A stretch of 64,000 nt of DNA, taken from an uncultured Bacteroidales bacterium (GTDB taxonomy: Bacteria > Bacteroidota > Bacteroidia > Bacteroidales > UBA932). Where the stretch lies: the NCBI GenBank assembly GCA_944326265.1, contig CALVDE010000004.1, forward strand, positions 62,001 to 126,000, given 5' to 3'. Both the position numbers and the translations under genes were made by a program. Below are positions 1 through 64,000 of this stretch, one piece after another (the stretch's first letter is position 1; every line of letters starts with the position of its first letter). Below the pieces are notes generated by a model. The model ran no database searches. It was given only the letters and a program-made list of their open reading frames with translations, and had not been told where the DNA came from.

Positions 1-1265
1 CGCGGTCATCCCTCATCACCGGCCTGCATACCGGACACACCCCCATCCGGGGCAACAAGGAGCTGCCGACAGAAGGCCAGTACCCAATCCCCGGAGACAC
101 CTATAATGTATTCCGACTGATGAAGTCCCAGGGCTACGTCACCGGAGTTTTCGGGAAATGGGGGCTCGGCGCACCCGCGACTGAGGGAGCACCTGAAAAC
201 CAGGGCGTGGACGAGTTCTACGGCTACAACTGCCAGCGGCTGGCCCACCACTATTTCCCCTATCACCTGTGGCACAACACAGAGAAGGTCATGCTCAAGG
301 GCAATGAGGGCACAGCCGAAACTGAATATTCCCCCTATCTCATACACAGCCAGGCTCTCGACTTCATCCGGGAGAACAGCGACAGCACCTTCTTCATGAT
401 GTACACCTCGGTGATTCCCCATGCCGAGCTGAGGCTGCCGGAAGAGGAGATAGAGCCGTTCCTCGGCAAGTTCGAGCCGGAGAAATCCTACAAGGGCTGC
501 GACGGAGGGCCGGGCTACAGACAGGCAGCATACGGGTCGCAGGAACACTGTCACGCAGCCTTCGCCGCCATGGTCAATGTCCTGGACAGGCAGGTCGGAG
601 AGCTCCGGGCCCTGCTTGACAGCCTCGGAATCAGCGACAACACCATCGTGATATTCACCTCCGACAACGGCCCGCACATCGAGGGTGGAGCCGACCCGGC
701 CTACTTCAACAGCAACGGCGGCCTGCGCGGCATCAAGCGAGACCTCTATGAGGGCGGCATCCGCGTACCATTCATCATGGCCTGGCCCGGACACATAGAA
801 GGCGGCAGGACCACTGACCACGTCAGCGCGTTCTGGGACTTCCTCCCTACCCTGGCCGACATCACAGGGGCAGAGCTGCCGGATGCTCAGAGACCCGTAG
901 ATGAGGGCACTGCCGCACCAGCTCCGGGACACACATCCGACGACACCGGCTGCCCTGTACCGTGTTCCTATATCACTGACGGCATATCGTTCCTGCCGGC
1001 AGCCACAGGCCAGGGAGAACAGCCCGAGCACGAATACCTCTACTGGGAATTCCATGAAGCAGGAGGCCGCCGCGCCATCCTGCAGGGCGACTGGAAAGGC
1101 GTCATCTACGACTACCGCAACGGAGGCGCCATGCAGCTCTACAACCTCGCCGAAGACCCCGCAGAGCAGCACGACGTCGCAGCAGATCATCCCGACATCG
1201 TCTCCCGCCTCAGCACCCTGCTCGAATCAGCCCGAACACCATCCCCCATCCCGGAGTTCAACTGA
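1..1265 (+). CDS. Sulfatase (arylsulfatase family), 5'-truncated by the window edge
   Basis: This is the C-terminal ~420 residues of a type I (formylglycine) sulfatase, which hydrolyses sulfate esters, typically of host or dietary glycans in the periplasm. The reading frame begins at base 3 with an Arg that fits the last residue of the C/S-x-P-S-R active-site motif, followed by SSLITGLHTGHTPIRGN, the usual continuation. The modified Cys/Ser itself lies outside the window. Further on are the family's GKWGLG, the FTSDNGPH metal-binding segment and a C-terminal DUF4976-like domain (EDPAEQHDVAADHP). The ATG at base 120 is internal and not the true start. A sulfatase of this family needs a formylglycine-generating enzyme; an anaerobic maturase is encoded at 12923-14158. 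Signal peptide and Cys/Ser type cannot be judged here. Confidence 0.93.
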   Translation, partial: RSSLITGLHTGHTPIRGNKELPTEGQYPIPGDTYNVFRLMKSQGYVTGVFGKWGLGAPATEGAPENQGVDEFYGYNCQRLAHHYFPYHLWHNTEKVMLKGNEGTAETEYSPYLIHSQALDFIRENSDSTFFMMYTSVIPHAELRLPEEEIEPFLGKFEPEKSYKGCDGGPGYRQAAYGSQEHCHAAFAAMVNVLDRQVGELRALLDSLGISDNTIVIFTSDNGPHIEGGADPAYFNSNGGLRGIKRDLYEGGIRVPFIMAWPGHIEGGRTTDHVSAFWDFLPTLADITGAELPDAQRPVDEGTAAPAPGHTSDDTGCPVPCSYITDGISFLPAATGQGEQPEHEYLYWEFHEAGGRRAILQGDWKGVIYDYRNGGAMQLYNLAEDPAEQHDVAADHPDIVSRLSTLLESARTPSPIPEFN

Positions 1266-2021
1266 TTTACTGACAGCCAAGCAACACCTCCAAGGCAAAG
1301 CCAAGCGGAGTGCTGCACCTTTTGGGCCAGGCAACACATTCAAGACCAGTCAAGTCCGTTTACGGGCGGCCTGACACGAACTCGTAACCTGCCAACAACA
1401 ACACAATCAGGTATTGCCCCTCCGTGAATTCCTGGCAGAAACGAGACTGGCACGGCAAAGCTGAAAGGGCTGAGATTGCCCCATGTTCCATGCCCCATAC
1501 GTGTTCCTGATTCGCACTAATTCCGAGCAGCGGGCGTCGCCCTTTTACATACCATCCTATATATCAATAATTTAGAATCTTCCACTGCACATCTGAGCAT
1601 TTTAAAACCGGCCAAATGTGCACCGCTTTTTGCAACTATCTATAAATCAAGCAGTACTTTCACCACAGCGCACCGCCATTTCCATTTTCTCAGCGAAAAT
1701 TGCAGCCCGTTTTCTAACTACCTGAATATACCGCACTTACAAAACGATTTGCATTTCTCAGGTACTCCTGATGCTGCGAGAATTGCAGGACCTTTTGCAA
1801 CACACTGATTCATAAGCAACTGAAAAACGGAGTGCATTTCACAAAATTGATTATCCGTAAATTTACATCTTGTATCATTTGCTCTTTTGATGTCGGATCT
1901 GCTTCATCTATCACCCCTATAGCATTGACATGAACCATTTGACCACCGCATGACTACAGCCCGTAATTAACCGGTACCGAACATTTTACATTCATGACCG
2001 GCTCTGTCCTCAAGCCACGCT
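1266..2021. other. Non-coding stretch downstream of the sulfatase
   Basis: About 750 bases with no supported gene. It holds one copy of a palindromic element (1586-1622), then AT-rich sequence with loosely repeated short motifs (TTTTGCAAC near 1630 and near 1795, each followed by a CT-x-AT-A-x-AA-like tail). The motifs look like degenerate copies of a dispersed intergenic element. A short GC hairpin with a small T run near 1528-1545 might end the sulfatase transcript, but it is weak. Confidence 0.5.
1586..1622. repeat. Palindromic dispersed element, copy 1
   Basis: Arms TGCACAT (1586-1592) and ATGTGCA (1616-1622) flank a spacer containing AAACCGGCCAA. The same design, GCACATTT...GGTCAAATGTGC, occurs at 51943-51980 and 53406-53441, about 50 kb away. 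After the second arm all three copies have a short ACCGC/GCCAC-like stretch and then a GCAAC. This copy has diverged more in the left arm than the other two. Confidence 0.55.
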
Positions 2022-2055
2022 CAAAAGGCACTGCTCGGAGGGCGGTCCGAGTGCG
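2022..2055 (-). terminator. Likely intrinsic terminator of the acetyltransferase gene
   Basis: Read on the minus strand, the sequence just past the stop codon at 2064 forms GCACTCGGA...TCCGAGCAGTGC, followed by CCTTTTGA. The T run is short, so efficiency is uncertain. Confidence 0.5.
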
Positions 2056-2063
2056 GGGTAATT

Positions 2064-2630
2064 TCATTTCTGGCAGTACTGCAGATGCCACATGTCGTGC
2101 CCGAGGAATTGCCTTTCCTCCATGCGCCTGAATCCTAGTGAGAGATACAGCCGTTCCGCATCCGGGTTCCCGAAATCCACCAACAGGCCGACACGCTCAT
2201 GGCCTTCCGCCAAAGCCCGGTCACGCATTGCGGCAAGCAGCCTGCCTCCGACACCGCATCCCCGGAAGGCCGGCAGAACAGCGATGGAGTCGAGATAGAA
2301 TTCCCCGGGACCGGTCTCATCCTCTATAAAGGGGAGCGCTGTCCCGATGTGCATACGGATTACGTCAAAAGTGTGGCTGCGCAACTCCTGCAGCCTAGCC
2401 CCGTCGTAGCCTATGACAGCTCCCGCCAGAGCGCCATCCACCTCAGCCACAAGTGCATTGCGCCAGCTGTACTGTGAGGTCTCCATCCTCGCCAGTTCCT
2501 CCAGAACGGTCATATAATCGTCCCCGCAATACCTCCGTACGGACTCATCTCCGCCGATGGCCATCACCACAGCAGAGGCTATCAACTGTGCATCATCCTC
2601 CGATGCCTGTCTTATAACAATCTGTCTCAT
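2064..2630 (-). CDS. GNAT-family N-acetyltransferase
   Basis: 188 residues, the full length of a single GNAT domain, which transfers an acetyl group from acetyl-CoA to an amine. The acetyl-CoA pyrophosphate-binding motif A is visible as VLPAFRGCGVGGRLLAAMRDRAL (R-x-x-G-x-G), followed by the typical LLVDFGNPDAERLYLSLGFRRME, where the N-x-x-A-x-x-L-Y-x-x-x-G-F block marks beta strands 5-6. There is no signal peptide, so it is cytoplasmic. The substrate cannot be read from the sequence. It is monocistronic, divergent from the outer-membrane gene at 2797. Confidence 0.9.
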   Translation of the reverse strand: MRQIVIRQASEDDAQLIASAVVMAIGGDESVRRYCGDDYMTVLEELARMETSQYSWRNALVAEVDGALAGAVIGYDGARLQELRSHTFDVIRMHIGTALPFIEDETGPGEFYLDSIAVLPAFRGCGVGGRLLAAMRDRALAEGHERVGLLVDFGNPDAERLYLSLGFRRMEERQFLGHDMWHLQYCQK

Positions 2631-2725
2631 ATATTTTTACTTGCAGCCGTTTCCGACCGCCATCAGACGCAAAGATGGGAAAAACATTGCAACTGAAAGA
2701 AAAATCGGCCAAAAGCCGCTACAAA

Positions 2726-2762
2726 TTGACCTTTCCCGAAACGCCGCCGGCACCTACTTTTG
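2726..2762 (+). promoter_or_regulatory. Bacteroidales-type promoter for the gene at 2797
   Basis: TACTTTTG at 2755-2762 matches the -7 consensus TAnnTTTG. A TTG at 2726-2728 is a possible -33 element but sits several bases farther away than usual. The predicted leader is about 30 bases. Confidence 0.6.
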
Positions 2763-2796
2763 CAGCGTGAATTCACAAACAGAAGTGTAATAGAAA

Positions 2797-3378
2797 ATGA
2801 AAAAGATTCTCAAAACATTCATCGTAGCGACAATCTGCCTCATGGCACAGACAGCCGTCTCAGCCGAAGAAAACACGGACAGTAAGAACAGCAACAAGAA
2901 CCTGTATTTCAACCGCGGATACAGAGCGAACATAGAACTGAACTGGTCCAACGGCGGCAAGGGCTTCGGATTCACGCACTACGGCCTGACAACATCCCAC
3001 GGATACAGTTTCGGAAACGGCCTCTACCTCGGTGCCGGTCTCGGCGTCATAGTCGAGCCTCACGACGGCCCGTCCTCGGACTACTTTTTCTCTCTGCCGG
3101 TATTCGCAGACCTGAAGTACAGCTTCATCAACGGTACTGTAAGTCCGTTCGTGGCACTCAGGGGCGGAATGATCATCGGCACCACGTACAAAGGTTTCGG
3201 AGGCTATCTAAGGCCATCCGTAGGCATGGACATCTGGAGGTTCTCCCTCACCCTTTCATACGAGCTGATGGGCAATCCGCACCGCAAGCCCTACACCGAC
3301 CTGTCGGGAGCCACAGCTACAGAAAGCTGGCGGAGCAACGCCAACAACTTCATTGTTGGCATCGCCTTCAGGTTTTAA
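2797..3378 (+). CDS. Small exported outer-membrane beta-barrel-type protein
   Basis: 193 residues with a clear Sec signal peptide (MKK, a hydrophobic stretch, then AVSA before EE at about residues 21-24). The mature part alternates polar and aromatic residues in short strands with turns rich in Gly and Asn (for example GLYLGAGLGVI and YSFINGTVSPFVALRGGMIIG). It ends in IVGIAFRF, and a terminal Phe is typical of outer-membrane barrels. Eight strands would fit the length. No specific family was recognised, so substrate and role are unknown. It has its own promoter and terminator and is therefore a single-gene unit. Confidence 0.8.
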   Translation: MKKILKTFIVATICLMAQTAVSAEENTDSKNSNKNLYFNRGYRANIELNWSNGGKGFGFTHYGLTTSHGYSFGNGLYLGAGLGVIVEPHDGPSSDYFFSLPVFADLKYSFINGTVSPFVALRGGMIIGTTYKGFGGYLRPSVGMDIWRFSLTLSYELMGNPHRKPYTDLSGATATESWRSNANNFIVGIAFRF

Positions 3379-3403
3379 GGCTGTCGGAAAGACATATATG
3401 AAA

Positions 3404-3437
3404 CCCGGGCGGAGAGTCATTCTCCATCCGGGCTTTT
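3404..3437 (+). terminator. Intrinsic terminator
   Basis: Stem CCCGG (3404-3408) with CCGGG (3428-3432) and an inner GGAGA/TCTCC pairing, followed by CTTTT. It lies 25 bases past the stop codon at 3378. Confidence 0.8.
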
Positions 3438-3467
3438 GCATTCTGCAATTTATTTTTGCTAAATAAT

Positions 3468-3498
3468 TTTGTAAAAATTAAATCATATTTTATTTTTG
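3468..3498 (+). promoter_or_regulatory. Promoter, textbook Bacteroidales match
   Basis: TTTG at 3468-3471, a 19-base spacer, then TATTTTTG at 3491-3498. Both elements and the spacing match the -33/-7 consensus. The start codon at 3516 gives a leader of about 12 bases. A second TATTTTTG lies upstream at 3451-3458. Confidence 0.8.
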
Positions 3499-3515
3499 TA
3501 TAAAATTTTGCAAAA

Positions 3516-4670
3516 ATGAAAATCAGTAGAACTCTTCAGGCTAAACTTCAATCCCTTGCGATGAAATTTCCTTTTGTCACACTTACCGGGCCACGGCAGT
3601 CAGGCAAATCTACCTTAGCCGCAGCCGCATTCCCAGATTATCGCCAGATCTCCCTCGAAGATCTTGACAACAGGGAATTTGCAGCCAATGACCCCAGAGG
3701 GTTTATCGCCACCTACCCGTCGCAGACCATAATTGACGAAGTCCAGAAAGTTCCGTCACTGCTTTCCTATCTCCAGACACACGCCGACAGAACCGGTAAA
3801 ATGGGAATGTACATCCTGACAGGTTCGCAGAACTTCGAGCTGATGAAAGCCATAGACCAGTCTCTGGCGGGAAGGACCGGCCTTCTGACTCTGCTGCCAT
3901 TCTCCCACGAGGAGATGCAGCAGGCCGGCATACTTCCGGAAAGTTACGATGCAGAAATATTTTACGGCTCATATCCAGCCATCTACGACAGGGAGATAGA
4001 TCCAGCAGACTACTACCCGAGCTACATCAAGTCCTATATCGAAAAGGATGTAAGGGAAATGAAAGCAATTGAAGACCTCTCGCGCTTTAAAAAGCTGGTC
4101 CGCCTGTGCGCCGGACGTATAGGACAGTTGCTCAACAAAGCCTCTCTTGCCGTCGAGTGCGGTATCTCTGCCCCGACCGTAGACGCATGGCTGTCCATTC
4201 TTGAAGAGAGCTACATCATCTACTTTCTGCGCCCGGACTACAATAATTTCTCAAAACGGCTCGTCAAATCCCCAAAGCTCTATTTCCATGACACGGGGCT
4301 TGCCTGCTCACTGCTGGACATCAGAAGCCAGACCCAACTGTCAACACACTATCTCAGAGGCAGTCTGTTCGAGAACATGGTTATAAACGAGTTTACGAAA
4401 CGCAGCCTTAACAGAGGAAACGAGCCGGCACTCTCATTCTGGCGCGACAGCACGGGACATGAGATTGACCTGATAGTTTCAGAAGAAGGCATCCAGCACG
4501 CCTACGAAATAAAATCCGGAGCCACATTCTCCACCGACTTCTTCAAGGGGCTGAACTACTGGGCAGGACTGTCAGGCGCAGCACCCTCCCGACGTACTGT
4601 CATCTACATGGGAGAAACAGCACTGATGACCTCAGACGGAGACCTGCGTCCCTGGAAAGACTTGGGATGA
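3516..4670 (+). CDS. AAA ATPase with C-terminal DUF4143 domain
   Basis: 384 residues, normal length for the ATP-binding AAA_14 plus DUF4143 family that is common and multicopy in Bacteroidales. Walker A is GPRQSGKST (residues 25-33) and Walker B is TIIDEVQKV (about 70-78). The C-terminal domain carries a PD-(D/E)XK-like pattern: GHEIDLIVSEE followed by AYEIKSG (D...E-x-K). The cellular role of the family is not established; a nucleic-acid-related or selfish/defence role is inferred from the nuclease-like fold. It is monocistronic with its own promoter, convergent with mutB. Lower-GC flanks suggest it may be an insertion. Confidence 0.9.
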   Translation: MKISRTLQAKLQSLAMKFPFVTLTGPRQSGKSTLAAAAFPDYRQISLEDLDNREFAANDPRGFIATYPSQTIIDEVQKVPSLLSYLQTHADRTGKMGMYILTGSQNFELMKAIDQSLAGRTGLLTLLPFSHEEMQQAGILPESYDAEIFYGSYPAIYDREIDPADYYPSYIKSYIEKDVREMKAIEDLSRFKKLVRLCAGRIGQLLNKASLAVECGISAPTVDAWLSILEESYIIYFLRPDYNNFSKRLVKSPKLYFHDTGLACSLLDIRSQTQLSTHYLRGSLFENMVINEFTKRSLNRGNEPALSFWRDSTGHEIDLIVSEEGIQHAYEIKSGATFSTDFFKGLNYWAGLSGAAPSRRTVIYMGETALMTSDGDLRPWKDLG

Positions 4671-4702
4671 CAGCATATTAGTTTTCACAGGCCGGAAGAA
4701 TT

Positions 4703-4735
4703 GAAAAAGCCCGTCCGGAACAATTCCGGCCGGGC
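4703..4735 (-). terminator. Intrinsic terminator of the mutB transcript
   Basis: Stem GCCCG...CGGGC (4709-4713/4731-4735) plus CCGGAA/TTCCGG inside. On the minus strand it is followed by the complement of GAAAAA (4703-4708), a T run. It lies between two convergent genes and could also slow plus-strand transcription. Confidence 0.75.
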
Positions 4736-4770
4736 TGATTCAAAAGCATTCTGCCTCAGATGCATCTGCA

Positions 4771-6900
4771 TTAACGCATGTTGAGCAGTTCGATCATCTT
4801 GATGACGGCGGTGGAGATACGTGTACCGGGGCCGAAGATGGCCACAGCACCGGCCTTGTAGAGAGCGTCGTAGTCCTGAGGAGGAATAACGCCGCCGACT
4901 ACCACCATGATGTCCTCGCGTCCGAGCTTCTTGAGCTCCTCGATGATCTGAGGAACGAGGGTCTTGTGACCAGCTGCGAGGGAGGATACGCCGACGATGT
5001 GCACGTCGTTCTCCACAGCCTGCTTGGCTGCCTCTGCAGGAGTCTGGAAGAGAGGACCCATATCCACGTCGAAGCCGCAGTCGGCATAACCGGTAGCCAC
5101 AACCTTGGCACCGCGGTCGTGTCCGTCCTGACCAAGCTTGGCGATCATGATACGGGGCTGACGGCCTTCCTTCCTGGCGAACTCGGCCACCATCTCCTTG
5201 GCCTTCTCGAACTCGCTGTCGCTCTTGACCTCAGAAGAGTAAACACCTGTATTCATACGTATAACTGCTTTATATCTTCCGACAACTTTCTCGCATGCAT
5301 CCGAGATCTCGCCGAGGGTGGCGCGGTTGCGTGCGGCCTCGACTGCGAGCTCGAGCAGATTGCCGCTCTTGGTCTCGACAGCCTTGGTGATAGCATCCAG
5401 AGAAGCCTGGACAGCGGCATTGTCACGTTTGGCGCGGAGCTCCTTCAGACGTGCGATCTGAGACTCACGCACCTTGGTGTTGTCGATGTCAAGAATCTCG
5501 ATGGGATCCTCCTTGTCCAGACGGTACTCGTTGATACCTATGATCTTGTCCACACCGGAGTCGATGCGGGCCTGCTTGCGTGCGGCGGCCTCCTCGATAC
5601 GCAGCTTGGGAATTCCGGTCTCGATAGCCTTGGCCATACCGCCGAGCTTCTCGATCTCCTGGATGTGCTCCCATGCCTTATGGGCGATCTGGTCGGTCAG
5701 GTATTCTACGTAGTAGGATCCTGCCCAAGGATCTATGCCTCGGCATACGTTGGTCTCCTCCTGGATGTAAATCTGGGTGTTACGTGCGATACGCGCAGAG
5801 AAATCGGTAGGCAGGGCGATAGCCTCGTCAAGGGCATTGGTATGCAGAGACTGGGTGTGTCCGAGAGCGGCGCCCATGGCCTCGATACATGTCCTGGCCA
5901 CGTTGTTGAAAGGATCCTGCTCGGTCAGGGACCAGCCGGAAGTCTGGCAGTGGGTCCTCAGGGACAGAGACTTGGAATTCTTGGGATTGAAGGACTTCAC
6001 GATCTTCGCCCAGAGCATACGTGCTGCACGCATCTTGGCGATCTCCATGAAGTGGTTCATGCCGATAGCCCAGAAGAAGGACAGACGGGGTGCGAAAGCG
6101 TCCACGTCGATACCGGCCTTGATACCTGTACGCAGATATTCCAGACCGTCGGCCAGGGTATAGGCCATCTCGATGTCGCAGGTAGCACCGGCCTCCTGCA
6201 TGTGGTAGCCGGAGATGGATATCGAGTTGAACTTGGGCATGTACTTGGAGGTGTAGGCGAAGATGTCACCGATGATTCTCATGGAGAACTCGGGAGGATA
6301 GATGTAGGTGTTGCGGACCATGAACTCCTTGAGGATATCGTTCTGGATGGTACCCTGCATCTCCTCGAGTTTGGCACCCTGCTCCTGAGCCGCTACGATA
6401 TAGAAGGCCAGGATAGGCAGAACGGCACCGTTCATGGTCATGGATACGGACATCTTGTTCAGAGGTATCTGGTCGAAGAGCACCTTCATGTCCTCCACGC
6501 TGCAGATGGACACACCGGCCTTGCCGACATCTCCCACCACTCTGGGATGGTCAGCGTCGTAGCCTCTGTGTGTAGCCAGGTCGAAGGCGACGGAAAGTCC
6601 CTTCTGTCCGGCAGCGAGGTTCCTGCGGTAGAACGCGTTGGACTCCTCGGCAGTGGAGAATCCGGCATACTGACGGATGGTCCAGGGTCTCATCACGTAC
6701 ATGGTGCTGTAGGGTCCGCGCAGGAAAGGAGGAAGGCCCGCAGCATAGCTCAGGTGCTCCATTCCCTCATTGTCCTTGGGTGTATATATCTCCTTCACTC
6801 CGATGCGCTCAGGAGTCTCCCATATCTGCTGTGCAGAAGCCTGTGCGCATGAAGCGCCCGAGGCTTTGTCGAATTGAATATCTTTAAAATTAGGACGCAT
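4771..6900 (-). CDS. mutB: Methylmalonyl-CoA mutase, large (catalytic) subunit
   Basis: 709 residues, the usual length. It interconverts succinyl-CoA and (R)-methylmalonyl-CoA with adenosylcobalamin, the key step of the succinate-propionate pathway in Bacteroidales. The N-terminal TIM-barrel substrate domain includes the conserved [21 protein letters not shown] stretch. The C-terminal B12 domain has [11 protein letters not shown], in which His at about residue 594 is the expected lower axial cobalt ligand, followed by [12 protein letters not shown]. The gene lies 11 bases after mutA on the same strand, as expected for an alpha-beta heterodimer. It needs a B12 supply; a candidate B12/iron substrate-binding protein begins at 63474. 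Confidence 0.98.
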
Positions 6901-6911
6901 AACTTCTGAGA

Positions 6912-8804
6912 TTAAAGGGGTTTGATTCCGAGTTTCTCCTGATAGCCGCGAAGGGTCTCGAGGACGTTGCTCTTGACACTGATAAAGTTCTGGATTCCTT
7001 TGGAGAGGAGTTCTTCCTTGCAGGCGGGTTCTCCTGCGACCACCACGATGGCCCTGTCACCGATCAGACGGGCGATCTCGGGAACGGCCTCGGCATACTC
7101 GTCGTCTGAAGAGCAGGCCACAACGATCTCGGCACCTGAAGCGAGAGCTGCCTTTACGCCCTCCTCGATGGAGGCGAAGCGGTTGTTGTCCATGATGCGG
7201 ATACCGGCCACCGCGAAGAAGTTCGAGGAGAACTGGGCACGGGCACGGCACATGGCGAGGTTGCCGAATGTGAGCATGAATGCCCTGGGCTCCTTGCCGC
7301 TGCGGTCTGTAGCCAGACGCAGGGCCTCGAACGCCTCTGCCGCACGGTAGGGTCTGAGTGGCTCCACAGCATCATCACGATGGCAGCCGTGGGTCTTGAC
7401 AACCTGTCCCATGCAGGTGGGAATGTCGCGTGATACAATCTCCTTGGTAATCACGTCTGCGGCCTTCTCGAGGAAGTTGGGATACTGGTTGGTTCCGAGA
7501 ATGGTGTCGCGGCGCGTAGCATAGTTCCTGTCTCTCTTGTCGGAGACGGCCTTGATCTCGGACTGGATGAATCCGGCCTTGAACTGAGCCACATATCCGC
7601 CGGCAGTCTCCACCTTGCGGAAGAGATCCCATGCTGCCTGAGCGATTTTGTCGGTAAGCATCTCCACATAGTAGGAACCGGCCGCAGGGTCTACGACCTT
7701 GTCGAAGCGGGCCTCCTCCTTGAGAATGTTCTGCACATTTCGTGCGATACGGCTGGAGAATTCACCGGGCACCTTGAACGCGAAGTCGTAGGGCAGGACC
7801 TCGAGATAGTCCACTCCCGCGATGGCTGCGCTCATTGCCTCGGTAGTACCGCGCAGCATGTTCACGTAGGAGTCATATACAGTGAGATTGTACTCTGAGG
7901 TCGTGGCATACACCAGCATCTTCTCAGGGCATCCTCCGGCACATCCGTAGTCCTCTACGACATTGGCCCACAGCATACGGGCCGCACGGAACTTGGCTAT
8001 CTCCATGAAGTATGAGCTGCCCACGGCGAAGTGGAAATAAATCTTGCGCGCTATGGTCTCCACATCGAAGCCGGCCTCGCTCAGTCTGGAAAGGTACTCG
8101 CTTCCCTGGGAAAGGGCGAACGCCAGTTCCTGAGTCGAGGAAGCGCCGCAGCTGTTGTAGATGTAGGCACCCACCTCGATTACACGTACATTCTTATAAG
8201 GAGCCGCTGCCTTAACGCACTCTATCACGGCATTGAAGCCTTTCTCCTCGCAGAATGTGCCTCTCTTGTTGAGAGGGCGCAGGGGCGAGAAATCAAATGT
8301 GGCGTGTACGGCATCCCTGTCAATACCCAGGCTGTCGACATATTTGAGGAAATTGACAAGCGTACCCACTGTCTTGGGACAGCACCCACGGAAACCTACA
8401 GGCACCTTGTCCAGCGCGATACCTTTGAGAAGGGTCGCAAAATCAGCTGTCTCAAGCGGTCTGCCCTCGGGGAGACGGAATGTGAACGACTCCACGCCCT
8501 TGGTCAGGAGTACAAGTGCCCTGCTGTTGGCCTCAGCGGGATCATCGCAGCAAAGGCTCTCGTTGATATACCATCTGTTGTTCTGCCTGGTACCTCTGAC
8601 AAAAGGAAACTCACCGGGATTTTTCCCGACATACTTTAATCCCTGAAGGTCCTCGGCGCGGTAATAGGGGTTCACGGAGAACCCGTCATAGGTCTTCCAT
8701 ACGAGCTTCTTCTCGTAGTCGGCCCCCTTCAGGTCCTTCGTTATCACCTCTTCCCATGCCGCTTTGGAGACTGGAGGGAATTCGGTAAATAATTTTTCTG
8801 CCAT
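6912..8804 (-). CDS. mutA: Methylmalonyl-CoA mutase, small subunit
   Basis: 630 residues. It is homologous to the large subunit, with the shared blocks [18 protein letters not shown] and [10 protein letters not shown]. Its C-terminal Rossmann-like domain lacks the DxHxxG cobalamin motif, which is the normal state of the non-catalytic small subunit. It pairs with the product of the next gene, mutB. The stop codon of hutU lies only 33 bases upstream and no TAnnTTTG element was found in that gap, so it is probably cotranscribed with hutU. Confidence 0.97.
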
Positions 8805-8837
8805 ATTCCAATTATTTGAAAAGTCACTTAAACAATA

Positions 8838-10826
8838 CTACAAAAGGCTCTCGTCCACCAGATAGGGCATGGTGACCTTAAGCTCGGGGGTACGTTCCAT
8901 CTCACGCTCGATGGCGAACATCGCCCCTTTGTTGCGGGCCCAGCTGCGGCGTGCGATACCGTTGTTGACATCCCAGTGCAGCATGTTGCGGATCTTGCGG
9001 TCGGACTCTTCGGTACCGTCGATGACCATACCGAAACCGCCATTGATGACCTCGCCCCAGCCGACTCCGCCGCCGTTGTGCAGCGATACCCAGGTGGCGC
9101 CTCTGAACGAGTCTCCGATGACATTCTGGACAGCCATGTCGGCAGTGAACTGGGAGCCGTCGTAGATGTTGGATGTCTCGCGGTAAGGAGAATCAGTACC
9201 GGACACGTCGTGGTGGTCACGGCCCAGGACGATGGGTGCGGAAATGCGGCCCTCGCGGATGGCGCGGTTCATCTCCAGGGCTATCTTGGTACGGCCTTCG
9301 GCATCAGCGTAGAGGATGCGGGCCTGGGAGCCTACGACCAGCTTGTTGCGGCCGGCCTCGCGGATCCAGTGAATGTTGTCGGAGAGCTGGTTCTTGATCT
9401 CGTCGGGAGCTGTCTTGTAAATCTCCTCGAGCACCTCTGCGGCAATGCGGTCGGTCTCGGCCAGATCCTCAGGCTTGGAAGAAGTACATACCCAGCGGTA
9501 GGGACCGAAACCGTAGTCGAAGAAGAGCGGGCCCATGATATCCTGCACGTATGAAGGATAGCGGAAAGCTCCGCCGACTCCCATTATGTCGGCCTTTGCG
9601 CGGGATGCCTCAAGCAGGAAGGCATTGCCGTAGTCGAAGAAGTACATGCCGCGCTCTGTGAGCTTGTTGATGGCGGCCACCTGACGGCGGAGTGACTTCT
9701 GAACCTCCCTCTTGAACTTGTCGGGGTCGTTGGCCATCATCTCGTTGGACTCCTCGAAAGTGAAGCCTGCGGGATAGTAGCCGCCTGCCCAGGGGTTGTG
9801 CAGCGAGGTCTGGTCGGAACCGAGATCCACGTCCACTCCCCTCTTGGCCAGTCTCTCCCAGAGATCCACTACATTGCCCTGGTATGCAAGAGCCACGGCC
9901 TCCTTGTTCTCCCTGGCCTTGAGTGCCCTGTCGATAAGGGGATCCAGCTCGGTGTACACCTCGTCTACCCAGCCCTGCGAGTAGCGGGTCCTGATGGCCT
10001 TCGGGTTGATCTCCGCGATAATACCTACAACTCCGGCTATGACAGAAGCCTTGCCCTGAGCTCCGGACATTCCTCCCAGACCGGAACTTACGAATATCTT
10101 GCCCCTGCTCTCAGCACCCGGACGGGTATGCATCCTGGCTGCGTTCATCACAGTGATTGTAGTTCCGTGAACGATGCCCTGAGGGCCGATATACATGAAA
10201 GAGCCCGCAGTCATCTGCCCGTACTGGGAGACACCGAGGGCGTTGAACTTCTCCCAATGGTCCTTGGAAGAGTAGTTGGGGATCACCATACCGTTGGTAA
10301 TAACCAGACGGGGTGCGTTCTTATGCGAGGGGAAAAGTCCGAGGGGATGACCCGAGTACAGCACCAGAGTCTGCTCGTCGGTCATCTGCGAGAGGTACTG
10401 CATGGTAAGACGGTACTGCGCCCAGTTCTGGAATGCGGCGCCGTTGCCTCCGTAGACAATCAGCTCATGGGGATGCTGGGCGACGGCCATGTCAAGGTTG
10501 TTCGAGATCATAAGCATAATGGCAGCAGCCTGACGGCTCTTGTAGGGGAAGTCGTCGATGCTGCGTGCATATATCTTATAATCAGGACGGAGACGGTACA
10601 TATAAATCCTTCCGTAAGTTTCCAGCTCTTCCTTGAATTCGGGGATAAGGGCAGCGTGGTGCTTGGGAGGGAAATAGCGCAATGCGTTCTTAAGAGCAAG
10701 TTTCTTCTCATCTGCTGTCAGGATCTGCTTTCTGTGAGGAGCATGGTTCACAGTGGGATCGTAAGGCTTGGGCTCCGGAAGCACATCCGGAATACCCTCA
10801 ATAATCGCTTTCTGAAAATCAGTCAT
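8838..10826 (-). CDS. hutU: Urocanate hydratase, long Bacteroidales form
   Basis: 662 residues from the ATG at 10826 (MTDFQKAIIEG). The open frame extends 37 codons further upstream, but the only promoter-like element lies inside that extension, so the downstream ATG is preferred. It hydrates urocanate to imidazolone-propionate in histidine degradation, using tightly bound NAD+. Recognisable blocks are VSSGLGGMSGAQGKASVIAG (NAD binding) and FGPYRWVCTSSKPEDLAETD. It is about 100 residues longer than the classical Pseudomonas enzyme, as expected for this lineage. No hutH, hutI or ftcD is nearby. It heads a probable operon with mutA and mutB. Confidence 0.95.
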   Translation of the reverse strand: MTDFQKAIIEGIPDVLPEPKPYDPTVNHAPHRKQILTADEKKLALKNALRYFPPKHHAALIPEFKEELETYGRIYMYRLRPDYKIYARSIDDFPYKSRQAAAIMLMISNNLDMAVAQHPHELIVYGGNGAAFQNWAQYRLTMQYLSQMTDEQTLVLYSGHPLGLFPSHKNAPRLVITNGMVIPNYSSKDHWEKFNALGVSQYGQMTAGSFMYIGPQGIVHGTTITVMNAARMHTRPGAESRGKIFVSSGLGGMSGAQGKASVIAGVVGIIAEINPKAIRTRYSQGWVDEVYTELDPLIDRALKARENKEAVALAYQGNVVDLWERLAKRGVDVDLGSDQTSLHNPWAGGYYPAGFTFEESNEMMANDPDKFKREVQKSLRRQVAAINKLTERGMYFFDYGNAFLLEASRAKADIMGVGGAFRYPSYVQDIMGPLFFDYGFGPYRWVCTSSKPEDLAETDRIAAEVLEEIYKTAPDEIKNQLSDNIHWIREAGRNKLVVGSQARILYADAEGRTKIALEMNRAIREGRISAPIVLGRDHHDVSGTDSPYRETSNIYDGSQFTADMAVQNVIGDSFRGATWVSLHNGGGVGWGEVINGGFGMVIDGTEESDRKIRNMLHWDVNNGIARRSWARNKGAMFAIEREMERTPELKVTMPYLVDESLL

Positions 10827-10882
10827 ATAAATAAATGTTTGCTTGTAATTTGCTTGTAAATTGTCTTTAAAATTACATCCTA

Positions 10883-10890
10883 CAAATGTA
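10883..10890 (-). promoter_or_regulatory. -7 element for hutU-mutA-mutB
   Basis: TACATTTG on the minus strand matches TAnnTTTG and predicts a leader of about 50 bases before the ATG at 10826. No good TTTG was found at the usual distance. Confidence 0.5.
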
Positions 10891-10988
10891 GTAAGAAGTA
10901 ACCAAATAACCGATATTATTTTGACATTTTCACACAATTTAAATGCGAATTTAATACCGTATAAAGATTATCGGTGGTACAAACGGCA

Positions 10989-10996
10989 TATATTTG
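10989..10996 (+). promoter_or_regulatory. -7 element for the lipoprotein gene at 11079
   Basis: TATATTTG fits the consensus exactly and implies a leader of about 80 bases. No clear -33 element. It is divergent from the hutU promoter. Confidence 0.55.
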
Positions 10997-11078
10997 CGGC
11001 AAACACCTTTGCTACAACAGTGCGGAATGGACAGCTGACGTTCCGCAACAAGTTAAGTACTAACCAAATACCAATGTA

Positions 11079-12911
11079 ATGAAAAGAAATTTATTAAAAT
11101 TCATCATTTTCCCTTTCACGGGGGCCCTGTTCATAATGGGCGGTGCAGTATCCTGCAGGCCGGCGGAAGAGCTGTCTTCCGAGGCCGCCGTAACGTCGTT
11201 CACATTTGATACGGACAATCCGGCCAACAGCATCGTCACCGTACAGCCCGTCATCAACGGTGATGACTCCATACTGTTTTCCGTAAGTTCCGGTGCTGCT
11301 GCCGAAGAACTTGCCGTGCTGGTTCCCACAATAACCGTCTCCGAGGGAGCCTCCGTCATTCCGGCCTCGGGTCAGACTGTAGATTTCTCCAACGGCCCGG
11401 TCACATTCACAGTCACGGCCCAGGACGGCCGCACCGTCAGGACATACATCGCCGCAGCCGGGATTGAAGAGGCCCAAGAGCCGGAAGCACCTGACTTTCC
11501 CATAGACGAACAGCTGGCCGGAGAATACAAAGGACTGATAGACATCCTGCTGGGCGGCACGGCTGTCGGCAGCGACATTCCTAAAAACATCACCGTTGCC
11601 AATGCCGGAGACACTGCCGTCAGCCTCACCATGGACAATTTCTCATTCAGCGGCATTGATGTCGGCACGATACACATCCGCAGCTGCACACTGTCCCTGA
11701 GCGACAGCCCTGAGGGAGGCTACGTCTTCTCCGGAGAGCAGACCCTGTCCCTTACCATCGGCGAGCTTCCCGCGACAGTCAACGGAACATTCGGCAATGA
11801 CGGATCGATCTTCATCAACATTACCATCGATTTCAGCGGCACACCGGTTGAGGTGACATTCTCCGGCAGCAAGCTCACCGGAGAAGAGAGCAGCGAGGCC
11901 CTGATCTCATCATTCACTTTCGACACATCGGTCCCTGCCAATGCTGCCGTACACAGCGCATCCATCGACCAGGAGAGCCGCACGGTCTCCGTGTCAATTC
12001 TCAATGACACCACCGGTGCCCAGGACCTGACAGCCCTGATACCCACTGTCGTAATATCCGAGGGTGCCACAGTCATTCCCGCCTCAGGCACTCCCATAGA
12101 CCTGTCCGGAGGCAAGTCAGTCACATACACTGTCATCGCCGAGGACGGCACTGAGAGCACCTACACGGTATCTGTCAAGGGAAGCGCCTATTTCTACGAT
12201 TTCGAGACATGGACCTCCGAAGGAGCCATGTACCCGGAGGAGATTACCAATCCTGTGGGATGGGCTACATGCAACGATGCAGTAGGTCTTATCAAGAAGA
12301 TGGGGCCTATGCTTGGACACCCTGAATACAACGGAGAATACCCCGTCCGTCCAACAGAAAATGGAGTGACAGGCAAAGGAGCTATCATCGAATCCGTATA
12401 CACCGCCAAAGGAAATTTAATGGGACAGACAATTCCGGCTGTTACTTCCGGCACCATCTTCCTCGGCACTTTCAATGCTTTTGCCGCAATGAACGACCCC
12501 ATGACCACGACCGAATTCGGCATCCTCTTCGAGGACAAGCCACTGACCGTCACCGGATGGCTGAAATACACCCCGGGAGAGGACTTCTATGACGAGAACG
12601 GAAACATCATCGACAAGCAGGATCTCGGCACTGTCAACGCAGTACTCTACGAGGTCTCCAGCGAGGACGAGACCCTCAACGGCTCGAATATCTACACATC
12701 TGAGAAAATCTGCGCCACCGGCAGCTTCGAAACCGCCGGAGCCGCTGACTTCACCCAGTTTACCGTCAACATGGAGTACGTCAAGGACTACGACCCCTCC
12801 AAGACCTACAAGCTGGCCGTAATCTTCGCCGCCAGCAAGGAGGGCAACGCATACCGTGCCGCTTCGGGCAGCATCATGGTCGTGGACAACGTAGCCATCA
12901 TCTGCGAGTAA
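11079..12911 (+). CDS. Surface lipoprotein with DUF5018-like repeats, calycin-like and PCMD domains
   Basis: 610 residues. A signal peptide ends in the lipobox GGAVSC, so it should be lipidated, probably on the cell surface. Two homologous beta-sandwich segments follow: one at about 35-125, beginning TSFTFDTDNPANSIVTV, and one at about 275-360, beginning SSFTFDTSVPANAAVHS. Both run through TISEGA- or VISEGATVIPASG-like lines typical of DUF5018. Between them, at about 145-270, is a calycin-like domain (LAGEYKGLIDILLGG). The C-terminus from about 370 is a PCMD domain (YDFETWTSEG...NPVGWATCNDAVG), thought to act in carbohydrate binding or metabolism. It is convergent with the six-gene minus operon, whose products share the PCMD domain. 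Confidence 0.85.
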   Translation: MKRNLLKFIIFPFTGALFIMGGAVSCRPAEELSSEAAVTSFTFDTDNPANSIVTVQPVINGDDSILFSVSSGAAAEELAVLVPTITVSEGASVIPASGQTVDFSNGPVTFTVTAQDGRTVRTYIAAAGIEEAQEPEAPDFPIDEQLAGEYKGLIDILLGGTAVGSDIPKNITVANAGDTAVSLTMDNFSFSGIDVGTIHIRSCTLSLSDSPEGGYVFSGEQTLSLTIGELPATVNGTFGNDGSIFINITIDFSGTPVEVTFSGSKLTGEESSEALISSFTFDTSVPANAAVHSASIDQESRTVSVSILNDTTGAQDLTALIPTVVISEGATVIPASGTPIDLSGGKSVTYTVIAEDGTESTYTVSVKGSAYFYDFETWTSEGAMYPEEITNPVGWATCNDAVGLIKKMGPMLGHPEYNGEYPVRPTENGVTGKGAIIESVYTAKGNLMGQTIPAVTSGTIFLGTFNAFAAMNDPMTTTEFGILFEDKPLTVTGWLKYTPGEDFYDENGNIIDKQDLGTVNAVLYEVSSEDETLNGSNIYTSEKICATGSFETAGAADFTQFTVNMEYVKDYDPSKTYKLAVIFAASKEGNAYRAASGSIMVVDNVAIICE

Positions 12912-12922
12912 ATAACTGAATC

Positions 12923-14158
12923 CTACTGGACACCGGACAAGTCCAGTTCAGACGGAGCCCTGCCCTCAGAAAGCAGGGCTTTCATTTTGTCCATTGCCGG
13001 AGCCGCGTGGCTGTAAAACATGGCATAGCCCTCGCAAAGTGAGTTGAGCCCCACGTCAAACCTGTGCTTGGGGCACCCCCCGTTGCAGACACGCAGCCAC
13101 CGGCATACGAGACATTTCCGTGGAAGTGAATTGCGCTTTGCCGTACCGAAAAGTGCCTGGGACGGAGACAACGCCGCAGTCCGGAGAGACATGTCCCGGA
13201 TATTGCCCAGTCTCCACTGGGGATAGACAAAATGGTCGCAGGGGTAAATGTCGCCGTTATGTTCTACAGTCAGATTGCCTCCGCAGCTCTCGCAGAAAGT
13301 ACAGATACCGGGCTGCACCCCGCACCATGAGGATAGAGCCGCATCGAAAGTCAGGACAAAATACTGTCCGACATCCCCACGGACCCAGACATCGAATATG
13401 TCACACAGGTAGCGGCCGAAAGCCTCCGGAGCCACAGACCACGGTGCAAGGACGGATTTCTCCGCTGACGGAGGGGCTATGCACGGCACATTGGAAGAGC
13501 TGTGCGGCACCGTCACAATATGCTCGTAAACAGGCATGAACTGCATATACCGTGAACCTACGGACTTCAGGAAACGGTAAACTTCCGCACCGCGCCCCTC
13601 CCCTGCCTTGCTTACTGTCGTAAGTGTATTGAATTCCACCCTGCTGCGATGCAGGGTTTCCAGACCGTGCATGACATCTCGGAAAGTCCCTCCGCCGGAC
13701 GATGACATTCTGAAACAGTCATGAATGTCCTCCGGCCCGTCGAGCGATAGACCGATCAGAAAACCGTTGTCATGGAAAAATGCCGCCCAATCCGCGTTAA
13801 GCAGAACTCCATTGGTCTGAAGGGTATTATGTACCGGACGACCTCCGGAATATTTACGTTCCAGCTGCAGGGCACTGCGGAAAAATTCCATGCCCGCAAG
13901 CAGAGGCTCGCCCCCATGCCATTCGACTGTCAGCTCAGGCAGGTCGCAGGATTCGCAGAAATCACGGATACATCTCTCCAGCAGCGGGAGTTCCATGACA
14001 GGCTCCCTTCCTCCATAATATGAAGCCTTGTCCAGATAGTAACAGTATGAGCACCGGAGATTGCACCTGGAGCCCACAGGTTTCAGCATCAGGCTGAAAG
14101 CCGTACTCCGACCGAAACGCGAAGCCTCTGAGAAAGTTATTGTGCCCCCTGCTCCCAT
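12923..14158 (-). CDS. Anaerobic sulfatase-maturating enzyme (radical SAM/SPASM)
   Basis: 411 residues. It converts the active-site Cys or Ser of sulfatases to formylglycine using S-adenosylmethionine, without oxygen. The radical-SAM cluster motif is C-x3-C-x2-C at residues 32, 36 and 39 (CNLRCSYCYYLDK). The C-terminal SPASM region has CTFCESCGGNLTVEHNGDIY, then PCDHFV, and later CLVCRWLRVCNGGCPKHR, supplying ligands for two auxiliary clusters. The start overlaps the end of the upstream gene by 22 bases; an ATG at 14089 would leave too little sequence before the motif. It is the last gene of an operon of surface lipoproteins and no sulfatase is in that operon. The nearest is at 1-1265. Confidence 0.93.
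   Translation of the reverse strand: MGAGGTITFSEASRFGRSTAFSLMLKPVGSRCNLRCSYCYYLDKASYYGGREPVMELPLLERCIRDFCESCDLPELTVEWHGGEPLLAGMEFFRSALQLERKYSGGRPVHNTLQTNGVLLNADWAAFFHDNGFLIGLSLDGPEDIHDCFRMSSSGGGTFRDVMHGLETLHRSRVEFNTLTTVSKAGEGRGAEVYRFLKSVGSRYMQFMPVYEHIVTVPHSSSNVPCIAPPSAEKSVLAPWSVAPEAFGRYLCDIFDVWVRGDVGQYFVLTFDAALSSWCGVQPGICTFCESCGGNLTVEHNGDIYPCDHFVYPQWRLGNIRDMSLRTAALSPSQALFGTAKRNSLPRKCLVCRWLRVCNGGCPKHRFDVGLNSLCEGYAMFYSHAAPAMDKMKALLSEGRAPSELDLSGVQ
12956..12988 (+). terminator. Terminator of the 11079-12911 gene, inside the 3' end of the convergent gene
   Basis: AGCCCTGC (12956-12963) pairs with GCAGGGCT (12973-12980), then TTTCATTTTG. It is plus-strand oriented and lies within the last codons of the sulfatase maturase. 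A second hairpin, ACTGGAC/GTCCAGT at 12925-12947, lies directly upstream. Confidence 0.7.
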
Positions 14159-15765
14159 ACAGTGAGACCGTCGTACCCGAAAGCGAACTCATCCACGTAC
14201 ATCAGGCTTCCAAGTCCGCCTGTGAAGAAGTCCGCATACTGGCTTGCCACAGCCACTACTGCACAATAGGTGGGCTTACGGTGGTCGCGGTACTTGATGT
14301 CTATGGAGAACTGCCTGTACTCTCCTCCCGTCCCCGTACTGTCTATGAGCTCGCCGTAGCCTATGACATCCGGATCATTGATGTCCAGATACCTGTGCTC
14401 GGTGGTATTGACCCTGTATGGCTCGTCCCAGGCTGTCACATAGACAAAAATATGGCAGCGGTCCATCCTGCCCGCGATAGTGCCACGGTCAAACGGCAGC
14501 TGGACTCCGGAGGGAGGGCTGACATTGTCAATCGGCACAGGCTCGTAACTGTACCATCCGTTCAGAGTCAGAGGCCTGGTCTCGAAAGGGCGGCCGAAGT
14601 AGACCTCCGCACCCAGACCGTCCACTTTTCCGAAACTGCCCGAGAAAATATTGCCGCCGGCCATGGCTATCACGACCTTGACCGTCTCCAGCCGGGCCGC
14701 CTTCTTGCCATCTCCCTGCACTGCCAGGAAATTTTCCTCCGGAGATGTCGGATTGGCCTCGCCAAGCAGATTGGCGCCTATGTTACCTGAGTCCCACCAA
14801 TAACCGGCATCCAGGTCCGGATTGGCGAACCAGCTCTTTCCATCCTTAATCCACTGGTCGAAGCCCATGTTGGGCATCTGCTGCTCGGCTTCCGTAGTAA
14901 ACTGCACCTCCTGGCCTTCCTGCACTCCGGAGACCAGCTTACAGACATAGTCCGTATCCGGCTCCAGGCCCTCCAGCACGGCTGACACTGATGTCCCTTC
15001 CACAGTCACGGATGACTGCGGCACATCCTGCCACTGGTCCGAGTCTGCCTTTCTGTATCTGAATCCGGGCGTTCCGCCGTCATCCGGCGCAGCACCGTAA
15101 AGATAAGCGTGCCGTGCCCACGCATCGGCCTGGCCTGTTTCCAGAACGGCTTCCTTCTGATAAGCCACTACAGTCCACAGCTCCTCCTCACCACGATAAG
15201 TCACGGTAAACCGCTGCGGTCCGGTAAAATCATGCACAGCCGTAAAATCCGGCACAGTGACGGCATCCGAAGGACCGAGTTTCATATCGGTTATCTCCAC
15301 TGAGTCAAGAGGCTGTTCCAACGAGACGTAGAAAACGGCATAATGCTCGTCGGGGTTGAACACCGCCTCACCGACCTGATTCCGTACCCTGATGTACCTT
15401 TCTATAGTCTGCACGGCCGAGACAGTCCAGCTGTAGGACTGGTCCGGCCAGGTCGTCAGATAGAAAGTCCGAGGAGAAGACAAGTCTATCAGACTGTCCG
15501 TGATCTCAGGAGAAATGGAAGTATGCGGAGTGACTTCAAACCGCAGCAGTCTCAGCTCAGAGAGGACGGCTGTCTCGTTCATGTCCACAGTGACCGTCCT
15601 GGCCACACTGTCTATCACCGCTTCCCCTTTCTGATCCCTGACTTCAAAATCAGTAATGCGGCCTACCAGCCTGGGATACGGGATATCGTTCTTGATACAG
15701 CCGGCCAGCATGGCGGCGGCGATAAGCGGCACAAATATTTTCGGCAGCGGTTTCCTCATGGTCAT
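14137..15765 (-). CDS. PCMD-domain surface lipoprotein
   Basis: 542 residues. Signal peptide with lipobox LAGC at about residues 20-23. The N-terminal part holds two or three short beta-sandwich segments, including a PDFTAVHDFTGPQRFTVTY block like those in DUF5018 proteins, and a fibronectin-like stretch ending LEGLEPDTDYVCKLVSG. From about residue 290 a PCMD domain begins (PNMGFDQWIKDGKSWFANPD...GYWWDSGNIGANLLGEANPTSPEE). This matches the C-terminus of the gene at 16547 nearly block for block, so the two are paralogues. The start codon overlaps the stop of the upstream gene by ATGA (15762-15765), which indicates translational coupling. Confidence 0.85.
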   Translation of the reverse strand: MTMRKPLPKIFVPLIAAAMLAGCIKNDIPYPRLVGRITDFEVRDQKGEAVIDSVARTVTVDMNETAVLSELRLLRFEVTPHTSISPEITDSLIDLSSPRTFYLTTWPDQSYSWTVSAVQTIERYIRVRNQVGEAVFNPDEHYAVFYVSLEQPLDSVEITDMKLGPSDAVTVPDFTAVHDFTGPQRFTVTYRGEEELWTVVAYQKEAVLETGQADAWARHAYLYGAAPDDGGTPGFRYRKADSDQWQDVPQSSVTVEGTSVSAVLEGLEPDTDYVCKLVSGVQEGQEVQFTTEAEQQMPNMGFDQWIKDGKSWFANPDLDAGYWWDSGNIGANLLGEANPTSPEENFLAVQGDGKKAARLETVKVVIAMAGGNIFSGSFGKVDGLGAEVYFGRPFETRPLTLNGWYSYEPVPIDNVSPPSGVQLPFDRGTIAGRMDRCHIFVYVTAWDEPYRVNTTEHRYLDINDPDVIGYGELIDSTGTGGEYRQFSIDIKYRDHRKPTYCAVVAVASQYADFFTGGLGSLMYVDEFAFGYDGLTVWEQGAQ

Positions 15766-16550
15766 TTCTTTTTAGCGGATGCCGGAGTGTCGTTCCCTAC
15801 CGGCAGCACGAAATTGACACCTATATTGATGGACAGCAGATTGAGCTTGAAATTGGCCTTGGATGTCTGATAGCTTCCCTCGTACACCTGATTGGTGGTC
15901 TGCGATATGCGCTTCCACTCAAGACCGAGGATACCCACCGAAGCCTCCACGGACATCTCGTTGGTCACGAAAACGGCGATACCCGGGATCACATCTATGC
16001 CCACGTCCAGTATTTTCTGATACGTGCCCGTCATGGAATCTCCCTTTCCGTTGACGGTCTTGCCCTGCCCTGCACCGAAATTGAGGGAGATGTCGCTGAA
16101 AATACCGAATACCTTGCTGCGTCCCAGAGGGATGTAGTACCGGTATGAGAGAGAGCCGTAATAGGTATGCTGAAGAGTGTAGAAATCCGATATACCGAAC
16201 GACAGTTCCGGCGACAGGGACAGATTGGTCTCGTCCACCCGGCCCAGCGTCCTCTGATAGGAGAACTTCACGCCCACCGCCATATTCTTGGCGAACGAAT
16301 AGTAGATATACGGTGTCGCCGACAGGGTATAGGCATTGATGTTCATATCATCCAGGATAATGAACTTATAGTCGTAGAAACTGTAATCCCGGTACGATAT
16401 GGTTCCGCCGAACATAAGCTGCCCTTTCGGCATGAATACCGGCGCGTCCTTGAAATCCAGTCCGCGGTCGAACTTACGGGCCGCGCCCGCATCCGCCGCT
16501 CCGGCAGCCAGGACTGCCAGGCACACTATCGCTTTATAAAGGTTTCTCAT
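15762..16550 (-). CDS. Exported, probable outer-membrane beta-barrel protein
   Basis: 262 residues with a signal peptide (hydrophobic core, cleavage near GAARKFDRG). The mature part is a series of amphipathic aromatic-rich strands (YRDYSFYDYKFIILDDMN, PYIYYSFAKNMAVGVKFSYQR, YYGSLSYRYYIPLG) and ends INIGVNFVLPVGND plus a short lysine tail. This looks like a 10-12-stranded barrel. No named family was recognised. It sits in the middle of the lipoprotein operon with four-base ATGA overlaps on both sides, suggesting it works with them at the outer membrane, perhaps as a channel or anchor; that is inference. Confidence 0.7.
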   Translation of the reverse strand: MRNLYKAIVCLAVLAAGAADAGAARKFDRGLDFKDAPVFMPKGQLMFGGTISYRDYSFYDYKFIILDDMNINAYTLSATPYIYYSFAKNMAVGVKFSYQRTLGRVDETNLSLSPELSFGISDFYTLQHTYYGSLSYRYYIPLGRSKVFGIFSDISLNFGAGQGKTVNGKGDSMTGTYQKILDVGIDVIPGIAVFVTNEMSVEASVGILGLEWKRISQTTNQVYEGSYQTSKANFKLNLLSINIGVNFVLPVGNDTPASAKKK

Positions 16551-18676
16551 TCAAAAACAAACTCAAATTCATCGATATACATGAGACTGCCCTCACCTCC
16601 GGTAAAGTAATCCGCATACTTGCTGGCCGTCGCCACTACCAGCACATGCGTCGGCTTCCGTTCCAGGTCACGGTACTCCAGGTCAATCGTGAACTCCTTA
16701 TACTCACCGCCGGTTCCGGTTCCGTCCTCCAGTTCCCCGTATGCGATAACCGAAGGATCGTTGACATCGAAGAAGGTTCCGTCATTGGTGTTCACCACGA
16801 AAGGAGCACTCCAGTCCGTCAGGGCCACGTATATCTTAGCCACATCCATATCACCCTTCATATAGTCGTAGGGAGCCTTGGTCCGGTTGATCTCCTCAGG
16901 AGCATACGAGTACCAGCCGTGCAGGGCCGAGGGACGGCATGTATAAGGCCGTCCGAAATTGATGGAAGCGCCCAGGCCGGAGACAGCACCGAAAGAGCCG
17001 GAGTAAATATTACCGCCGGCAAAGGCGATAATCACATACTTGGACTCGAGTCTGGCCGCCTTGCCGGAGACAACAAAAGTCTCCTCCGGAGAAGTAGGAT
17101 TGATCTCTGAAAGGGTATTCGCACCCTTATTGCCTGAATCCCAGAAATATCCGGTTTCCAAGTCAGTATTGGCATACCATTCCTTGCCGTCCTTGTACCA
17201 CGAATCGAAATTGAAATTGGGCAGCTGCTCAGCCGCTTCAGTCGTAAATGTCAGGATATTGTCATCACTCTGCTCTACAGCGGTCACCGCCCTCACCTCG
17301 TACTCTGTCTGAGGCTCCAGCCCGGTGATTCTGGCGGAAAACGCCGTACCGTCCTTGGTCAGGCTGCCTTGAAAATCATTCCACTCTCCGTCTGCCGTGC
17401 GCCACTGGAATCCCATTCCGGCAGGTTCTGACTCCGTATTGTACCGGGCATGAACGTATGCTGACCGGGCCCACGGATTGACCCTCACAGTCGATACCTC
17501 GACATCCGGCACGACCTTGACCGTTACCGCAACAGACACATACTGGCTCTGCTGGTCCAGAATATTGAAAGCCCATTCATACGTACCTATCGGAAGCGTC
17601 TCGGAGAAGAGCCTGCGCATATCCAGGTCAAAGCGGGTGTCCCCCTCACGGAAGTCCGTCCACGTCAGACCGGCCGCCGACGCAGCCTCCCTGACTCCTG
17701 CGGAAGGTTCCAGCAGACTGACGGAATAAGGTATGCCCAGCGCGGCGACTTCCTCTGACTTGTGCGTAAGTGTCACCCGCTTGAAGCCTGCCTCGGCCTT
17801 GACATTGAACAGACCGAGCAGTCCGGCTCCCTGCGGGGCCCTCAGCACATCCTCCAGGCTTGCACCGCTGGCTTCTGAGACTGTAGGTTCCGGAGCCTTG
17901 TTCAGGCTAATGTCCAGCAGATGCTCCTGCTCATTCACGGAATCATCCACGACTATCCTGAGTGCCGTACCTCCCTGGGGCTCGGCCGAACCGGAACCGT
18001 CTATATCGAAATGAATATTGTAGCTGTCTCTTGGACGGACATTGTCAATGGCCCTGGTAAGAGGGGGATATTCCACTCCGTCATTGTTGGTGAGAGTGAT
18101 GCTCCACACCAGAGTGCCGGTAGCCTTGAAATATCCGGCAGACGCGGCTGTCTCTCCGGCATAGGTAAGAGATCCGCCCGGCAGCTCGTTGGTCACGGTC
18201 ACGGGATATTTTGAGAAATTGTCCCTGACGGCATCGGAAAACGACACCGTCACCCTGACATTGGCCAGGGCGCACGTGATGACCGAGGATGTTCCGGTTC
18301 CCTCAACTATCTCTACGGTATCCCGTCCTTCATAATAGGGTGCCCCGAATGCGGCATCGACATCCGTACCGTTGGATGCCCTGACGATGTAGCGTCCCTC
18401 CCTGAGGGATATCGGCGCGTCCTGCAGGGTATGGTGATCCTCCACCGTCTTTACTATGACTCCGCTCTGGAAATCGATGACCTCAACCTTGAAGGTCATG
18501 TCCCCGTCATCCTCTCCGGCCCTGGTAGACACCGTAAGGGACGGATCGAATCCGAACTCCAGCGTCAGAAGCCCCTCACCCCTGGAGAGCAGCCAGCCGG
18601 TCTCCTTCCTGGTACAGGAGAGGGCGGACAGGAGGGCCAGCAGCGTCAGTGTGATGTATCTGATACTTCTGTTCAT
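16547..18676 (-). CDS. DUF4493 plus PCMD surface lipoprotein
   Basis: 709 residues. Signal peptide with lipobox ALSC. The N-terminal DUF4493 domain covers about 35-270 (GEGLLTLEFGFDPSLTVSTRA, then the typical LREGRYIVRASNGTDVDAAFGAPYYEG and ALANVRVTVSFSD). A central beta-rich region contains a fibronectin-III-like segment (RVNPWARSAYVHARYN...ITGLEPQTEYEVRAVTA). The C-terminal PCMD domain from about 480 begins PNFNFDSWYKDGKEWYANTD. The DUF4493 family is known mainly from Bacteroidales surface proteins of unknown ligand. The start lies five bases after the upstream stop and the end overlaps the next start by ATGA. Confidence 0.87.
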   Translation of the reverse strand: MNRSIRYITLTLLALLSALSCTRKETGWLLSRGEGLLTLEFGFDPSLTVSTRAGEDDGDMTFKVEVIDFQSGVIVKTVEDHHTLQDAPISLREGRYIVRASNGTDVDAAFGAPYYEGRDTVEIVEGTGTSSVITCALANVRVTVSFSDAVRDNFSKYPVTVTNELPGGSLTYAGETAASAGYFKATGTLVWSITLTNNDGVEYPPLTRAIDNVRPRDSYNIHFDIDGSGSAEPQGGTALRIVVDDSVNEQEHLLDISLNKAPEPTVSEASGASLEDVLRAPQGAGLLGLFNVKAEAGFKRVTLTHKSEEVAALGIPYSVSLLEPSAGVREAASAAGLTWTDFREGDTRFDLDMRRLFSETLPIGTYEWAFNILDQQSQYVSVAVTVKVVPDVEVSTVRVNPWARSAYVHARYNTESEPAGMGFQWRTADGEWNDFQGSLTKDGTAFSARITGLEPQTEYEVRAVTAVEQSDDNILTFTTEAAEQLPNFNFDSWYKDGKEWYANTDLETGYFWDSGNKGANTLSEINPTSPEETFVVSGKAARLESKYVIIAFAGGNIYSGSFGAVSGLGASINFGRPYTCRPSALHGWYSYAPEEINRTKAPYDYMKGDMDVAKIYVALTDWSAPFVVNTNDGTFFDVNDPSVIAYGELEDGTGTGGEYKEFTIDLEYRDLERKPTHVLVVATASKYADYFTGGEGSLMYIDEFEFVFE

Positions 18677-18680
18677 GGTA

Positions 18681-20207
18681 TTATGCTGTCATTATGATGG
18701 TCAGGTTCTTGGTTATAGTATTGCCTTCCTTGTCGGTAATGACTACTTCCAGTTCATTTGTTTCCTCGGGCATAGCACTCAGGAATCCGGCTATCTGAAA
18801 GACCACCTCGGTCTTGCCCTTGACGTCTGCTGATGTGATACCGAACAAAGCGCCCCAGAATCCTTCCTCACCGGCATTCATATTCGCAAGATCCACACTA
18901 TACTCCATCTGCATCATATCAACGAGGTCGCGAAGACCGGCAGAATTTACATTCACTACATATTTCTCAATTCCGGCCGGAGCCGCTACTGTCAGATTGA
19001 ACTCTGAGGGCAGAGCCGCCTTGCTGTAAGTCACAGGCTCGTCGATACCGGCCGTAGCGGTGATGGTTATCGCAGTTGTCTCCGGCTCCTGGGGCTCATC
19101 CTGCTCCGCAGCGGCTGTGGTGAAATGAAGGGTGAATGCATCAGCCGCAGCATCCGGAGCACCGGCCCTTGTCACCGCTCCCACAGGGATATTCAGAGTA
19201 TAGGCGGTCTCTGCCGTCAGAGCCGGCAGGGAGACCGTCACCTTGCTGCCTGAAGCGGAGGCTGCACAAGCCTCACCGTTGAGAGTAATGGAGGCGCCGT
19301 CCGCAACCTCGACCGCCGTGGTGTAGGTAATGTCTAATGTAGATGTCTCCACGGGAACATCTGCGGCACCCTCCGCTATCGATGCTGAAGACACCTCTGG
19401 AACAGCAGTCTCATCCACGACAGGGTCCTCTGAGGGGCCTTCGATGAAAATGTCCTCGACACGGCCGTTGACCGTATAGTCTATGGATATGCCGTCAGTA
19501 TAATCCATGTAACCGGTCTCCCCGGCATCTATGGTCAGCACGTGATGGTCCTGCGCAGCCACCTGCTCTATAGACGCATAATGATTGATCACGCCTCCTG
19601 TCCTGCGTGTTCCCTTGACATGAATTTCCAGAGGGGCTACATCAAAAAATCCGGAATTTTCAGCCACTACAGCGGGTTTCTCCCATATCAGAACCCCGTC
19701 CTTGGAGGTAACGGAAATAGTGAAATCCTCGTTCATCTCGTTCAGGAATGCATCAGTGCACCGTACCGTCACCATCATGTTGGTAATCCTGCAAGTAATC
19801 GATATGCTCTGAGTCTGACCCGGTGTCACTGTCACAGTCTGCGAACCGGCATATTTCGGCTGCGCCCATGCCACTGCCTTATCCCCGGGAGACTTGGCCT
19901 CGACCCTGTACTCGGCAGGCTCAAGAGTCACAACCGTCGGCACATCGGCAAAGCGGTCCCACGAGCCGGCAGTCTCCTGAGTGGCCGTATTGATTATCGT
20001 AACCGAATACTCATTGACATCATTGTTGTTCTGCAGATCGCCCTCTGCTTTTGTGTCCTGTGAAGGCACCGGAGTGAACTCTCCCTCCGGAACGATGTTC
20101 ATGGCCAGTCCGGCCTCCTGACCGCCGCCGGCCCCTATCTCTTCTCTCCTGCAGCCGGAAAGGACTGCGGCCGTCAATATAATCGATGCTAAAATTATTC
20201 TTTTCAT
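18681..20207 (-). CDS. DUF4493 surface lipoprotein with Ig-like domain
   Basis: 508 residues from the ATG at 20207 (MKRIILASIILTAAVLSGC, lipobox LSGC). A GTG at 20222 is possible but gives an atypical start. The N-terminal DUF4493 domain includes VTLEPAEYRVEAKSPGDKAVAWAQPKYAG and RITNMMVTVRCTDAFLNE. A Big_5/SbsA-like Ig domain follows at about 270-365 (STLDITYTTAVEVADGASITLNGEA). The last ~120 residues form another beta domain with TEVVFQIAGFLSAMPEETNELEVVITDKEGN, also seen in related lipoproteins. Unlike its neighbours it has no PCMD domain. It starts 15 bases after the upstream stop. Confidence 0.85.
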   Translation of the reverse strand: MKRIILASIILTAAVLSGCRREEIGAGGGQEAGLAMNIVPEGEFTPVPSQDTKAEGDLQNNNDVNEYSVTIINTATQETAGSWDRFADVPTVVTLEPAEYRVEAKSPGDKAVAWAQPKYAGSQTVTVTPGQTQSISITCRITNMMVTVRCTDAFLNEMNEDFTISVTSKDGVLIWEKPAVVAENSGFFDVAPLEIHVKGTRRTGGVINHYASIEQVAAQDHHVLTIDAGETGYMDYTDGISIDYTVNGRVEDIFIEGPSEDPVVDETAVPEVSSASIAEGAADVPVETSTLDITYTTAVEVADGASITLNGEACAASASGSKVTVSLPALTAETAYTLNIPVGAVTRAGAPDAAADAFTLHFTTAAAEQDEPQEPETTAITITATAGIDEPVTYSKAALPSEFNLTVAAPAGIEKYVVNVNSAGLRDLVDMMQMEYSVDLANMNAGEEGFWGALFGITSADVKGKTEVVFQIAGFLSAMPEETNELEVVITDKEGNTITKNLTIIMTA

Positions 20208-20221
20208 ATCTGTGTTTTTCA

Positions 20222-22369
20222 CTATTCGTAAATAAGTTCTATGTCATCCACTGTCAGGATGCTGCCACCATGGACATTGGCCGTCTTGTCACCGCCATAT
20301 GCAATACTCATGTTGTACTGCCATTTATTGCTGTCCGATGCACTGACAAATTCAATATAAATGGTATCAGCCTTAAGGTCTGTCCTACTGTAAGCGATAT
20401 CCACTGACATCTGAGTCCATTCAGAACGGGAGTCCGAGGATGAATATGTAGCCTCGCCTATTACGGTATCACCGTTCTTGACTGAGATATATGCCTTGAA
20501 ACTGTCCGATTCGAAGGATGAGTATTTATACCAGAAATTGAGTTTACTGGGACGCGAAGCAAATGACCGTCCCTGTACGCCTCCAAAAACCCCGGTAAAC
20601 ACTTTTCCGAAACCGACAGTAGGGATAGGTGCCGACCAACTTGTTGCCGTATTACTTACAGCAATCAACATCATCTGCGCTGCTCTTCCTCCATTACGTC
20701 CACCTACATAACTTACCATAGGAAATGACTTAAATGTCATGTTTCCTGGGGTCGTTGATTTTACTGTTGTCTCTGCATTATTGGTATCCCACCACTTGGA
20801 ACCATCATTACTATATGGCCCGTAAGATGTCTGCTTAACAGAACCAATAATATCATATGCTACATATTCCCATTCACTCCACTCCTCGAATCCTGCATTT
20901 TCCACCTGCTGGGCGGACTCTGTAGTCACCTCGCGGACATCGGCAGAGACACCGTTGTTGTATCTGGCACGTACCGAATAGCAGGTACCGGGAGTCAGGC
21001 CGGTAATAGTGAATGTATTGGAAGTTCCAGAGACGGATGTCGAGGTGCATGATGGCCTGGTCCACTGACCGCCTTCTGCCCTGACCTCGGGATAGAGAAG
21101 CTCCGGATCTCCGTCCTCCGTGCTGAGTACGACGTTCTCGATGCGGGCAGCCCATACATTGCCCTCGGATATCTCTGCAATGGATTTTGACGCTGCACTT
21201 GGAGTTATGACGAATGTCGCCTCGGCGGTCTTGCCCAGAGCGTCGGTGAGCTTTATCGTGAAGCTGTGGGAGTTGTCTTCCACGTCTTCCGTATATGCGA
21301 ATCTGCGGGCCACCGCCGACAGGTCTATAGTTCCCATCGTACCTCCTTCCTCGACGGCATAAACCAGGCCGTCTCTTTCCAGAATATTCTTCTCATCGGC
21401 GGAGAGGGCGAGAAAATCCAGGGTCGCCGGCCAGCCCAGAGAAGCCAGGTATGCGGAATTGACCGTCATGGTGCAGCCCGCTATGCCGCTGACAGCATTC
21501 AATGATACCGCAGCATCCGGTTCCGTTCCCTCAACCACGGAAAGTTTTCCCTCCGCATCGAATCCTCCGGTCTCGGGGACAAGCAGAGGTGCATCCTTTG
21601 GCAGCATGTATGAAGGTATTCCTACATTGATGGTAGAGTCATTGGTCGTGCGGTCTACGGTTATGGTGAGTCCCACCTCGTAGGCAGGCACCGGATCGGT
21701 ATTCAGCCTTATGGTTATGAAATCTCCGGGAGCCGCCTGAATCTGGCTTCCGTTACGGAAATACCACGGCTTGCCGTTCTTGTCCACAAGTTCCACATCC
21801 ACTGTCAGAGGTGCCGGCGGCATATATCCCGACTCATCCTTGTGCTGCATGTCGAACACAAGCGTTCCCCTGCTGCTGGAGACTGTTGTCTCGTAAGAGA
21901 CATATTCTCCGACAATGTTCTCCCCGTACTCAACGGCCACCTTGACATTGGCCATGCGGCATACTGCGCTCACGTCCACTGTCTCCTGCGGAATGACCGT
22001 GAACTCTTTCTCTCCCATGAAGAAGAAAGCGTCCCACCCGCTTGCGGTGGAGTCGCCCAGTGTGGCTCTCAGGGTATAAGGTCCGCCGGCATTCATCTGT
22101 ACGGCGGATTCTTCCTGCGCCTTGTATTCAGCATACGTGGCCCAGCGCTTGAAAACGACTCCGGCGGGATTGATGATCTCAACCTTGAAATCATCCGCAT
22201 CGAGCGATCCCTCAGGTACTTCGGCTCGTGTAGCAGGAGCCTGTGCCGTCAGGTCGATACGTACTCCTCCGGTACCGGGACTGTAAGGTGTCTCTTCCTT
22301 TATCGAACAGGAAGAAAGCGCAAATACAAGGAGCAATAAGTGCAATGAAATAAATTTAGTTTTGCTCAT
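20222..22369 (-). CDS. DUF4493 plus PCMD surface lipoprotein, first gene of the operon
   Basis: 715 residues from the ATG at 22369 (MSKTKFISLH...ALSSC lipobox); an ATG two codons upstream at 22375 is an equal alternative. The longer open frame to 22450 runs through the promoter and is rejected. DUF4493 covers about 20-260 (GGVRIDLTAQAPATRAEVPEGS, GPYTLRATLGDSTASGWDAFFFMGEKE). Then come Ig-like segments, a fibronectin-like stretch (TFTITGLTPGTCYSVRARYN) and a C-terminal PCMD domain (VENAGFEEWSEWEYVAYDIIG, ending VHGGSILTVDDIELIYE). It opens the operon running down to 12923. Confidence 0.87.
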   Translation of the reverse strand: MSKTKFISLHLLLLVFALSSCSIKEETPYSPGTGGVRIDLTAQAPATRAEVPEGSLDADDFKVEIINPAGVVFKRWATYAEYKAQEESAVQMNAGGPYTLRATLGDSTASGWDAFFFMGEKEFTVIPQETVDVSAVCRMANVKVAVEYGENIVGEYVSYETTVSSSRGTLVFDMQHKDESGYMPPAPLTVDVELVDKNGKPWYFRNGSQIQAAPGDFITIRLNTDPVPAYEVGLTITVDRTTNDSTINVGIPSYMLPKDAPLLVPETGGFDAEGKLSVVEGTEPDAAVSLNAVSGIAGCTMTVNSAYLASLGWPATLDFLALSADEKNILERDGLVYAVEEGGTMGTIDLSAVARRFAYTEDVEDNSHSFTIKLTDALGKTAEATFVITPSAASKSIAEISEGNVWAARIENVVLSTEDGDPELLYPEVRAEGGQWTRPSCTSTSVSGTSNTFTITGLTPGTCYSVRARYNNGVSADVREVTTESAQQVENAGFEEWSEWEYVAYDIIGSVKQTSYGPYSNDGSKWWDTNNAETTVKSTTPGNMTFKSFPMVSYVGGRNGGRAAQMMLIAVSNTATSWSAPIPTVGFGKVFTGVFGGVQGRSFASRPSKLNFWYKYSSFESDSFKAYISVKNGDTVIGEATYSSSDSRSEWTQMSVDIAYSRTDLKADTIYIEFVSASDSNKWQYNMSIAYGGDKTANVHGGSILTVDDIELIYE

Positions 22370-22417
22370 TTGCATCCGATTATTGGTTTTAGTACATTTA
22401 TCCAAAATAAACAGCGG

Positions 22418-22425
22418 CAAAAGTA
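22418..22425 (-). promoter_or_regulatory. -7 element of the lipoprotein/maturase operon
   Basis: TACTTTTG on the minus strand, about 45 bases ahead of the start codon at 22369. No -33 element at the expected place. It is back to back with the parE promoter at 22469-22476. Confidence 0.55.
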
Positions 22426-22468
22426 GCATTTTTTTCTCCCGTGGAGCCATTCTTCGGGAAAAACTTAA

Positions 22469-22476
22469 TAAATTTG
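22469..22476 (+). promoter_or_regulatory. -7 element for parE
   Basis: TAAATTTG, an exact consensus match, 30 bases before the ATG at 22507. It favours that ATG over the upstream GTG at 22441, which would lie upstream of the transcript start. Confidence 0.6.
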
Positions 22477-22506
22477 CAGGGTCCCAAAAAAGGGCTATTT
22501 AGGATA

Positions 22507-24351
22507 ATGAGCGAAGAATTAAGAGATTACGACAGCAGTGCCATTAAAACACTCGATTGGTACAACCACATACGCACGAGGCCCGGCATGTACATAGGCA
22601 GCACAGGCGACGGTTCTCTGCCTGACGACGGACTCTACATTCTGGTCAAGGAGGTGGTGGACAACGCCATAGACGAATATGCATCAGGATTCGGCAAGGA
22701 AATTGACATAACGGTGGAAAACAACCGCGTAACAGTAAGGGACTTCGGTCGTGGAATCCCCCTGGAGAAACTCATCGACGCTTCCAGCAGGCTCATGACC
22801 GGAGGCAAGTTCGACAGCGGTGCGTTCAAGAAAAGCGTGGGGCTCAACGGCATCGGCATCAAAGCCGTCAACGCCACCTCCGTATATTTCGGCATAACTT
22901 CCTTCAGGGACGGACACTACCGCAGCGCGGCCTATTCAAGAGGTATCCTCGAGAGCGACAGCACCGGCACTACGGACGAGAAAAACGGCACCCTGGTCAG
23001 TTTCATCGCCGACAACGAGATCTTCCACAATTATTCCTACAACATGGAGTTCCTGGAGACAATGGTGCGCAATTACGCATATCTCAACACAGGACTCACT
23101 CTCAAGCTCAACGGCACGGTCTACCATTCCAAGGACGGTCTTCTGGACCTTGTCCGCGACACAATGGAAGCCAATCCTCTCTATCCCCCCATTCATATAA
23201 AAGGTGAGGACATAGAGTTTGTCATCACTCACGGAGACAGCAACGGCGAGAATATCGCATCATTCGTGAACGGCCAGAACACCACTCAGGGCGGCACGCA
23301 TCTCGCCGCATTCAGGGAAGCAGTGGCCAAGACCGTCAAGGAGCATTTCAAGAAAGATTTCGAGCCTGCCGACATACGCCAGTCGATAGTAGGTGCGGTC
23401 AGCATCCGCGTCAACGAGCCCGGCTTCGGCAACCAGACCAAGACCAAGCTGAGCTCCAAGGACGTGCGTCCCGGACTGTCCATCCGCTCATTCATCGGAG
23501 ACTTCGTAGAGGAGGAACTGGACAATTATCTGCACAAGCATCCGGATACGGCCTCCGTCATGCTGAAGAAAATCCAGGCATCCGAAAAAGAGAGAAAGGC
23601 CATCTCCGGCCTGCAGAAGAACCTGAAGGACAAGGTCCGCAAGGCAAGCCTGTACAACAAGAAACTCCGGGACTGCCGTGTACACTATACCGACTCCCGC
23701 AATGAGCTCGCGGAGATGTCCTCGATATTCATCACCGAGGGAGACTCAGCCAGCGGATCCATAACCAAGATACGCGATGTCAATACGCAGGCCGTATTCA
23801 GCCTCAGGGGAAAACCGCTCAACTGCATAAAGAAAAGCGAGAAAGAAGTAAGGGAGAACGAGGAACTGCTCCTGCTCAAGGCCGCCCTCAATGTCGAGGA
23901 GGATATGGACAATCTGCGCTACAACAAGATAATAATCGCAACCGATGCGGATGTGGACGGTATGCACATCCGCCTGCTTATGGTCAGCTTCTTCCTCAAA
24001 TATTACCCCGATCTGGTACGTCAGGGCCATGTGTACATCCTCCAGACACCGCTGTTCAGGGTACACAACAAGAAGAAAAGCATCTACTGCTACAGCGACG
24101 AGGAGAAGGCCGCAGCCATAAAGGAACTGGGATCAGGAAGCGAGATCACCCGTTTCAAAGGACTGGGAGAGATTTCTCCGGATGAGTTCAAGGATTTCAT
24201 CGGAGACAATATGAGGCTGGATCCTGTCAGGCTCAGCCCCGATGACAGTATTCCCATGCTCCTGCAGTTCTATCTGGGCAACAACACGCCGGACAGACAG
24301 AGTTTCATCCGCAAGAATCTGCGCTCTGACCTGATTCTGGAGATTGTATAA
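22507..24351 (+). CDS. parE: DNA topoisomerase IV subunit B
   Basis: 614 residues starting MSEELRDYDSSAIKTLDWYN. It is the ATPase/TOPRIM subunit that, with ParC, separates linked daughter chromosomes. The GHKL ATPase block EVVDNAIDEYASG carries the catalytic Glu, followed by VRDFGRGIPLEK and GLNGIGIKAVNATS. The TOPRIM domain shows TEGDSASGS and, further on, ATDADVDGMHIR (metal-binding DxD). The short tail with RFKGLGEISPDEFKDFIGDNMR is typical of type IIA B subunits of this size. parC is not adjacent; two lipid genes follow on the same strand. Confidence 0.93.
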   Translation: MSEELRDYDSSAIKTLDWYNHIRTRPGMYIGSTGDGSLPDDGLYILVKEVVDNAIDEYASGFGKEIDITVENNRVTVRDFGRGIPLEKLIDASSRLMTGGKFDSGAFKKSVGLNGIGIKAVNATSVYFGITSFRDGHYRSAAYSRGILESDSTGTTDEKNGTLVSFIADNEIFHNYSYNMEFLETMVRNYAYLNTGLTLKLNGTVYHSKDGLLDLVRDTMEANPLYPPIHIKGEDIEFVITHGDSNGENIASFVNGQNTTQGGTHLAAFREAVAKTVKEHFKKDFEPADIRQSIVGAVSIRVNEPGFGNQTKTKLSSKDVRPGLSIRSFIGDFVEEELDNYLHKHPDTASVMLKKIQASEKERKAISGLQKNLKDKVRKASLYNKKLRDCRVHYTDSRNELAEMSSIFITEGDSASGSITKIRDVNTQAVFSLRGKPLNCIKKSEKEVRENEELLLLKAALNVEEDMDNLRYNKIIIATDADVDGMHIRLLMVSFFLKYYPDLVRQGHVYILQTPLFRVHNKKKSIYCYSDEEKAAAIKELGSGSEITRFKGLGEISPDEFKDFIGDNMRLDPVRLSPDDSIPMLLQFYLGNNTPDRQSFIRKNLRSDLILEIV

Positions 24352-24369
24352 CACGTCAAGTCCCTGCTT

Positions 24370-24948
24370 ATGAGAATAATCAGCCCCAAAACCGCAAAGC
24401 GCATACTCAACATGATGGGATGGAAAGGAATGGACGAGGCCATCCCCGCCCCCAAGTGCATTATCCTGGGTGCGCCTCACACCTCCATCTGGGACTTCGT
24501 AATCTCCTGGCTCTACTACCGCTCCGTAGGGGGCAATGCCAAGGTGATGATCAAGAAGGGCTTCTTCAAATGGCCCCTCGGTCCCATCCTGAGGCATCTC
24601 GGCGGCATACCGGTAGACCGCACCACCGGCGGCGGCGCGCACCTGGTCCGCCAGATGATAGAGGAGTTTGAAAAGGACGAGTACTTCCAGCTGGCCATAG
24701 CCCCCGAGGGCACGCGCCGGCCCGTGAAGCGGTGGAAAGGCGGATTCCACCTTATAGCCAAGGCCACCGGCGTACCGGTCTTCCTCGGCTACTTCGACTG
24801 GGGCACCAAGACCGTCGGTGCCAAGGAGGAGTTCCACATCACCGACGACGTGGACGCCGACCTCAAACGCATAAGACAGTGGTACAAAGATAAAGGTGTG
24901 GTAGGAAAGTTCCCTGAGAAATTCACCACCGGGGACGACCTGGACTAA
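24370..24948 (+). CDS. 1-acylglycerol-3-phosphate acyltransferase-like protein (PlsC superfamily)
   Basis: 192 residues, a short soluble-looking member of the family that moves an acyl group to a lysophospholipid. The catalytic H-x4-D motif is APHTSIWDFV and the glycerol-phosphate-binding block is APEGTRRPV, with GGIPVDRTTGGG between them (motif III). There is no long N-terminal membrane helix. The gene starts 18 bases after parE and ends 12 bases before an acyl-CoA ligase gene, so the two lipid enzymes are probably made together. Confidence 0.88.
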   Translation: MRIISPKTAKRILNMMGWKGMDEAIPAPKCIILGAPHTSIWDFVISWLYYRSVGGNAKVMIKKGFFKWPLGPILRHLGGIPVDRTTGGGAHLVRQMIEEFEKDEYFQLAIAPEGTRRPVKRWKGGFHLIAKATGVPVFLGYFDWGTKTVGAKEEFHITDDVDADLKRIRQWYKDKGVVGKFPEKFTTGDDLD

Positions 24949-24960
24949 AATCACAGCATC

Positions 24961-26628
24961 ATGGACAACGTACATCAGCGGTCGCTTCGGACTCTGCTCG
25001 AATTCGCATTTACACATTATCAGGACAAGCCCTTCCTGCACTTCATCGACGGGCCGGGCTACACCTACGGGGAATTTCACGCCAAGACCCGCGAAATCGC
25101 GGAGCTTTTGGCCCGCTACGGCATCGGGCGCGGCTCCCTTGTAGGACTTCTCTCCCAGAACATGCCCAACTGGGGCGTGGCCTACTTCGCCACCGCCGCC
25201 TTCGGAGGTATCAGCGTCCCGATGCTGCCCGATTTTTCCGAGAGCGAGATCAAGCACATCCTCAAGCATTCCGAGGCCAAGGCCCTCTTCGTCTCCAGCA
25301 AGCTCCGGCACAAGGTCCTGCAGAAAGCCGTAGACCGCCTTGACGTGATCATCTGCCTCGACGATTTTTCCATAATCAAGGGAGAGCCTATAGTCTCCGA
25401 ACCCGCCCCGCTGCCCTCAGAGGAGGAGATCCAGCCCGACGACCTGGCCGCAATCATCTACACCTCCGGCACCACCGGCAGTTCCAAGGGCGTGATGCTC
25501 AGCCACCGCAACCTCTGCGCCAACCTCTGGTCCACCGAGGATGTCCGCCCTAGCTTCGACTGGGACGTGTGGCTGTCCCTGCTGCCCCTGTCCCACACCC
25601 TCGAGTGCAGTATGTGCCTGCTCCTCCCGATGCAAGCCGGAGCCAGCGTCAACTACATCGAGAAAGCCCCCACCCCCTCGATCCTGATGAGTGCCCTCGC
25701 CAAGGTGCGCCCCACCACGATATTGTCCGTACCCCTTATTATAGAAAAGGTATACAGCAGTGCCGTTCTGCCCAAGCTCACCGCCACTCCCCTGCTCCGG
25801 TTCATGCACCGGATACCTCCCCTCAGGAAAATGATGCACCGCAAGGCCGGAAAGCAGCTCTTCGAGAAATTCGGCGGCCGCATCCGCTTCTTCGGTATCG
25901 GAGGCGCAAGGCTCGACCCGGAAGTGGAACGCTTCCTGCTGGAGGCCCGCTTTCCCTACGCCATAGGCTACGGCCTCACCGAGACCTCGCCCCTCATCGC
26001 CGCCGCCACCCCCGACATGGTACGGCTAGGCTCCACCGGTCCGGTAGTCAAGGGCGTGACCCTGAAGCTGCTGAATAAGGATCCCAGGACCGGAGTCGGC
26101 GAGATCGCCGTCAAGGGAGACAATGTCACACGGGGCTATTTCAAGAATCCAGAAGCGACAGAAGCCGCATTCACCGAGGACGGCTGGTTCAAGACACGCG
26201 ACCTGGGCCGCCTCGACCGCGACGGCTGGCTCTACATCAAGGGCCGCTCCTCGACCACCATCATCGGACCCAGCGGCGAGAACATCTACCCCGAGGAGGT
26301 CGAGAGCGTGCTCAACAGCCACGAGATGGTCGCCGAGTCAGTCGTAACCTCCAGAAAGGGCCGTCTGACCGCCCTCGTACATTTCGACTCCGAGAAGCTC
26401 AAGGCTTTCCTCGAAGCCAAGGACGAGTTCAGGCGCACCACTCAGGAGAAACTCGAGAACCTCAAGAAAGAAGTCCTCGAGTATGTCAATCAGAAAGTCA
26501 GCAAATTCTCACGAATCAGCGAGATAGACCCGCAGGAAAAGGAGTTCGAGAAGACCGCTACCCACAAGATCAAGCGTTATCTCTACGACGGTTCCCGGAG
26601 CAAGGATAAAGACAACAGAAAAAAATAA
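24961..26628 (+). CDS. Long-chain fatty-acid CoA ligase / AMP-binding enzyme
   Basis: 555 residues. It activates a fatty acid with ATP to acyl-AMP and then the CoA thioester. The P-loop-like motif is IIYTSGTTGSSKGVMLSH, with further family motifs YGLTETSPLIAA, GWFKTRDLGRLDRDGWLYIKGR and, near the end, the catalytic Lys in KTATHKIKRYLYDG. The motif order and length fit FadD-type enzymes. It is the third gene of the parE-acyltransferase run. Its stop codon abuts the stop of the convergent glycosyltransferase at 26629 with no spacer. Confidence 0.92.
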   Translation: MDNVHQRSLRTLLEFAFTHYQDKPFLHFIDGPGYTYGEFHAKTREIAELLARYGIGRGSLVGLLSQNMPNWGVAYFATAAFGGISVPMLPDFSESEIKHILKHSEAKALFVSSKLRHKVLQKAVDRLDVIICLDDFSIIKGEPIVSEPAPLPSEEEIQPDDLAAIIYTSGTTGSSKGVMLSHRNLCANLWSTEDVRPSFDWDVWLSLLPLSHTLECSMCLLLPMQAGASVNYIEKAPTPSILMSALAKVRPTTILSVPLIIEKVYSSAVLPKLTATPLLRFMHRIPPLRKMMHRKAGKQLFEKFGGRIRFFGIGGARLDPEVERFLLEARFPYAIGYGLTETSPLIAAATPDMVRLGSTGPVVKGVTLKLLNKDPRTGVGEIAVKGDNVTRGYFKNPEATEAAFTEDGWFKTRDLGRLDRDGWLYIKGRSSTTIIGPSGENIYPEEVESVLNSHEMVAESVVTSRKGRLTALVHFDSEKLKAFLEAKDEFRRTTQEKLENLKKEVLEYVNQKVSKFSRISEIDPQEKEFEKTATHKIKRYLYDGSRSKDKDNRKK

Positions 26629-27627
26629 TCAGTTCAGTTCCGGAAGAACTTTACGGACCTTATCCATCACCATATCTACGGTGATCGAATTCATGCACAG
26701 ACAGTCTCCCCTGCGGCACTGCCGTCCCCCGTTGGTCGAGCACGGACGGCACTCCAGGGGAACCTGTACAGCCCAGTCCGGATCCTGCCGCCAACCGTAG
26801 AACCCCGCATACGGATGCGTGGCACCCCAGACAGACACCACCGGTACTCCGGCCCACGAAGCGAAATGCATATTCGCGGAATCCATGCTGATCATCAGAT
26901 GCAGACTTTTTATTATCTCCAGCTCCGAGGAGAATCCTCCGGAGACAGCAGGGACATTGACAGTTCCGGGACATTCAGCCGCCCACTCGTCCAGGACAGC
27001 CCTGTCCCCGGGAGCCCCGAACAGCCAGACTGTACAGCCGGGGACGGAACTCAGTCTTCGCACCAGTTCTTTCATTTTTTCCAAAGGCCACACCTTCCCC
27101 GGATAATACGCAAACGGCGCCACTCCGATACGGAAGTGCCCGTCATCGGCCCTGCGCGGAACAATAACCGGAGGATCAGTCATCCTGACAGGAGAGAGTC
27201 CGCATCCGGCAAACAGCCTGTCATATACCTTCCACCACGGCAGCATAGGCTGCAGGACCTTGCGCCGGCTCCGCACAAGACGCCATCTGCGCATCCTGTA
27301 CTTGGGCAGACTGCGGACGGAAACTCCGGACAGGAAGAAAAGAGTACGCAGACATATCGTCCGCAGATTACTGTGACCGTCTATCACGTGAGTCGGATGA
27401 AGGCCACGCAGCGAACAGAATATGCGCCGGATACTCTGCGTCTTGTCCAACGGGACAGCCCTGACATTGGTGAGCCCGTCGAAAAGCGGCAGAAGCATAC
27501 GGTGCGTCAGTATCGTAAACTGTACATCCGGATTCTGCCCGGCCCTTCTCTGAAGAACGGATGCCATGGCCGCCACATCGCCCAGAGCGGCGAAGCGCAT
27601 CACCAGAACATGCTTGGGGCGGCTCAT
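26629..27627 (-). CDS. Glycosyltransferase family 9 (heptosyltransferase-like)
   Basis: 332 residues. The N-terminus VLVMRFAALGDVAAMASVLQ is the usual GT9 opening (R-x-x-x-x-G-D). The C-terminal nucleotide-sugar domain shows GVAPFAYYPGKVWPLEKMKELV, then the characteristic MISMDSANMHFASWAGVPVV and VWGATHPYAGFYGW. The family transfers heptose or a related sugar to lipopolysaccharide core on the cytoplasmic face. The acceptor and sugar are not readable here. The start is two bases after the DUF4254 gene, a pairing seen widely in Bacteroidales. It is the last gene of the eight-gene operon. Confidence 0.92.
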   Translation of the reverse strand: MSRPKHVLVMRFAALGDVAAMASVLQRRAGQNPDVQFTILTHRMLLPLFDGLTNVRAVPLDKTQSIRRIFCSLRGLHPTHVIDGHSNLRTICLRTLFFLSGVSVRSLPKYRMRRWRLVRSRRKVLQPMLPWWKVYDRLFAGCGLSPVRMTDPPVIVPRRADDGHFRIGVAPFAYYPGKVWPLEKMKELVRRLSSVPGCTVWLFGAPGDRAVLDEWAAECPGTVNVPAVSGGFSSELEIIKSLHLMISMDSANMHFASWAGVPVVSVWGATHPYAGFYGWRQDPDWAVQVPLECRPCSTNGGRQCRRGDCLCMNSITVDMVMDKVRKVLPELN

Positions 27628-27629
27628 GC

Positions 27630-28232
27630 CTATTTCTTATAAAGCACTGGATTGAGAGCCGGATCGTTGTACATCTTCACCTGACGGTAAAGCTTCATAT
27701 ACTTGCGGCCCTCAGCGATATCTTCAAGCAGCTCGTCCAGCGCAGATGACAGGTCCGAAAGCTGCTGCGTCAGGATCCCGAGCCTGGAGCGGCACTTTTC
27801 CCTGTGCTCAGCAGACGCATCCTCACGGGAGACCTCCACATTCATGTGATAGATCTTGAGAGCCAGGATAGAAAGACGGTCCACCGCCCATGCAGGGGTC
27901 TCCGTATTGATTCCGGCACCTGGTCTTACATTCACATCCTTGTATTTGAGATAGAAGATATCGTCTATACGCTCCACCAGATCAGTCCTGTCCTGGTTGG
28001 ACTTGTCTATCCTCCTCTTGAGTGTCAATGCGGCCGCCGGGTCTATGGCCGGATCACGGATTATATCCTCCAGATGCCACTGAACGGTATCTATCCAGTT
28101 CTTCTTATAAAGAATACCGTCCATTGACGATTCGTCGTACTTGTTCACGAAAGGGGCATCGACATCATCGGTCTTATGCCAGTTCTCTATCTGATCTGTA
28201 AACAGATCGAAAGCATGTCTGCTGAAACTCAT
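27630..28232 (-). CDS. DUF4254 protein
   Basis: 200 residues, mostly helical, with no signal peptide. Conserved DUF4254 blocks are WHLEDIIRDP and RIDKSNQDRTDLVERIDD, the latter being the most recognisable. No catalytic function is established. Family members are commonly encoded beside GT9 glycosyltransferases, as here, so a role in lipopolysaccharide core assembly is inferred from context only. Confidence 0.88.
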   Translation of the reverse strand: MSFSRHAFDLFTDQIENWHKTDDVDAPFVNKYDESSMDGILYKKNWIDTVQWHLEDIIRDPAIDPAAALTLKRRIDKSNQDRTDLVERIDDIFYLKYKDVNVRPGAGINTETPAWAVDRLSILALKIYHMNVEVSREDASAEHREKCRSRLGILTQQLSDLSSALDELLEDIAEGRKYMKLYRQVKMYNDPALNPVLYKK

Positions 28233-28244
28233 AATTTATTGCTT

Positions 28245-29087
28245 TTAGTTGAAGGTTATGTCCAACCGACCGACCCACTCACCCTGAGCGCCTGCCTGCA
28301 CCACCACCACATCCTTGCCGTTGCGGTTGGGCCAGACCCTGGCAGATTTAAGGAAAGTGTGACTGTGTCCGCCGATTATAATGTCTATATTCTCCGATTC
28401 TTTAGCCAGGTTGATATCACATACCTGATCGGGATATCCGGAATAGCCCACGTGAGTAAGAGCTATGACCAGATCGCATTTCTCTGTATTCTTGAGATAA
28501 TCCGCCCACTTGTCAGCTGCCGCGAACGCATCCATATAGACCACGCCCTTGAGATTCTGACGGGCTACGAGTGTTCTCAGGCTGGTTGTCAGGCCGAAGA
28601 TGCCTATCTTCCTTCCTGCCTTCTCCACGATGACGTAGGGCACCACCAGATCCTCCAGAGCCGTTCCGGAGAAATCATAGTTGGCGCATACGGTCTGGAA
28701 CTCAGCCTTGGACAGACGGCGGGCCAGCTCGTCCACTCCGTTGTCGTACTCGTGGTTGCCGATGGCCGCGACCTCGTATCCGAGGGAGTTCATCAGCTCC
28801 ATCTCGAGGTCTCCGCCGAAGACGGTAAAATAAGGAGTGCCCTGGTTATAGTCCCCGGCATCGACTATCAGCACGTGGTCCTTGCCGTACTGGGAAAGCA
28901 CCTGATGAAAATACTCGGCGCGGCGGTGTATTCCTCCGGTGCCGGCCCCTTTGCCGGTGCGGACCTCCTCTATCTGGGAGTGGGTGTCATTGGTATGCAG
29001 GATGACCAGGTCCTGAGCGGTAAGAACAGGAGCTGCCGCAAACATAAGGAAGGCCGCCGCCAAAAACACATTACAGCTTATTCTCAT
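28245..29087 (-). CDS. 5'-nucleotidase-type metallophosphoesterase (N-terminal half)
   Basis: 280 residues with an N-terminal signal peptide (cleavage near VLTAQD). The calcineurin-like metal-binding motifs are complete: HTNDTHSQIEE (D-x-H), VDAGDYNQGTPYF, GNHEYDNGVDE, ALTHVGYSG and GGHSHTFLK. The protein stops where UshA/CpdB-type enzymes would continue into the substrate-specificity domain. That domain is encoded separately by the preceding gene at 29092-29837, four bases upstream. The split arrangement is usual in this order. The likely role is periplasmic nucleotide salvage. Confidence 0.93.
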   Translation of the reverse strand: MRISCNVFLAAAFLMFAAAPVLTAQDLVILHTNDTHSQIEEVRTGKGAGTGGIHRRAEYFHQVLSQYGKDHVLIVDAGDYNQGTPYFTVFGGDLEMELMNSLGYEVAAIGNHEYDNGVDELARRLSKAEFQTVCANYDFSGTALEDLVVPYVIVEKAGRKIGIFGLTTSLRTLVARQNLKGVVYMDAFAAADKWADYLKNTEKCDLVIALTHVGYSGYPDQVCDINLAKESENIDIIIGGHSHTFLKSARVWPNRNGKDVVVVQAGAQGEWVGRLDITFN

Positions 29088-29091
29088 AACA

Positions 29092-29837
29092 TCAGTCCTC
29101 TATGATTACACGTCCGTCTGTCCTGTTCTCCAGCACCACACCGGAGTCGGAGAGTTCCTGAAGATAGGCCACCGCAGCGTCCCTCATCACTATGCCTGTG
29201 CGCTCGATGGACAAGGCATCGCTGCCTATGTTGAAACGGTCGCCGCCGTCGAGAAGGAAATCGATTGTCACCAGATTATACATACCGTCCTCATCCAAAG
29301 GCTGTCCTCCGATCTGACAGTACTCTATCTCCTTGTCCTCAACCAGTATCCGCACCCGCCGAGAGCCTCGAAGCGTTCCTTCTCCGCGAAATTCTCCAGT
29401 ATCTCCCAGATATCCTTGCCCCTCATCACGGCCACTACGACCGAATTATTGAAAGGAAGGGTGGAATAGATATCGTAGACGCGGACCGCGCCCTTGGGGA
29501 AGTTGCTGCGGATGCCGCCCATATTTGTCAGGGACATGGTGGGATAACCGTTGTCGATATAAGGCTGCGCGGCGTGAATCAGCATGTCGGCCACCAGGTT
29601 GGTCAGGGCACTCTCCGGCTGGGACTCCTCTATCTCGGCATTGGAGTAGATGACCACCTTCATCAGAGGGCCCATCTGCTCCTCGTGCTCCGCGATGATG
29701 CTGTCCACCGGATACACGGTCGCACTCTCGTAGGTCGAGTCCATGCGCACCCTCTGCCACTTGTACTCAAAGTTCTGAGCACAGAGCAGCTGCCCCGCGG
29801 ACATCACTGTCAAAGTTATTAATAAGCACTTACGCAT
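29092..29837 (-). pseudogene. 5'-nucleotidase C-terminal domain protein, interrupted by a frameshift
   Basis: The first part (29325-29837 frame) has a signal peptide and the domain signature MSLTNMGGIRSNFPKGAV, through FNNSVVVAVMRGKDIWEILE and EALGG. It then runs into a wrong frame (CGYWLRTRR and stop). The other frame continues exactly where needed: VRILVEDKEIEYCQIGG and FLLDGGDRFNIG, to the end at 29092. One missing G in the run complementary to CCC at 29355-29357 would account for it. The break is in the last third, which forms part of the substrate pocket, so the product is probably non-functional unless the base is a sequencing error. It forms a natural pair with the metallophosphoesterase gene that follows. 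Confidence 0.85.
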
Positions 29838-29840
29838 ATC

Positions 29841-31193
29841 TTAGTACTTGAGCCATTTCCAAATATCCTTCCATGAGTACTTTGTGCCGTGCATCAGGAT
29901 ACCGATACGGTAAACTTTTCCGGAGAAGAACACGGCTATCAGGAAGGTAACCAGCAGCAGCCCGATGGACAGCAGCAGTTCCCAGGTCTGGACGCAGCCC
30001 TCGAAGGGCACGCGGGCGAGCATCACCATCGGGGAGGTGAATGGTATCATCGAGCCCCAGAAGGCCAGCTGGCTGTCGGGGTTCTGGAAGGCCTGAAGCA
30101 TGAGCAGCAGACCGATGATGAGGGGAATGGTCACGGGCAGGACGAGCTGCTGGGTGTCGGCCTCGTTGTCCACTGCGGAGCCTATGGCCGCGAAGAGGGA
30201 GGCGTACAGCAGGTAGCCGAGCACGAAGTAGATCAGGAAGCAGCCGATGATGAGGCCGAAGTTGACCTCCTTGATGGCCGAGAATACCTGTGCCATCTCG
30301 CTGTCGGAGGCCTGAGTCATCTGGGTTATCTGCTCGGTACCCATGCCGGCCATCTGGGTCATCTGTTCCATGGCCTCGGGGTCACCCATCAGTTCGGGGC
30401 CCATGGCGAGCTGGAAGCCGAAGACTATGGCCAGGGTCAGTATCACCCAGATGAAGAACTGGGTGAGGGCCACGCTGGCCACGCCGAGAATCTTGCCTAT
30501 CATCAGGTCGAAGGGCTTGACGGAGGAGACGATGACCTCGACTATCTTGTTGGACTTCTCGTTGATGACACTGGTCATGACCATGTTGCCGAACATTGTC
30601 ACGAACATGTAGATGACGAAGCCCATGATGAACGAGATGGCCATGTTGATGCCGAGTATCGACTCACGGTCCTGGCCGTCCTCGCTGACGATGTAGGTGT
30701 TCAGGTCCACCTCGTGGCTGAGATCCGCCTGTATCCGGTCAAAGTTCTCGATATTGTACTGCTGGAGCTTGTAGCGTTCGATGATGCTGTTGACATCGTC
30801 CTTTATCGCATCGCTCACCTTGGCGTTGATCTGCTTGGCGGCGTAGGCATCCACAGTCACATTGTTGGCTGTGTCCAGAGGGGAGACATACATCACGGCA
30901 TAGACTCCGAGGCTGTCAAGATGGTTCTTGATGAACTCCAGGTCAAGGTTGCCGGGGAGAATATACTCTATCGTCGCCCCGCTCTCGAGGGCCTGGGCCA
31001 CGACACCGGAGTCATCGACCACCATCACCTTGTTCACGTCCTTGTCCCAGTCGGCCATCATTATCAGCGAGGGCACGATCATCAGGGCCGCGAACAGGAT
31101 AGGCGTGACGATAGTGGTGATTATGAATGATTTTTTCTTGACGCGGATAGAGAACTCACGTCCCAGTACGAGTTGTATCTTCTTGAAGTCCAT
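29841..31193 (-). CDS. ABC-2 type transporter permease (NatB-like)
   Basis: 450 residues. One N-terminal membrane helix (SFIITTIVTPILFAALMIVP) is followed by a large extracytoplasmic segment of ~150 residues, then a cluster of five or six helices in the C-terminal half (FIMGFVIYMFVTMFGNMVM, FFIWVILTLAIVFGF, LIIGCFLIYFVLGYLL, TIPLIIGLLLMLQA, LLLSIGLLLVTFLIAVFF). This is the layout of the NatB/ABC-2 exporter family, linked to sodium or drug efflux. Residues AMGPELMGDPEAMEQMTQMA form an unusual Met-rich loop. It starts one base after the ATPase gene, so the two make one transporter. Confidence 0.9.
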   Translation of the reverse strand: MDFKKIQLVLGREFSIRVKKKSFIITTIVTPILFAALMIVPSLIMMADWDKDVNKVMVVDDSGVVAQALESGATIEYILPGNLDLEFIKNHLDSLGVYAVMYVSPLDTANNVTVDAYAAKQINAKVSDAIKDDVNSIIERYKLQQYNIENFDRIQADLSHEVDLNTYIVSEDGQDRESILGINMAISFIMGFVIYMFVTMFGNMVMTSVINEKSNKIVEVIVSSVKPFDLMIGKILGVASVALTQFFIWVILTLAIVFGFQLAMGPELMGDPEAMEQMTQMAGMGTEQITQMTQASDSEMAQVFSAIKEVNFGLIIGCFLIYFVLGYLLYASLFAAIGSAVDNEADTQQLVLPVTIPLIIGLLLMLQAFQNPDSQLAFWGSMIPFTSPMVMLARVPFEGCVQTWELLLSIGLLLVTFLIAVFFSGKVYRIGILMHGTKYSWKDIWKWLKY

Positions 31194-31194
31194 A

Positions 31195-32118
31195 TTACTT
31201 GCCCTCCCCTTTTACTAATTGGATGAAAATATCGTTCATGCTCGGTATCAGCTCGCGGTAGGACACCACGTCGATGCCGCTGCCGGCCAGTTCCGAGAGT
31301 ATCTGAGCCGAGGGCGTACCCTTGGCCACGTCGTAGACAGCCCTGCGGATGTCCTTGTGCTCCACGTCGAAAGCGAGGGTCAGCACCGGTGAGCCGGACA
31401 GCTCTACGGAAGCATCTGAAGGACGGTAGAGCACCTCAATCTGGTTGCGGCCGTGCTCGCGGCGGATCTGCTCCACACCGCCGGTGACCACGAGGTTGGA
31501 CTTGTTGATCAGGGCAATATTGTCACAGAGTTCCTCCACCGAAGCCATGTTGTGGGTCGAGAGGATGACCGTCGTGCCCTCGTCCCTCATGCGCAGGATC
31601 TCGTCGCGGATAAGCTGGGCGTTGACCGGATCAAAGCCGGAGAAAGGCTCGTCAAGAATCAGCAGCTCGGGTCTGTGGAGGACGGTAGTGATGAACTGCA
31701 CCTTCTGGGCCATACCCTTGGAGAGTTCCTCCACCTTCTTGTTCCACCAGCTCTCGATGCCGAACTTCACGAACCATTTCTTGAGTTCGGTCATGGCCTG
31801 CTGGCGGCTGAGTCCCTTGAGACGGGCCAGATACATGGCCTGCTCCCCTACCTTCATCTTCTTGTAGAGGCCCCTCTCCTCGGGGAGGTAGCCGATGCGG
31901 TAGACGTCGTCAGGGACGACAGGGTTGCCGTTAAAGAGCACGATACCGGAATTGGGCACCGTGATCTGGTTCATAATGCGGATGAGGGTGGTCTTGCCGG
32001 CACCGTTGGGGCCGAGCAGACCGAAGATAGTCCCCTTGGGGACTTCTATCGAGACATGGTTCAGGGCGGTGTACGTGCCGAACACCTTGACTATGTCCCT
32101 ACAGGTTATCGTGTTCAT
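31195..32118 (-). CDS. ABC transporter ATP-binding protein (NatA-like)
   Basis: 307 residues. Walker A is GLLGPNGAGKTT, the signature is ELSKGMAQKVQ (a variant of LSGGQ usual in this subfamily), Walker B is LLILDEPFSGFDP and the switch His is in LSTHNMASVEE. A C-terminal extension of ~80 residues is typical of NatA/YhaQ-like proteins. It powers the permease encoded directly downstream. It comes 15 bases after the TapB-like gene. Confidence 0.94.
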   Translation of the reverse strand: MNTITCRDIVKVFGTYTALNHVSIEVPKGTIFGLLGPNGAGKTTLIRIMNQITVPNSGIVLFNGNPVVPDDVYRIGYLPEERGLYKKMKVGEQAMYLARLKGLSRQQAMTELKKWFVKFGIESWWNKKVEELSKGMAQKVQFITTVLHRPELLILDEPFSGFDPVNAQLIRDEILRMRDEGTTVILSTHNMASVEELCDNIALINKSNLVVTGGVEQIRREHGRNQIEVLYRPSDASVELSGSPVLTLAFDVEHKDIRRAVYDVAKGTPSAQILSELAGSGIDVVSYRELIPSMNDIFIQLVKGEGK

Positions 32119-32133
32119 ATTGTCTTGAAAATA

Positions 32134-32841
32134 CTATTCGAACTTGATGGATACCAGCTCCTGGGTGTGGTCCAGACGGCCCTTGCGGTCATATACCGCC
32201 TGCCTGATGCAGCCGATGCCGGCCGCATACCAGGTCTCTATGCGCTCGGTCTTGGAGAATACCGTCTTGGTCACCTGCTCCTCCTTGATCAGAAAGCAGT
32301 CAAAAGTCCCCGCCGGGACGGTGATGCTCTTCTGCTCCACCACCTGTCTGTTCTTAGTAATAATAGTGGCCGATATACTGCCCACCTTCACCTTGATTGT
32401 ACCGTCGGCAATGGTCGTGCCCGCCTTCATACCGGCAGGGACACTGCTCGCATCGCCCTTGGACATGATATCCTGAACTTTCATCAATTTGCCCACGTCG
32501 TTCATCCGTGACACCGTACCCTCAGGACCGCCTACTGTGACCTCCATGGGAAGATTGCCGCCGTTGTCGCTGAAAAGGAGCTTGCCGTCAGCATCATAGA
32601 AATACTGGTCGAATGTCACCGTACCCTTCGAGAGAGTGCCCTCGACAGCCGACACCTTCATGATGAAAGAGCCGGTACGGGCACCGCCGGCATCATAATT
32701 GACGTATTCCAGGGTCATGCCCTTGGTGATGGGGCAGTACCCCGACTTGTCATAGTCCTGTGCAGATACAGAATATCCGCCGACGAGCGCAAGGGCTGCG
32801 GCGGACATTACTGCGAACATTGTAATGGTTCCTTTTTTCAT
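32134..32841 (-). CDS. Exported TapB-like / DUF3108-type protein
   Basis: 235 residues with a signal peptide (cleavage near SVSAQD). The mature protein is all-beta, with the repeated pattern MTLEYVNYDAGGARTGSFIM and VPAGTFDCFLIKEE...ETWYAAGIGCIRQAVYDRKG. That is the VPAGxFDC-x-x-I ... WYA-x-x-G pattern of TapB/DUF3108 proteins, periplasmic or surface proteins with a lipocalin-like or LolA-like fold. Function unknown. It lies between the CNNM/CBS gene (21 bases upstream) and the ABC exporter in one operon. Confidence 0.75.
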   Translation of the reverse strand: MKKGTITMFAVMSAAALALVGGYSVSAQDYDKSGYCPITKGMTLEYVNYDAGGARTGSFIMKVSAVEGTLSKGTVTFDQYFYDADGKLLFSDNGGNLPMEVTVGGPEGTVSRMNDVGKLMKVQDIMSKGDASSVPAGMKAGTTIADGTIKVKVGSISATIITKNRQVVEQKSITVPAGTFDCFLIKEEQVTKTVFSKTERIETWYAAGIGCIRQAVYDRKGRLDHTQELVSIKFE

Positions 32842-32862
32842 TGTCCGTTATGCTTTTAACTA

Positions 32863-34179
32863 TTAGTCTTTTTCCTTTTCCCTCTCATCGTCCCGGATCT
32901 CCTCTTCGGGAGCGGACTGAAGTTTGTTGACCAGCACCTTGTCTATCCTCGGGCCGTCCATGTCCACCACCTCGAGGCGGAAACCGTTCCAGTCCACATA
33001 CTCACCGGACTGGGGGATGTGCTCGAGCATCTCAAGAATCAGACCGCCGACGGTGTTGTAGTCGTTGTCGGCCGCCAGGTCCTCCATGTCGAAGTGGGCC
33101 AGGAAGTCGTAGAAAGGACACTGACCGTCCACCAGCCAGCCGCCGCTCTTGCGCTCGATGATGTCCGGCTCGTCCTCCTCGTCATCAATCGAGCCTACCA
33201 GACCCTCCAGGATATCCTTGTAGGTCACTATGCCCTGGCATACTCCGAACTCATCGCAGACCAGACCGTAGGTCACATGGGCCTTCTTCATCTGCTCGAG
33301 TACCTTATATACATCGGTGTACTCGTGGAAGTACTGCACGGGGCGGATGATGTCGTCGATTGAGAACTTCTCCTTGTCCAGCTTGCCGAACAGATCCTTG
33401 AGGTACACTACACCGACTATCTCGTCCAGACTGCCGTCTCCCACCGGATACACCTCGAAAAGATTCTCCTGTACTATTGTGTTTATCTCCTCGCGGGTCA
33501 TATCCCTGTCCAGCCAGACAATCTCGTTGCGGCTGGTCATTATAGACTCGATACTTCTGTCTCCCAAAGAGAACACCCTCTCCACAATGTCCTGCTCCAC
33601 ATCCTGCACCTCGCCGTCCTCCTTGCCCTCGGCCACCATCGACTTGATCTCCTCCTCGGTCACCTTCGACTCCTTCTCCTCCACATGGAATGCCTTAGTG
33701 AAGAGCGATGTGCTCTTGTCCAGTATCCACACGAAAGGGGTCGCTATCCAGGAGAGGACCAGCATCGGGCCGGAAACGACCTTGGCGATATTCTCGGGAG
33801 AACCCATGCCCAGACGCTTGGGTACCAGCTCGCCGAGGACTATGGTCAGGTAGGTCACGATGATGACGATGGTCACCTGCGCCACCGGCTGGGCCACGCT
33901 CTCCGAGAGTCCCCAGCCCTCGAGAATGTCCGAGAACTTGTATGCTATCGAGTCTCCGGAATAGAGACCGGTGAGGATACCGATGAGGGTTATGCCTATC
34001 TGGACGGTGGAGAGGAACTTGTTGGGTCTCTCCGTCAGGTTGAGTACGTTCCTGGCGGTCCGGCTGCCGCGCTTGGCATCCGCTGTAAGACTTGATTTTC
34101 TAGCACTTATAAGAGCGACCTCACTCATGGAGAAGAGGCCGTTGAGCAGAATAAGCAGAAGTATTATAAATATTTCCAT
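32863..34179 (-). CDS. CNNM/CBS-domain membrane protein (hemolysin C / CorC family)
   Basis: 438 residues. The N-terminal CNNM region has about four membrane helices (IFIILLLILLNGLFSMSEVALISARK with the typical Ser-Glu, then FLSTVQIGITLIGILTGLYSG and a VTIVIIVTYLTIVLGELVPKR stretch). Two CBS domains occupy about 205-330 (IMTSRNEIVWLDRD and GLVCDEFGVCQGIVTYKDIL). A C-terminal CorC_HlyC domain is at about 350-425 (DYNTVGGLILEMLEHIPQSGEY). Family members affect magnesium or cobalt efflux. It heads the eight-gene minus operon with its own -7 element. Confidence 0.93.
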   Translation of the reverse strand: MEIFIILLLILLNGLFSMSEVALISARKSSLTADAKRGSRTARNVLNLTERPNKFLSTVQIGITLIGILTGLYSGDSIAYKFSDILEGWGLSESVAQPVAQVTIVIIVTYLTIVLGELVPKRLGMGSPENIAKVVSGPMLVLSWIATPFVWILDKSTSLFTKAFHVEEKESKVTEEEIKSMVAEGKEDGEVQDVEQDIVERVFSLGDRSIESIMTSRNEIVWLDRDMTREEINTIVQENLFEVYPVGDGSLDEIVGVVYLKDLFGKLDKEKFSIDDIIRPVQYFHEYTDVYKVLEQMKKAHVTYGLVCDEFGVCQGIVTYKDILEGLVGSIDDEEDEPDIIERKSGGWLVDGQCPFYDFLAHFDMEDLAADNDYNTVGGLILEMLEHIPQSGEYVDWNGFRLEVVDMDGPRIDKVLVNKLQSAPEEEIRDDEREKEKD

Positions 34180-34204
34180 TCAGATGTTTGAGTAGTCACG
34201 GATG

Positions 34205-34212
34205 CAAAAATA
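34205..34212 (-). promoter_or_regulatory. -7 element of the eight-gene operon 34179-26629
   Basis: TATTTTTG on the minus strand, 26 bases ahead of the ATG at 34179, in the 58-base gap after tdk. No -33 element fits well. Confidence 0.55.
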
Positions 34213-34237
34213 ATGAAATTTCGGAATTAAAACAGAG

Positions 34238-34810
34238 TTAGTCTGAATTCTCCATGCATTTATTGAAGCAATGGCGGCACAGGGGCTCGTAGATGTCCTT
34301 CTCTCCGAGTTCCACCAGCCGGTCGCTGGCGCTCAGGCGGTGGGAGTGCAGAGCCGGATCACCGCAGCGCACGCAGATGGCGTGAACCTTGTCCACATAC
34401 TCGGCCACGGCCATCAGAGCTGGCATCGGACCGAACGGATTACCCTGATAATCCATGTCCAGACCGGCGACGATGACCCTGATGCCGGACGATGCCAGCT
34501 GCCGGCACACGTCCACTATCCCGTCATCGAAGAACTGGGCCTCGTCGATACCCACCACGTCCACGTCTCCCGACAGCAGCAGGATGCTAGCCGAGGACTC
34601 GACCGGAGTCGACATGATGGCGGTGGCATCGTGCGAGACCACCTCCTCTGCCGAGTACCGTGTATCTATTCCGGGCTTGAATATCTCCACCCGCCGGTTG
34701 GCGAACTTGGCCCGCTTGAGCCTGCGGATCAGCTCCTCGGTCTTGCCCGAGAACATCGAGCCGCATATAACTTCGATCCAGCCCGGTTTTTTTGCGTATT
34801 CTGAAAACAT
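34238..34810 (-). CDS. tdk: Thymidine kinase (type II)
   Basis: 190 residues from the ATG at 34810 ([20 protein letters not shown]). The upstream ATG at 34852 lies at the predicted transcript start and is rejected. It phosphorylates thymidine for DNA precursor salvage. The P-loop is [11 protein letters not shown], the Walker B/lasso region [16 protein letters not shown], followed by [20 protein letters not shown]. The zinc ribbon has Cys pairs in CVRC and CRHC, the full set of four ligands. It is divergent from rsmI. Confidence 0.95.
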
Positions 34811-34823
34811 TTTCTTACTTTTG
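34791..34823 (+). promoter_or_regulatory. Promoter for rsmI, overlapping the 5' end of tdk
   Basis: TTTG at 34791-34794, a 21-base spacer, then TACTTTTG at 34816-34823. The predicted leader of about 65 bases runs through the tdk promoter. The -33 element lies inside the first codons of tdk. Confidence 0.6.
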
Positions 34824-34860
34824 TGTTCTGACGGATGCTCACGTCCCGGCATCCGGACTG

Positions 34861-34868
34861 CAAATTTA
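34861..34868 (-). promoter_or_regulatory. -7 element for tdk
   Basis: TAAATTTG on the minus strand predicts a transcript start near 34856 and a leader of about 45 bases to the ATG at 34810. Confidence 0.55.
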
Positions 34869-34891
34869 ACATTTTATAACATTTCCATACC

Positions 34892-35602
34892 ATGGCAGGC
34901 AAGCTTTACATCGTGCCCACCCCTGTGGGCAATCTGGAGGACATGACTTTCAGGGCGGTGGAAGTTCTCAAGCAGGTCGACCTGATCCTGGCCGAGGACA
35001 CCCGCACCACCTCTGTGCTGCTCAGGCACTACGGCATCTCCAAGCCGACCGAGGCCCACCACAAGTTCAACGAGCACGCCCGGGTGCGTCCCGTCTGCGG
35101 GAAGATACTTTCCGGAATGAACATCGCACTGGTCTCTGACGCAGGTACTCCGGGCATTTCCGACCCAGGATTCATGCTCACCCGGGAATGCGCCGAAGAG
35201 GGCATCGAAGTCATCACCCTGCCCGGGGCCACGGCCTTCGTACCCGCCCTGGTCGACTCGGGGCTGCCGCTGGACCGCTTCGCCTTCGAGGGCTTCCTGC
35301 CGGTCAAGAAAGGCCGCCAGACCCGGCTGACCCAGCTCGCTTCCGAGGGCCGTACAATGGTCTTCTACGAGTCTCCATACCGTCTGGCCAAGACACTTTC
35401 GCAGATGTGTGAATACTTCGGGGCGGACAGAAAAGCCTCCGTCTCACGCGAGATCAGCAAGATACACGAGGAGACCCGGCGCGGCACCCTCCAGGAGCTG
35501 GCCTCGTGGTACACAGACAACCCGCCCAAGGGCGAGATAGTACTGATCGTAGAAGGGAAGGATTATGCGGGACGAAGAGAACAGGAAGAAGCGGAAGAGT
35601 GA
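34892..35602 (+). CDS. rsmI: 16S rRNA (cytidine-2'-O)-methyltransferase
   Basis: 236 residues. It methylates the ribose of C1402 in 16S rRNA. The N-terminal block VPTPVGNLEDMTFRAVEVLK and then LAEDTRTTSVLLRHYGI are hallmark RsmI sequences. SDAGTPGISDPGFML follows, and PGATAFVPALVDSGLP and FEGFLPVKKGRQTRL complete the tetrapyrrole-methylase fold. The C-terminal 38 bases overlap the start of the next gene in another frame. Confidence 0.96.
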   Translation: MAGKLYIVPTPVGNLEDMTFRAVEVLKQVDLILAEDTRTTSVLLRHYGISKPTEAHHKFNEHARVRPVCGKILSGMNIALVSDAGTPGISDPGFMLTRECAEEGIEVITLPGATAFVPALVDSGLPLDRFAFEGFLPVKKGRQTRLTQLASEGRTMVFYESPYRLAKTLSQMCEYFGADRKASVSREISKIHEETRRGTLQELASWYTDNPPKGEIVLIVEGKDYAGRREQEEAEE

Positions 35603-36356
35603 GCGCATTTTCTCAAACGGTGTAATCATACTGGTGTTCCTGCTCCTGGCCGTTCAGTCGGTATTCTTTTTCAGACAGCTGATAGACAATCATCTGCGCA
35701 GCAGAATTCCGGCAGAGACATCCGTCACGCACAGCGCATCGCCAGACGGCAGACCGGAAAGCAAACCGGACTCCTCCAGCAGCAGATCCTCCGACACCCA
35801 GGCCGCAGTACAGTCCTCAGGCAGTCCGAAAGCCGGAATTTCAGCCTGCGCAGGCACATCTGCGGAAAAACCGGACAATGCCATGTTCCCGGACAGCCAG
35901 GAGAAGAAAGAAAGCCCTGACTACAGATATGACGGATGGAAATGGGATATGGTCGAGCTCAACTCCGCCGACAGCGCGGCCCTGGACGCCCTTCCAGGCA
36001 TCGGTCCCTACTACGCCCGCCAGATTCTGGCCTACCGCGAACGCCTGGGCTTCTACGCCGACATCTCCCAGCTGCTGGACATCCGGGGCATGGATACCGC
36101 CCGCCTAAACCGCCTGAGCGGCCGCCTCTACATCGCACCGGAATCCCTCCGCCCTCTCGACCTCTACACCATGCCGGTCGACTCCATGGCCGCCCATCCA
36201 TACATCGGTCCCTACGCAGCCAAGGGCATCGACCGCCTCCGCCGCACCCTCCCCGAAGCGGAATTTACCTTCCAGACAATCCTCGACAGCAAGATTCTCC
36301 CGGAAGCGCAGGCCCGGCGCCTCGCCCTGTATTTTCCCGAGGCAGAGAAACCGTAA
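35565..36356 (+). CDS. Membrane-anchored helix-hairpin-helix (ComEA-like) protein
   Basis: 263 residues. A short basic N-terminus precedes one membrane helix (ILVFLLLAVQSVFFF, about 23-38), then a low-complexity Ser/Pro-rich linker (about 50-110). The C-terminal half has helix-hairpin-helix motifs: VELNSADSAALDALPGIGPYYARQILAYRERLGF is the standard ComEA-type opening, and a second degenerate copy is in HPYIGPYAAKGIDRL. Such domains bind DNA non-specifically; a role in DNA uptake or at the cell envelope is inferred. It overlaps rsmI by 38 bases, so the two are cotranscribed. Confidence 0.85.
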   Translation: MRDEENRKKRKSERIFSNGVIILVFLLLAVQSVFFFRQLIDNHLRSRIPAETSVTHSASPDGRPESKPDSSSSRSSDTQAAVQSSGSPKAGISACAGTSAEKPDNAMFPDSQEKKESPDYRYDGWKWDMVELNSADSAALDALPGIGPYYARQILAYRERLGFYADISQLLDIRGMDTARLNRLSGRLYIAPESLRPLDLYTMPVDSMAAHPYIGPYAAKGIDRLRRTLPEAEFTFQTILDSKILPEAQARRLALYFPEAEKP

Positions 36357-36406
36357 GCTGGAGCGCATCACCTTTTCATGAATTTTCGTATTTTTTGCAT
36401 TCAGAA

Positions 36407-37276
36407 ATGCGCTCAATCATATACATAATTCCGGCAATCCTGCTGACCATCCTGACCGGCTGCTCCAAGACCGGGCCTGACAGTCCTGTGCGGGACGATG
36501 TCACGGTGCACTGGGCCATCTCTCCCGGAGGCCTGGGGGACATGGGGTACAATGACATCATCTTCGGAGGGATATCTGCAGCTGCCAGCCGGTACGATTT
36601 CGGACTCTACTACTACCGCCCTGAAAGCGCGGAGGAAATCTATCCCACAGTAAAACAATGGATCAGCGAACCGCAGGCCGAAGGCACCCGCAGCCTCTTC
36701 GTCCTGGGAGCCTCCGACTACGAGGTTACGGTAAGGGAACTGATGAGCGACGGAGCATTTCCGCTGCCCGAGGGCAAGGACATGCTGATGCTGGAATATT
36801 TCGCCGACGACCTACCGGTGCATACCATAGGGATAGTAGCCATGTCCGCCGCATATCTGGCCGGATGCGTAGCCGACTCCCTGAACCGCACGCCGGCGGC
36901 ACTGCCCTGGGAATGTACAGATACATGCGCGACTACAGCGTTCCGTGTATGATAGTGGGCATGGACATGGACCAGTCCGACCTGGCTCCCGACAACATGT
37001 GCTGCTCGATGATCAAGCGCATCGACCGCGCCGTTGTCCTGTGGATGGACAGCTACATCCGGGGCGAAGAGATTCCGCTGCGCACCATACACGGTATGGC
37101 AAGCATTCACTGTATACGTCCAGGAATGGGAAAATCCTGACAACGAGGAAAACCGTACGGCAACCTTCAAGGTAGAATGGAAAACCAGGCCGGAATCCGA
37201 TTCTTTCAGCTATTATCCAATAGTCGTCACTCAGCTGAACGACAGCTCCATCGAGCCCGGCCCGGCTGCCATCTGA
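36407..37276 (+). pseudogene. Remnant of a BMP-family-like substrate-binding lipoprotein
   Basis: A start with lipoprotein signal (MRSIIYIIPAILLTILTGC) leads into AISPGGLGDMGYNDIIFGGI, which resembles basic-membrane-protein family periplasmic binding proteins. This frame runs to 36952. The homologous continuation YMRDYSVPCMIVGMDMDQSD and MIKRIDRAVVLWMDSYIRGE is in the frame ending at 37140. The end (FTVYVQEWENPDN to QLNDSSIEPG) is back in the first frame, up to 37276. Two frame changes are therefore needed, and the middle third of a normal ~350-400-residue protein seems missing near 36915. It is decayed, with no intact copy in the window. Confidence 0.7.
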
Positions 37277-37335
37277 CATCCGGAGAAGGCGGCCCGGAAC
37301 CCGAAACGCAAGCCCGACACAGCCAGCCGGACCTG

Positions 37336-38499
37336 TCAGGCGTAGTGAATCTCGACGACCTTGCCGATAGCCTTGAGGTTGGCGGCAAGGCGTTCTATTA
37401 ATTTGAGTTTCAGTGTGGTGTCTATGGGCAGACCCTCATGGGCCTTGTTGACTCCCTGACCTACGAAGAAAGTGATGTGGGTGGCCTTCTCCAGCAGCAT
37501 CTCGGCCAGGAGCGAGGCTCCGTCCTGCTTGGTGAACATCTTGGGTGTGAGGTCGTTGGGCGAGATATATTTCTCCGTCAGCTCCAGCAGGCGGCGCAGG
37601 GTTATCACACCTTCGGTCGTCAGGTCGATGCCGTCGATGTGGCCGATGGGCGGAATGTCCTTATCCGGGAAGTCCAGACTCGTAGTAACCTTCTTGCCCA
37701 GGTAGCGGGCCACAATCTGGGAGCTGGTACCTCCGCAGACCACTTTCTTGCTGTCCCCTTCCATGAACTTACCCACGTAGTAATCGTCGTTCTCCTTGTT
37801 GACAGGAGGACCCACCATCAGGTTGACGTGCAGGGCCTCGCGCATCTTCAGGGCAGCCACGGTGGTATCGTCCCCGGGCTTGTCCATGTACAGGTCGTTG
37901 CAGGCAGCAGCCAGGAGCCAGGCCACGCAGCGGGCCGACATCTCCGGCTGGATATTGCGGTCCAGATGCTCCATGATCTCGCGGCGGTCCCAGCCGAAAT
38001 TGAGCACCCGCCCGATACCGGCATGGATGGTGCCGTCGGACATGACCATCACCACATCCCCGTCACACAGCGACAGTTCCGAGTGGTAGACCTTCTTGCC
38101 CAGCACCTCCAGGGGCTTACGGTCGAAGTCGATGCATCGGCCGTCGTGATAATATATTGCCTGAGGATTGTCGAACTCGAAGAGGTAGCCGTGACCGGCA
38201 GAGTCCACGTGTATCACCGAGAAGGTCGAGTAGGCCACCCCGCGCACCTTGCACACCGGCAGGGTCTGGATCATGGTCTCGATGCAGTCCTCGATGGGGA
38301 TATTGTTGGACACCATCGTACAGAGTATCTTCGAGGACAGGGTGGAAAGGATGTTGGCCTTCACCCCGCTGCCCAGCCCGTCGGCCAGCACGAGGGTTGT
38401 GTAACCGTCGACTGTCACCCATTCGACATTGTCCCCGCAGAGCTCCTCCCCGTACTTGTTCAGGGAGACGTATCCGTATTCTATAAACAGTTCCTTCAT
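37336..38499 (-). CDS. SpoIIE-family (PP2C-type) protein phosphatase
   Basis: 387 residues. Metal-binding Asp residues appear in VLADGLGSGVKAN (D40) and VMSDGTIHAG (about 163). The alternating TFSVIHVDSAGHGYLFEFDNP and LEVLGKKVYHSELSLCDGDVV match SpoIIE-type serine phosphatases. The C-terminal ~140 residues are an extra domain of unknown kind (MVGPPVNKENDDYYVGKFM onward). It comes 18 bases after the sensory hydrogenase gene. This pairing of a PAS-containing [FeFe]-hydrogenase with a phosphatase is known in anaerobes and is thought to pass a redox or hydrogen signal to gene control. Confidence 0.88.
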   Translation of the reverse strand: MKELFIEYGYVSLNKYGEELCGDNVEWVTVDGYTTLVLADGLGSGVKANILSTLSSKILCTMVSNNIPIEDCIETMIQTLPVCKVRGVAYSTFSVIHVDSAGHGYLFEFDNPQAIYYHDGRCIDFDRKPLEVLGKKVYHSELSLCDGDVVMVMSDGTIHAGIGRVLNFGWDRREIMEHLDRNIQPEMSARCVAWLLAAACNDLYMDKPGDDTTVAALKMREALHVNLMVGPPVNKENDDYYVGKFMEGDSKKVVCGGTSSQIVARYLGKKVTTSLDFPDKDIPPIGHIDGIDLTTEGVITLRRLLELTEKYISPNDLTPKMFTKQDGASLLAEMLLEKATHITFFVGQGVNKAHEGLPIDTTLKLKLIERLAANLKAIGKVVEIHYA

Positions 38500-38517
38500 A
38501 AACGGCCCTCCTGAACA

Positions 38518-40275
38518 TTAGGATTTTTCCCCGGACTTTTCCCTCTCTTCCTCTTCCTGCATGAGGGTCTTCTTGAGCTTGAGCAGGGCCACCTTGGTCT
38601 CGGCCGTGGTCTCACCGAGAAGCGAGGCGATCTCCTGCGCCACCCTCATCTGCTTCTTGATCACTTCGTCGGTGGTGGCCAGGGTCTCCATACGCATCTT
38701 GCCGAGCTTCTCGTTGTAATGCACCTCCTCGGTGATGTCCTTAAGGATGCCGAATATAGCATGATTGCCTTTCAGGATGCTTATAGACAGCTCAATATGT
38801 TTCTTAGTCTCAGCGATGTATATCTTCTTGCGCACATACTGGCGGCCGGAATTCTGGGCGATGAGGAACTCCGTAGGGTTGAAGAAGTCTATGGCCGGCA
38901 GTCCTTTCAGGTTGACTGCCGTTATTCCGAGCAGTTCCTTGGCCTTGCTGTTGATGTCCACGACGTTCATCTCACTGTCCAGCACCACTATGCCCTCCGG
39001 GCTGTTATGAATAATCTCGTAAGACATGGACTCGGCCCTCTCGCGCATGTAAGGCAGGCAGATGTCAATGTCGGCATAGCCGTTAAAGACAGCCCAGGCC
39101 TTCTCCCGGCAGGTCGGATAACCGCATGACCCGCAGTTGAGCTCGTCCTCAGGCCTGAATTTACCGGTACGGCGCAGGATGTCGGTAATCTGCTCCTCGG
39201 TCGGTATACGGCTCTTGCTCTCCATCGGAGGATATACCGCCGATATATCCACATCGTAGGGTCTGTCTCCAGGCTTTTCCCTGGGCAGCGCAGAGCATTC
39301 CTCCCTCACATACCTCTTCACGTCCACCGCCGCACGCACACCCTCGCAGTCCTCCACCAGACTGCACGGGCCTCCCACACAGGCATTCTTGCACATATTC
39401 ATCTCAAGAAACACACCGGTCATCTTGTCTATGTTCTCAAGCGCGTTGACACACCCGTCAGGGCCGTCCACTGCCATGTAGTCGTATCCCTCCGGACGGT
39501 TCTCGAACGAATGTATTATTCCCCGCCGTACAGGATAGCACTTGCTGCGGTTGGCCGTCATTCCCTCGGTGATGCCGGTACAGGAATACCTCTCGAACTC
39601 CTCCTGCGCATCCGGAAGAGGGAATGTCACGCCTCTTTCCGTCATGAATCTGCGCAAGTCCTCGAAAGTCAGGACACCGCTGATGAGACCGCTCTCACGC
39701 GCCTCGCGCTTCTTTGCAATGCACGGGCCGATAAAGACCACCTTGCAGTCCGGGAAACGCTGACGCAGCATCTTGGCATGGGCGATCATGGGAGAATCCA
39801 CAGGAGCCAGATACCTGAGCGCCTGCGGATGGTACTCCTGAATCAGCCGGCAAAGCGCAGGACAGGCAGATGTGATGAAATTAGGGAAATTGCCTGAGGC
39901 AATGCATTTCTCATACTCTTTCGTAACCGCATTGGCGCCCACGGCCGTCTCTTCGGCATAGGCGAAGCCCAGCTTGTACAGGACCGTCTCCATCTGTGCG
40001 AAATTCCGGAGACGGAACGACGATATAAAGGACGGAGCAACACTGGCGACTACATTGTCATTGCCCAGAAGCAGATTGTCCACATCATCCTTCTCACTGT
40101 GGACTATCTTCGCATTCTGAGGACACACCACCGTGCACCTTCCGCAGAGAATACAGCGCTCCTTGATGATCTGCGCCTGGTGATTCTTGACTTCTATTGC
40201 CTTGACAGGGCACTCTCTCAAGCACTTATAACAATCCTTACAACGGGCTTTCTTAAACTCGAGGTATTCTTTCAT
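38518..40275 (-). CDS. Sensory-type [FeFe]-hydrogenase with PAS domain (HydS-like)
   Basis: 585 residues. Two [4Fe-4S] motifs are at 12-22 and 41-51 (CKDCYKCLREC and CILCGRCTVVC). The H-cluster domain spans about 75-330 with ligands C138 (TSACP), C185 (GPCIAKK), C295 and C299 (EMNMCKNACVGGPC). The first Cys of the catalytic TSCCP motif is Ala137; that Cys relays protons in catalytic enzymes, and its absence is a feature of HydS-like sensory forms. A further four-Cys cluster domain follows (CGSCGYPTCREKAW, about 381), then a PAS domain (about 420-530) and a coiled-coil tail. It likely senses hydrogen or redox state and signals to the phosphatase encoded downstream. Confidence 0.9.
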   Translation of the reverse strand: MKEYLEFKKARCKDCYKCLRECPVKAIEVKNHQAQIIKERCILCGRCTVVCPQNAKIVHSEKDDVDNLLLGNDNVVASVAPSFISSFRLRNFAQMETVLYKLGFAYAEETAVGANAVTKEYEKCIASGNFPNFITSACPALCRLIQEYHPQALRYLAPVDSPMIAHAKMLRQRFPDCKVVFIGPCIAKKREARESGLISGVLTFEDLRRFMTERGVTFPLPDAQEEFERYSCTGITEGMTANRSKCYPVRRGIIHSFENRPEGYDYMAVDGPDGCVNALENIDKMTGVFLEMNMCKNACVGGPCSLVEDCEGVRAAVDVKRYVREECSALPREKPGDRPYDVDISAVYPPMESKSRIPTEEQITDILRRTGKFRPEDELNCGSCGYPTCREKAWAVFNGYADIDICLPYMRERAESMSYEIIHNSPEGIVVLDSEMNVVDINSKAKELLGITAVNLKGLPAIDFFNPTEFLIAQNSGRQYVRKKIYIAETKKHIELSISILKGNHAIFGILKDITEEVHYNEKLGKMRMETLATTDEVIKKQMRVAQEIASLLGETTAETKVALLKLKKTLMQEEEEREKSGEKS

Positions 40276-40301
40276 AAGTTTGGTATTTTGTTGTCTTGTT
40301 T

Positions 40302-40583
40302 CTATTCCGGAGAAGGAAGACCCAGCTTAGGATATATCTCGCTCAAAAACTTCTGCTCCACATTGTCCTTACTGACACCCCTCACGAACACATCCTCAGA
40401 ACCGTCCAGAGCCTCCTCCGCCCTCACGACCACTCCGTCAGCGCACTGTCCGAAGCAGAAACTGGCCTGAAGCTCCACGAGTTCCTCGACATCGTACTTG
40501 CGGAGAATTTCCCTCATGCCCTGGACCACATCATACGAGCCTTTAAGATGGCAGGAACTGCCTATGCATATCTTCACTATCAT
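40302..40583 (-). CDS. Thioredoxin-like [2Fe-2S] ferredoxin-type protein
   Basis: 93 residues. Cys pattern C-x4-C (CIGSSC, residues 6-11) and C-x3-C (CFGQC, about 43-47) as in the 24-kDa NADH-dehydrogenase subunit and HydC-like [2Fe-2S] proteins. It is a lone domain with no fused partner. It lies between the aminopeptidase gene (ATGA overlap of four bases) and the sensory hydrogenase (26 bases), and probably carries electrons to or from the latter. Confidence 0.88.
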   Translation of the reverse strand: MIVKICIGSSCHLKGSYDVVQGMREILRKYDVEELVELQASFCFGQCADGVVVRAEEALDGSEDVFVRGVSKDNVEQKFLSEIYPKLGLPSPE

Positions 40584-41968
40584 CGCATCGCCTCCACCTC
40601 ATCAGCCGTAATGGGAATGTACTTGCCGAGCCTGCGGCTTCCGCTGTCCAGAATGAGATAATCCCTCTCTATCCTGAATCCGCCGAAATCCCTGAATTTT
40701 TCTATCTCATCGTAATTCAGGAAATCCTTGAACTTACCGGAACTTCTCCACAGATCTATGAGCTCGGGAATAAAATAGATACCGGGCTCGACAGTGAGCA
40801 CGTAACCGGCCTCCAGGGGCCTTGCCAGACGCAGGGACTTAAGGCCGAACTTGGTGCTCCGGGGATGCCCGTCGTAACCGACCCAGACCTCGCCGAGAGC
40901 CTCCATGTCATGGACATCAAGTCCGAGCATATGACCCAGTCCATTGGGGAAGAACAGAGCATGTGCCCCCTCCTGGACAGCCTCGCGTACATTGCCCTTC
41001 ATGAGCCCTATACTCTTGAGATCCTCTGCCATCACCTCCGAGGCCCTTATATGCACGTCAAGGAAGGGCACTCCGGGGGCCAGAGCATCGACAGCAGCCC
41101 TGTGCGCGTGCAGCACTACATCGTAGATCATCCTCTGCCTGTCAGTAAAATGCTTGCCGACAGGAGCTGTCATAGATATGTCCCCGGCATAGTGCATCCT
41201 GTTCTCGGCTCCTGCATTGAGCAGGAAGAGATCTCCCTCCTTCATCACGTTGCCGTGCCAGTGATTATTCAGAATCTGTCCGTCCACAGTGGCTATTACC
41301 GGAAAGGCCATGCCGCGTCCCCTTCTGAGAGCGATGCCCGTCACCACCGAGACGACCTCCATCTCGGACATTCCGGGATGAATCATGCTCAGCATGGCCA
41401 GATTCATGTCCGATGATATGTTGACAGCATCCTCTATCTGCATTATCTCCTCCGGTGACTTGTGGCTCCTGAGATTGATCACCGCCTTGATGAAAGGTAT
41501 GGACACACTGTCCTCAAAAGCCTGTGAGGGAAGGCCGGTGAGAGAAAACATCTTCATATAGTGCTCTGCCCTGTAAGGAGGAAGAAAATGCACCATACGG
41601 CCCTTGTTCTCCGCCTTTTTGATTATCGACTTTATGTCCTCGGCGTAACCCAGGATGTCGATTCCGGCCGCCTCGCATTTCTCTTTCACCGGAAGGCTGC
41701 CCCTCCACACAATATTGTCGATCGTAGGTTCCTTGATAAAAACCATGGATTTTTCCTCATCCAGGTCCATCAACGCCACCAGTCCGGGGAAATCAAGTCC
41801 GAAGAAATAAAGGAAAGTGGAATCCTGACGGTACGGATAAGGATTGTCGGCATAATTCATTCCTGTCTCATCATTGCCCAGGAAGAGCAGAAGACCGGAC
41901 TGATGCTGCCTTCTCATTTCCTGCAGCAGCCTGGACCTTCTGTCGATATAAGTCTCTTTTGCAAACAT
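40580..41968 (-). CDS. pepP: Xaa-Pro aminopeptidase (M24B, aminopeptidase P)
   Basis: 462 residues from the ATG at 41968 (MFAKETYIDRRSRLLQEM); the open frame to 42025 runs through the promoter. It removes the N-terminal residue from peptides with Pro in position two. The N-terminal domain starts LLLFLGNDETGMNYADN. The C-terminal pita-bread domain carries the dinuclear metal ligands in LLNAGAENRMHYAGDISMT (D...D), GLGHMLGLDVHDME (H), LTVEPGIYFIPE (E) and FGGFRIERDYLI (E). No signal peptide, so cytosolic. Peptide breakdown fits the divergent DPP IV-like gene at 42066. Confidence 0.95.
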   Translation of the reverse strand: MFAKETYIDRRSRLLQEMRRQHQSGLLLFLGNDETGMNYADNPYPYRQDSTFLYFFGLDFPGLVALMDLDEEKSMVFIKEPTIDNIVWRGSLPVKEKCEAAGIDILGYAEDIKSIIKKAENKGRMVHFLPPYRAEHYMKMFSLTGLPSQAFEDSVSIPFIKAVINLRSHKSPEEIMQIEDAVNISSDMNLAMLSMIHPGMSEMEVVSVVTGIALRRGRGMAFPVIATVDGQILNNHWHGNVMKEGDLFLLNAGAENRMHYAGDISMTAPVGKHFTDRQRMIYDVVLHAHRAAVDALAPGVPFLDVHIRASEVMAEDLKSIGLMKGNVREAVQEGAHALFFPNGLGHMLGLDVHDMEALGEVWVGYDGHPRSTKFGLKSLRLARPLEAGYVLTVEPGIYFIPELIDLWRSSGKFKDFLNYDEIEKFRDFGGFRIERDYLILDSGSRRLGKYIPITADEVEAMR

Positions 41969-41994
41969 GGTAAAGGTTTTACAGGTTTGGACTT

Positions 41995-42025
41995 CAAATT
42001 TAAAAAAATTATTCTTAAAGGGCAA
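41995..42025 (-). promoter_or_regulatory. Promoter for pepP and the hydrogenase-sensor genes
   Basis: On the minus strand TTG (42025-42023), a 20-base spacer, then TAAATTTG (42002-41995). It predicts a leader of about 25 bases before the ATG at 41968. Confidence 0.6.
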
Positions 42026-42032
42026 TAAATTT

Positions 42033-42040
42033 TATATTTG
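42033..42040 (+). promoter_or_regulatory. -7 element for the DPP IV-like gene
   Basis: TATATTTG, 25 bases before the ATG at 42066, back to back with the pepP promoter. No -33 match at 19-21 bases. Confidence 0.55.
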
Positions 42041-42065
42041 CAGACATTTTAAAAACAGCCGCACG

Positions 42066-44303
42066 ATGAAATATATTACTGCTCTTACATTGTCCTGTAT
42101 GCTGGCGGCAGCCGCTGCCGTATCATTACCGGCTCAGGACAAAGCCCTCACACTGGAGGACATCTATAAGAATCACGAATATTCGTCCAAAAGCATCAGT
42201 GCCTTCCGCTGGACAGGCAACGGACATTCTTTCCTCACATTGGAGGAGGACTCCACATCCGGAGGCAAGAGCATTATCCTCAACGACATCAGCACAGGGG
42301 AAAAGACAGTTGTCCTGGCTGCGTCCTCCCTCATTCCGGAAGGATGGGACCGTCCCCTGACCATCAACGGCTACACCTGGTCGCCCGACGGCTCGCAGCT
42401 GATGGTCTACACTGATGCGCAGCGCGTGTGGAGGACAGCCAAAAGAGGCAACTACTGGCTCTGCACCCCGGGCACCGGAGAACTCCGCCAGCTCGGCCTC
42501 CCGGGCTTCGAGCCCAGCCGGATGCAGTTCGCCAAGTTCTCCCCCGACGGAACGAAGGTTGCCTATGTCTATAAAAACAACCTCTACGTCGAGAGCCTCG
42601 CCGACGGCAACGTCCGCCAGCTGACCTTCGACGGCAGCGACGGGATCATCAACGGCCAGTTCGACTGGGTCTACGAGGAGGAGCTGCACCAGCAGGACGG
42701 CTGGCGCTGGAGTCCTGACAGCCGGAGCATAGCTTACTGGCAGTTCGACACCAGAGGCACCGGCACTTTCTATATGATTGACAACATCGATTCGATATAC
42801 TCCACCGTCATCCCCCTGCCCTATCCCAAGGCCGGCACCACCAACTCTGCCGCCCGCATCGGTGTGGTGGACGTGGATGCCGAAGAGCCTGTCACCCGCT
42901 GGTTCGAGTTCGAGGGAGATCCCAGGGAGCACTACCTCGCCCGCATGGAATTCGTACCCGGCTCGGACGAGGTGATGATCCAGAGACTCAACCGTGCCCA
43001 GAACACAGACTGCGTCTACTACGGAGATATACGCACGATGGAACTGACACCGGTACTCACCGAGACCGACGAGGCCTTCCTCGACGTGCATGACGACATC
43101 GTATGGCTCGAAGGCGGCAAGTATTTCACATGGACCAGCGAGAGAGACGGATGGAGACACCTGTACCGCGTATCCCGCGACGGCAGCGAAATGACCCTGA
43201 TCACCAATGGCGGATTCGATGTCGTGAGTGTAGTACGCATTGATCCCGAAGGCGGATGGGTATATTACATCGCATCTCCCGACAGTCCCGTCGACCGGTA
43301 TCTCTACCGCAGCCGCCTCAACGGCAAAGGCACCCCTGAGAGACTGACCCCGGCCGACGCACCGGCCGGACACCATTCCTACGACATCTCGCCGGACGCA
43401 CGATATGCCATGCATACTTTCAGCAACAGCGAGACTCCCTCCGTTTACGAGATTGTCTCCCTGCCGAAACACAAGAGCGTGCGCGTACTTGAGGACAATC
43501 ATGAGCTCGCCGCCAGATTCGCCGCCGTCAATCCCGGCCCCAAGGAGTTCTTCAAAGTGGACATAGGAGACGTGGTGCTGGACGGATGGATGATCAAGCC
43601 CGCAGGATTCGACTCCACTCAGAAATATCCCGTAATCTTCTACATCTACGGTGAGCCCTGGCAGTCTACTGTCCAGAATACATGGAGCGGAGGCGATCTG
43701 TGGAGCCGCTTCCTGGCTCAGGAAGGATACATCGTCATGAGCATCGATCCCAGAGGAGTGGCCACCCCGCGAGGCCGTCAGTGGCGCAAATGCGTACACG
43801 GCAAGATCGGAATCCTGCCCATAGCAGACCACGCGGCGGCAGTCACCAGGCTCCTGCAGACCTACAGCTTCATGGATCCGGACCGTATCGGCATCTGGGG
43901 CTGGAGCGGCGGCGGATCTTCCACCGCCCACCTGATGTTCAAGCATCCGGAAATCTATTCCACCGGCATCGCAGTGGCCGGAGTCTATTCCCTCTACCTG
44001 TACGACACCATATACCAGGAGAGATACTCCGGCATACCATCGCTCAATCCGCAGAGCTATCATGACGGCTCGGCCATCAATTTCGCCGGAGGTCTCGAAG
44101 GCGATCTGCTGCTGATTCACGGCACCGGAGACGACAATGTCCACTACCAGTGCTGCGAGATGCTGGTCAACGAGCTCATCAAGCAGAACAAAATGTTCTA
44201 CCAGCTCTCATACCCCATGCGTACCCACAGCATCAACGAGAGGGAGAACACATCATATCACCTGTACCAGTCAATGTTCAGATTCTGGCAAGAAAACCTA
44301 TAG
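42066..44303 (+). CDS. Dipeptidyl-peptidase IV-like serine peptidase (S9B)
   Basis: 745 residues starting MKYITALTLSCMLAAAAAVS with a Sec signal peptide (cleavage near LPAQD). An N-terminal beta-propeller (about 30-480) is followed by an alpha/beta-hydrolase domain. The catalytic triad is readable: Ser614 in GWSGGGSS, Asp689 in HGTGDDNVHYQ, His721 in MRTHSI. The double-Glu motif that anchors the substrate N-terminus is in DWVYEEEL. It releases Xaa-Pro or related di-/tripeptides in the periplasm, feeding amino-acid fermentation; the very similar prolyl tripeptidyl peptidase cannot be excluded. Confidence 0.93.
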   Translation: MKYITALTLSCMLAAAAAVSLPAQDKALTLEDIYKNHEYSSKSISAFRWTGNGHSFLTLEEDSTSGGKSIILNDISTGEKTVVLAASSLIPEGWDRPLTINGYTWSPDGSQLMVYTDAQRVWRTAKRGNYWLCTPGTGELRQLGLPGFEPSRMQFAKFSPDGTKVAYVYKNNLYVESLADGNVRQLTFDGSDGIINGQFDWVYEEELHQQDGWRWSPDSRSIAYWQFDTRGTGTFYMIDNIDSIYSTVIPLPYPKAGTTNSAARIGVVDVDAEEPVTRWFEFEGDPREHYLARMEFVPGSDEVMIQRLNRAQNTDCVYYGDIRTMELTPVLTETDEAFLDVHDDIVWLEGGKYFTWTSERDGWRHLYRVSRDGSEMTLITNGGFDVVSVVRIDPEGGWVYYIASPDSPVDRYLYRSRLNGKGTPERLTPADAPAGHHSYDISPDARYAMHTFSNSETPSVYEIVSLPKHKSVRVLEDNHELAARFAAVNPGPKEFFKVDIGDVVLDGWMIKPAGFDSTQKYPVIFYIYGEPWQSTVQNTWSGGDLWSRFLAQEGYIVMSIDPRGVATPRGRQWRKCVHGKIGILPIADHAAAVTRLLQTYSFMDPDRIGIWGWSGGGSSTAHLMFKHPEIYSTGIAVAGVYSLYLYDTIYQERYSGIPSLNPQSYHDGSAINFAGGLEGDLLLIHGTGDDNVHYQCCEMLVNELIKQNKMFYQLSYPMRTHSINERENTSYHLYQSMFRFWQENL

Positions 44304-44305
44304 CA

Positions 44306-44635
44306 ATGGAAATGACAGAAGATTTTTTCAGAAGCACAGGATGTGCTGTAACAGTCTGCGACACTGAATGCAACATCGTTTACCAGAACGACAGGTCCCT
44401 GGACGTAAACGGAGACATGCGCGGACGCTGTATGCTCGGATGCCATAACGACCGCTCCCGCGGCATAATATCCCGCATCCTCGAAGAAGGCATGACCAAC
44501 TCATACACCATCAGCAAGAAAGGCCAGCGCAAGCTCATCCACCAGACCCCCTGGTACCGCGACGGCAGGATAGCCGGCATCATCGAGCTATCCATCGTCA
44601 TCCCCGACCAGATGCCCCACTACGACCGGGGCTGA
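44306..44635 (+). CDS. Small PAS-like protein
   Basis: 109 residues starting MEMTEDFFRSTGCAVTVCDTEC. The layout is that of a single PAS fold: VTVCDTECNIVYQNDRSLDVNG, then RGIISRILEEG, a central strand with KLIHQTPWYRDGRIAGIIELSIVI, and a short tail. Four Cys residues (CAVTVC, CNIVYQND..., and CMLGC further on) might bind a metal or cofactor. No output domain. It begins three bases after the DPP IV gene, so it is cotranscribed. Its role is unknown. Confidence 0.75.
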   Translation: MEMTEDFFRSTGCAVTVCDTECNIVYQNDRSLDVNGDMRGRCMLGCHNDRSRGIISRILEEGMTNSYTISKKGQRKLIHQTPWYRDGRIAGIIELSIVIPDQMPHYDRG

Positions 44636-44660
44636 ACCTGGAAAACAATCCCCAATAAGA

Positions 44661-44685
44661 AGCCGGAACAGACTCCGGCTTTTTA
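44661..44685 (+). terminator. Intrinsic terminator
   Basis: AGCCGGA (44661-44667) pairs with TCCGGCT (44674-44680) and runs into TTTTA. It ends the 42066-44635 unit. Confidence 0.85.
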
Positions 44686-44701
44686 TTTCGGGATTATAGA
44701 T

Positions 44702-44709
44702 TAACTTTG
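44702..44709 (+). promoter_or_regulatory. -7 element for the ATPase gene at 44744
   Basis: TAACTTTG directly after the terminator, with a leader of about 30 bases. No good -33 element. Confidence 0.5.
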
Positions 44710-44743
44710 TGCTGATAACATCAACCGATAGGAAAATTGCGCC

Positions 44744-45988
44744 ATGATGAAATACCCGATAGGAGTTCAGAGTTTTGAGCAGATAATTCAGGACGGCTAC
44801 GTCTATGTGGACAAGACGGCCATGATTTATGATTTAGTGAAAAAGGGAAAGATATACTTCCTGAGCCGCCCGCGCAGATTCGGAAAGAGCCTGCTGATAT
44901 CCACTCTCAAAAACTATTTCCTCGGAAGAAAGGAGCTGTTCAGAGGACTGGCCATAGATACGCTGGAGAAAGAGTGGCTGGAATATCCGGTGTTCCATAT
45001 AGACTTCAATGGAGGCAATTTCAAGGAAGCCGGGATTCTGGAGGGCATTCTGGAAGATACAGTCTCGGCCTGGGAGAGGAATTATCCGCCAAGGGACAGA
45101 TACACAGGTGTGGGAAGGCGTTTTCAGGAAGTGCTGCGGACAGCGCACGAACGCACGGGCCGCAGGTGCGTGGTGCTCATCGACGAGTACGACAAACCCC
45201 TGCTGGACGTGCTGGAGACTGGCCTTACCACTGTCATTGACGGACAGGAGAGGCTTCTGGAGGATTGGCATAAGGATGTACTGCGAGGCTTCTACTCAGT
45301 ATTCAAGGCCGCAGACGCCGACCTCCAGTTCGTGCTCCTCACCGGAGTGACAAAGTTCGCACAGGTGAGCGTCTTCAGCGGGTTCAACCAGCCGAAGGAT
45401 ATCAGCATGGACAGCCGGTACGACACCCTGTGCGGAATAACACAGCAGGAACTGGAAAGCTGTTTCGCAGAGCCTATCAAGGACTTGGCGGCAAAGTACG
45501 GAGTCAGCGTACCGGAGATTACCGACAGCCTCAAACGCCGCTATGACGGATACCACTTCAGCGAGGAGATGACGGATGTCTACAACCCTTTCAGTCTGCT
45601 CAATGTATTCGATTCTCTAAAAATGAGGGACTACTGGATGACGACAGGCACCTCGGACTACCTGGTCAGGCTGCTCTCCCGAGGCGACGAGAACATGGAG
45701 GAGATGCTGAGGGGCGAGTACACCCCGTCTGCTTTCGCGGACTACAAGGCCACGGCGGAGATGCCACTGCCCATGATATACCAGAGCGGATACCTGACCA
45801 TCAAGGGATATGACCGGGAGACGGAACTTTTCAGGCTGGACTTCCCCAACGAGGAGGTCCGCCGGGGATTCCTCTCCATGCTGGCATCAGGCTACATCAG
45901 CAAGTCCAATGCCCGGATGGAAAGTTGGGCTGCAAATGTCCGCAATGCTCTGAACAAAGGCAATATCGAGGACTGGCAGACCGCATAA
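44744..45988 (+). CDS. AAA-ATPase-like protein (PF09820 type), C-terminally truncated
   Basis: 414 residues. The family opening YPIGVQSFEQIIQDGYVYVDKT is complete, with P-loop RPRRFGKSLL, Walker B VVLIDEYDKPLL and LTGVTKFAQVSVFSGFNQPK. The motif LFRLDFPNEEVRRGFL normally precedes a ~100-residue PD-(D/E)XK nuclease-like domain (PDDEXK_9). Here the frame stops about 45 residues later, before the nuclease core. The stop lies seven bases before the promoter of the next gene, so the missing domain is not nearby. It may be a partly decayed copy of a multicopy family; activity is doubtful. Confidence 0.85.
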   Translation: MMKYPIGVQSFEQIIQDGYVYVDKTAMIYDLVKKGKIYFLSRPRRFGKSLLISTLKNYFLGRKELFRGLAIDTLEKEWLEYPVFHIDFNGGNFKEAGILEGILEDTVSAWERNYPPRDRYTGVGRRFQEVLRTAHERTGRRCVVLIDEYDKPLLDVLETGLTTVIDGQERLLEDWHKDVLRGFYSVFKAADADLQFVLLTGVTKFAQVSVFSGFNQPKDISMDSRYDTLCGITQQELESCFAEPIKDLAAKYGVSVPEITDSLKRRYDGYHFSEEMTDVYNPFSLLNVFDSLKMRDYWMTTGTSDYLVRLLSRGDENMEEMLRGEYTPSAFADYKATAEMPLPMIYQSGYLTIKGYDRETELFRLDFPNEEVRRGFLSMLASGYISKSNARMESWAANVRNALNKGNIEDWQTA

Positions 45989-45994
45989 ATTGCG

Positions 45995-46002
45995 TATCTT
46001 TG
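45995..46002 (+). promoter_or_regulatory. -7 element for the HAD phosphatase and thiD
   Basis: TATCTTTG, 20 bases before the ATG at 46023; it rules out the upstream start at 45990. It lies immediately after the truncated ATPase gene. Confidence 0.6.
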
Positions 46003-46022
46003 CGCCACTGAAATTTCAAGAG

Positions 46023-46805
46023 ATGATAAAAGCACTGTTTTTCGACATTGACGGGACACTGGTAAGTTTCAGGACGCATTCGGTTCCGAAGCCGACCGTC
46101 GAGGCTCTTGCCGAAGCCAGAAGGCGCGGAGTGAGGATATTCATCTCCACAGGCAGACCGAGACCGCTGATCAACAACCTCGACCCCATAGAAAGCCTGA
46201 TAGACGGCTATATCACTGTAAACGGAGCGATATGCACCGTAGGCGGACAGACCATATCCCGCAACCCTATAGACCCGGAGGATGTGAGGACCATCATCGA
46301 AGCAGCCGACCGGTACGGCATACCGTCGCTCATCGTTGGCGAGGACAGAGCCATCGTACACAACTACAGTCCCATAGTGGACAAGGTCTTCGGCGGTATG
46401 CTGGCCATCACCGGAATCGACCGGACCACCACTACGGATCAGATGCTGGAAGCCCCGATATACCAGATGACTCCTTTCTTCGACACAGCTCAGGAAGCGG
46501 AGGTGGTCCGGCTGCTCAGGCACTCCGAGTCCACCCGCTGGTGTGAATACTTCTCGGACGTTATCTCAGCAGACGCCGACAAGGGCCGGGGCATGGAGAC
46601 CATCGCCGGACATGAAGGCATCGACCTGGACGAATGCATGGCGTTCGGAGACGGAGGAAACGACATCTCCATACTGAAAAAGGCCGGCACCGGTGTGGCT
46701 ATGGGCAACGCCGGGGATGAGGTCAAGGCAGCTGCCGACTATGTCACCGACCATATCGACAATGAGGGAGTGCCAAAAGCCCTCAGGCATTTCGGAATAA
46801 TCTAA
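46023..46805 (+). CDS. HAD-superfamily phosphatase, Cof type
   Basis: 260 residues starting MIKALFFDIDGTLVSF. Catalytic motif I is DIDGTL (nucleophile Asp and acid/base Asp), motif II is in FISTGRP, and motif IV is AFGDGGNDISILKKAG. The C2b cap domain between them fits Cof/YwpJ-type sugar-phosphate or flavin-related phosphatases. Substrate unknown. It is followed after 17 bases by thiD. Confidence 0.92.
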   Translation: MIKALFFDIDGTLVSFRTHSVPKPTVEALAEARRRGVRIFISTGRPRPLINNLDPIESLIDGYITVNGAICTVGGQTISRNPIDPEDVRTIIEAADRYGIPSLIVGEDRAIVHNYSPIVDKVFGGMLAITGIDRTTTTDQMLEAPIYQMTPFFDTAQEAEVVRLLRHSESTRWCEYFSDVISADADKGRGMETIAGHEGIDLDECMAFGDGGNDISILKKAGTGVAMGNAGDEVKAAADYVTDHIDNEGVPKALRHFGII

Positions 46806-46822
46806 CACAGACAACCCTACCG

Positions 46823-47668
46823 ATGGACAACAAGAAAGATTTCGCAAAAGTATTCATGATAGCAGGCAGCGAACCCTTAGGCAGCTGCGGCATACAGGCG
46901 GACATCAAGGCCGTATCGGCGTGCGGAGGATTCGCTGCCGGAGCCATAACCCTCATCGTGGACATGGACACCACCAGCGTCAAGGGCATACGCACCATGC
47001 CGGTGGACCTGATACTGAGCCAGAGCCGGCATTTCCTCAACGATGTGGGAGCCGACTGCATCAAGACCGGTATGCTCTATGACAGAAAGATAGTAGAAGC
47101 CGTGGCCGGACTTCTGCAGGAATACCCTGACGTACCCAAGGTAATAGACCCTGTCATGGTGGACTCGGGCGGCACTGCCCTCATTCTCGAAGACGCAGTG
47201 GAAGCCTACCGGAAGCTGCTCTTTCCTCAGGCCATGATCATCACCCCCAACATACACGAGGCCCGTGCCCTGGCCGGAGAGGATGTCACGCTCGACAACT
47301 CCGACAGTATCATACGCCGCCTGGCAGCCCCAGGCTGTTCGGTAATCATCAAGTCCATCCCGGACGGAGACAATCTGACCGACGTATTCTACAACAGGGA
47401 GACCGACACAGTCAGAAGATTCTCCAAACGCCGCATCGACACCCGCAACGTCAACGGCACCGGTGACACATTCGGCTCGGCCATAGCCACCTACATCGCC
47501 AGAAAGTATGACCTTGATGCTGCGGTCGAGAGAGCGGAGATATTCATCAACGAGTCCATAGCCTACGGAGCAGGCTACCGCTTCGGCCCCGGCTACGGCC
47601 CGGTACATCCGTTCTACCGCACGATTGACTTCTTCGAAAAAGAGGACAGAAGCTATTCCTTGAAATAG
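46823..47668 (+). CDS. thiD: Hydroxymethylpyrimidine/phosphomethylpyrimidine kinase (or pyridoxal kinase)
   Basis: 281 residues of the ribokinase-like fold. The N-terminal FMIAGSEPLGSCGIQADIKA and the anion-hole/catalytic NVNGTGDTFGSAIATYIARK are typical of ThiD, which phosphorylates HMP for thiamin. KVIDPVMVDSGG and ITPNIHEARALAG also match. Close relatives phosphorylate pyridoxal, so the substrate is not certain. The C-terminus GYGPVHPFYR is a common family ending. Its last 16 bases overlap the convergent murF-alr stop region. Confidence 0.85.
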   Translation: MDNKKDFAKVFMIAGSEPLGSCGIQADIKAVSACGGFAAGAITLIVDMDTTSVKGIRTMPVDLILSQSRHFLNDVGADCIKTGMLYDRKIVEAVAGLLQEYPDVPKVIDPVMVDSGGTALILEDAVEAYRKLLFPQAMIITPNIHEARALAGEDVTLDNSDSIIRRLAAPGCSVIIKSIPDGDNLTDVFYNRETDTVRRFSKRRIDTRNVNGTGDTFGSAIATYIARKYDLDAAVERAEIFINESIAYGAGYRFGPGYGPVHPFYRTIDFFEKEDRSYSLK

Positions 47669-50037
47669 ACACGCTTGACACGGCGGGAGACGCTGGTCAG
47701 CACCTCGTAGGGAATGGTTCCGAGCTTGTCGGAGAGTTCGGTCACTGGGATATTGTGCCCGAAAATCTCCACCTCATCCCCTACCTGCGCTCCTGAGCCG
47801 GTCACATCCAGCATACAGGCATCCATGCAGATATTGCCCAATACCGGCACCCTGCGGCCACGCACCATCATCTGCCCCACCCCGCAGCTCAGGTGACGGT
47901 CCAGACCGTCGGCATAACCCACAGGGATGACGGCCACGTCCGACACCCGGCTGACCCGTCCCTTGCGCCCGTAACCCACTGTCTGATCCGGCGTTATCCT
48001 GCGTATCGACGCTATGTGGGTCTTGAATGTGCTCACCGGCCTCAGACCCGGCAGCGGCCCTATGCCGTACAGCCCTATGCCCATGCGCACCATATCGAAG
48101 GCGTACTGCGGAAAACGCTCTATACCCGCACTATTGAGTATGTGCCTGAGTATCTTGTAAGGAAAATGCGGCTGCACCATTCCGGTCATCTCCTCGAACA
48201 GCCTTATCTGTCCGAGAGTGAACTCATCCTCCGAAGGTTCGTCCGCCACTGCCAGATGGGAGAACATACTGCGCAGCATCACCGTCCTGCGCCCCTGCAT
48301 GAAGCGCAGCAGCTCAGGGATATCGGCCTTGTCCAGACCCGAGCGGTTCATCCCGGTGTTCAGCTTCAGATGCACCGGATAATCCTCCACCCCGTTACGG
48401 GCGAGCACCGATTCGAAGTCCCGCAGCAGCGTCAGGGAATATATCTCCGGCTCCAACGAGAACTCTATCATCTGGTCAAATGCCTCCGGTTCGGGGTTCA
48501 TCACGGCTATCGGCACGGTTATTCCCTTCGAGCGCAGCTCCACTCCCTCGTCGGCGTAGGCCACCATCAGATAATCGGCACCGCTGTACTGGAGCTGGGC
48601 CGCTATCTCCCCGGCTCCGCTGCCGTAGGAGAACGCCTTCACCATGACAGCCAGCCTGGTTCCTTTCGGCACCCGGTTGCGCAGGATATTGAAATTGCCT
48701 GCCAGCGCATCCAGATCCACCTCAAGGACAGTCGTATGGGACTGCCGGGCCAGAAAACCGCCTATGTACTCGAAACGGAACTGCCTGGCGCCCTTGATCA
48801 GGATGCCCATGTCACGGTAATCGTCCCTCTTCTCACCGGCCAGGAACGCCTCCGTCGTCTCGTAGAACCGGCTCTGCGGGATATCGAAGAACTCCCGGTA
48901 ACGGGACAGACAGGGTCCGATGCCCACGAAACGGGCTATTCCGGCCTTCTTCAGCTGCGATGCCACCTCCCTGTATATCGAGCCGTCACCCCCCTCCACG
49001 TCCACGAAGTCGGAGAGGATGACCACCTTGGGACGGGCATTGTCCTGAACGGCCAAAGCCCCGAGAGCCAGTGCGAATGAAGCCGGATCGGAATTGTAGT
49101 AGTCCTTGATGAGAGTGCAGCCGTTGATACCCTCGCGTATCTCCATGCGCATGGCCACCGGCTGCAGACCGGCCACCCTCGGTGACAGACGGGCAAGAGT
49201 GTAACCGTGCAGGAGCATGAACGCCACCGCCGTCATACAGTCCTCGAACGACACCTCATCGGCAAACGGAATATGCAGCACTCCCCTCTCACCGCTCCTG
49301 CGCACCAGTATCTCCACATCCCGCCCCGAAGCGGACACACCGCAGTCGAGGATTCTCACATCCGACTCCGGCGAGACACCCCAGAGATACATTGCGGTGT
49401 CCGGACCGCACTGCCTCTCTATCACCCTGGCAGGCCAGCCCTCACGGCATACCACTGTCCTGCATCCGCGGAAAAGCAGGGACTTCTCTATCATCTTCGC
49501 CTCCTGCGAAGGGAAATTCTCACTGTGCGCATCTCCGAGATGAGTGAACACTCCTATGTCCGGACGTATTATATCGTGCAGCCGGGCCATCTCCCCCGGT
49601 CTTGACATACCGGCCTCTATCAATGCCATACGGCTGTCGGGCGCAATCTCGAGAACTGACAGCGGCACGCCCACCTGAGAGTTGTAGCTTCTCGGGCTGC
49701 GGCTCAGGGGCACGTCCTCTCCGAGGAGCTGGGCTATCCATTCCTTTACCACGGTCTTGCCGTTGCTGCCCGTAATGGCCGTCACCTCTGCCCGGCACTG
49801 CCGTCTGTACTGGGCCGCATCCTCCTGCAGAGCCGCCAGAGTGTCATCCACATACCTTATCGAAGCCTCTTCGAGAGTTTCATATTCAGGCCTGCGCTCG
49901 CTCAGTACGAAATGCCTCACACCACGGCCATACAGCCGCTCCACATAATCATGCCCGTCATTGTTCTGCCCCTTGAGGGCGTAGAAGACAGTCTCGGCAG
50001 GGCGGGTCACACTGCGGCTGTCCACAGATATAATCAT
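47653..50037 (-). CDS. murF-alr: Bifunctional MurF / alanine racemase fusion
   Basis: 794 residues. The MurF half (about 1-440) adds D-Ala-D-Ala to UDP-MurNAc-tripeptide. It has the UDP-substrate motif DSRS at the very start, the P-loop ITGSNGKT (88-95) and YNSDPASFALALGAL. The alanine racemase half (about 445-794) makes D-alanine, with the PLP-lysine block LAVMVKAFSYGSGAGEIAAQL and the C-terminal GNICMDACMLDV. The fusion is a known Bacteroidales trait and couples D-Ala supply to its use in peptidoglycan. The N-terminus is about 20-25 residues shorter than usual, and its start codon sits right behind a -7 element. Confidence 0.95.
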   Translation of the reverse strand: MIISVDSRSVTRPAETVFYALKGQNNDGHDYVERLYGRGVRHFVLSERRPEYETLEEASIRYVDDTLAALQEDAAQYRRQCRAEVTAITGSNGKTVVKEWIAQLLGEDVPLSRSPRSYNSQVGVPLSVLEIAPDSRMALIEAGMSRPGEMARLHDIIRPDIGVFTHLGDAHSENFPSQEAKMIEKSLLFRGCRTVVCREGWPARVIERQCGPDTAMYLWGVSPESDVRILDCGVSASGRDVEILVRRSGERGVLHIPFADEVSFEDCMTAVAFMLLHGYTLARLSPRVAGLQPVAMRMEIREGINGCTLIKDYYNSDPASFALALGALAVQDNARPKVVILSDFVDVEGGDGSIYREVASQLKKAGIARFVGIGPCLSRYREFFDIPQSRFYETTEAFLAGEKRDDYRDMGILIKGARQFRFEYIGGFLARQSHTTVLEVDLDALAGNFNILRNRVPKGTRLAVMVKAFSYGSGAGEIAAQLQYSGADYLMVAYADEGVELRSKGITVPIAVMNPEPEAFDQMIEFSLEPEIYSLTLLRDFESVLARNGVEDYPVHLKLNTGMNRSGLDKADIPELLRFMQGRRTVMLRSMFSHLAVADEPSEDEFTLGQIRLFEEMTGMVQPHFPYKILRHILNSAGIERFPQYAFDMVRMGIGLYGIGPLPGLRPVSTFKTHIASIRRITPDQTVGYGRKGRVSRVSDVAVIPVGYADGLDRHLSCGVGQMMVRGRRVPVLGNICMDACMLDVTGSGAQVGDEVEIFGHNIPVTELSDKLGTIPYEVLTSVSRRVKRVYFKE

Positions 50038-50041
50038 ACCG

Positions 50042-50049
50042 CAAAGTTA
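50042..50049 (-). promoter_or_regulatory. -7 element abutting the murF-alr start codon
   Basis: TAACTTTG on the minus strand ends five bases before the ATG at 50037, so the transcript may start at or next to the start codon (leaderless). No clean TTTG at 19-21 bases. Confidence 0.5.
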
Positions 50050-50694
50050 TGACGCAGTTTTGATTTTCCCTCAGAAAATCCGATATAAATTCACCCCTCG
50101 GCAAAATGCCGCCTCACACGGCCGGCCTCCGGGACACCTCCTTTGCGGACTATCATCGTCAAGGCAGTGACGGCAGCAGCCGGATGTCTCGATGCCGCAG
50201 CTATCGGCGATGGCTCGGAAGTGCTACGGTATGTACGGGCATCGGCCAACCGCACAACGAACTGTATCATTGATACTTACCGAAATAGCTGATGGATTTC
50301 GCCGCCTCAAAAGACTCCGAAATCCACACATTCGAAGACGCAACCAACTGATTACACGGCACTTCCGTCAAAAGCAAGATGCCCGTACTTCCCGTTATGC
50401 GCCCATAGTTGACGACGGGGCATAGCCGAATATTTCACTTTCCCTTGTCCTCCGCATATTTCCATGTTTCATGTTTCCACACCCCACTATCTGTAATCCG
50501 GCAATCGTCATAACGCACGCATATTCACTCACTTAGCTTTACGGCCTCAAAACAGATACTGAGGTGTGTCGTTCTCCCCTCTTTTCTCCATGACGCAAAG
50601 GTAAGCAGACTTTCCCGGACGGCGTTACCACTTCCGTAAAACATCTGCCGGAAGCACTGCCGGACGGGGACGGAATCTTCTTCAGAACTGACAG
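50050..50694. other. Non-coding stretch between murF-alr and the toxin gene
   Basis: About 645 bases with no gene I can support; the short frames on plus have no family features. The part from 50595 to 50675 is a third, partial copy of the repeat described at 53245-53533. The rest shows no recognisable element. Confidence 0.5.
50595..50675. repeat. Partial copy of the intergenic repeat of 53245-53323
   Basis: From GCAAAGGTAAGCAGACTTTC through CATCTGCCGG and GCCGGACGGGGACGGAA it matches 53245-53323 closely, with scattered substitutions and one extra A in CGTAAAACATC. It stops matching near 50676, next to the toxin gene's stop codon. It includes the CAAAGGTA that forms a minus-strand -7 element in the other copy. 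Confidence 0.7.
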
Positions 50695-50695
50695 T

Positions 50696-51004
50696 TCAGC
50701 GGATTTCTGCTGTCAATGCATCAGGATTGCGGCGACAGTCCCATACAGCATGTATGACGACATCGTCACTTTCCACAGTATAGACCAGTTTATAGTACTT
50801 GTTTGCAAGCAGCGACCGGAATTGCTCCGGACGGTGCGCCAGGAATCTTTCAAGTACTCCTATTTCAGGAAATCTCCGCAGCACTTCCGCTTCATCAATC
50901 AGTGAGTTGTACAGCCGTGTGGAATACGGCTCATTCTTGGAAGCCCAGAACCGGTAAATATTCTCAATATCCTCCTGAGCCTCTTTTGTCCAGACTATCC
51001 GCAT
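50696..51004 (-). CDS. ParE/RelE-type toxin
   Basis: 102 residues. The opening RIVWTKEAQEDIENIYRFWA and the centre LANKYYKLVYTVESDDVVIHAVWDCRRNP are those of the RelE/ParE fold; ParE members poison DNA gyrase and RelE members cleave mRNA, and which applies cannot be told here. The start overlaps the antitoxin gene's end by 10 bases, the standard order of antitoxin first. It lies in an island of defence-gene remnants. Confidence 0.9.
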   Translation of the reverse strand: MRIVWTKEAQEDIENIYRFWASKNEPYSTRLYNSLIDEAEVLRRFPEIGVLERFLAHRPEQFRSLLANKYYKLVYTVESDDVVIHAVWDCRRNPDALTAEIR

Positions 51005-51249
51005 ACAGGATGCTTCTTGCGCAGTTCGTCACTCGTACAGCAGTCACCTTTGCGGTAACTCTGCACGGATTCACCGAGCCGGTGCTCAAGCTCCTCTACG
51101 GAGTATTGGCATGGAGCGCTTTCAGCCACTTCCTTCCGTGCCTCCTCTATCAGTTTCTCCCCAAGCCACAGTTTGTTGTCGGCATTGAGAGACATCGCCT
51201 GTATCATCTTCCACAGGCTGCTTCTGCTCATAGAAATGGTTGCTTTCAT
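50995..51249 (-). CDS. Antitoxin of the ParE-type pair
   Basis: 84 residues. The beginning MKATISMSRSSLWKMIQAMS followed by WLGEKLIEEARKE resembles the N-terminal dimerisation segment of antitoxins paired with ParE toxins in Bacteroidales. The C-terminal half (APCQYSVEELEHRLGESVQS) should wrap the toxin. It is the first gene of the pair, with its own -7 element, and the complex probably represses that promoter, as is usual for the type. Confidence 0.8.
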   Translation of the reverse strand: MKATISMSRSSLWKMIQAMSLNADNKLWLGEKLIEEARKEVAESAPCQYSVEELEHRLGESVQSYRKGDCCTSDELRKKHPVCG

Positions 51250-51271
51250 ATTCCTTATGCTTTTTACTATG

Positions 51272-51279
51272 CAAATATA
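51272..51279 (-). promoter_or_regulatory. -7 element of the toxin-antitoxin pair
   Basis: TATATTTG on the minus strand, 22 bases before the ATG at 51249. No clear -33 element. Confidence 0.6.
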
Positions 51280-51290
51280 AGGATTATTTA

Positions 51291-51390
51291 CAACTTCCGG
51301 CAGCCTCTACCTATTGGATTCCGTCCACTGCCGTTTTTAGATAGTTGCTCTGTGAGCCTCTCACAATCCATATCGCCCTGCCTTGGAAAT
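51291..51390 (-). pseudogene. Internal fragment of a second LytTR gene
   Basis: On the minus strand, ATGGATTGTGAGAGGCTCAC, then AACTATCTAAAAACGGCAGT and on through GAGGCTGCCGGAAGTT, is nearly identical to two separate parts of the intact LytTR gene at 53483-53887. The roughly 100 bases between them are deleted, and a stop (TAG) lies where the intact gene has TGG-ATA. Together with the lytTR tail at 52040-52072 it shows that a second copy once existed here. Confidence 0.75.
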
Positions 51391-51822
51391 GATGCCTATG
51401 GCGTTGGTTTTTTGCATCCACTCTTTTGCGCTCAAGCGATAGCTGTTCAGGCCTGCCTGACTCCAAGTCGCGCTCCGAGAAACTGTCATCCGGTTTGAAA
51501 CCGAGGAACTCCGCCATCATGGGCGTTTTCAGGATTTCTTCTTTCTGCGGGACAGGAGCGCTCTCCGACGGCAGCGACGGCTGTACATAGTGACGTTCAT
51601 AATATTGCGTGGAGATGTTGCGGTTCAATGTCCTCACATCCCACATCTGCATGGATGCAGCCTCCAGATACCACCTTCGGGCGGTCTCATCCTCCACACG
51701 CAACGTGGCGAGTATATGCGACCATTTCAGATTTTGCAAACGTGTTTGCAAAATTGCCAAGTCAGGCATCGTGAGGTAGAACTTGCGGAAGTAGGCAAGA
51801 TACCGTTGACTGTACCCGCTTC
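51391..51822 (-). pseudogene. Remnant of a YhcG/DUF1016-type PD-(D/E)XK nuclease gene
   Basis: The frame reads GYSQRYLAYFRKFYLTMPDL, then LKWSHILATLRVEDETARRW...NRNISTQYYERHY and TPMMAEFLGFKPDDSFSERDLE, which are successive conserved blocks of the DUF1016 N-terminal domain and the start of the nuclease domain. It lacks the beginning of the gene (upstream of 51822 the repeat takes over) and the nuclease core. The 152-residue frame from 51769 to 51311 is a chimera, ending in the LytTR fragment. YhcG-type proteins are often linked to restriction and phage defence. Confidence 0.8.
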
Positions 51823-52072
51823 CGTAAACATCTGCCGGCGGCGCTGCCGGACGGGGACGGAAATGCCGGATGATTATTTTTTGAAGCGACGGTGCAGGCT
51901 TTGGGAAATCGCTTCTGATTCACAGCAGCTTACAAAATGCACTGCACATTTGGCCTGTTTCAAACCGGGTCAAATGTGCATCGCTCTAACGCAACACCTT
52001 GACAGTCAATAATATTTGCATCACCACTGCACCACCACTTCAAAAACTATCTCCCTCCACATGCCTGAGGTT
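51822..52072. repeat. Direct repeat, copy A (lytTR tail and downstream region)
   Basis: About 250 bases matching 53284-53533 with roughly one difference in eight positions by eye: CCGTAAACATCTGCCGGCGG, then TTTTTTGAAGCGACGGTGCA and TTGACAGTCA to CTGAGGTT. It contains palindromic copy 2 (arms TGCACATTT 51943-51951 and AAATGTGCA 51972-51980). On the minus strand it encodes the last residues of a LytTR protein (NLRHVEGDSF). Confidence 0.85.
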
Positions 52073-52450
52073 GAGGTTTTCGGCTATGAGGTAGGTGACA
52101 TCCTTGCGGCTGCCCATCTCCTGGTCGATGGTGCTGCCGATGCGGTTGGCGTAGAAGCAGGCCCATTTGTAGATCTCGTAGCGGAAGTCACGGAGCATCT
52201 CGAGGTACGGGATGGAGGAAAGGCAGCCCTGGAGGGTGTCGTTGAGGTTGTGCAGGAAGATGACGAAGGCGTGCAGGTCGAACAGGCCCAGGCTCACGGA
52301 GTCAACGGTCTCCACGCAGCTCTGGATGGTGCGGTAGAGCTTGAAGAGGACATTCTCGAGGTGCCAGACATCGACACGGGTGAGGGGGTGCTGGGTGCTG
52401 CGTCTTTTCATAGTGGCTTTGGTGGTCTGATGTTCAATGGTCTTGTCCAT
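52040..52450 (-). CDS. Unknown helical protein, 3' end recombined with a lytTR tail
   Basis: 136 residues, no signal peptide. The body is predicted all-helical: HPLTRVDVWHLENVLFKLYR, FDLHAFVIFLHNLND, SIPYLEMLRDFRYEIYKWAC. I do not recognise the family. Codons are strongly biased to C/G-ending forms, which supports real coding. The last ten residues, NLRHVEGDSF, are those of the LytTR protein encoded at 53483, and the DNA there belongs to the direct repeat, so the original C-terminus has been lost or replaced. It lies 39 bases after the abi gene on the same strand and may be cotranscribed with it. Confidence 0.55.
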   Translation of the reverse strand: MDKTIEHQTTKATMKRRSTQHPLTRVDVWHLENVLFKLYRTIQSCVETVDSVSLGLFDLHAFVIFLHNLNDTLQGCLSSIPYLEMLRDFRYEIYKWACFYANRIGSTIDQEMGSRKDVTYLIAENLNLRHVEGDSF

Positions 52451-52489
52451 ACCGGAAAAGAAAACGCTCCACGAAGAACAGCCAATATA

Positions 52490-53155
52490 TTATTTCTTCC
52501 AGCCAATTGCCATTCTTATATTGTCACATACCGTATTGAAACGGTCAATCTGACTAAGCCAGCCGGGAACATCCTTGTTAATCCAGCCCAGGACAGTTGT
52601 CATTTCCTGATGGATTTCCTCCACGCGGTCCAGATTCCAGCAGATGGACTCATTATGAAATACCCGGTTGCGGAAAGTACGGAATGTATTCAACGGAGCA
52701 GAGACATTCTTCCTCTGACGGTCCTTCTTGGGCATGAACGGAAACGCCCTGCGCAAGTCTTTCCACAGCAGGCGCTCATATTCGCTGTTCAGCAAGGAGA
52801 CCCAAAATCCAAATGTCAGTTCTGCAACAATCTTCGATGGAGTGATGCTTTCATGCCTTCCCGATATCTGTTTGCTCGCTTGTGTAACATAGTAGTTCAG
52901 CCTTGTCAGACCGGGAGTGGTCGGGAATACAGCATACCAGTCCTCCCTGCCTGTCATGGTCTCCAGTTCCCTGCACAAAGCATTGCGCAATGTTACCTCA
53001 AACACCGAAAGACTTGTGTAGAACGCCTCTGTCAATTCAAGGTTACATCGGTAATGAAGTATCGCACGGGCCTCATTGTCCGGATACAGGTTGAAATATC
53101 TCTCCATTCGCTTGGTAGAGAAAACTTTTTCGAAAAAAGGTTTGTTGTATTCCAT
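52490..53155 (-). CDS. Abi_2 family abortive-infection protein (AbiF-like, HEPN fold)
   Basis: 221 residues, mostly helical, no signal peptide or membrane helix. Family features in order: RMERYFNLYPDNEARAILHY with YRCNLELTEAFYTSLSVFEVTLRNALCREL, then TFGFWVSLLN and the motif FRNRVFHNE near residue 166. That motif fits the R-x4-6-H active site of HEPN ribonucleases. Abi_2/AbiF proteins are phage-exclusion factors, and some members are reported to be toxins held in check by an adjacent small RNA. A divergent promoter-terminator unit lies just upstream (53141-53234), matching that arrangement. Local neighbours are toxin and nuclease remnants. Confidence 0.88.
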   Translation of the reverse strand: MEYNKPFFEKVFSTKRMERYFNLYPDNEARAILHYRCNLELTEAFYTSLSVFEVTLRNALCRELETMTGREDWYAVFPTTPGLTRLNYYVTQASKQISGRHESITPSKIVAELTFGFWVSLLNSEYERLLWKDLRRAFPFMPKKDRQRKNVSAPLNTFRTFRNRVFHNESICWNLDRVEEIHQEMTTVLGWINKDVPGWLSQIDRFNTVCDNIRMAIGWKK

Positions 53156-53171
53156 ATTTTTTGTACTTTTG
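53141..53171 (+). promoter_or_regulatory. Consensus promoter pointing away from abi, into the small-RNA unit
   Basis: TTTG at 53141-53144 (inside codons 4-5 of abi), a 19-base spacer, then TACTTTTG at 53164-53171. It is one of the three best promoter matches in the window and no convincing protein frame follows it. Confidence 0.75.
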
Positions 53172-53175
53172 CATC

Positions 53176-53234
53176 GCAGTCCCGGGCGTTCCTCTCCCAG
53201 CTTTCAGTTACTGGTGATGAATCCGGGTTTTTTT
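53176..53234 (+). ncRNA. Candidate small RNA (abiF-RNA-like) divergent from abi
   Basis: A transcript starting four to seven bases after the -7 element would run ~58 bases to a terminator. CCCGG (53181-53185) pairs with CCGGG (53223-53227), followed by seven T's. An inner CCAG/CTGG pair (53197-53200/53211-53214) closes a ten-base loop. The only overlapping frame is a shadow starting upstream of the promoter. A conserved structured RNA near AbiF-type genes is described in the literature; whether this one belongs to that class is my inference and would need a covariance-model search. Confidence 0.55.
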
Positions 53235-53245
53235 ATGTCCTGCTG

Positions 53246-53253
53246 CAAAGGTA
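53246..53253 (-). promoter_or_regulatory. -7 element for the abi gene
   Basis: TACCTTTG on the minus strand gives a transcript start near 53241. The resulting ~85-base leader of abi would be fully complementary to the predicted small RNA. The element is part of the dispersed repeat also present at 50595. Confidence 0.45.
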
Positions 53254-53283
53254 AGCAGACTTTCCCGGACGTCGTTACCACTC

Positions 53284-53533
53284 CCGTAAACATCTGCCGG
53301 CGGCGCTGCCGGACAGGGACGGAAATGCCTGATGGTTATTTTTTGAAGCGACGGTGCAGGCTTTGGGAAATCACTCCTGATTCTCAATAACTTACAAATC
53401 ACAATGCACATTTAGCCTGTTTCAAATAGGGTCAAATGTGCGCCACTCTGACGCAACGCCTTGACAGTCAGTAATATTTGCATCACCACTGCACCGCCAC
53501 TTCAAAACCATCTCCCTCCACATGTCTGAGGTT
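53284..53533. repeat. Direct repeat, copy B (intact lytTR 3' end and downstream region)
   Basis: Partner of 51822-52072. It includes the last ~50 bases of the intact LytTR gene and palindromic copy 3 (GCACATTT 53406-53413 and AAATGTGC 53434-53441). The related stretch 53245-53323 also matches 50595-50675, so three partial copies occur within 3 kb. Confidence 0.85.
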
Positions 53534-53887
53534 TACGATGCGGGAACGATGGATCCGGATGAAGTCGCTTTCGGGCAGCTTGCGCCTGACCGATGCGAGG
53601 TTGAAAGAAATTACGAGGCTGCGACCTCCTGTCAGGTGGATGCGTGAATAACTTCCGGCAGCCTCTATCCATTGGATTTCATCCACTGCCGTTTTGAGAT
53701 AGTCGTTCTGCCTCCAGATAAAGACATACTTCCTTTCCGGGCAAGTCTCGTTGACGTGTCGTTCTTCACCATCGGGCGGACACAGGCACAGTCTCAATTC
53801 CATACTCCGTGAGCCTCTCACAATCCGTATCGGCAACTCCTCCGAACTTTCCGGGAGGACGATTACCAGCTGTTGATTCTTTCTCAT
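53483..53887 (-). CDS. Free-standing LytTR-domain DNA-binding regulator
   Basis: 134 residues. The C-terminal LytTR domain (about 55-130) shows NDYLKTAVDEIQWIEAAGSYSRIHLTGG, LVISFNLASVRRKLPESDFIRIHRSRIVNL and a VEGDGFEVAV ending, all typical. There is no receiver domain; the N-terminal 50 residues contain a short beta stretch (QQLVIVLPESSEELPIRIVR). Such lone LytTR proteins often sit beside fimbrial or surface-structure genes and control them. It directly follows the fimbrial operon on the same strand but has its own -7 element after a terminator. Confidence 0.9.
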   Translation of the reverse strand: MRKNQQLVIVLPESSEELPIRIVRGSRSMELRLCLCPPDGEERHVNETCPERKYVFIWRQNDYLKTAVDEIQWIEAAGSYSRIHLTGGRSLVISFNLASVRRKLPESDFIRIHRSRIVNLRHVEGDGFEVAVQW

Positions 53888-53891
53888 AAGT

Positions 53892-53899
53892 CAAACATA
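53892..53899 (-). promoter_or_regulatory. -7 element abutting the LytTR start codon
   Basis: TATGTTTG on the minus strand lies only four bases before the ATG at 53887, so translation would start at or near the transcript 5' end, as at murF-alr. Confidence 0.45.
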
Positions 53900-53998
53900 G
53901 TTTTAATCTACAAATCAAAAGACTTGAGAAAGCTACAGCAAAATCTGTTTTACAAACTACCGAAATATTTTGTAAACAACCGGATTTATAGAAACAAA

Positions 53999-54033
53999 AG
54001 CGGCAATTTGCATAAGAAACGCAGATTGCCGCT
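53999..54033 (-). terminator. Intrinsic terminator of the fimbrial operon
   Basis: On the minus strand AGCGGCAAT (54033-54025) pairs with ATTGCCGCT (54007-53999), followed by TTTGTTTC. It lies 26 bases after the last fimbrillin stop at 54059. Confidence 0.85.
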
Positions 54034-54058
54034 GAAATTCTGTATTAACATTTAGCGA

Positions 54059-55663
54059 TTATTGTTGAGTGGCGTTGCCGGAGGCATCATACACCACAGT
54101 ACCTTCGCTGGATGATGAACCAGTCAGTACATTATAACTATATTTATAGACAGTGCTGCCCGTGATGCTGCCACTGCCACATTGAATCTGTCCACCCTGA
54201 TACTCTATTGTGTTTCCTCCTCGGCCGATGTAATCGGCAAAGCTAGTGGTGCCGTATGAACCGCGATGGGCATGAATGGTGGAACCGCTGATGACTATTT
54301 GGGGGACACCGGAATATGCGCCAATGGCCGGAGTGCTTTCGTTAAGAGAGCTATACCCCCGCGCATGGACAATGGCATCGGTAATCTCTATCTTTCCACA
54401 TGCGGTGGTTCCGGTACTGCCGATTCCAATGGGGAGATTATTCAAGTAAGCATTTGATGCGTACGCATATAAAGTGACGTTATGTATGGTGATGTCTCCA
54501 CAAGGATTGTGGCTATTCAGAGCAGGACTATATCCGCCGATGGCCGCACCGTCCGCTCCGCCCGTCACTCGCAGGACATCACTCGTGCCACTGCCCTCTA
54601 TGGTAACGCTGCTGCCCTGCGCCACATAGATGCCTGCGGCATAATTGGATAATGAACCACCGGTTCCTATGGTGTTCTCTCCCCTCACATGGATAGTGGG
54701 GCTACCACCTTGTATGTCAATGGCATTGCCGCCCGATACGCTTATCTGTGCATCTTCCAGGTAGATGTCCGGATTGCCGTTTGTCACTCGTATGCCATAT
54801 TGGCCTGTGCCGGTAACATAGTAAGTACCATTATCGTTAATCTCATGAGTGTCGGTCAGCGTGGAGAGGTCAATGGTCTGCGTACCCTCCCTGTTTGCCG
54901 TAATCGTGATGGTGTGGACCTTGCCGGCCTCCAAGGTTACGGGAGGAGTAAGCTGGACATTACGCCTCATAGCTGAATTTTCTATAGGAGTGACTCTGCA
55001 AAACTCTATATCATTACCAGCAGGAAGATTGATTTCCCAGCAGGTGCCTATGCCTTCATAATAGGTTTTATATGAATCAAGATAATCCGAAACTCCGCCA
55101 GATGTTACTATTCCTTCATTAACGGAACAAAGACATGGATACCGAATGGAAATACTTCCCACATTGACCGTACCTTTGGTGACAACGCGCACCTTGGCCA
55201 ACTGGTGCTTGAACTGCAAGTTAACAGGAGTGTTGTGGTTTGCATTGTCTGCCGTAGCCCGCAGCACATACACCAAGCCGTTATCTTGGCCGCCGAGGTC
55301 CAATGCGCCATCCGTAGCGGGATACCAGGCAGTGACCGTGGCGGGAGCGGTGCTCTTCCAGTAGAGGGGAGCATCGGAAGTCCATGCGCTGCCATCGTAA
55401 GTATAAGTGGCTGTTTCACCATCGAGACTAACGGTAATGGCATCATCCGGCTGCCACACACTGCCGCTGCCGTCGGGCTTCTCGGTCACGCGCGTCCACG
55501 GCTCTTCGCTGCCCTCCGCGGTGATGCTTACGCTACCTATCTGCAAAGGATATTCGCCGCCGGGCAGAGCCGTGCCCTGCTCGGCCAGTTCGTCCTGCGA
55601 GCAGGCGGCGAGCAGGATTGCCCCCATGAGGCATATTGTCGTAAATAATCTGTTATTCTTCAT
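54059..55663 (-). CDS. Fimbrillin-like lipoprotein, last gene of the fimbrial operon
   Basis: 534 residues from the ATG at 55663 (MKNNRLFTTICLMGAILLAAC, lipobox LAAC); the frame upstream to 55756 overlaps the preceding gene and is rejected. The N-terminal ~250 residues are an Mfa-like/fimbrillin domain: EPWTRVTEKPDGSGSVWQPD, APLYWKSTAPATVTAWYPAT, and LQFKHQLAKVRVVTKG. The C-terminal part is a Gly/Asn-rich repetitive domain (PDIYLEDAQISVSGGNAIDI, DITIHNVTLYAYASNAY) that looks like a right-handed beta-helix. That would suit a tip adhesin; this is inference. Confidence 0.85.
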   Translation of the reverse strand: MKNNRLFTTICLMGAILLAACSQDELAEQGTALPGGEYPLQIGSVSITAEGSEEPWTRVTEKPDGSGSVWQPDDAITVSLDGETATYTYDGSAWTSDAPLYWKSTAPATVTAWYPATDGALDLGGQDNGLVYVLRATADNANHNTPVNLQFKHQLAKVRVVTKGTVNVGSISIRYPCLCSVNEGIVTSGGVSDYLDSYKTYYEGIGTCWEINLPAGNDIEFCRVTPIENSAMRRNVQLTPPVTLEAGKVHTITITANREGTQTIDLSTLTDTHEINDNGTYYVTGTGQYGIRVTNGNPDIYLEDAQISVSGGNAIDIQGGSPTIHVRGENTIGTGGSLSNYAAGIYVAQGSSVTIEGSGTSDVLRVTGGADGAAIGGYSPALNSHNPCGDITIHNVTLYAYASNAYLNNLPIGIGSTGTTACGKIEITDAIVHARGYSSLNESTPAIGAYSGVPQIVISGSTIHAHRGSYGTTSFADYIGRGGNTIEYQGGQIQCGSGSITGSTVYKYSYNVLTGSSSSEGTVVYDASGNATQQ

Positions 55664-55707
55664 ATCTTCTTCGCTCTTGTAAGTCTCTTGCGTATCATTT
55701 CCCTTCA

Positions 55708-56652
55708 TTAAACGGGCAGTTCTACCGAGCCTTCGCCGTCCGCGCCGTCGCCCCATGTCATGCCGTCGATATCTACCGACACCTGAAGGCCGTAGAGGGT
55801 GATGGTAACATTGTAGGTGTACTTATAGCCGGCTTTCCATTCGGTGTCTTTCTGTAGCATGTAGTAGAACGGGCCGTAGCCGGTGTCGTCCTTCTCGGCG
55901 GTGAAAGTCAGCAGCCAAGCTCCGCTCCTGATGGTTTGCGGGATGACAAGGGCTTCGTAGGTAGCGACGCAGCCGCTTGCCGTAGTCCCGGACAGGTGGG
56001 GCGTGACGCTGCCTTTAGTGGGGCCGGGTGTCCATGTGCCGAGCCAACGCCCGTCAGCGCCCACGGCTTTCGGGAGGGTGAGCGTGCCGTCCAGCGCGAG
56101 GATGTCACCCTCGCCGATAGTCAGGCTGATGTCGCCCGGCGTGACACTGATGCTTTCGGGCAGACCTTCCTGGCTGACGTTCACCACCACTTTGGCGGTC
56201 TGGTGGTAGAAGGTGAGGGCGGGCGTTTGGGCGAAGCTCACGGTCTTGGATTCACTGCAAAGCAAGTCTCCCGACTGATAGTCCGCGTCGCTGCTCTGGT
56301 CGCTCTTCACGCTCCAAGTCGTGCTTTCCACGGCTGTGGCGGGGCAGATGCCCTGCACGGTGATGGGACTTGGTTTTGTCCAATAGTATTCGCCGGACAG
56401 GTTGCCTTTATCATCCACCGTGTAGTCATACCACTCCGTGCCGTCCCCGTCGGTTACCTGCAGGGCTATCGTCTCATTGCCGTTCCACCGGTTGTCCACG
56501 GTGGCGCGGGTGTCGGCGCTGCCCTCTATGGCGGCGGTCAGCGTCAGCGGCTGCGTGCCGTCGGGCAATGTTCCCGCATCGTCCTGCGTGCAGGCTGCGG
56601 CCGCAAGGAGCAGGGCGAGTGCCGGGAATGTATATAGGGTATATCGTTTCAT
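55708..56652 (-). CDS. Fimbrillin-family lipoprotein
   Basis: 314 residues. Signal peptide with lipobox AAAC (MKRYTLYTFPALALLLAAAAC). Single fimbrillin-type domain pair: ATRATVDNRWNGNETIALQV-like N-terminal segment, KTVSFAQTPALTFYHQTAKV (the conserved F-x-H-x-x-A-K-V strand) and a C-terminal KAGYKYTYNVTITLYGLQVS, which is the strand exchanged during polymerisation in the family. It ends DGMTWGDGADGEGSVELPV. It lies 12 bases after the previous gene. A shaft or accessory pilin is likely. Confidence 0.87.
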   Translation of the reverse strand: MKRYTLYTFPALALLLAAAACTQDDAGTLPDGTQPLTLTAAIEGSADTRATVDNRWNGNETIALQVTDGDGTEWYDYTVDDKGNLSGEYYWTKPSPITVQGICPATAVESTTWSVKSDQSSDADYQSGDLLCSESKTVSFAQTPALTFYHQTAKVVVNVSQEGLPESISVTPGDISLTIGEGDILALDGTLTLPKAVGADGRWLGTWTPGPTKGSVTPHLSGTTASGCVATYEALVIPQTIRSGAWLLTFTAEKDDTGYGPFYYMLQKDTEWKAGYKYTYNVTITLYGLQVSVDIDGMTWGDGADGEGSVELPV

Positions 56653-56664
56653 ATCGTCCTGTTT

Positions 56665-58254
56665 TTACTGGTTACTCTGCAATACGGGCAGGCCGTCCGT
56701 GCCAAGTTTCCATTGATAGTCGTTGCCGGTAAGGGCAGCGTTCATGCCACCAACAGCGGTCTGCCAAGTAACGGTCGAGTTGTCCACCTTCGTGGTTCCG
56801 CTGGTGTCATCTCCACCCCAAACGCCATTGCTAATTCCATCACCGCTCCAGTAGCAAGCGGTGATTTTTCCATCATAAGAACCAGCATTCAAATTGAATA
56901 CTGCTATACCACCTACGTTGCTTCCTCCGGTTATCGTACCGTTGAACCAACAGGCGGTGATGGTGCCATAATTGATTGCCGCGATACCACCGACAGCACC
57001 ATTATTAGTCGTATTCGTCAGTGTCCCCATTACGGAGCAGGCGGTGACAGTGCCGTTGTTACCATGGGCTATTCCGCCCATAGCCGTACTGCCTTTGTAC
57101 GTTACATTTTTCAGTTGCAGGTTCATGACCTTTCCACCACCGCCGATGTTATGGAATAATGCTACCGCCTCACTTGGAGATGAGATATTCAATCCCGTGA
57201 TGGTATGCCCCTGCCCGTCGAAAGTGCCGTTGTATGTTTGACCGCTATTACCTACCGGTGTCCACTCTTTGCCCGTCAGGTTGATGTCGGCGGTGAGGGT
57301 GCAGTTCAGCGTGTAGTCGCTTTGCGCAGCCTCGTTCCATGCCAGCAGGCCGTTAGCGGTGTAGACTGTGTAGCTGCCGTCGTCCTGTATGAAATAACCC
57401 AAATCCTCTGCCGTGCCGCTCTCGCCGTCGCCGTCAGTCCAGCCGCCGATGGTGCAGCCTGCCAGTTCCAGCCCCTTGGCGGTGACACTGACGGTGTAGA
57501 TATAGCGGCTGCCTGCCTCTAATACCACATCGTTCTTCGGGCGGAAATAGTAGGTGCCTCTGCCTAAATCCACCTGTATGAACGGCGTATTCGCCTTCAC
57601 GGTCTGCGGTGCGGTGAGGGCTTCGTAGGTGTCGCTGCCCGCCTCGTAGGTGCGGATAGTGGCGGGATTGCCGTTATCCGTGCCCAAGCCGGTGACAGAG
57701 ACATCGGCTCCCGTCACGCTCGGGATGCCGTCTCCCGGTTTAAGAAGAACCGTTATACGCGCCGTGCGGTGGCTGAACTCAAGCATCGGGTGGTCGAACT
57801 GCACGGTCTGGGCTTCGGCAGAGATAAAGTCGCTGCCCTCGAAGCCTTCCTTCGTGCTTTGGTCTGCCTTTACTACCACATCGGGCATCGTGGTGCCGTA
57901 TGGCCACCATGCCGAAACGGTGATGTCCTCGCGGCTTGTCCACCAGAACGGGTCGGTGTCGCTGCTCAGGGTGGCGGAGCGGTAGCCGTCTGCATCGGAT
58001 GCCGTTACATTGTATTGCTTCACCGTGCCGCCCACGCTGAGGGCTACGGTCTGTATGCCCTGCCAGTCGCCGTCCACGGTGGCGCGGGTGGAGGCAGGGG
58101 TTGCCACGGCTTGCAGGCCGGTGGCGCGGATTACCAATGGATACTCGCCTTCGGGCAACGTGCCGCCGCCGAGGTCGTCCTGCGTGCAGGCAGTCGCCGC
58201 AAAAAGCAGGACGGTTGCCGCGGACAGTATATGCAATGGAAGTCTGTTGTTCAT
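56665..58254 (-). CDS. Fimbrillin-like lipoprotein with GLUG repeats
   Basis: 529 residues. Signal peptide with lipobox ATAC. The N-terminal ~270 residues are fimbrillin-like (STRATVDGDWQGIQTVALSV, QFDHPMLEFSHRTARITVLL). From about residue 330 a GLUG-type repeat domain follows: YNGTFDGQGHTITGLNIS, then GGIAHGNNGTVTACSVMG, GGIAAINYGTITACWFNG and GGIAVFN, three or four copies of a beta-helix-type unit. GLUG repeats are common in bacterial adhesins. It probably gives the fimbria a binding tip. It comes 27 bases after the upstream gene. Confidence 0.88.
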   Translation of the reverse strand: MNNRLPLHILSAATVLLFAATACTQDDLGGGTLPEGEYPLVIRATGLQAVATPASTRATVDGDWQGIQTVALSVGGTVKQYNVTASDADGYRSATLSSDTDPFWWTSREDITVSAWWPYGTTMPDVVVKADQSTKEGFEGSDFISAEAQTVQFDHPMLEFSHRTARITVLLKPGDGIPSVTGADVSVTGLGTDNGNPATIRTYEAGSDTYEALTAPQTVKANTPFIQVDLGRGTYYFRPKNDVVLEAGSRYIYTVSVTAKGLELAGCTIGGWTDGDGESGTAEDLGYFIQDDGSYTVYTANGLLAWNEAAQSDYTLNCTLTADINLTGKEWTPVGNSGQTYNGTFDGQGHTITGLNISSPSEAVALFHNIGGGGKVMNLQLKNVTYKGSTAMGGIAHGNNGTVTACSVMGTLTNTTNNGAVGGIAAINYGTITACWFNGTITGGSNVGGIAVFNLNAGSYDGKITACYWSGDGISNGVWGGDDTSGTTKVDNSTVTWQTAVGGMNAALTGNDYQWKLGTDGLPVLQSNQ

Positions 58255-58281
58255 ATTCTTAGTCTTTTAGGAATGATATAC

Positions 58282-59166
58282 TTAAAGGTCTGCGTTCACG
58301 TTGCCGCCATTCACCGGGTTCCAGTCGCTGATAGTGGCTGAGCTGATGCTCAGGTCCTTGTTGCGGACGGTGACGGTGTAGGTGTAGTTGTTGCCTGCCT
58401 TCAGTGCGCCGTCGGGAACGGTGAGCGTGGCGGTGTAGGGCTGGCTGTTGTAGTACACGCTCAGTCCGATGCTTGCCTTGGTCTGCGGGAAGAGGATGAC
58501 CGACGAGGTGAGTGCGCCGTCCAGTTCCATTGTAAGGTCGGCTGTCTGTGCGTTCGCATCCGTTTCTGCCGTGCCGGTGGTGGTGTCGAAGCTGCCCTCC
58601 AGCACCAGTCCGGAGAGTGTGTAGCCGGTGGGTTTGATGGTAGAGAAGTCCACACCGCTACCCTCCTTGAAAGTGAGCGTAATCTGGCTCATGCAGTGGT
58701 GGAAGGAACAGTCCGTGCCGCCTGCATCAGTGTCGTCGGTAAAATTCACTTCAGGATTGTGCGTACTGGCAGTGGCACCGGTGGCATAGAGGAAGTCAAT
58801 GGCGGGCTGGTTCTGCTGCGCCGTGGCATCGGTGGTGGCGGTCAGCGTCCCGCCGTCCGCATCGTAAGGATAGTAGGCGGAGAAGGTGGTCGGGTCGTCA
58901 TCTTGGAAGAAGATAATGGTTCCTGTCGGTGTGAACTTCCCGCTTTCCCACCGGTATGGCACGTTGGTGTAGCCGAAGCGGCTTTCGGAGATGCCTATCT
59001 CGTCACGTTCCGCCCAGGCGGTTCCGCTGGCGCGGGTGGATACGGCATCGGAGATTTCGGCATTAATCACTGCGGCCACGGGACCATCGTTCAGGTTCTC
59101 TTCGTCGTTGGTGCAGGCGGCAAGCGCGAGTGCCAGTGCTGCGAAGGTGAATAATCTTGTCTTCAT
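58282..59166 (-). CDS. Fimbrillin-family lipoprotein (Mfa-like)
   Basis: 294 residues. Signal peptide with lipobox LAAC (MKTRLFTFAALALALAAC). The N-terminal sequence VINAEISDAVSTRASGTAWAE contains the STRA segment where a trypsin-like gingipain-type cleavage occurs in the family. Then comes DCSFHHCMSQITLTFKEG, matching the F-x-H-x-x-S/A strand. The C-terminus LKAGNNYTYTVTVRNKDLSI and ATISDWNPVNGGNVNADL is the donor-strand region. It is the first pilin after the anchor gene, hence the best candidate for the main shaft subunit. Confidence 0.87.
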   Translation of the reverse strand: MKTRLFTFAALALALAACTNDEENLNDGPVAAVINAEISDAVSTRASGTAWAERDEIGISESRFGYTNVPYRWESGKFTPTGTIIFFQDDDPTTFSAYYPYDADGGTLTATTDATAQQNQPAIDFLYATGATASTHNPEVNFTDDTDAGGTDCSFHHCMSQITLTFKEGSGVDFSTIKPTGYTLSGLVLEGSFDTTTGTAETDANAQTADLTMELDGALTSSVILFPQTKASIGLSVYYNSQPYTATLTVPDGALKAGNNYTYTVTVRNKDLSISSATISDWNPVNGGNVNADL

Positions 59167-59198
59167 TGTTCCTGTATTTCTTATGATTCTTTTTACTT

Positions 59199-60071
59199 TT
59201 ACATTTCAGCATCCACTCCGCCGCCGTCCACTGTTTCCCATCCGGTGATTTCACCGGTGAAGCCCGCCTCGCCCGGGGTCTCGGCTATTGTGCCGCCGAG
59301 GGTCAAAGGCGCGGTCTTGCCGTCGTTGAAGCCGTCGAGAGCAGATGTGAGGTCGCTGTTGAGAGATGTGGGCTGCGGGTTGCCCTCCGCATAGGTCAGC
59401 GTGGCGGTGAGCCGCTGCGCGTCGCCCGCAATGCCGAGCAGCCGGACGGTCGCCGTCCACTTGCCCGCATCGTCGCCATCAGTTATCTTCGTGAAGTGCA
59501 GCTCCACCTCCGAGGGCGTGCCGTGGGTGCCCGTGGCGAAGTCCAGCGTCCCTGCCGCTCCGCTCAGCGTGCCCTCGATACTCTCGATACGGTCTGCCGC
59601 ATCGCCCGCAGGTTTGATGACAAGGGTCAGTTCTCGTACCTGCTGCCGCATGACGGCGGTCAGCTCGTAATCGGTGTCGGCTTCTATAGCCACCTCCTGC
59701 ACGGATGTGAAGAGCCAGCCGGGTATACCCGTAATGAAACTGCCGTCCGCTGTCGCCACTGTAGCCGTTGTGCCGCTTACCGTAATGCCGTCGGCAGGGT
59801 TATACACCGCAAGGGTATAACTGCCTGGATTGAAAAGATAGTCCGGCGAGTGGGTCGCACCAGTCTCCGTGCCTGTATAGTCACCCATGACAATATGCCA
59901 CGAAGCGGGGATGTCCACACCGTCGCCACGGTCGGTCCAGTCGGCGGTGACGGTGATCTTGCCGGTGTCCGGATGTGGCGTGTCGTGCAGTTCGTCCTTC
60001 ACGCAGGAGGTCGCGGCAAGCAGCAAGGCTGCCGCTAAAAGGGATGTCTTGTATATGCTGTTTGTCTTCAT
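59199..60071 (-). CDS. FimB/Mfa2-family fimbrial anchor lipoprotein
   Basis: 290 residues from the ATG at 60071 (MKTNSIYKTSLLAAALLLAATSC, lipobox ATSC); the frame upstream to 60107 includes a purine-rich RBS-like stretch and is rejected. GKITVTADWTDRGDGVDIPA is the classic opening of the FimB/Mfa2 family, followed by SPDYLFNPGSYTLAVYN and LTAVMRQQVRELTLVIKPAG. Mfa2-type proteins anchor the fimbria base to the outer membrane and limit its length. It precedes the four fimbrillin genes. Confidence 0.9.
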   Translation of the reverse strand: MKTNSIYKTSLLAAALLLAATSCVKDELHDTPHPDTGKITVTADWTDRGDGVDIPASWHIVMGDYTGTETGATHSPDYLFNPGSYTLAVYNPADGITVSGTTATVATADGSFITGIPGWLFTSVQEVAIEADTDYELTAVMRQQVRELTLVIKPAGDAADRIESIEGTLSGAAGTLDFATGTHGTPSEVELHFTKITDGDDAGKWTATVRLLGIAGDAQRLTATLTYAEGNPQPTSLNSDLTSALDGFNDGKTAPLTLGGTIAETPGEAGFTGEITGWETVDGGGVDAEM

Positions 60072-60091
60072 CGTCTCGTCCTCCTCTTTTC

Positions 60092-61216
60092 TTAAAATAG
60101 TTTCCAAACCAATGTCACTCCGGCATTTACCGGGCCAATCCAGTGCTTCGTCTCGTTGCCGCTGCGCACCCGCACTCCGTCTATCACATCGTATCTCTCC
60201 GTATCGGCGTTCAGGTAGCCCAGTCCGAGGGTGAAGTCAAGTGCCAGTGCCTTGTTCAGCCGCAGCTGGTAGCCGCCGGTGATGCCACCGCCTAAGAGGT
60301 CGCCCTGCCTGCCCGTGCCGGAGAACTTGTAGTTGAACTGTCCGGCCTTGAACATCGCGCCCACATACCAGGCTTTCTTCTCGCCCAGATACCAGCGCAC
60401 CTCCGGCATTACTTCCCAGAGGGCATAGCGGCGGGCGTTGTCATTCCATGTCCAAGAGGTCCACGAGCCGTTCACCATGACACCCACGGACGGGCTGATG
60501 CGCCACTCGATGCCAAGGTCGGGCGTGAGCGTGGCCCAGCGCAGCAGGTTGGCACGCAGGGAGAGCGTGTAGCTGTCGGCATCTTCGGCTTTCTCCGCCG
60601 ACGGGCTCACGGTCTCCGTCTCGCTTCCGGCTGCGGCCCGCTCCCTTGCGAGGCTGTCGGCCATGGCCTGTTCCGATGCAAGGCGTGCCGCTTCGGCGCG
60701 TTCTCGCTCCGCCTTTTCCCGGGCCGCACGCTCCTGCTCCAGCCGCTGCTGCTCGGACTCCTCTGTCCTTCGATGCCCGGCGGCAAGACACGCCTCCTCA
60801 GCATCGTCCCTGACGGCCGGAATAACTATGCGCACGGTCACATAGTCGCCGCTGCCGGAATGGTTCTTCGTAATGAAGCTCTCTTCGGTCAGCTGCTGAC
60901 GCACAATCAGCTCCGATTTCACACGGTTGGAGCGGATCTTCGACATGGCGAGATTTTCCGCCTCGTCCTCTCCTGCCGCGCTGTAGCCGTCCACATAAAG
61001 CGGAGTCTCTCCGGAGAGGATGTCAGCCCTGTACTGCTCCACGCACCGCATCAGCCTTTCCAGTTCCGCATCGTTGCCTCCGTAAGGAACATAGAACATG
61101 TCCCGGTCAGAGACGAAGCGGAAGGTGTAGACCGTATCGCTCTTCTCCTGCGCCGACAGAGGCAGCAGGAATAAAGCGCAGATGGCGGTCGCTATGGTTC
61201 TCAAAGTCTTGCTCAT
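60092..61216 (-). CDS. DUF3575 outer-membrane protein, first gene of the fimbrial operon
   Basis: 374 residues. Signal peptide (cleavage near LSAQE). An N-terminal OmpA-like segment (about 30-135: RFVSDRDMFYVPYGGNDAELE, VDGYSAAGEDEAENLAMSKI) is followed by a charged coiled-coil linker (about 150-205, EESEQQRLEQERAAREKAER). The C-terminal DUF3575 barrel-like domain runs from about 215 (LRANLLRWATLTPDLGIEWR) to a terminal Phe (LVWKLF). DUF3575 proteins regularly head Mfa/Fim fimbrial operons in Bacteroidales, probably as an outer-membrane/peptidoglycan link. Confidence 0.9.
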   Translation of the reverse strand: MSKTLRTIATAICALFLLPLSAQEKSDTVYTFRFVSDRDMFYVPYGGNDAELERLMRCVEQYRADILSGETPLYVDGYSAAGEDEAENLAMSKIRSNRVKSELIVRQQLTEESFITKNHSGSGDYVTVRIVIPAVRDDAEEACLAAGHRRTEESEQQRLEQERAAREKAERERAEAARLASEQAMADSLARERAAAGSETETVSPSAEKAEDADSYTLSLRANLLRWATLTPDLGIEWRISPSVGVMVNGSWTSWTWNDNARRYALWEVMPEVRWYLGEKKAWYVGAMFKAGQFNYKFSGTGRQGDLLGGGITGGYQLRLNKALALDFTLGLGYLNADTERYDVIDGVRVRSGNETKHWIGPVNAGVTLVWKLF

Positions 61217-61780
61217 ATTCTCATATCTGGTTTATCGGTTTGCTGTTGGATACAAAAAGCCCCGGTGACATACAGGCACGGCTTTGCCTTGCACTGTATG
61301 CAGCCGGGGGATATGAAGTATGCCCGCCTGCGCGTTGCTGCGTGGCGGTGAGGTCTGCGGGAGATGTAAATTTTCCGCTAAGTGTTTGTGGATTAAATGA
61401 TTTGCAGTATCTTGACGCGCGAGTCCTGTGTGTGTTTACACGATTTTCCCGGATTTCCAAATATTTATTAAGAAATCCGGCTCCCTCCGCACTCCACGCA
61501 CTAACTATATGACCGACACCGCTCATCAAAGAAATTCTACTTTGGCCACAAAGCTACAAAAAATATCCGGACAAACTCCGCCACGTCCCGATAAATTCCA
61601 CAAACTCACCCATTCCCGTCCGCCTGAGCACACCAGCACCCAATCCAGAGCGGATAAAAACCGGATAAAGCGGATAAATCCCACACTCATTCATCAGATA
61701 GCCTCCATCCCGGACTCAGCCCACGGGAGACGTTGGAAATCCTGCCCTGCCGCCTCCACACCTTCATCACACGGCTGTGC
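61217..61780. other. Leader/upstream region of the fimbrial operon
   Basis: About 560 bases without a supported gene. A minus-strand -7-like element lies at 61549-61556, which would give a ~330-base leader. The rest is moderately AT-rich around 61380-61560. No invertible-promoter repeats (long inverted repeats flanking a promoter) were seen. Confidence 0.5.
61549..61556 (-). promoter_or_regulatory. Possible -7 element of the fimbrial operon
   Basis: TAGCTTTG on the minus strand is the only consensus match I found between 61217 and 61700. The long leader and lack of a -33 element at proper spacing keep confidence low. Confidence 0.35.
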
Positions 61781-62370
61781 CCACAACGGCAGCGTTTTCC
61801 GCAATTCGGTGCTGTTGCGGAACAGGGGGAAGCGGCTAATGCAGCTCAGAACGCCTGTAGAGGCGGTGTGCGTTTCCGGGACCTTCCACAACGGCAGCGT
61901 TTTCCGCAATTCTCTGCCGTTGCGGAACAGGGAGAAGCGGTGAATGCGGCTCAGAACGCCTGTGGAGGCGGTGTGCGTTTCCAAGCCCATCCACAACGGC
62001 AGCATTTTCCGTAATTCACTGCCGTTGCGGAACAGGGAGAAGCGGTGAATGCGGCTCAGAACGCCTGTGGAGGCGGTTTGCGCTTCCGTGACCTTCCACA
62101 ACGGCAGCGTTTTCCGCAATTCGGTGCCGTTGCGGAAAAGGGGGAAGCGGTAAATGCGGCTCAGAATGCCTGTGGAGGCGGTGTGCGCTTCCGTGACCTT
62201 CCGCAACGGCAGCATTTTCCGTGATTCTGTGCCGTTGCGGAACAGGGAGAAGCGGTGAATGCGGCTCAGAATGCCTGTGGAGGCGGTGTACGTTTCCAAG
62301 CCCATCCACAACGGCAGCGTTTCCCGTGATTCTCTGCCGTTGCGGAAAAGGGAGATAGGGGGAGCCAGGT
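61781..62370. repeat. Tandem array: six copies of a 105-bp unit upstream of the fimbrial operon
   Basis: Copies begin at 61781, 61886, 61991, 62096, 62201 and 62306 (the last partial), with no length change between the five full copies. Each starts CCACAACGGCAGCGTTTTCC (or a close variant) and contains two interlocked dyads: AACGGCAG...CTGCCGTT and TTCCGCAA...TTGCGGAA, in the order a-b-a'-b'. Copies 2 and 5 share the linker CCAAGCCCAT; copies 3 and 4 share CCGTGACCTT. Because 105 is a multiple of three, open frames run through the array on both strands (for example minus 62311-61694), but these look incidental. Confidence 0.9.
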
Positions 62371-62399
62371 CTTGGCGGAAACGGCAAGTGCAGTGGCGG

Positions 62400-63317
62400 T
62401 TATTTGATGCCGAAGGTGTCCTCGGGGCATGTACCGGTAGGCTCGATGTGGACCACTATATCGTAGACTTCGGGGATATTGTCCCGGATATTCTGCTCGA
62501 TCTGGTTGGAGAGGGCGTGGGCCTGGTTGAGAGTCATCCCGCCGTCCGCCTCCACGTCGAGGGTAATCATATATTTGCCGCCGATACTGCGGGAGCGGAC
62601 CCTGTGCGGATTGCTGACTCCGTCCACCTTGCTTATGGCATCGAATATCCTCTGATAGACAGACTCGTCCTTCACGCCATCCATAAGTTCCACGTTGGAG
62701 TCCATGAATATCCTGATGGCCGAGCGGATGATGAAAAGGCTCACCAGCAGGGCCGTAACCGAATCCAGCACAGGCATGTCGAGGATGAACGAGAAGAACA
62801 GGCCTACAAGCACGCTCAGCGAGATAATCACGTCGTTGCGCATATTGACCCCGTTGGCCGTCAGCATGGACGAGCCGGTACGCTTTCCTGCCCTGGTCTG
62901 ATACAGCGAAAGCAGCAGCTTGCAGACTATCGAGAAAACTGTCACGTATATGGCCAGGGCTCCCGGCATCACTTTATCCTCGTGCGAGAACAGATGCTCC
63001 ACGGCGGAAATCAGCATCTCCGCTCCGGCGAAGAATATCAGCATCGACAATATCTTGGTGGCTATCGACTCCGCCTTGGCATATCCGTAGACATACTTGC
63101 GGTTGGGACGGCGTCCCATGACCTTGGCCGCCACTATCATCACTATCGACACCGCCACGTCAGACGCTGAGTCGATACCGTCTCCCACCACGGCGGAACT
63201 GCCGCTTATCACACCTGTCACGATCTTGGCCACCGACAACAGACCGTTGCCTATGATGCTGACATACGATGCCGTCAGTATCTGCCTCTCCACCGTTTTC
63301 TGACTTTCCTTTCCCAT
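62400..63317 (-). CDS. Cation diffusion facilitator (CDF) family efflux protein
   Basis: 305 residues from the ATG at 63317 (MGKESQKTVERQILTASYVS); the longer frame to 63467 crosses the promoter. Six membrane helices are visible. The transport-site helix 2 carries VVGDGIDSASDVAVSI (D-x3-D). The helix 5 counterpart is ANGVNMRNDVIISL (N-x3-D), where zinc exporters have H-x3-D, so Mn, Fe or another cation is possible. The C-terminal cytoplasmic domain (about 210-300) is complete: VYQRIFDAISKVDGVSNPHR, YMITLDVEADGGMTLNQAHA, VYDIVVHIEPTG. Confidence 0.93.
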   Translation of the reverse strand: MGKESQKTVERQILTASYVSIIGNGLLSVAKIVTGVISGSSAVVGDGIDSASDVAVSIVMIVAAKVMGRRPNRKYVYGYAKAESIATKILSMLIFFAGAEMLISAVEHLFSHEDKVMPGALAIYVTVFSIVCKLLLSLYQTRAGKRTGSSMLTANGVNMRNDVIISLSVLVGLFFSFILDMPVLDSVTALLVSLFIIRSAIRIFMDSNVELMDGVKDESVYQRIFDAISKVDGVSNPHRVRSRSIGGKYMITLDVEADGGMTLNQAHALSNQIEQNIRDNIPEVYDIVVHIEPTGTCPEDTFGIK

Positions 63318-63335
63318 ATTCTGTTTCCAAGCCTG

Positions 63336-63343
63336 CAAATATA
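63336..63343 (-). promoter_or_regulatory. -7 element for the CDF gene
   Basis: TATATTTG on the minus strand, 19 bases before the ATG at 63317, which supports that start. Confidence 0.6.
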
Positions 63344-63429
63344 CTCTACCTGCAGAACAAATCCAAGTCCCGGTTGTAATCTGCGCAAGCGCGCTCAAAA
63401 TCCTATTTCCGCAGATTATGAAATTATAT

Positions 63430-63460
63430 TTTGCGCAAATGCCATGCGTGGATATATTTG
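63430..63460 (+). promoter_or_regulatory. Consensus promoter for the gene at 63474
   Basis: TTTG at 63430-63433, a 19-base spacer and TATATTTG at 63453-63460, with a short leader of about 10-15 bases. There is no room for a riboswitch between promoter and start codon. Confidence 0.8.
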
Positions 63461-63473
63461 CAGACATATTAAA

Positions 63474-64000
63474 ATGGATATGAAAAGAACGGCAATAAGG
63501 ATATCGGCGGCGGTTGTGCTGGCCATGGTGCTTCTGTCTTGCGGAAGAGGCGGGAACGGAGCGGCGGACGGAGAGAAAGCAGTGATGCGGTATGCGCAGT
63601 ACCTGAGCATCACCGGCTGCGACGGCTACTCAGTGGCCGAAATCACCAATCCCTGGGACACCGCCAGGATACTGCACCGGTACATCCTCGTACCTGAAGG
63701 CAATGCCATACCGGCAGACCTGCCTCAAGGCACATTGATACGCACCCCTATCGACCGGATCATCGTCTACTCTTCGGTACATGCCTCGATAATCGACGCA
63801 CTCGGAGAGACAGACCGCATCACCGGAGTATGCGAGCCGGAGTACATGACCTGCAAGGCAGTACTCGACGGAGTGGCCGGAGGACGCATCACCGACTGCG
63901 GCAGCTCAGTCTCCCCCAGCGTGGAGCGGATAGCCGATGCCGGCGGACAGGTCATCATCGCCTCACCCTTTCAGAACAGCAACTACGGGGCGGCCGGCAA
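63474..64000 (+). CDS. ABC transporter substrate-binding lipoprotein (cobalamin/iron type), 3'-truncated by the window
   Basis: 175 residues visible; an ATG two codons downstream (63480) is an equally good start. Signal peptide with lipobox LLSC (MKRTAIRISAAVVLAMVLLSC). The start of the periplasmic-binding domain is typical of the BtuF/FecB family (PF01497): RIIVYSSVHASIIDALGETDRITGV, then SVERIADAGGQVIIASPF. Family members deliver vitamin B12 or ferric siderophores/heme to a BtuCD-like importer. B12 would suit the mutase at 4771-8804, but the ligand is not readable. The transporter genes would lie beyond the window. Confidence 0.85.
   Translation, partial: MDMKRTAIRISAAVVLAMVLLSCGRGGNGAADGEKAVMRYAQYLSITGCDGYSVAEITNPWDTARILHRYILVPEGNAIPADLPQGTLIRTPIDRIIVYSSVHASIIDALGETDRITGVCEPEYMTCKAVLDGVAGGRITDCGSSVSPSVERIADAGGQVIIASPFQNSNYGAAG

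Follow-up and report, generated by a model that had tools for sequence, protein, structure and literature searches.

The closest described systems to the hairpin array reported here are the REP, BIME and REPIN sequences of E. coli and Pseudomonas with their TnpAREP (RAYT) proteins, likewise dispersed, clustered intergenic imperfect palindromes that likewise flank a single-copy HUH/Tyr gene, with one RAYT type per REP type. In Pseudomonas SBW25, REP doublets occur at 71 and 110 bp, and REPs also form tandem clusters, some of them beside RAYT genes (PMC3116915). Few REP-RAYT pairs have biochemically studied recognition, all of them from Proteobacteria, and a stem irregularity is needed in E. coli REPs (PMC8266576). 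Among the TnpAY1 proteins, subclass 2.6 and class 3 are also without a GT[AG]G foot (PMC6006769). Subclass 2.6, from Bacteroidetes, is associated with atypical secondary structures and with copies elsewhere in the genome, and its features are NHxH, WQ and YIH[QN]NP motifs, a length of ~179 aa and a HUH-Y distance of 82 (PMC6006769). Members of subclass 2.1 / TIRYT have C-terminal HTH domains, and no REP-like sequences were reported for subclass 2.1 (PMC6006769, PMC3733652).

Here, we analysed a window of 64,000 nucleotides from an uncultured Bacteroidales bacterium that contains a tandem array of 105-bp units. The array is very probably a cluster of selfish-like REP elements of a divergent REP-RAYT system in this Bacteroidales genus, because its hairpin is dispersed and flanks a RAYT gene, its stem type tracks the RAYT tree, and its copy number varies by whole units. 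A preliminary description of this DNA had correctly recognised the exact period, the hairpin-forming units and the variability in copy number. Its reading of the array as a fimbrial control element is not supported, and it missed the RAYT-associated REP context.

Anatomy of the array

Tandem Repeats Finder (TRF) reported a period of 105, 5.5 copies, 89% matches, 0% indels and a score of 870 at 61781-62355, and a register scan gave a self-identity of 0.896 at shift 105 vs 0.16-0.35 for every other shift between 95 and 115; the exact period noted earlier is confirmed by both. The units are mutually 84-93% alike, without indels, and make up five full 105-bp units plus a terminal sixth hairpin, with unit homology stopping near 62355. 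Six tandem units had been described at 61781-62370: the repeat is real, but only five units are full, the sixth is the hairpin half, and the end lies near 62355 rather than 62370.

Each unit consists of one 13-14 bp hairpin (TTCCRCAACGGCAG, a 16-nt loop, CTGCCGTTGYGGAA) and a 65-nt spacer, the latter length being measured between 40-nt hairpin cores. The array was assigned to the minus strand, where a stem G.T wobble replaces an A.C mismatch in five of the six units; this is also the coding sense of both neighbouring genes. The features, in window coordinates, are as follows.

60092-61216, minus strand: DUF3575 gene (Pfam DUF3575), first of a fimbrillin/Mfa-like operon, followed by Mfa2 and Mfa_like_1 genes
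61781-62355, minus strand: probable REP array, five full units and terminal hairpin (TRF, repeat finder, register scan)
61779-61822, minus strand: probable REP hairpin, unit 1, 44 nt, with one more stem position mispaired on this strand
61821-61885, no strand assigned: 65-nt spacer of unit 1, recurring at 61926, 62031, 62136 and 62241, with core GCYCAGAAGGCCTGTRG
61884-61927, minus strand: probable REP hairpin, unit 2 (RNA fold z = -5.1 on the minus strand)
61989-62032, minus strand: probable REP hairpin, unit 3
62094-62137, minus strand: probable REP hairpin, unit 4
62199-62242, minus strand: probable REP hairpin, unit 5, with a perfect stem
62304-62347, minus strand: probable REP hairpin, unit 6
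62400-63317, minus strand: CDF-family cation efflux gene (Pfam Cation_efflux 8e-41, ZT_dimer 6e-22)

Spacers at other loci are equal in length to that of unit 1 and related to it in sequence. Three other classes of repeat were considered and set aside. A coding repeat (105 = 35 codons) is disfavoured, as each of the six frames is open in 32-50 of 69 units and none stands out, and as variable sites are not clearly biased towards any codon position. The spacers are akin to each other and the repeats vary, which does not fit a CRISPR array, and gene cassettes are absent between units, which does not fit integron attC sites. Elsewhere in the window, at 3449-3525, TRF reported an A+T-rich 39-bp tandem repeat in two copies.

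Dispersal, neighbouring genes and the RAYT gene

BLAST and pattern searches found about 17 copies of the hairpin in the array's own genome (G000), located at C1, C3, C13, C17 and C20, with six of them in the window; these counts were drawn from the searches and from the stretches read. We searched 40 genomes, 19 of the same genus (own included) and 21 others, with a hairpin pattern of 8+18+8 bases allowing up to one mismatch. Among the same-genus genomes, 15 of 19 contained it, with 4-128 matches each: 14 of 18 congeners had 4-128 copies, the own genome had 19 matches, and four congeners had none. The 21 genomes of other genera gave a single isolated one-mismatch match, and a reversed control pattern matched one place in total. 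Based on ORFs as a proxy for genes, 52 of 56 hairpin clusters in the stretches read were intergenic (outside long ORFs), and in 31 of 44 cases it was the 3' end of a gene that lay closest.

Two other sequences were observed. An unrelated hairpin-rich element of ~100 nt (AAGACCAGGCCCTCCC...GGCTAGTCTTTTCTCG) lies just upstream of a gene at L005:1708-1811 (G000:C3) and has several copies per genome across the genus. Furthermore, ~40 nt just outside the first hairpin (CTCTCATCGGATATCTCGCTCTACTGG...) are common to the RAYT locus and the C3 site (L002:1460-1500, L005:1460-1500, L012, L013), which suggests either that the end of the element is longer or that copying took place.

The array has six units here and three at the same site in the congener G017, with near-identical flanks and a difference of exactly 315 bp, in line with the variability that had been proposed for it. 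Orthologues of the C3 site contain 0 (at least seven genomes), 1, 2, 2, 2, 3 and 8 copies, and those of the C13 site 0, 1 (six genomes), 2, 3 and 3. From this presence and absence of units at orthologous sites, where insertion and loss look alike, we infer that the unit is probably mobile.

The array is situated just downstream of the CDF gene, whose stop is 45 bp away, and 564 bp from the start codon of the DUF3575 gene, and is therefore nearer to being a 3' neighbour of CDF than a fimbrial leader. Its position upstream of a minus-strand operon, together with a copy number that differs between species (6 vs 3), would suit a leader-region repeat whose number tunes the Mfa/fimbrillin operon, as had been suggested. 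We consider such dedicated control very unlikely, given the distance to the first start codon and the dispersal of the same unit beside dozens of unrelated genes. Scattering of this kind is what the preliminary description had itself named as evidence against its reading. Near relatives G012 and G018 likewise argue against it, as their CDF gene is 97-99% identical and has other sequence beside it, the array being absent. No sigma-70 consensus match was found in 61100-62500, below shuffled expectation, in a scan that does not model Bacteroidales promoters; no intrinsic terminators were found, again below shuffled expectation. The array probably does not regulate fimbriae, and any effect that it has is most likely one generic to REPs, namely stabilisation of the CDF mRNA 3' end or transcript termination. 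The case cautions that a series of tandem dyads found ahead of an operon of interest may turn out to be a REP array.

Five of the dispersed hairpins flank a gene with RAYT-like features.

G000:C17:80229-81182: RAYT-like HUH/Tyr gene, 318 aa (NCBIfam REP_Tyr_transpos), with two hairpins 5' and three 3'

Its product matched NCBIfam REP_Tyr_transpos NF047646 with E 5.6e-10 and 39 bits vs a cut-off of 80, and Pfam Y1_Tnp weakly (E 0.011, 16 bits vs a cut-off of 23). The catalytic signatures are MSTHAH (HxH) and, 57 residues on, YVLKNP (Y-x3-NP), and there is a C-terminal extension of ~200 aa. An AlphaFold model built with 4 sequences reached a pLDDT of 44, too poor to confirm the fold, and a PDB sequence search gave no meaningful match. 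In three congeners, a 94-99% identical RAYT gene is bordered on either side by hairpins of this family, and the own genome has six related RAYT genes in all.

The cognate RAYT (at least 94% identical) is present in only 4 of the 15 hairpin-bearing genomes of the genus, the draft assemblies of the other 11 being without it; in the 94%-complete draft of G013, for example, there are 106 exact hairpins but no cognate RAYT. The gene may fall into gaps that the assembly left at repeats, it may have been lost, or another RAYT may act in its place; hairpins at contig ends suggest assembly breaks without proving them. The four hairpin-free genomes of the genus are all without this RAYT clade, a pattern that is consistent but not significant. 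A contig-end RAYT fragment in G003 (66% identical) was rejected as a cognate, as its sequence belongs to the CACCTTC-type lineage. In addition, RAYT relatives that are ~31-34% identical and have HUH/Tyr motifs occur with no adjoining hairpin array (L091, L095-L100, L102-L104, L021-L024, L039) and are a candidate domesticated clade.

These observations bear on whether the array could be a tandem repeat born locally and expanded by slippage, with no link to a transposase. Changes in copy number by whole units, without indels, would be expected of such a passive minisatellite, but single and multiple copies dispersed at a 105-bp pitch over unrelated loci refute it as the sole cause. RAYT genes with hairpins on both sides and the presence/absence of units at orthologous sites also speak against it, and there is little chance that this account is correct, though slippage may still set the local copy number.

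Sister families, pitch and fold

Related RAYT genes of the genus lie beside hairpins with other stems, namely GAAGGTGCCG, GAGAGTGTAC, CACCTTCGGAAGGTG, ACTCCTTCCGAAGGAGT and GCAGGTGAACC, as well as AGGTGAG-type and GGAAAGTG-type stems. Stem type changed 9 times on the RAYT tree, compared with a minimum of 8 and a shuffled mean of 19.8; L106 was labelled by relatedness with no hairpin seen beside it and the hairpin at L020 is possibly not its own, each of which affects one label, and near-identical rows inflate such clustering. To judge from these sequences, stem type follows the RAYT tree. The loops of the sister families resemble the loop of the CAACGGCAG hairpin beyond shuffles (combined p 2e-5, with 3-4 of 7 families carrying most of the signal), likely because of common ancestry. 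At least seven RAYT lineages occur in this one genus, several of them within a single genome, and their hairpins differ in stem but are related in loop. They constitute a natural swap experiment on both the recognition code and the spread of palindromes by domesticated HUH transposases.

A second REP family is composed of CACCTTCSGAAGGTG pairs ~39 nt apart that recur every 118/117 bp, at L009:2395-2570 (G000:C1) and at many other loci. It adjoins a second RAYT lineage and is often found beside CAACGGCAG hairpins (L003, L006). Many perfect 15-bp palindromes (AAACGTGTTAGGTTT; AACTTTGACAAAGTT) lie around further order-level RAYT-like genes at L028 and L030.

At unrelated loci in many genomes, the distance between neighbouring hairpins is 105 bp for 69 of 75 pairs, 104 bp for three and 106 bp for two. 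The spacers have the same length and a weak consensus (the GCYCAGAAGGCCTGTRG core), with a median pairwise identity of 49%, and GTRG is found mid-spacer in 41 of 69. Where both hairpins could be oriented, neighbours at a pitch of 104-106 had the same orientation in 60 of 65 pairs and were inverted in five. Compared with most loci, the hairpins in the window and in G017 are in reversed orientation relative to the spacer.

A pitch kept at exactly 105 bp while the spacers diverge might be taken as functional phasing over ten helical turns in a double-stranded protein-binding array of ParB or nucleoid type. We regard this as highly improbable, since the sites are scattered with no fixed position and RAYT-linked sister families keep other pitches (118/117, 106, 104 and 94/106 in addition to 105, with few pairs for the last three), so that ten turns are not a general rule. 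The exact pitch is better explained by whole-unit copying than by helical phasing.

The arms that had been ordered as a-b-a'-b' are present, but AACGGCAG/CTGCCGTT and TTCC(A/G)CAA/TTGCGGAA each form half of a single continuous stem of 13-14 bp, and the loop motif TTCCGCAA competes with them as a further, third copy of the 5' foot. Compared with shuffles, the hairpin alone had fold z values of -4.7 and -5.1. Forcing the alternative pairing gave -5 to -16 kcal/mol vs -17 to -25 for the plain hairpin in all six units and on both strands, i.e., it was weaker by about 2.6-20 kcal/mol in every case, and two exclusive hairpins or a pseudoknot, as earlier envisaged, are accordingly not favoured. Few arm columns vary within the window. 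In unit 1, CTGCTGTTG keeps a G.U pair on the plus strand and breaks the pair on the minus strand, and the earlier remark that arm changes preserve G-T pairing applies to the former and fails on the latter. An RNA switch, in which the four arms would form exclusive hairpins with regulatory meaning, is most improbable: on one strand, each position of the loop CCGYRA is able to pair with the 3' arm TTGYGG (G.U counted) in 84-96% of 128 copies, but the resulting fold is the less stable one throughout, protein recognition equally predicts loop conservation, similar loops occur with unrelated stems, and no Rfam family reached its gathering score for the array.

The stem itself is irregular. In 77% of 48 loci its third pair, counted from the foot, is not Watson-Crick but A.C or G.T, and the excess of this mismatch over independence had a median Fisher p of 4e-4, with one copy drawn per locus as copies within a locus are related. 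The irregularity is absent in unit 5. By analogy, the mismatched pair is reminiscent of the bulge required in E. coli REPs (PMC8266576).

Probable mechanism and relation to known REP-RAYT systems

The most likely mechanism is RAYT-assisted spread with whole-unit expansion and contraction, any effect on the 3' end of the CDF transcript being no more than one generic to REPs. The RAYT would recognise the folded single strand, with the variable stem conferring specificity and the conserved 16-20-nt loop held in common, and would nick this strand via its catalytic Tyr, by which units could spread to new intergenic sites. Once two units stand in tandem, replication slippage, unequal recombination or rejoining by the RAYT could alter their number by whole units, and the pitch would stay exact for that reason. 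The position of the array just past the CDF stop would be happenstance. A more specific version is conceivable, and we hold it only tentatively: a cassette made up of hairpin and spacer and constant in length (105 nt here, other lengths in the sister families) would be amplified head to tail by the extended RAYT, the stem serving as a changeable address for each RAYT and the loop as a common handle, with the unit copied whole, e.g., as a single-strand circle, and not as inverted doublets.

Fixed spacing and tandem clusters are common to this array and the SBW25 REPs (PMC3116915). Several traits set it apart from the REPs of E. coli and Pseudomonas. Its hairpin does not have their GTAG/GTGG foot, the foot being mostly TTCC or TACC; its loop is a conserved 16-nt sequence whereas theirs are mostly short; its neighbours are mostly in the same orientation, unlike the inverted doublets of BIME/REPIN; and its repeated unit includes the 65-nt spacer. 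The missing foot excludes the canonical GTAG-REP class and not an association with RAYTs, since atypical groups also do not have it.

Subclass 2.6 shares with the system described here its occurrence in Bacteroidota, the HUH and Y-x3-NP motifs, flanks without GT[AG]G and copies in the genome. The RAYTs of this genus, however, have mostly S[T/N]HxH, no W, YVL[KR]NP, a distance of 57 residues and a length of ~318 aa, and do not fit subclass 2.6 in motif, length or distance as given in its table and text (PMC6006769). The long C-terminal extension past the Tyr motif is common to this RAYT and subclass 2.1 / TIRYT, but here hairpin arrays flank the gene, unlike in subclass 2.1, and the extension gave no Pfam HTH match. 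BrickBuilt, a minisatellite-MITE of Porphyromonas gingivalis, is likewise from Bacteroidales, intergenic and built of a tandem unit within a dispersed element; it differs in its 23-nt unit, absence of spacers and different ends, and its abstract mentions no RAYT link (PMC4596501). By its features, the system is a REP-RAYT system, and among the described subclasses compared, drawn from open papers, it is a variant that fits none.
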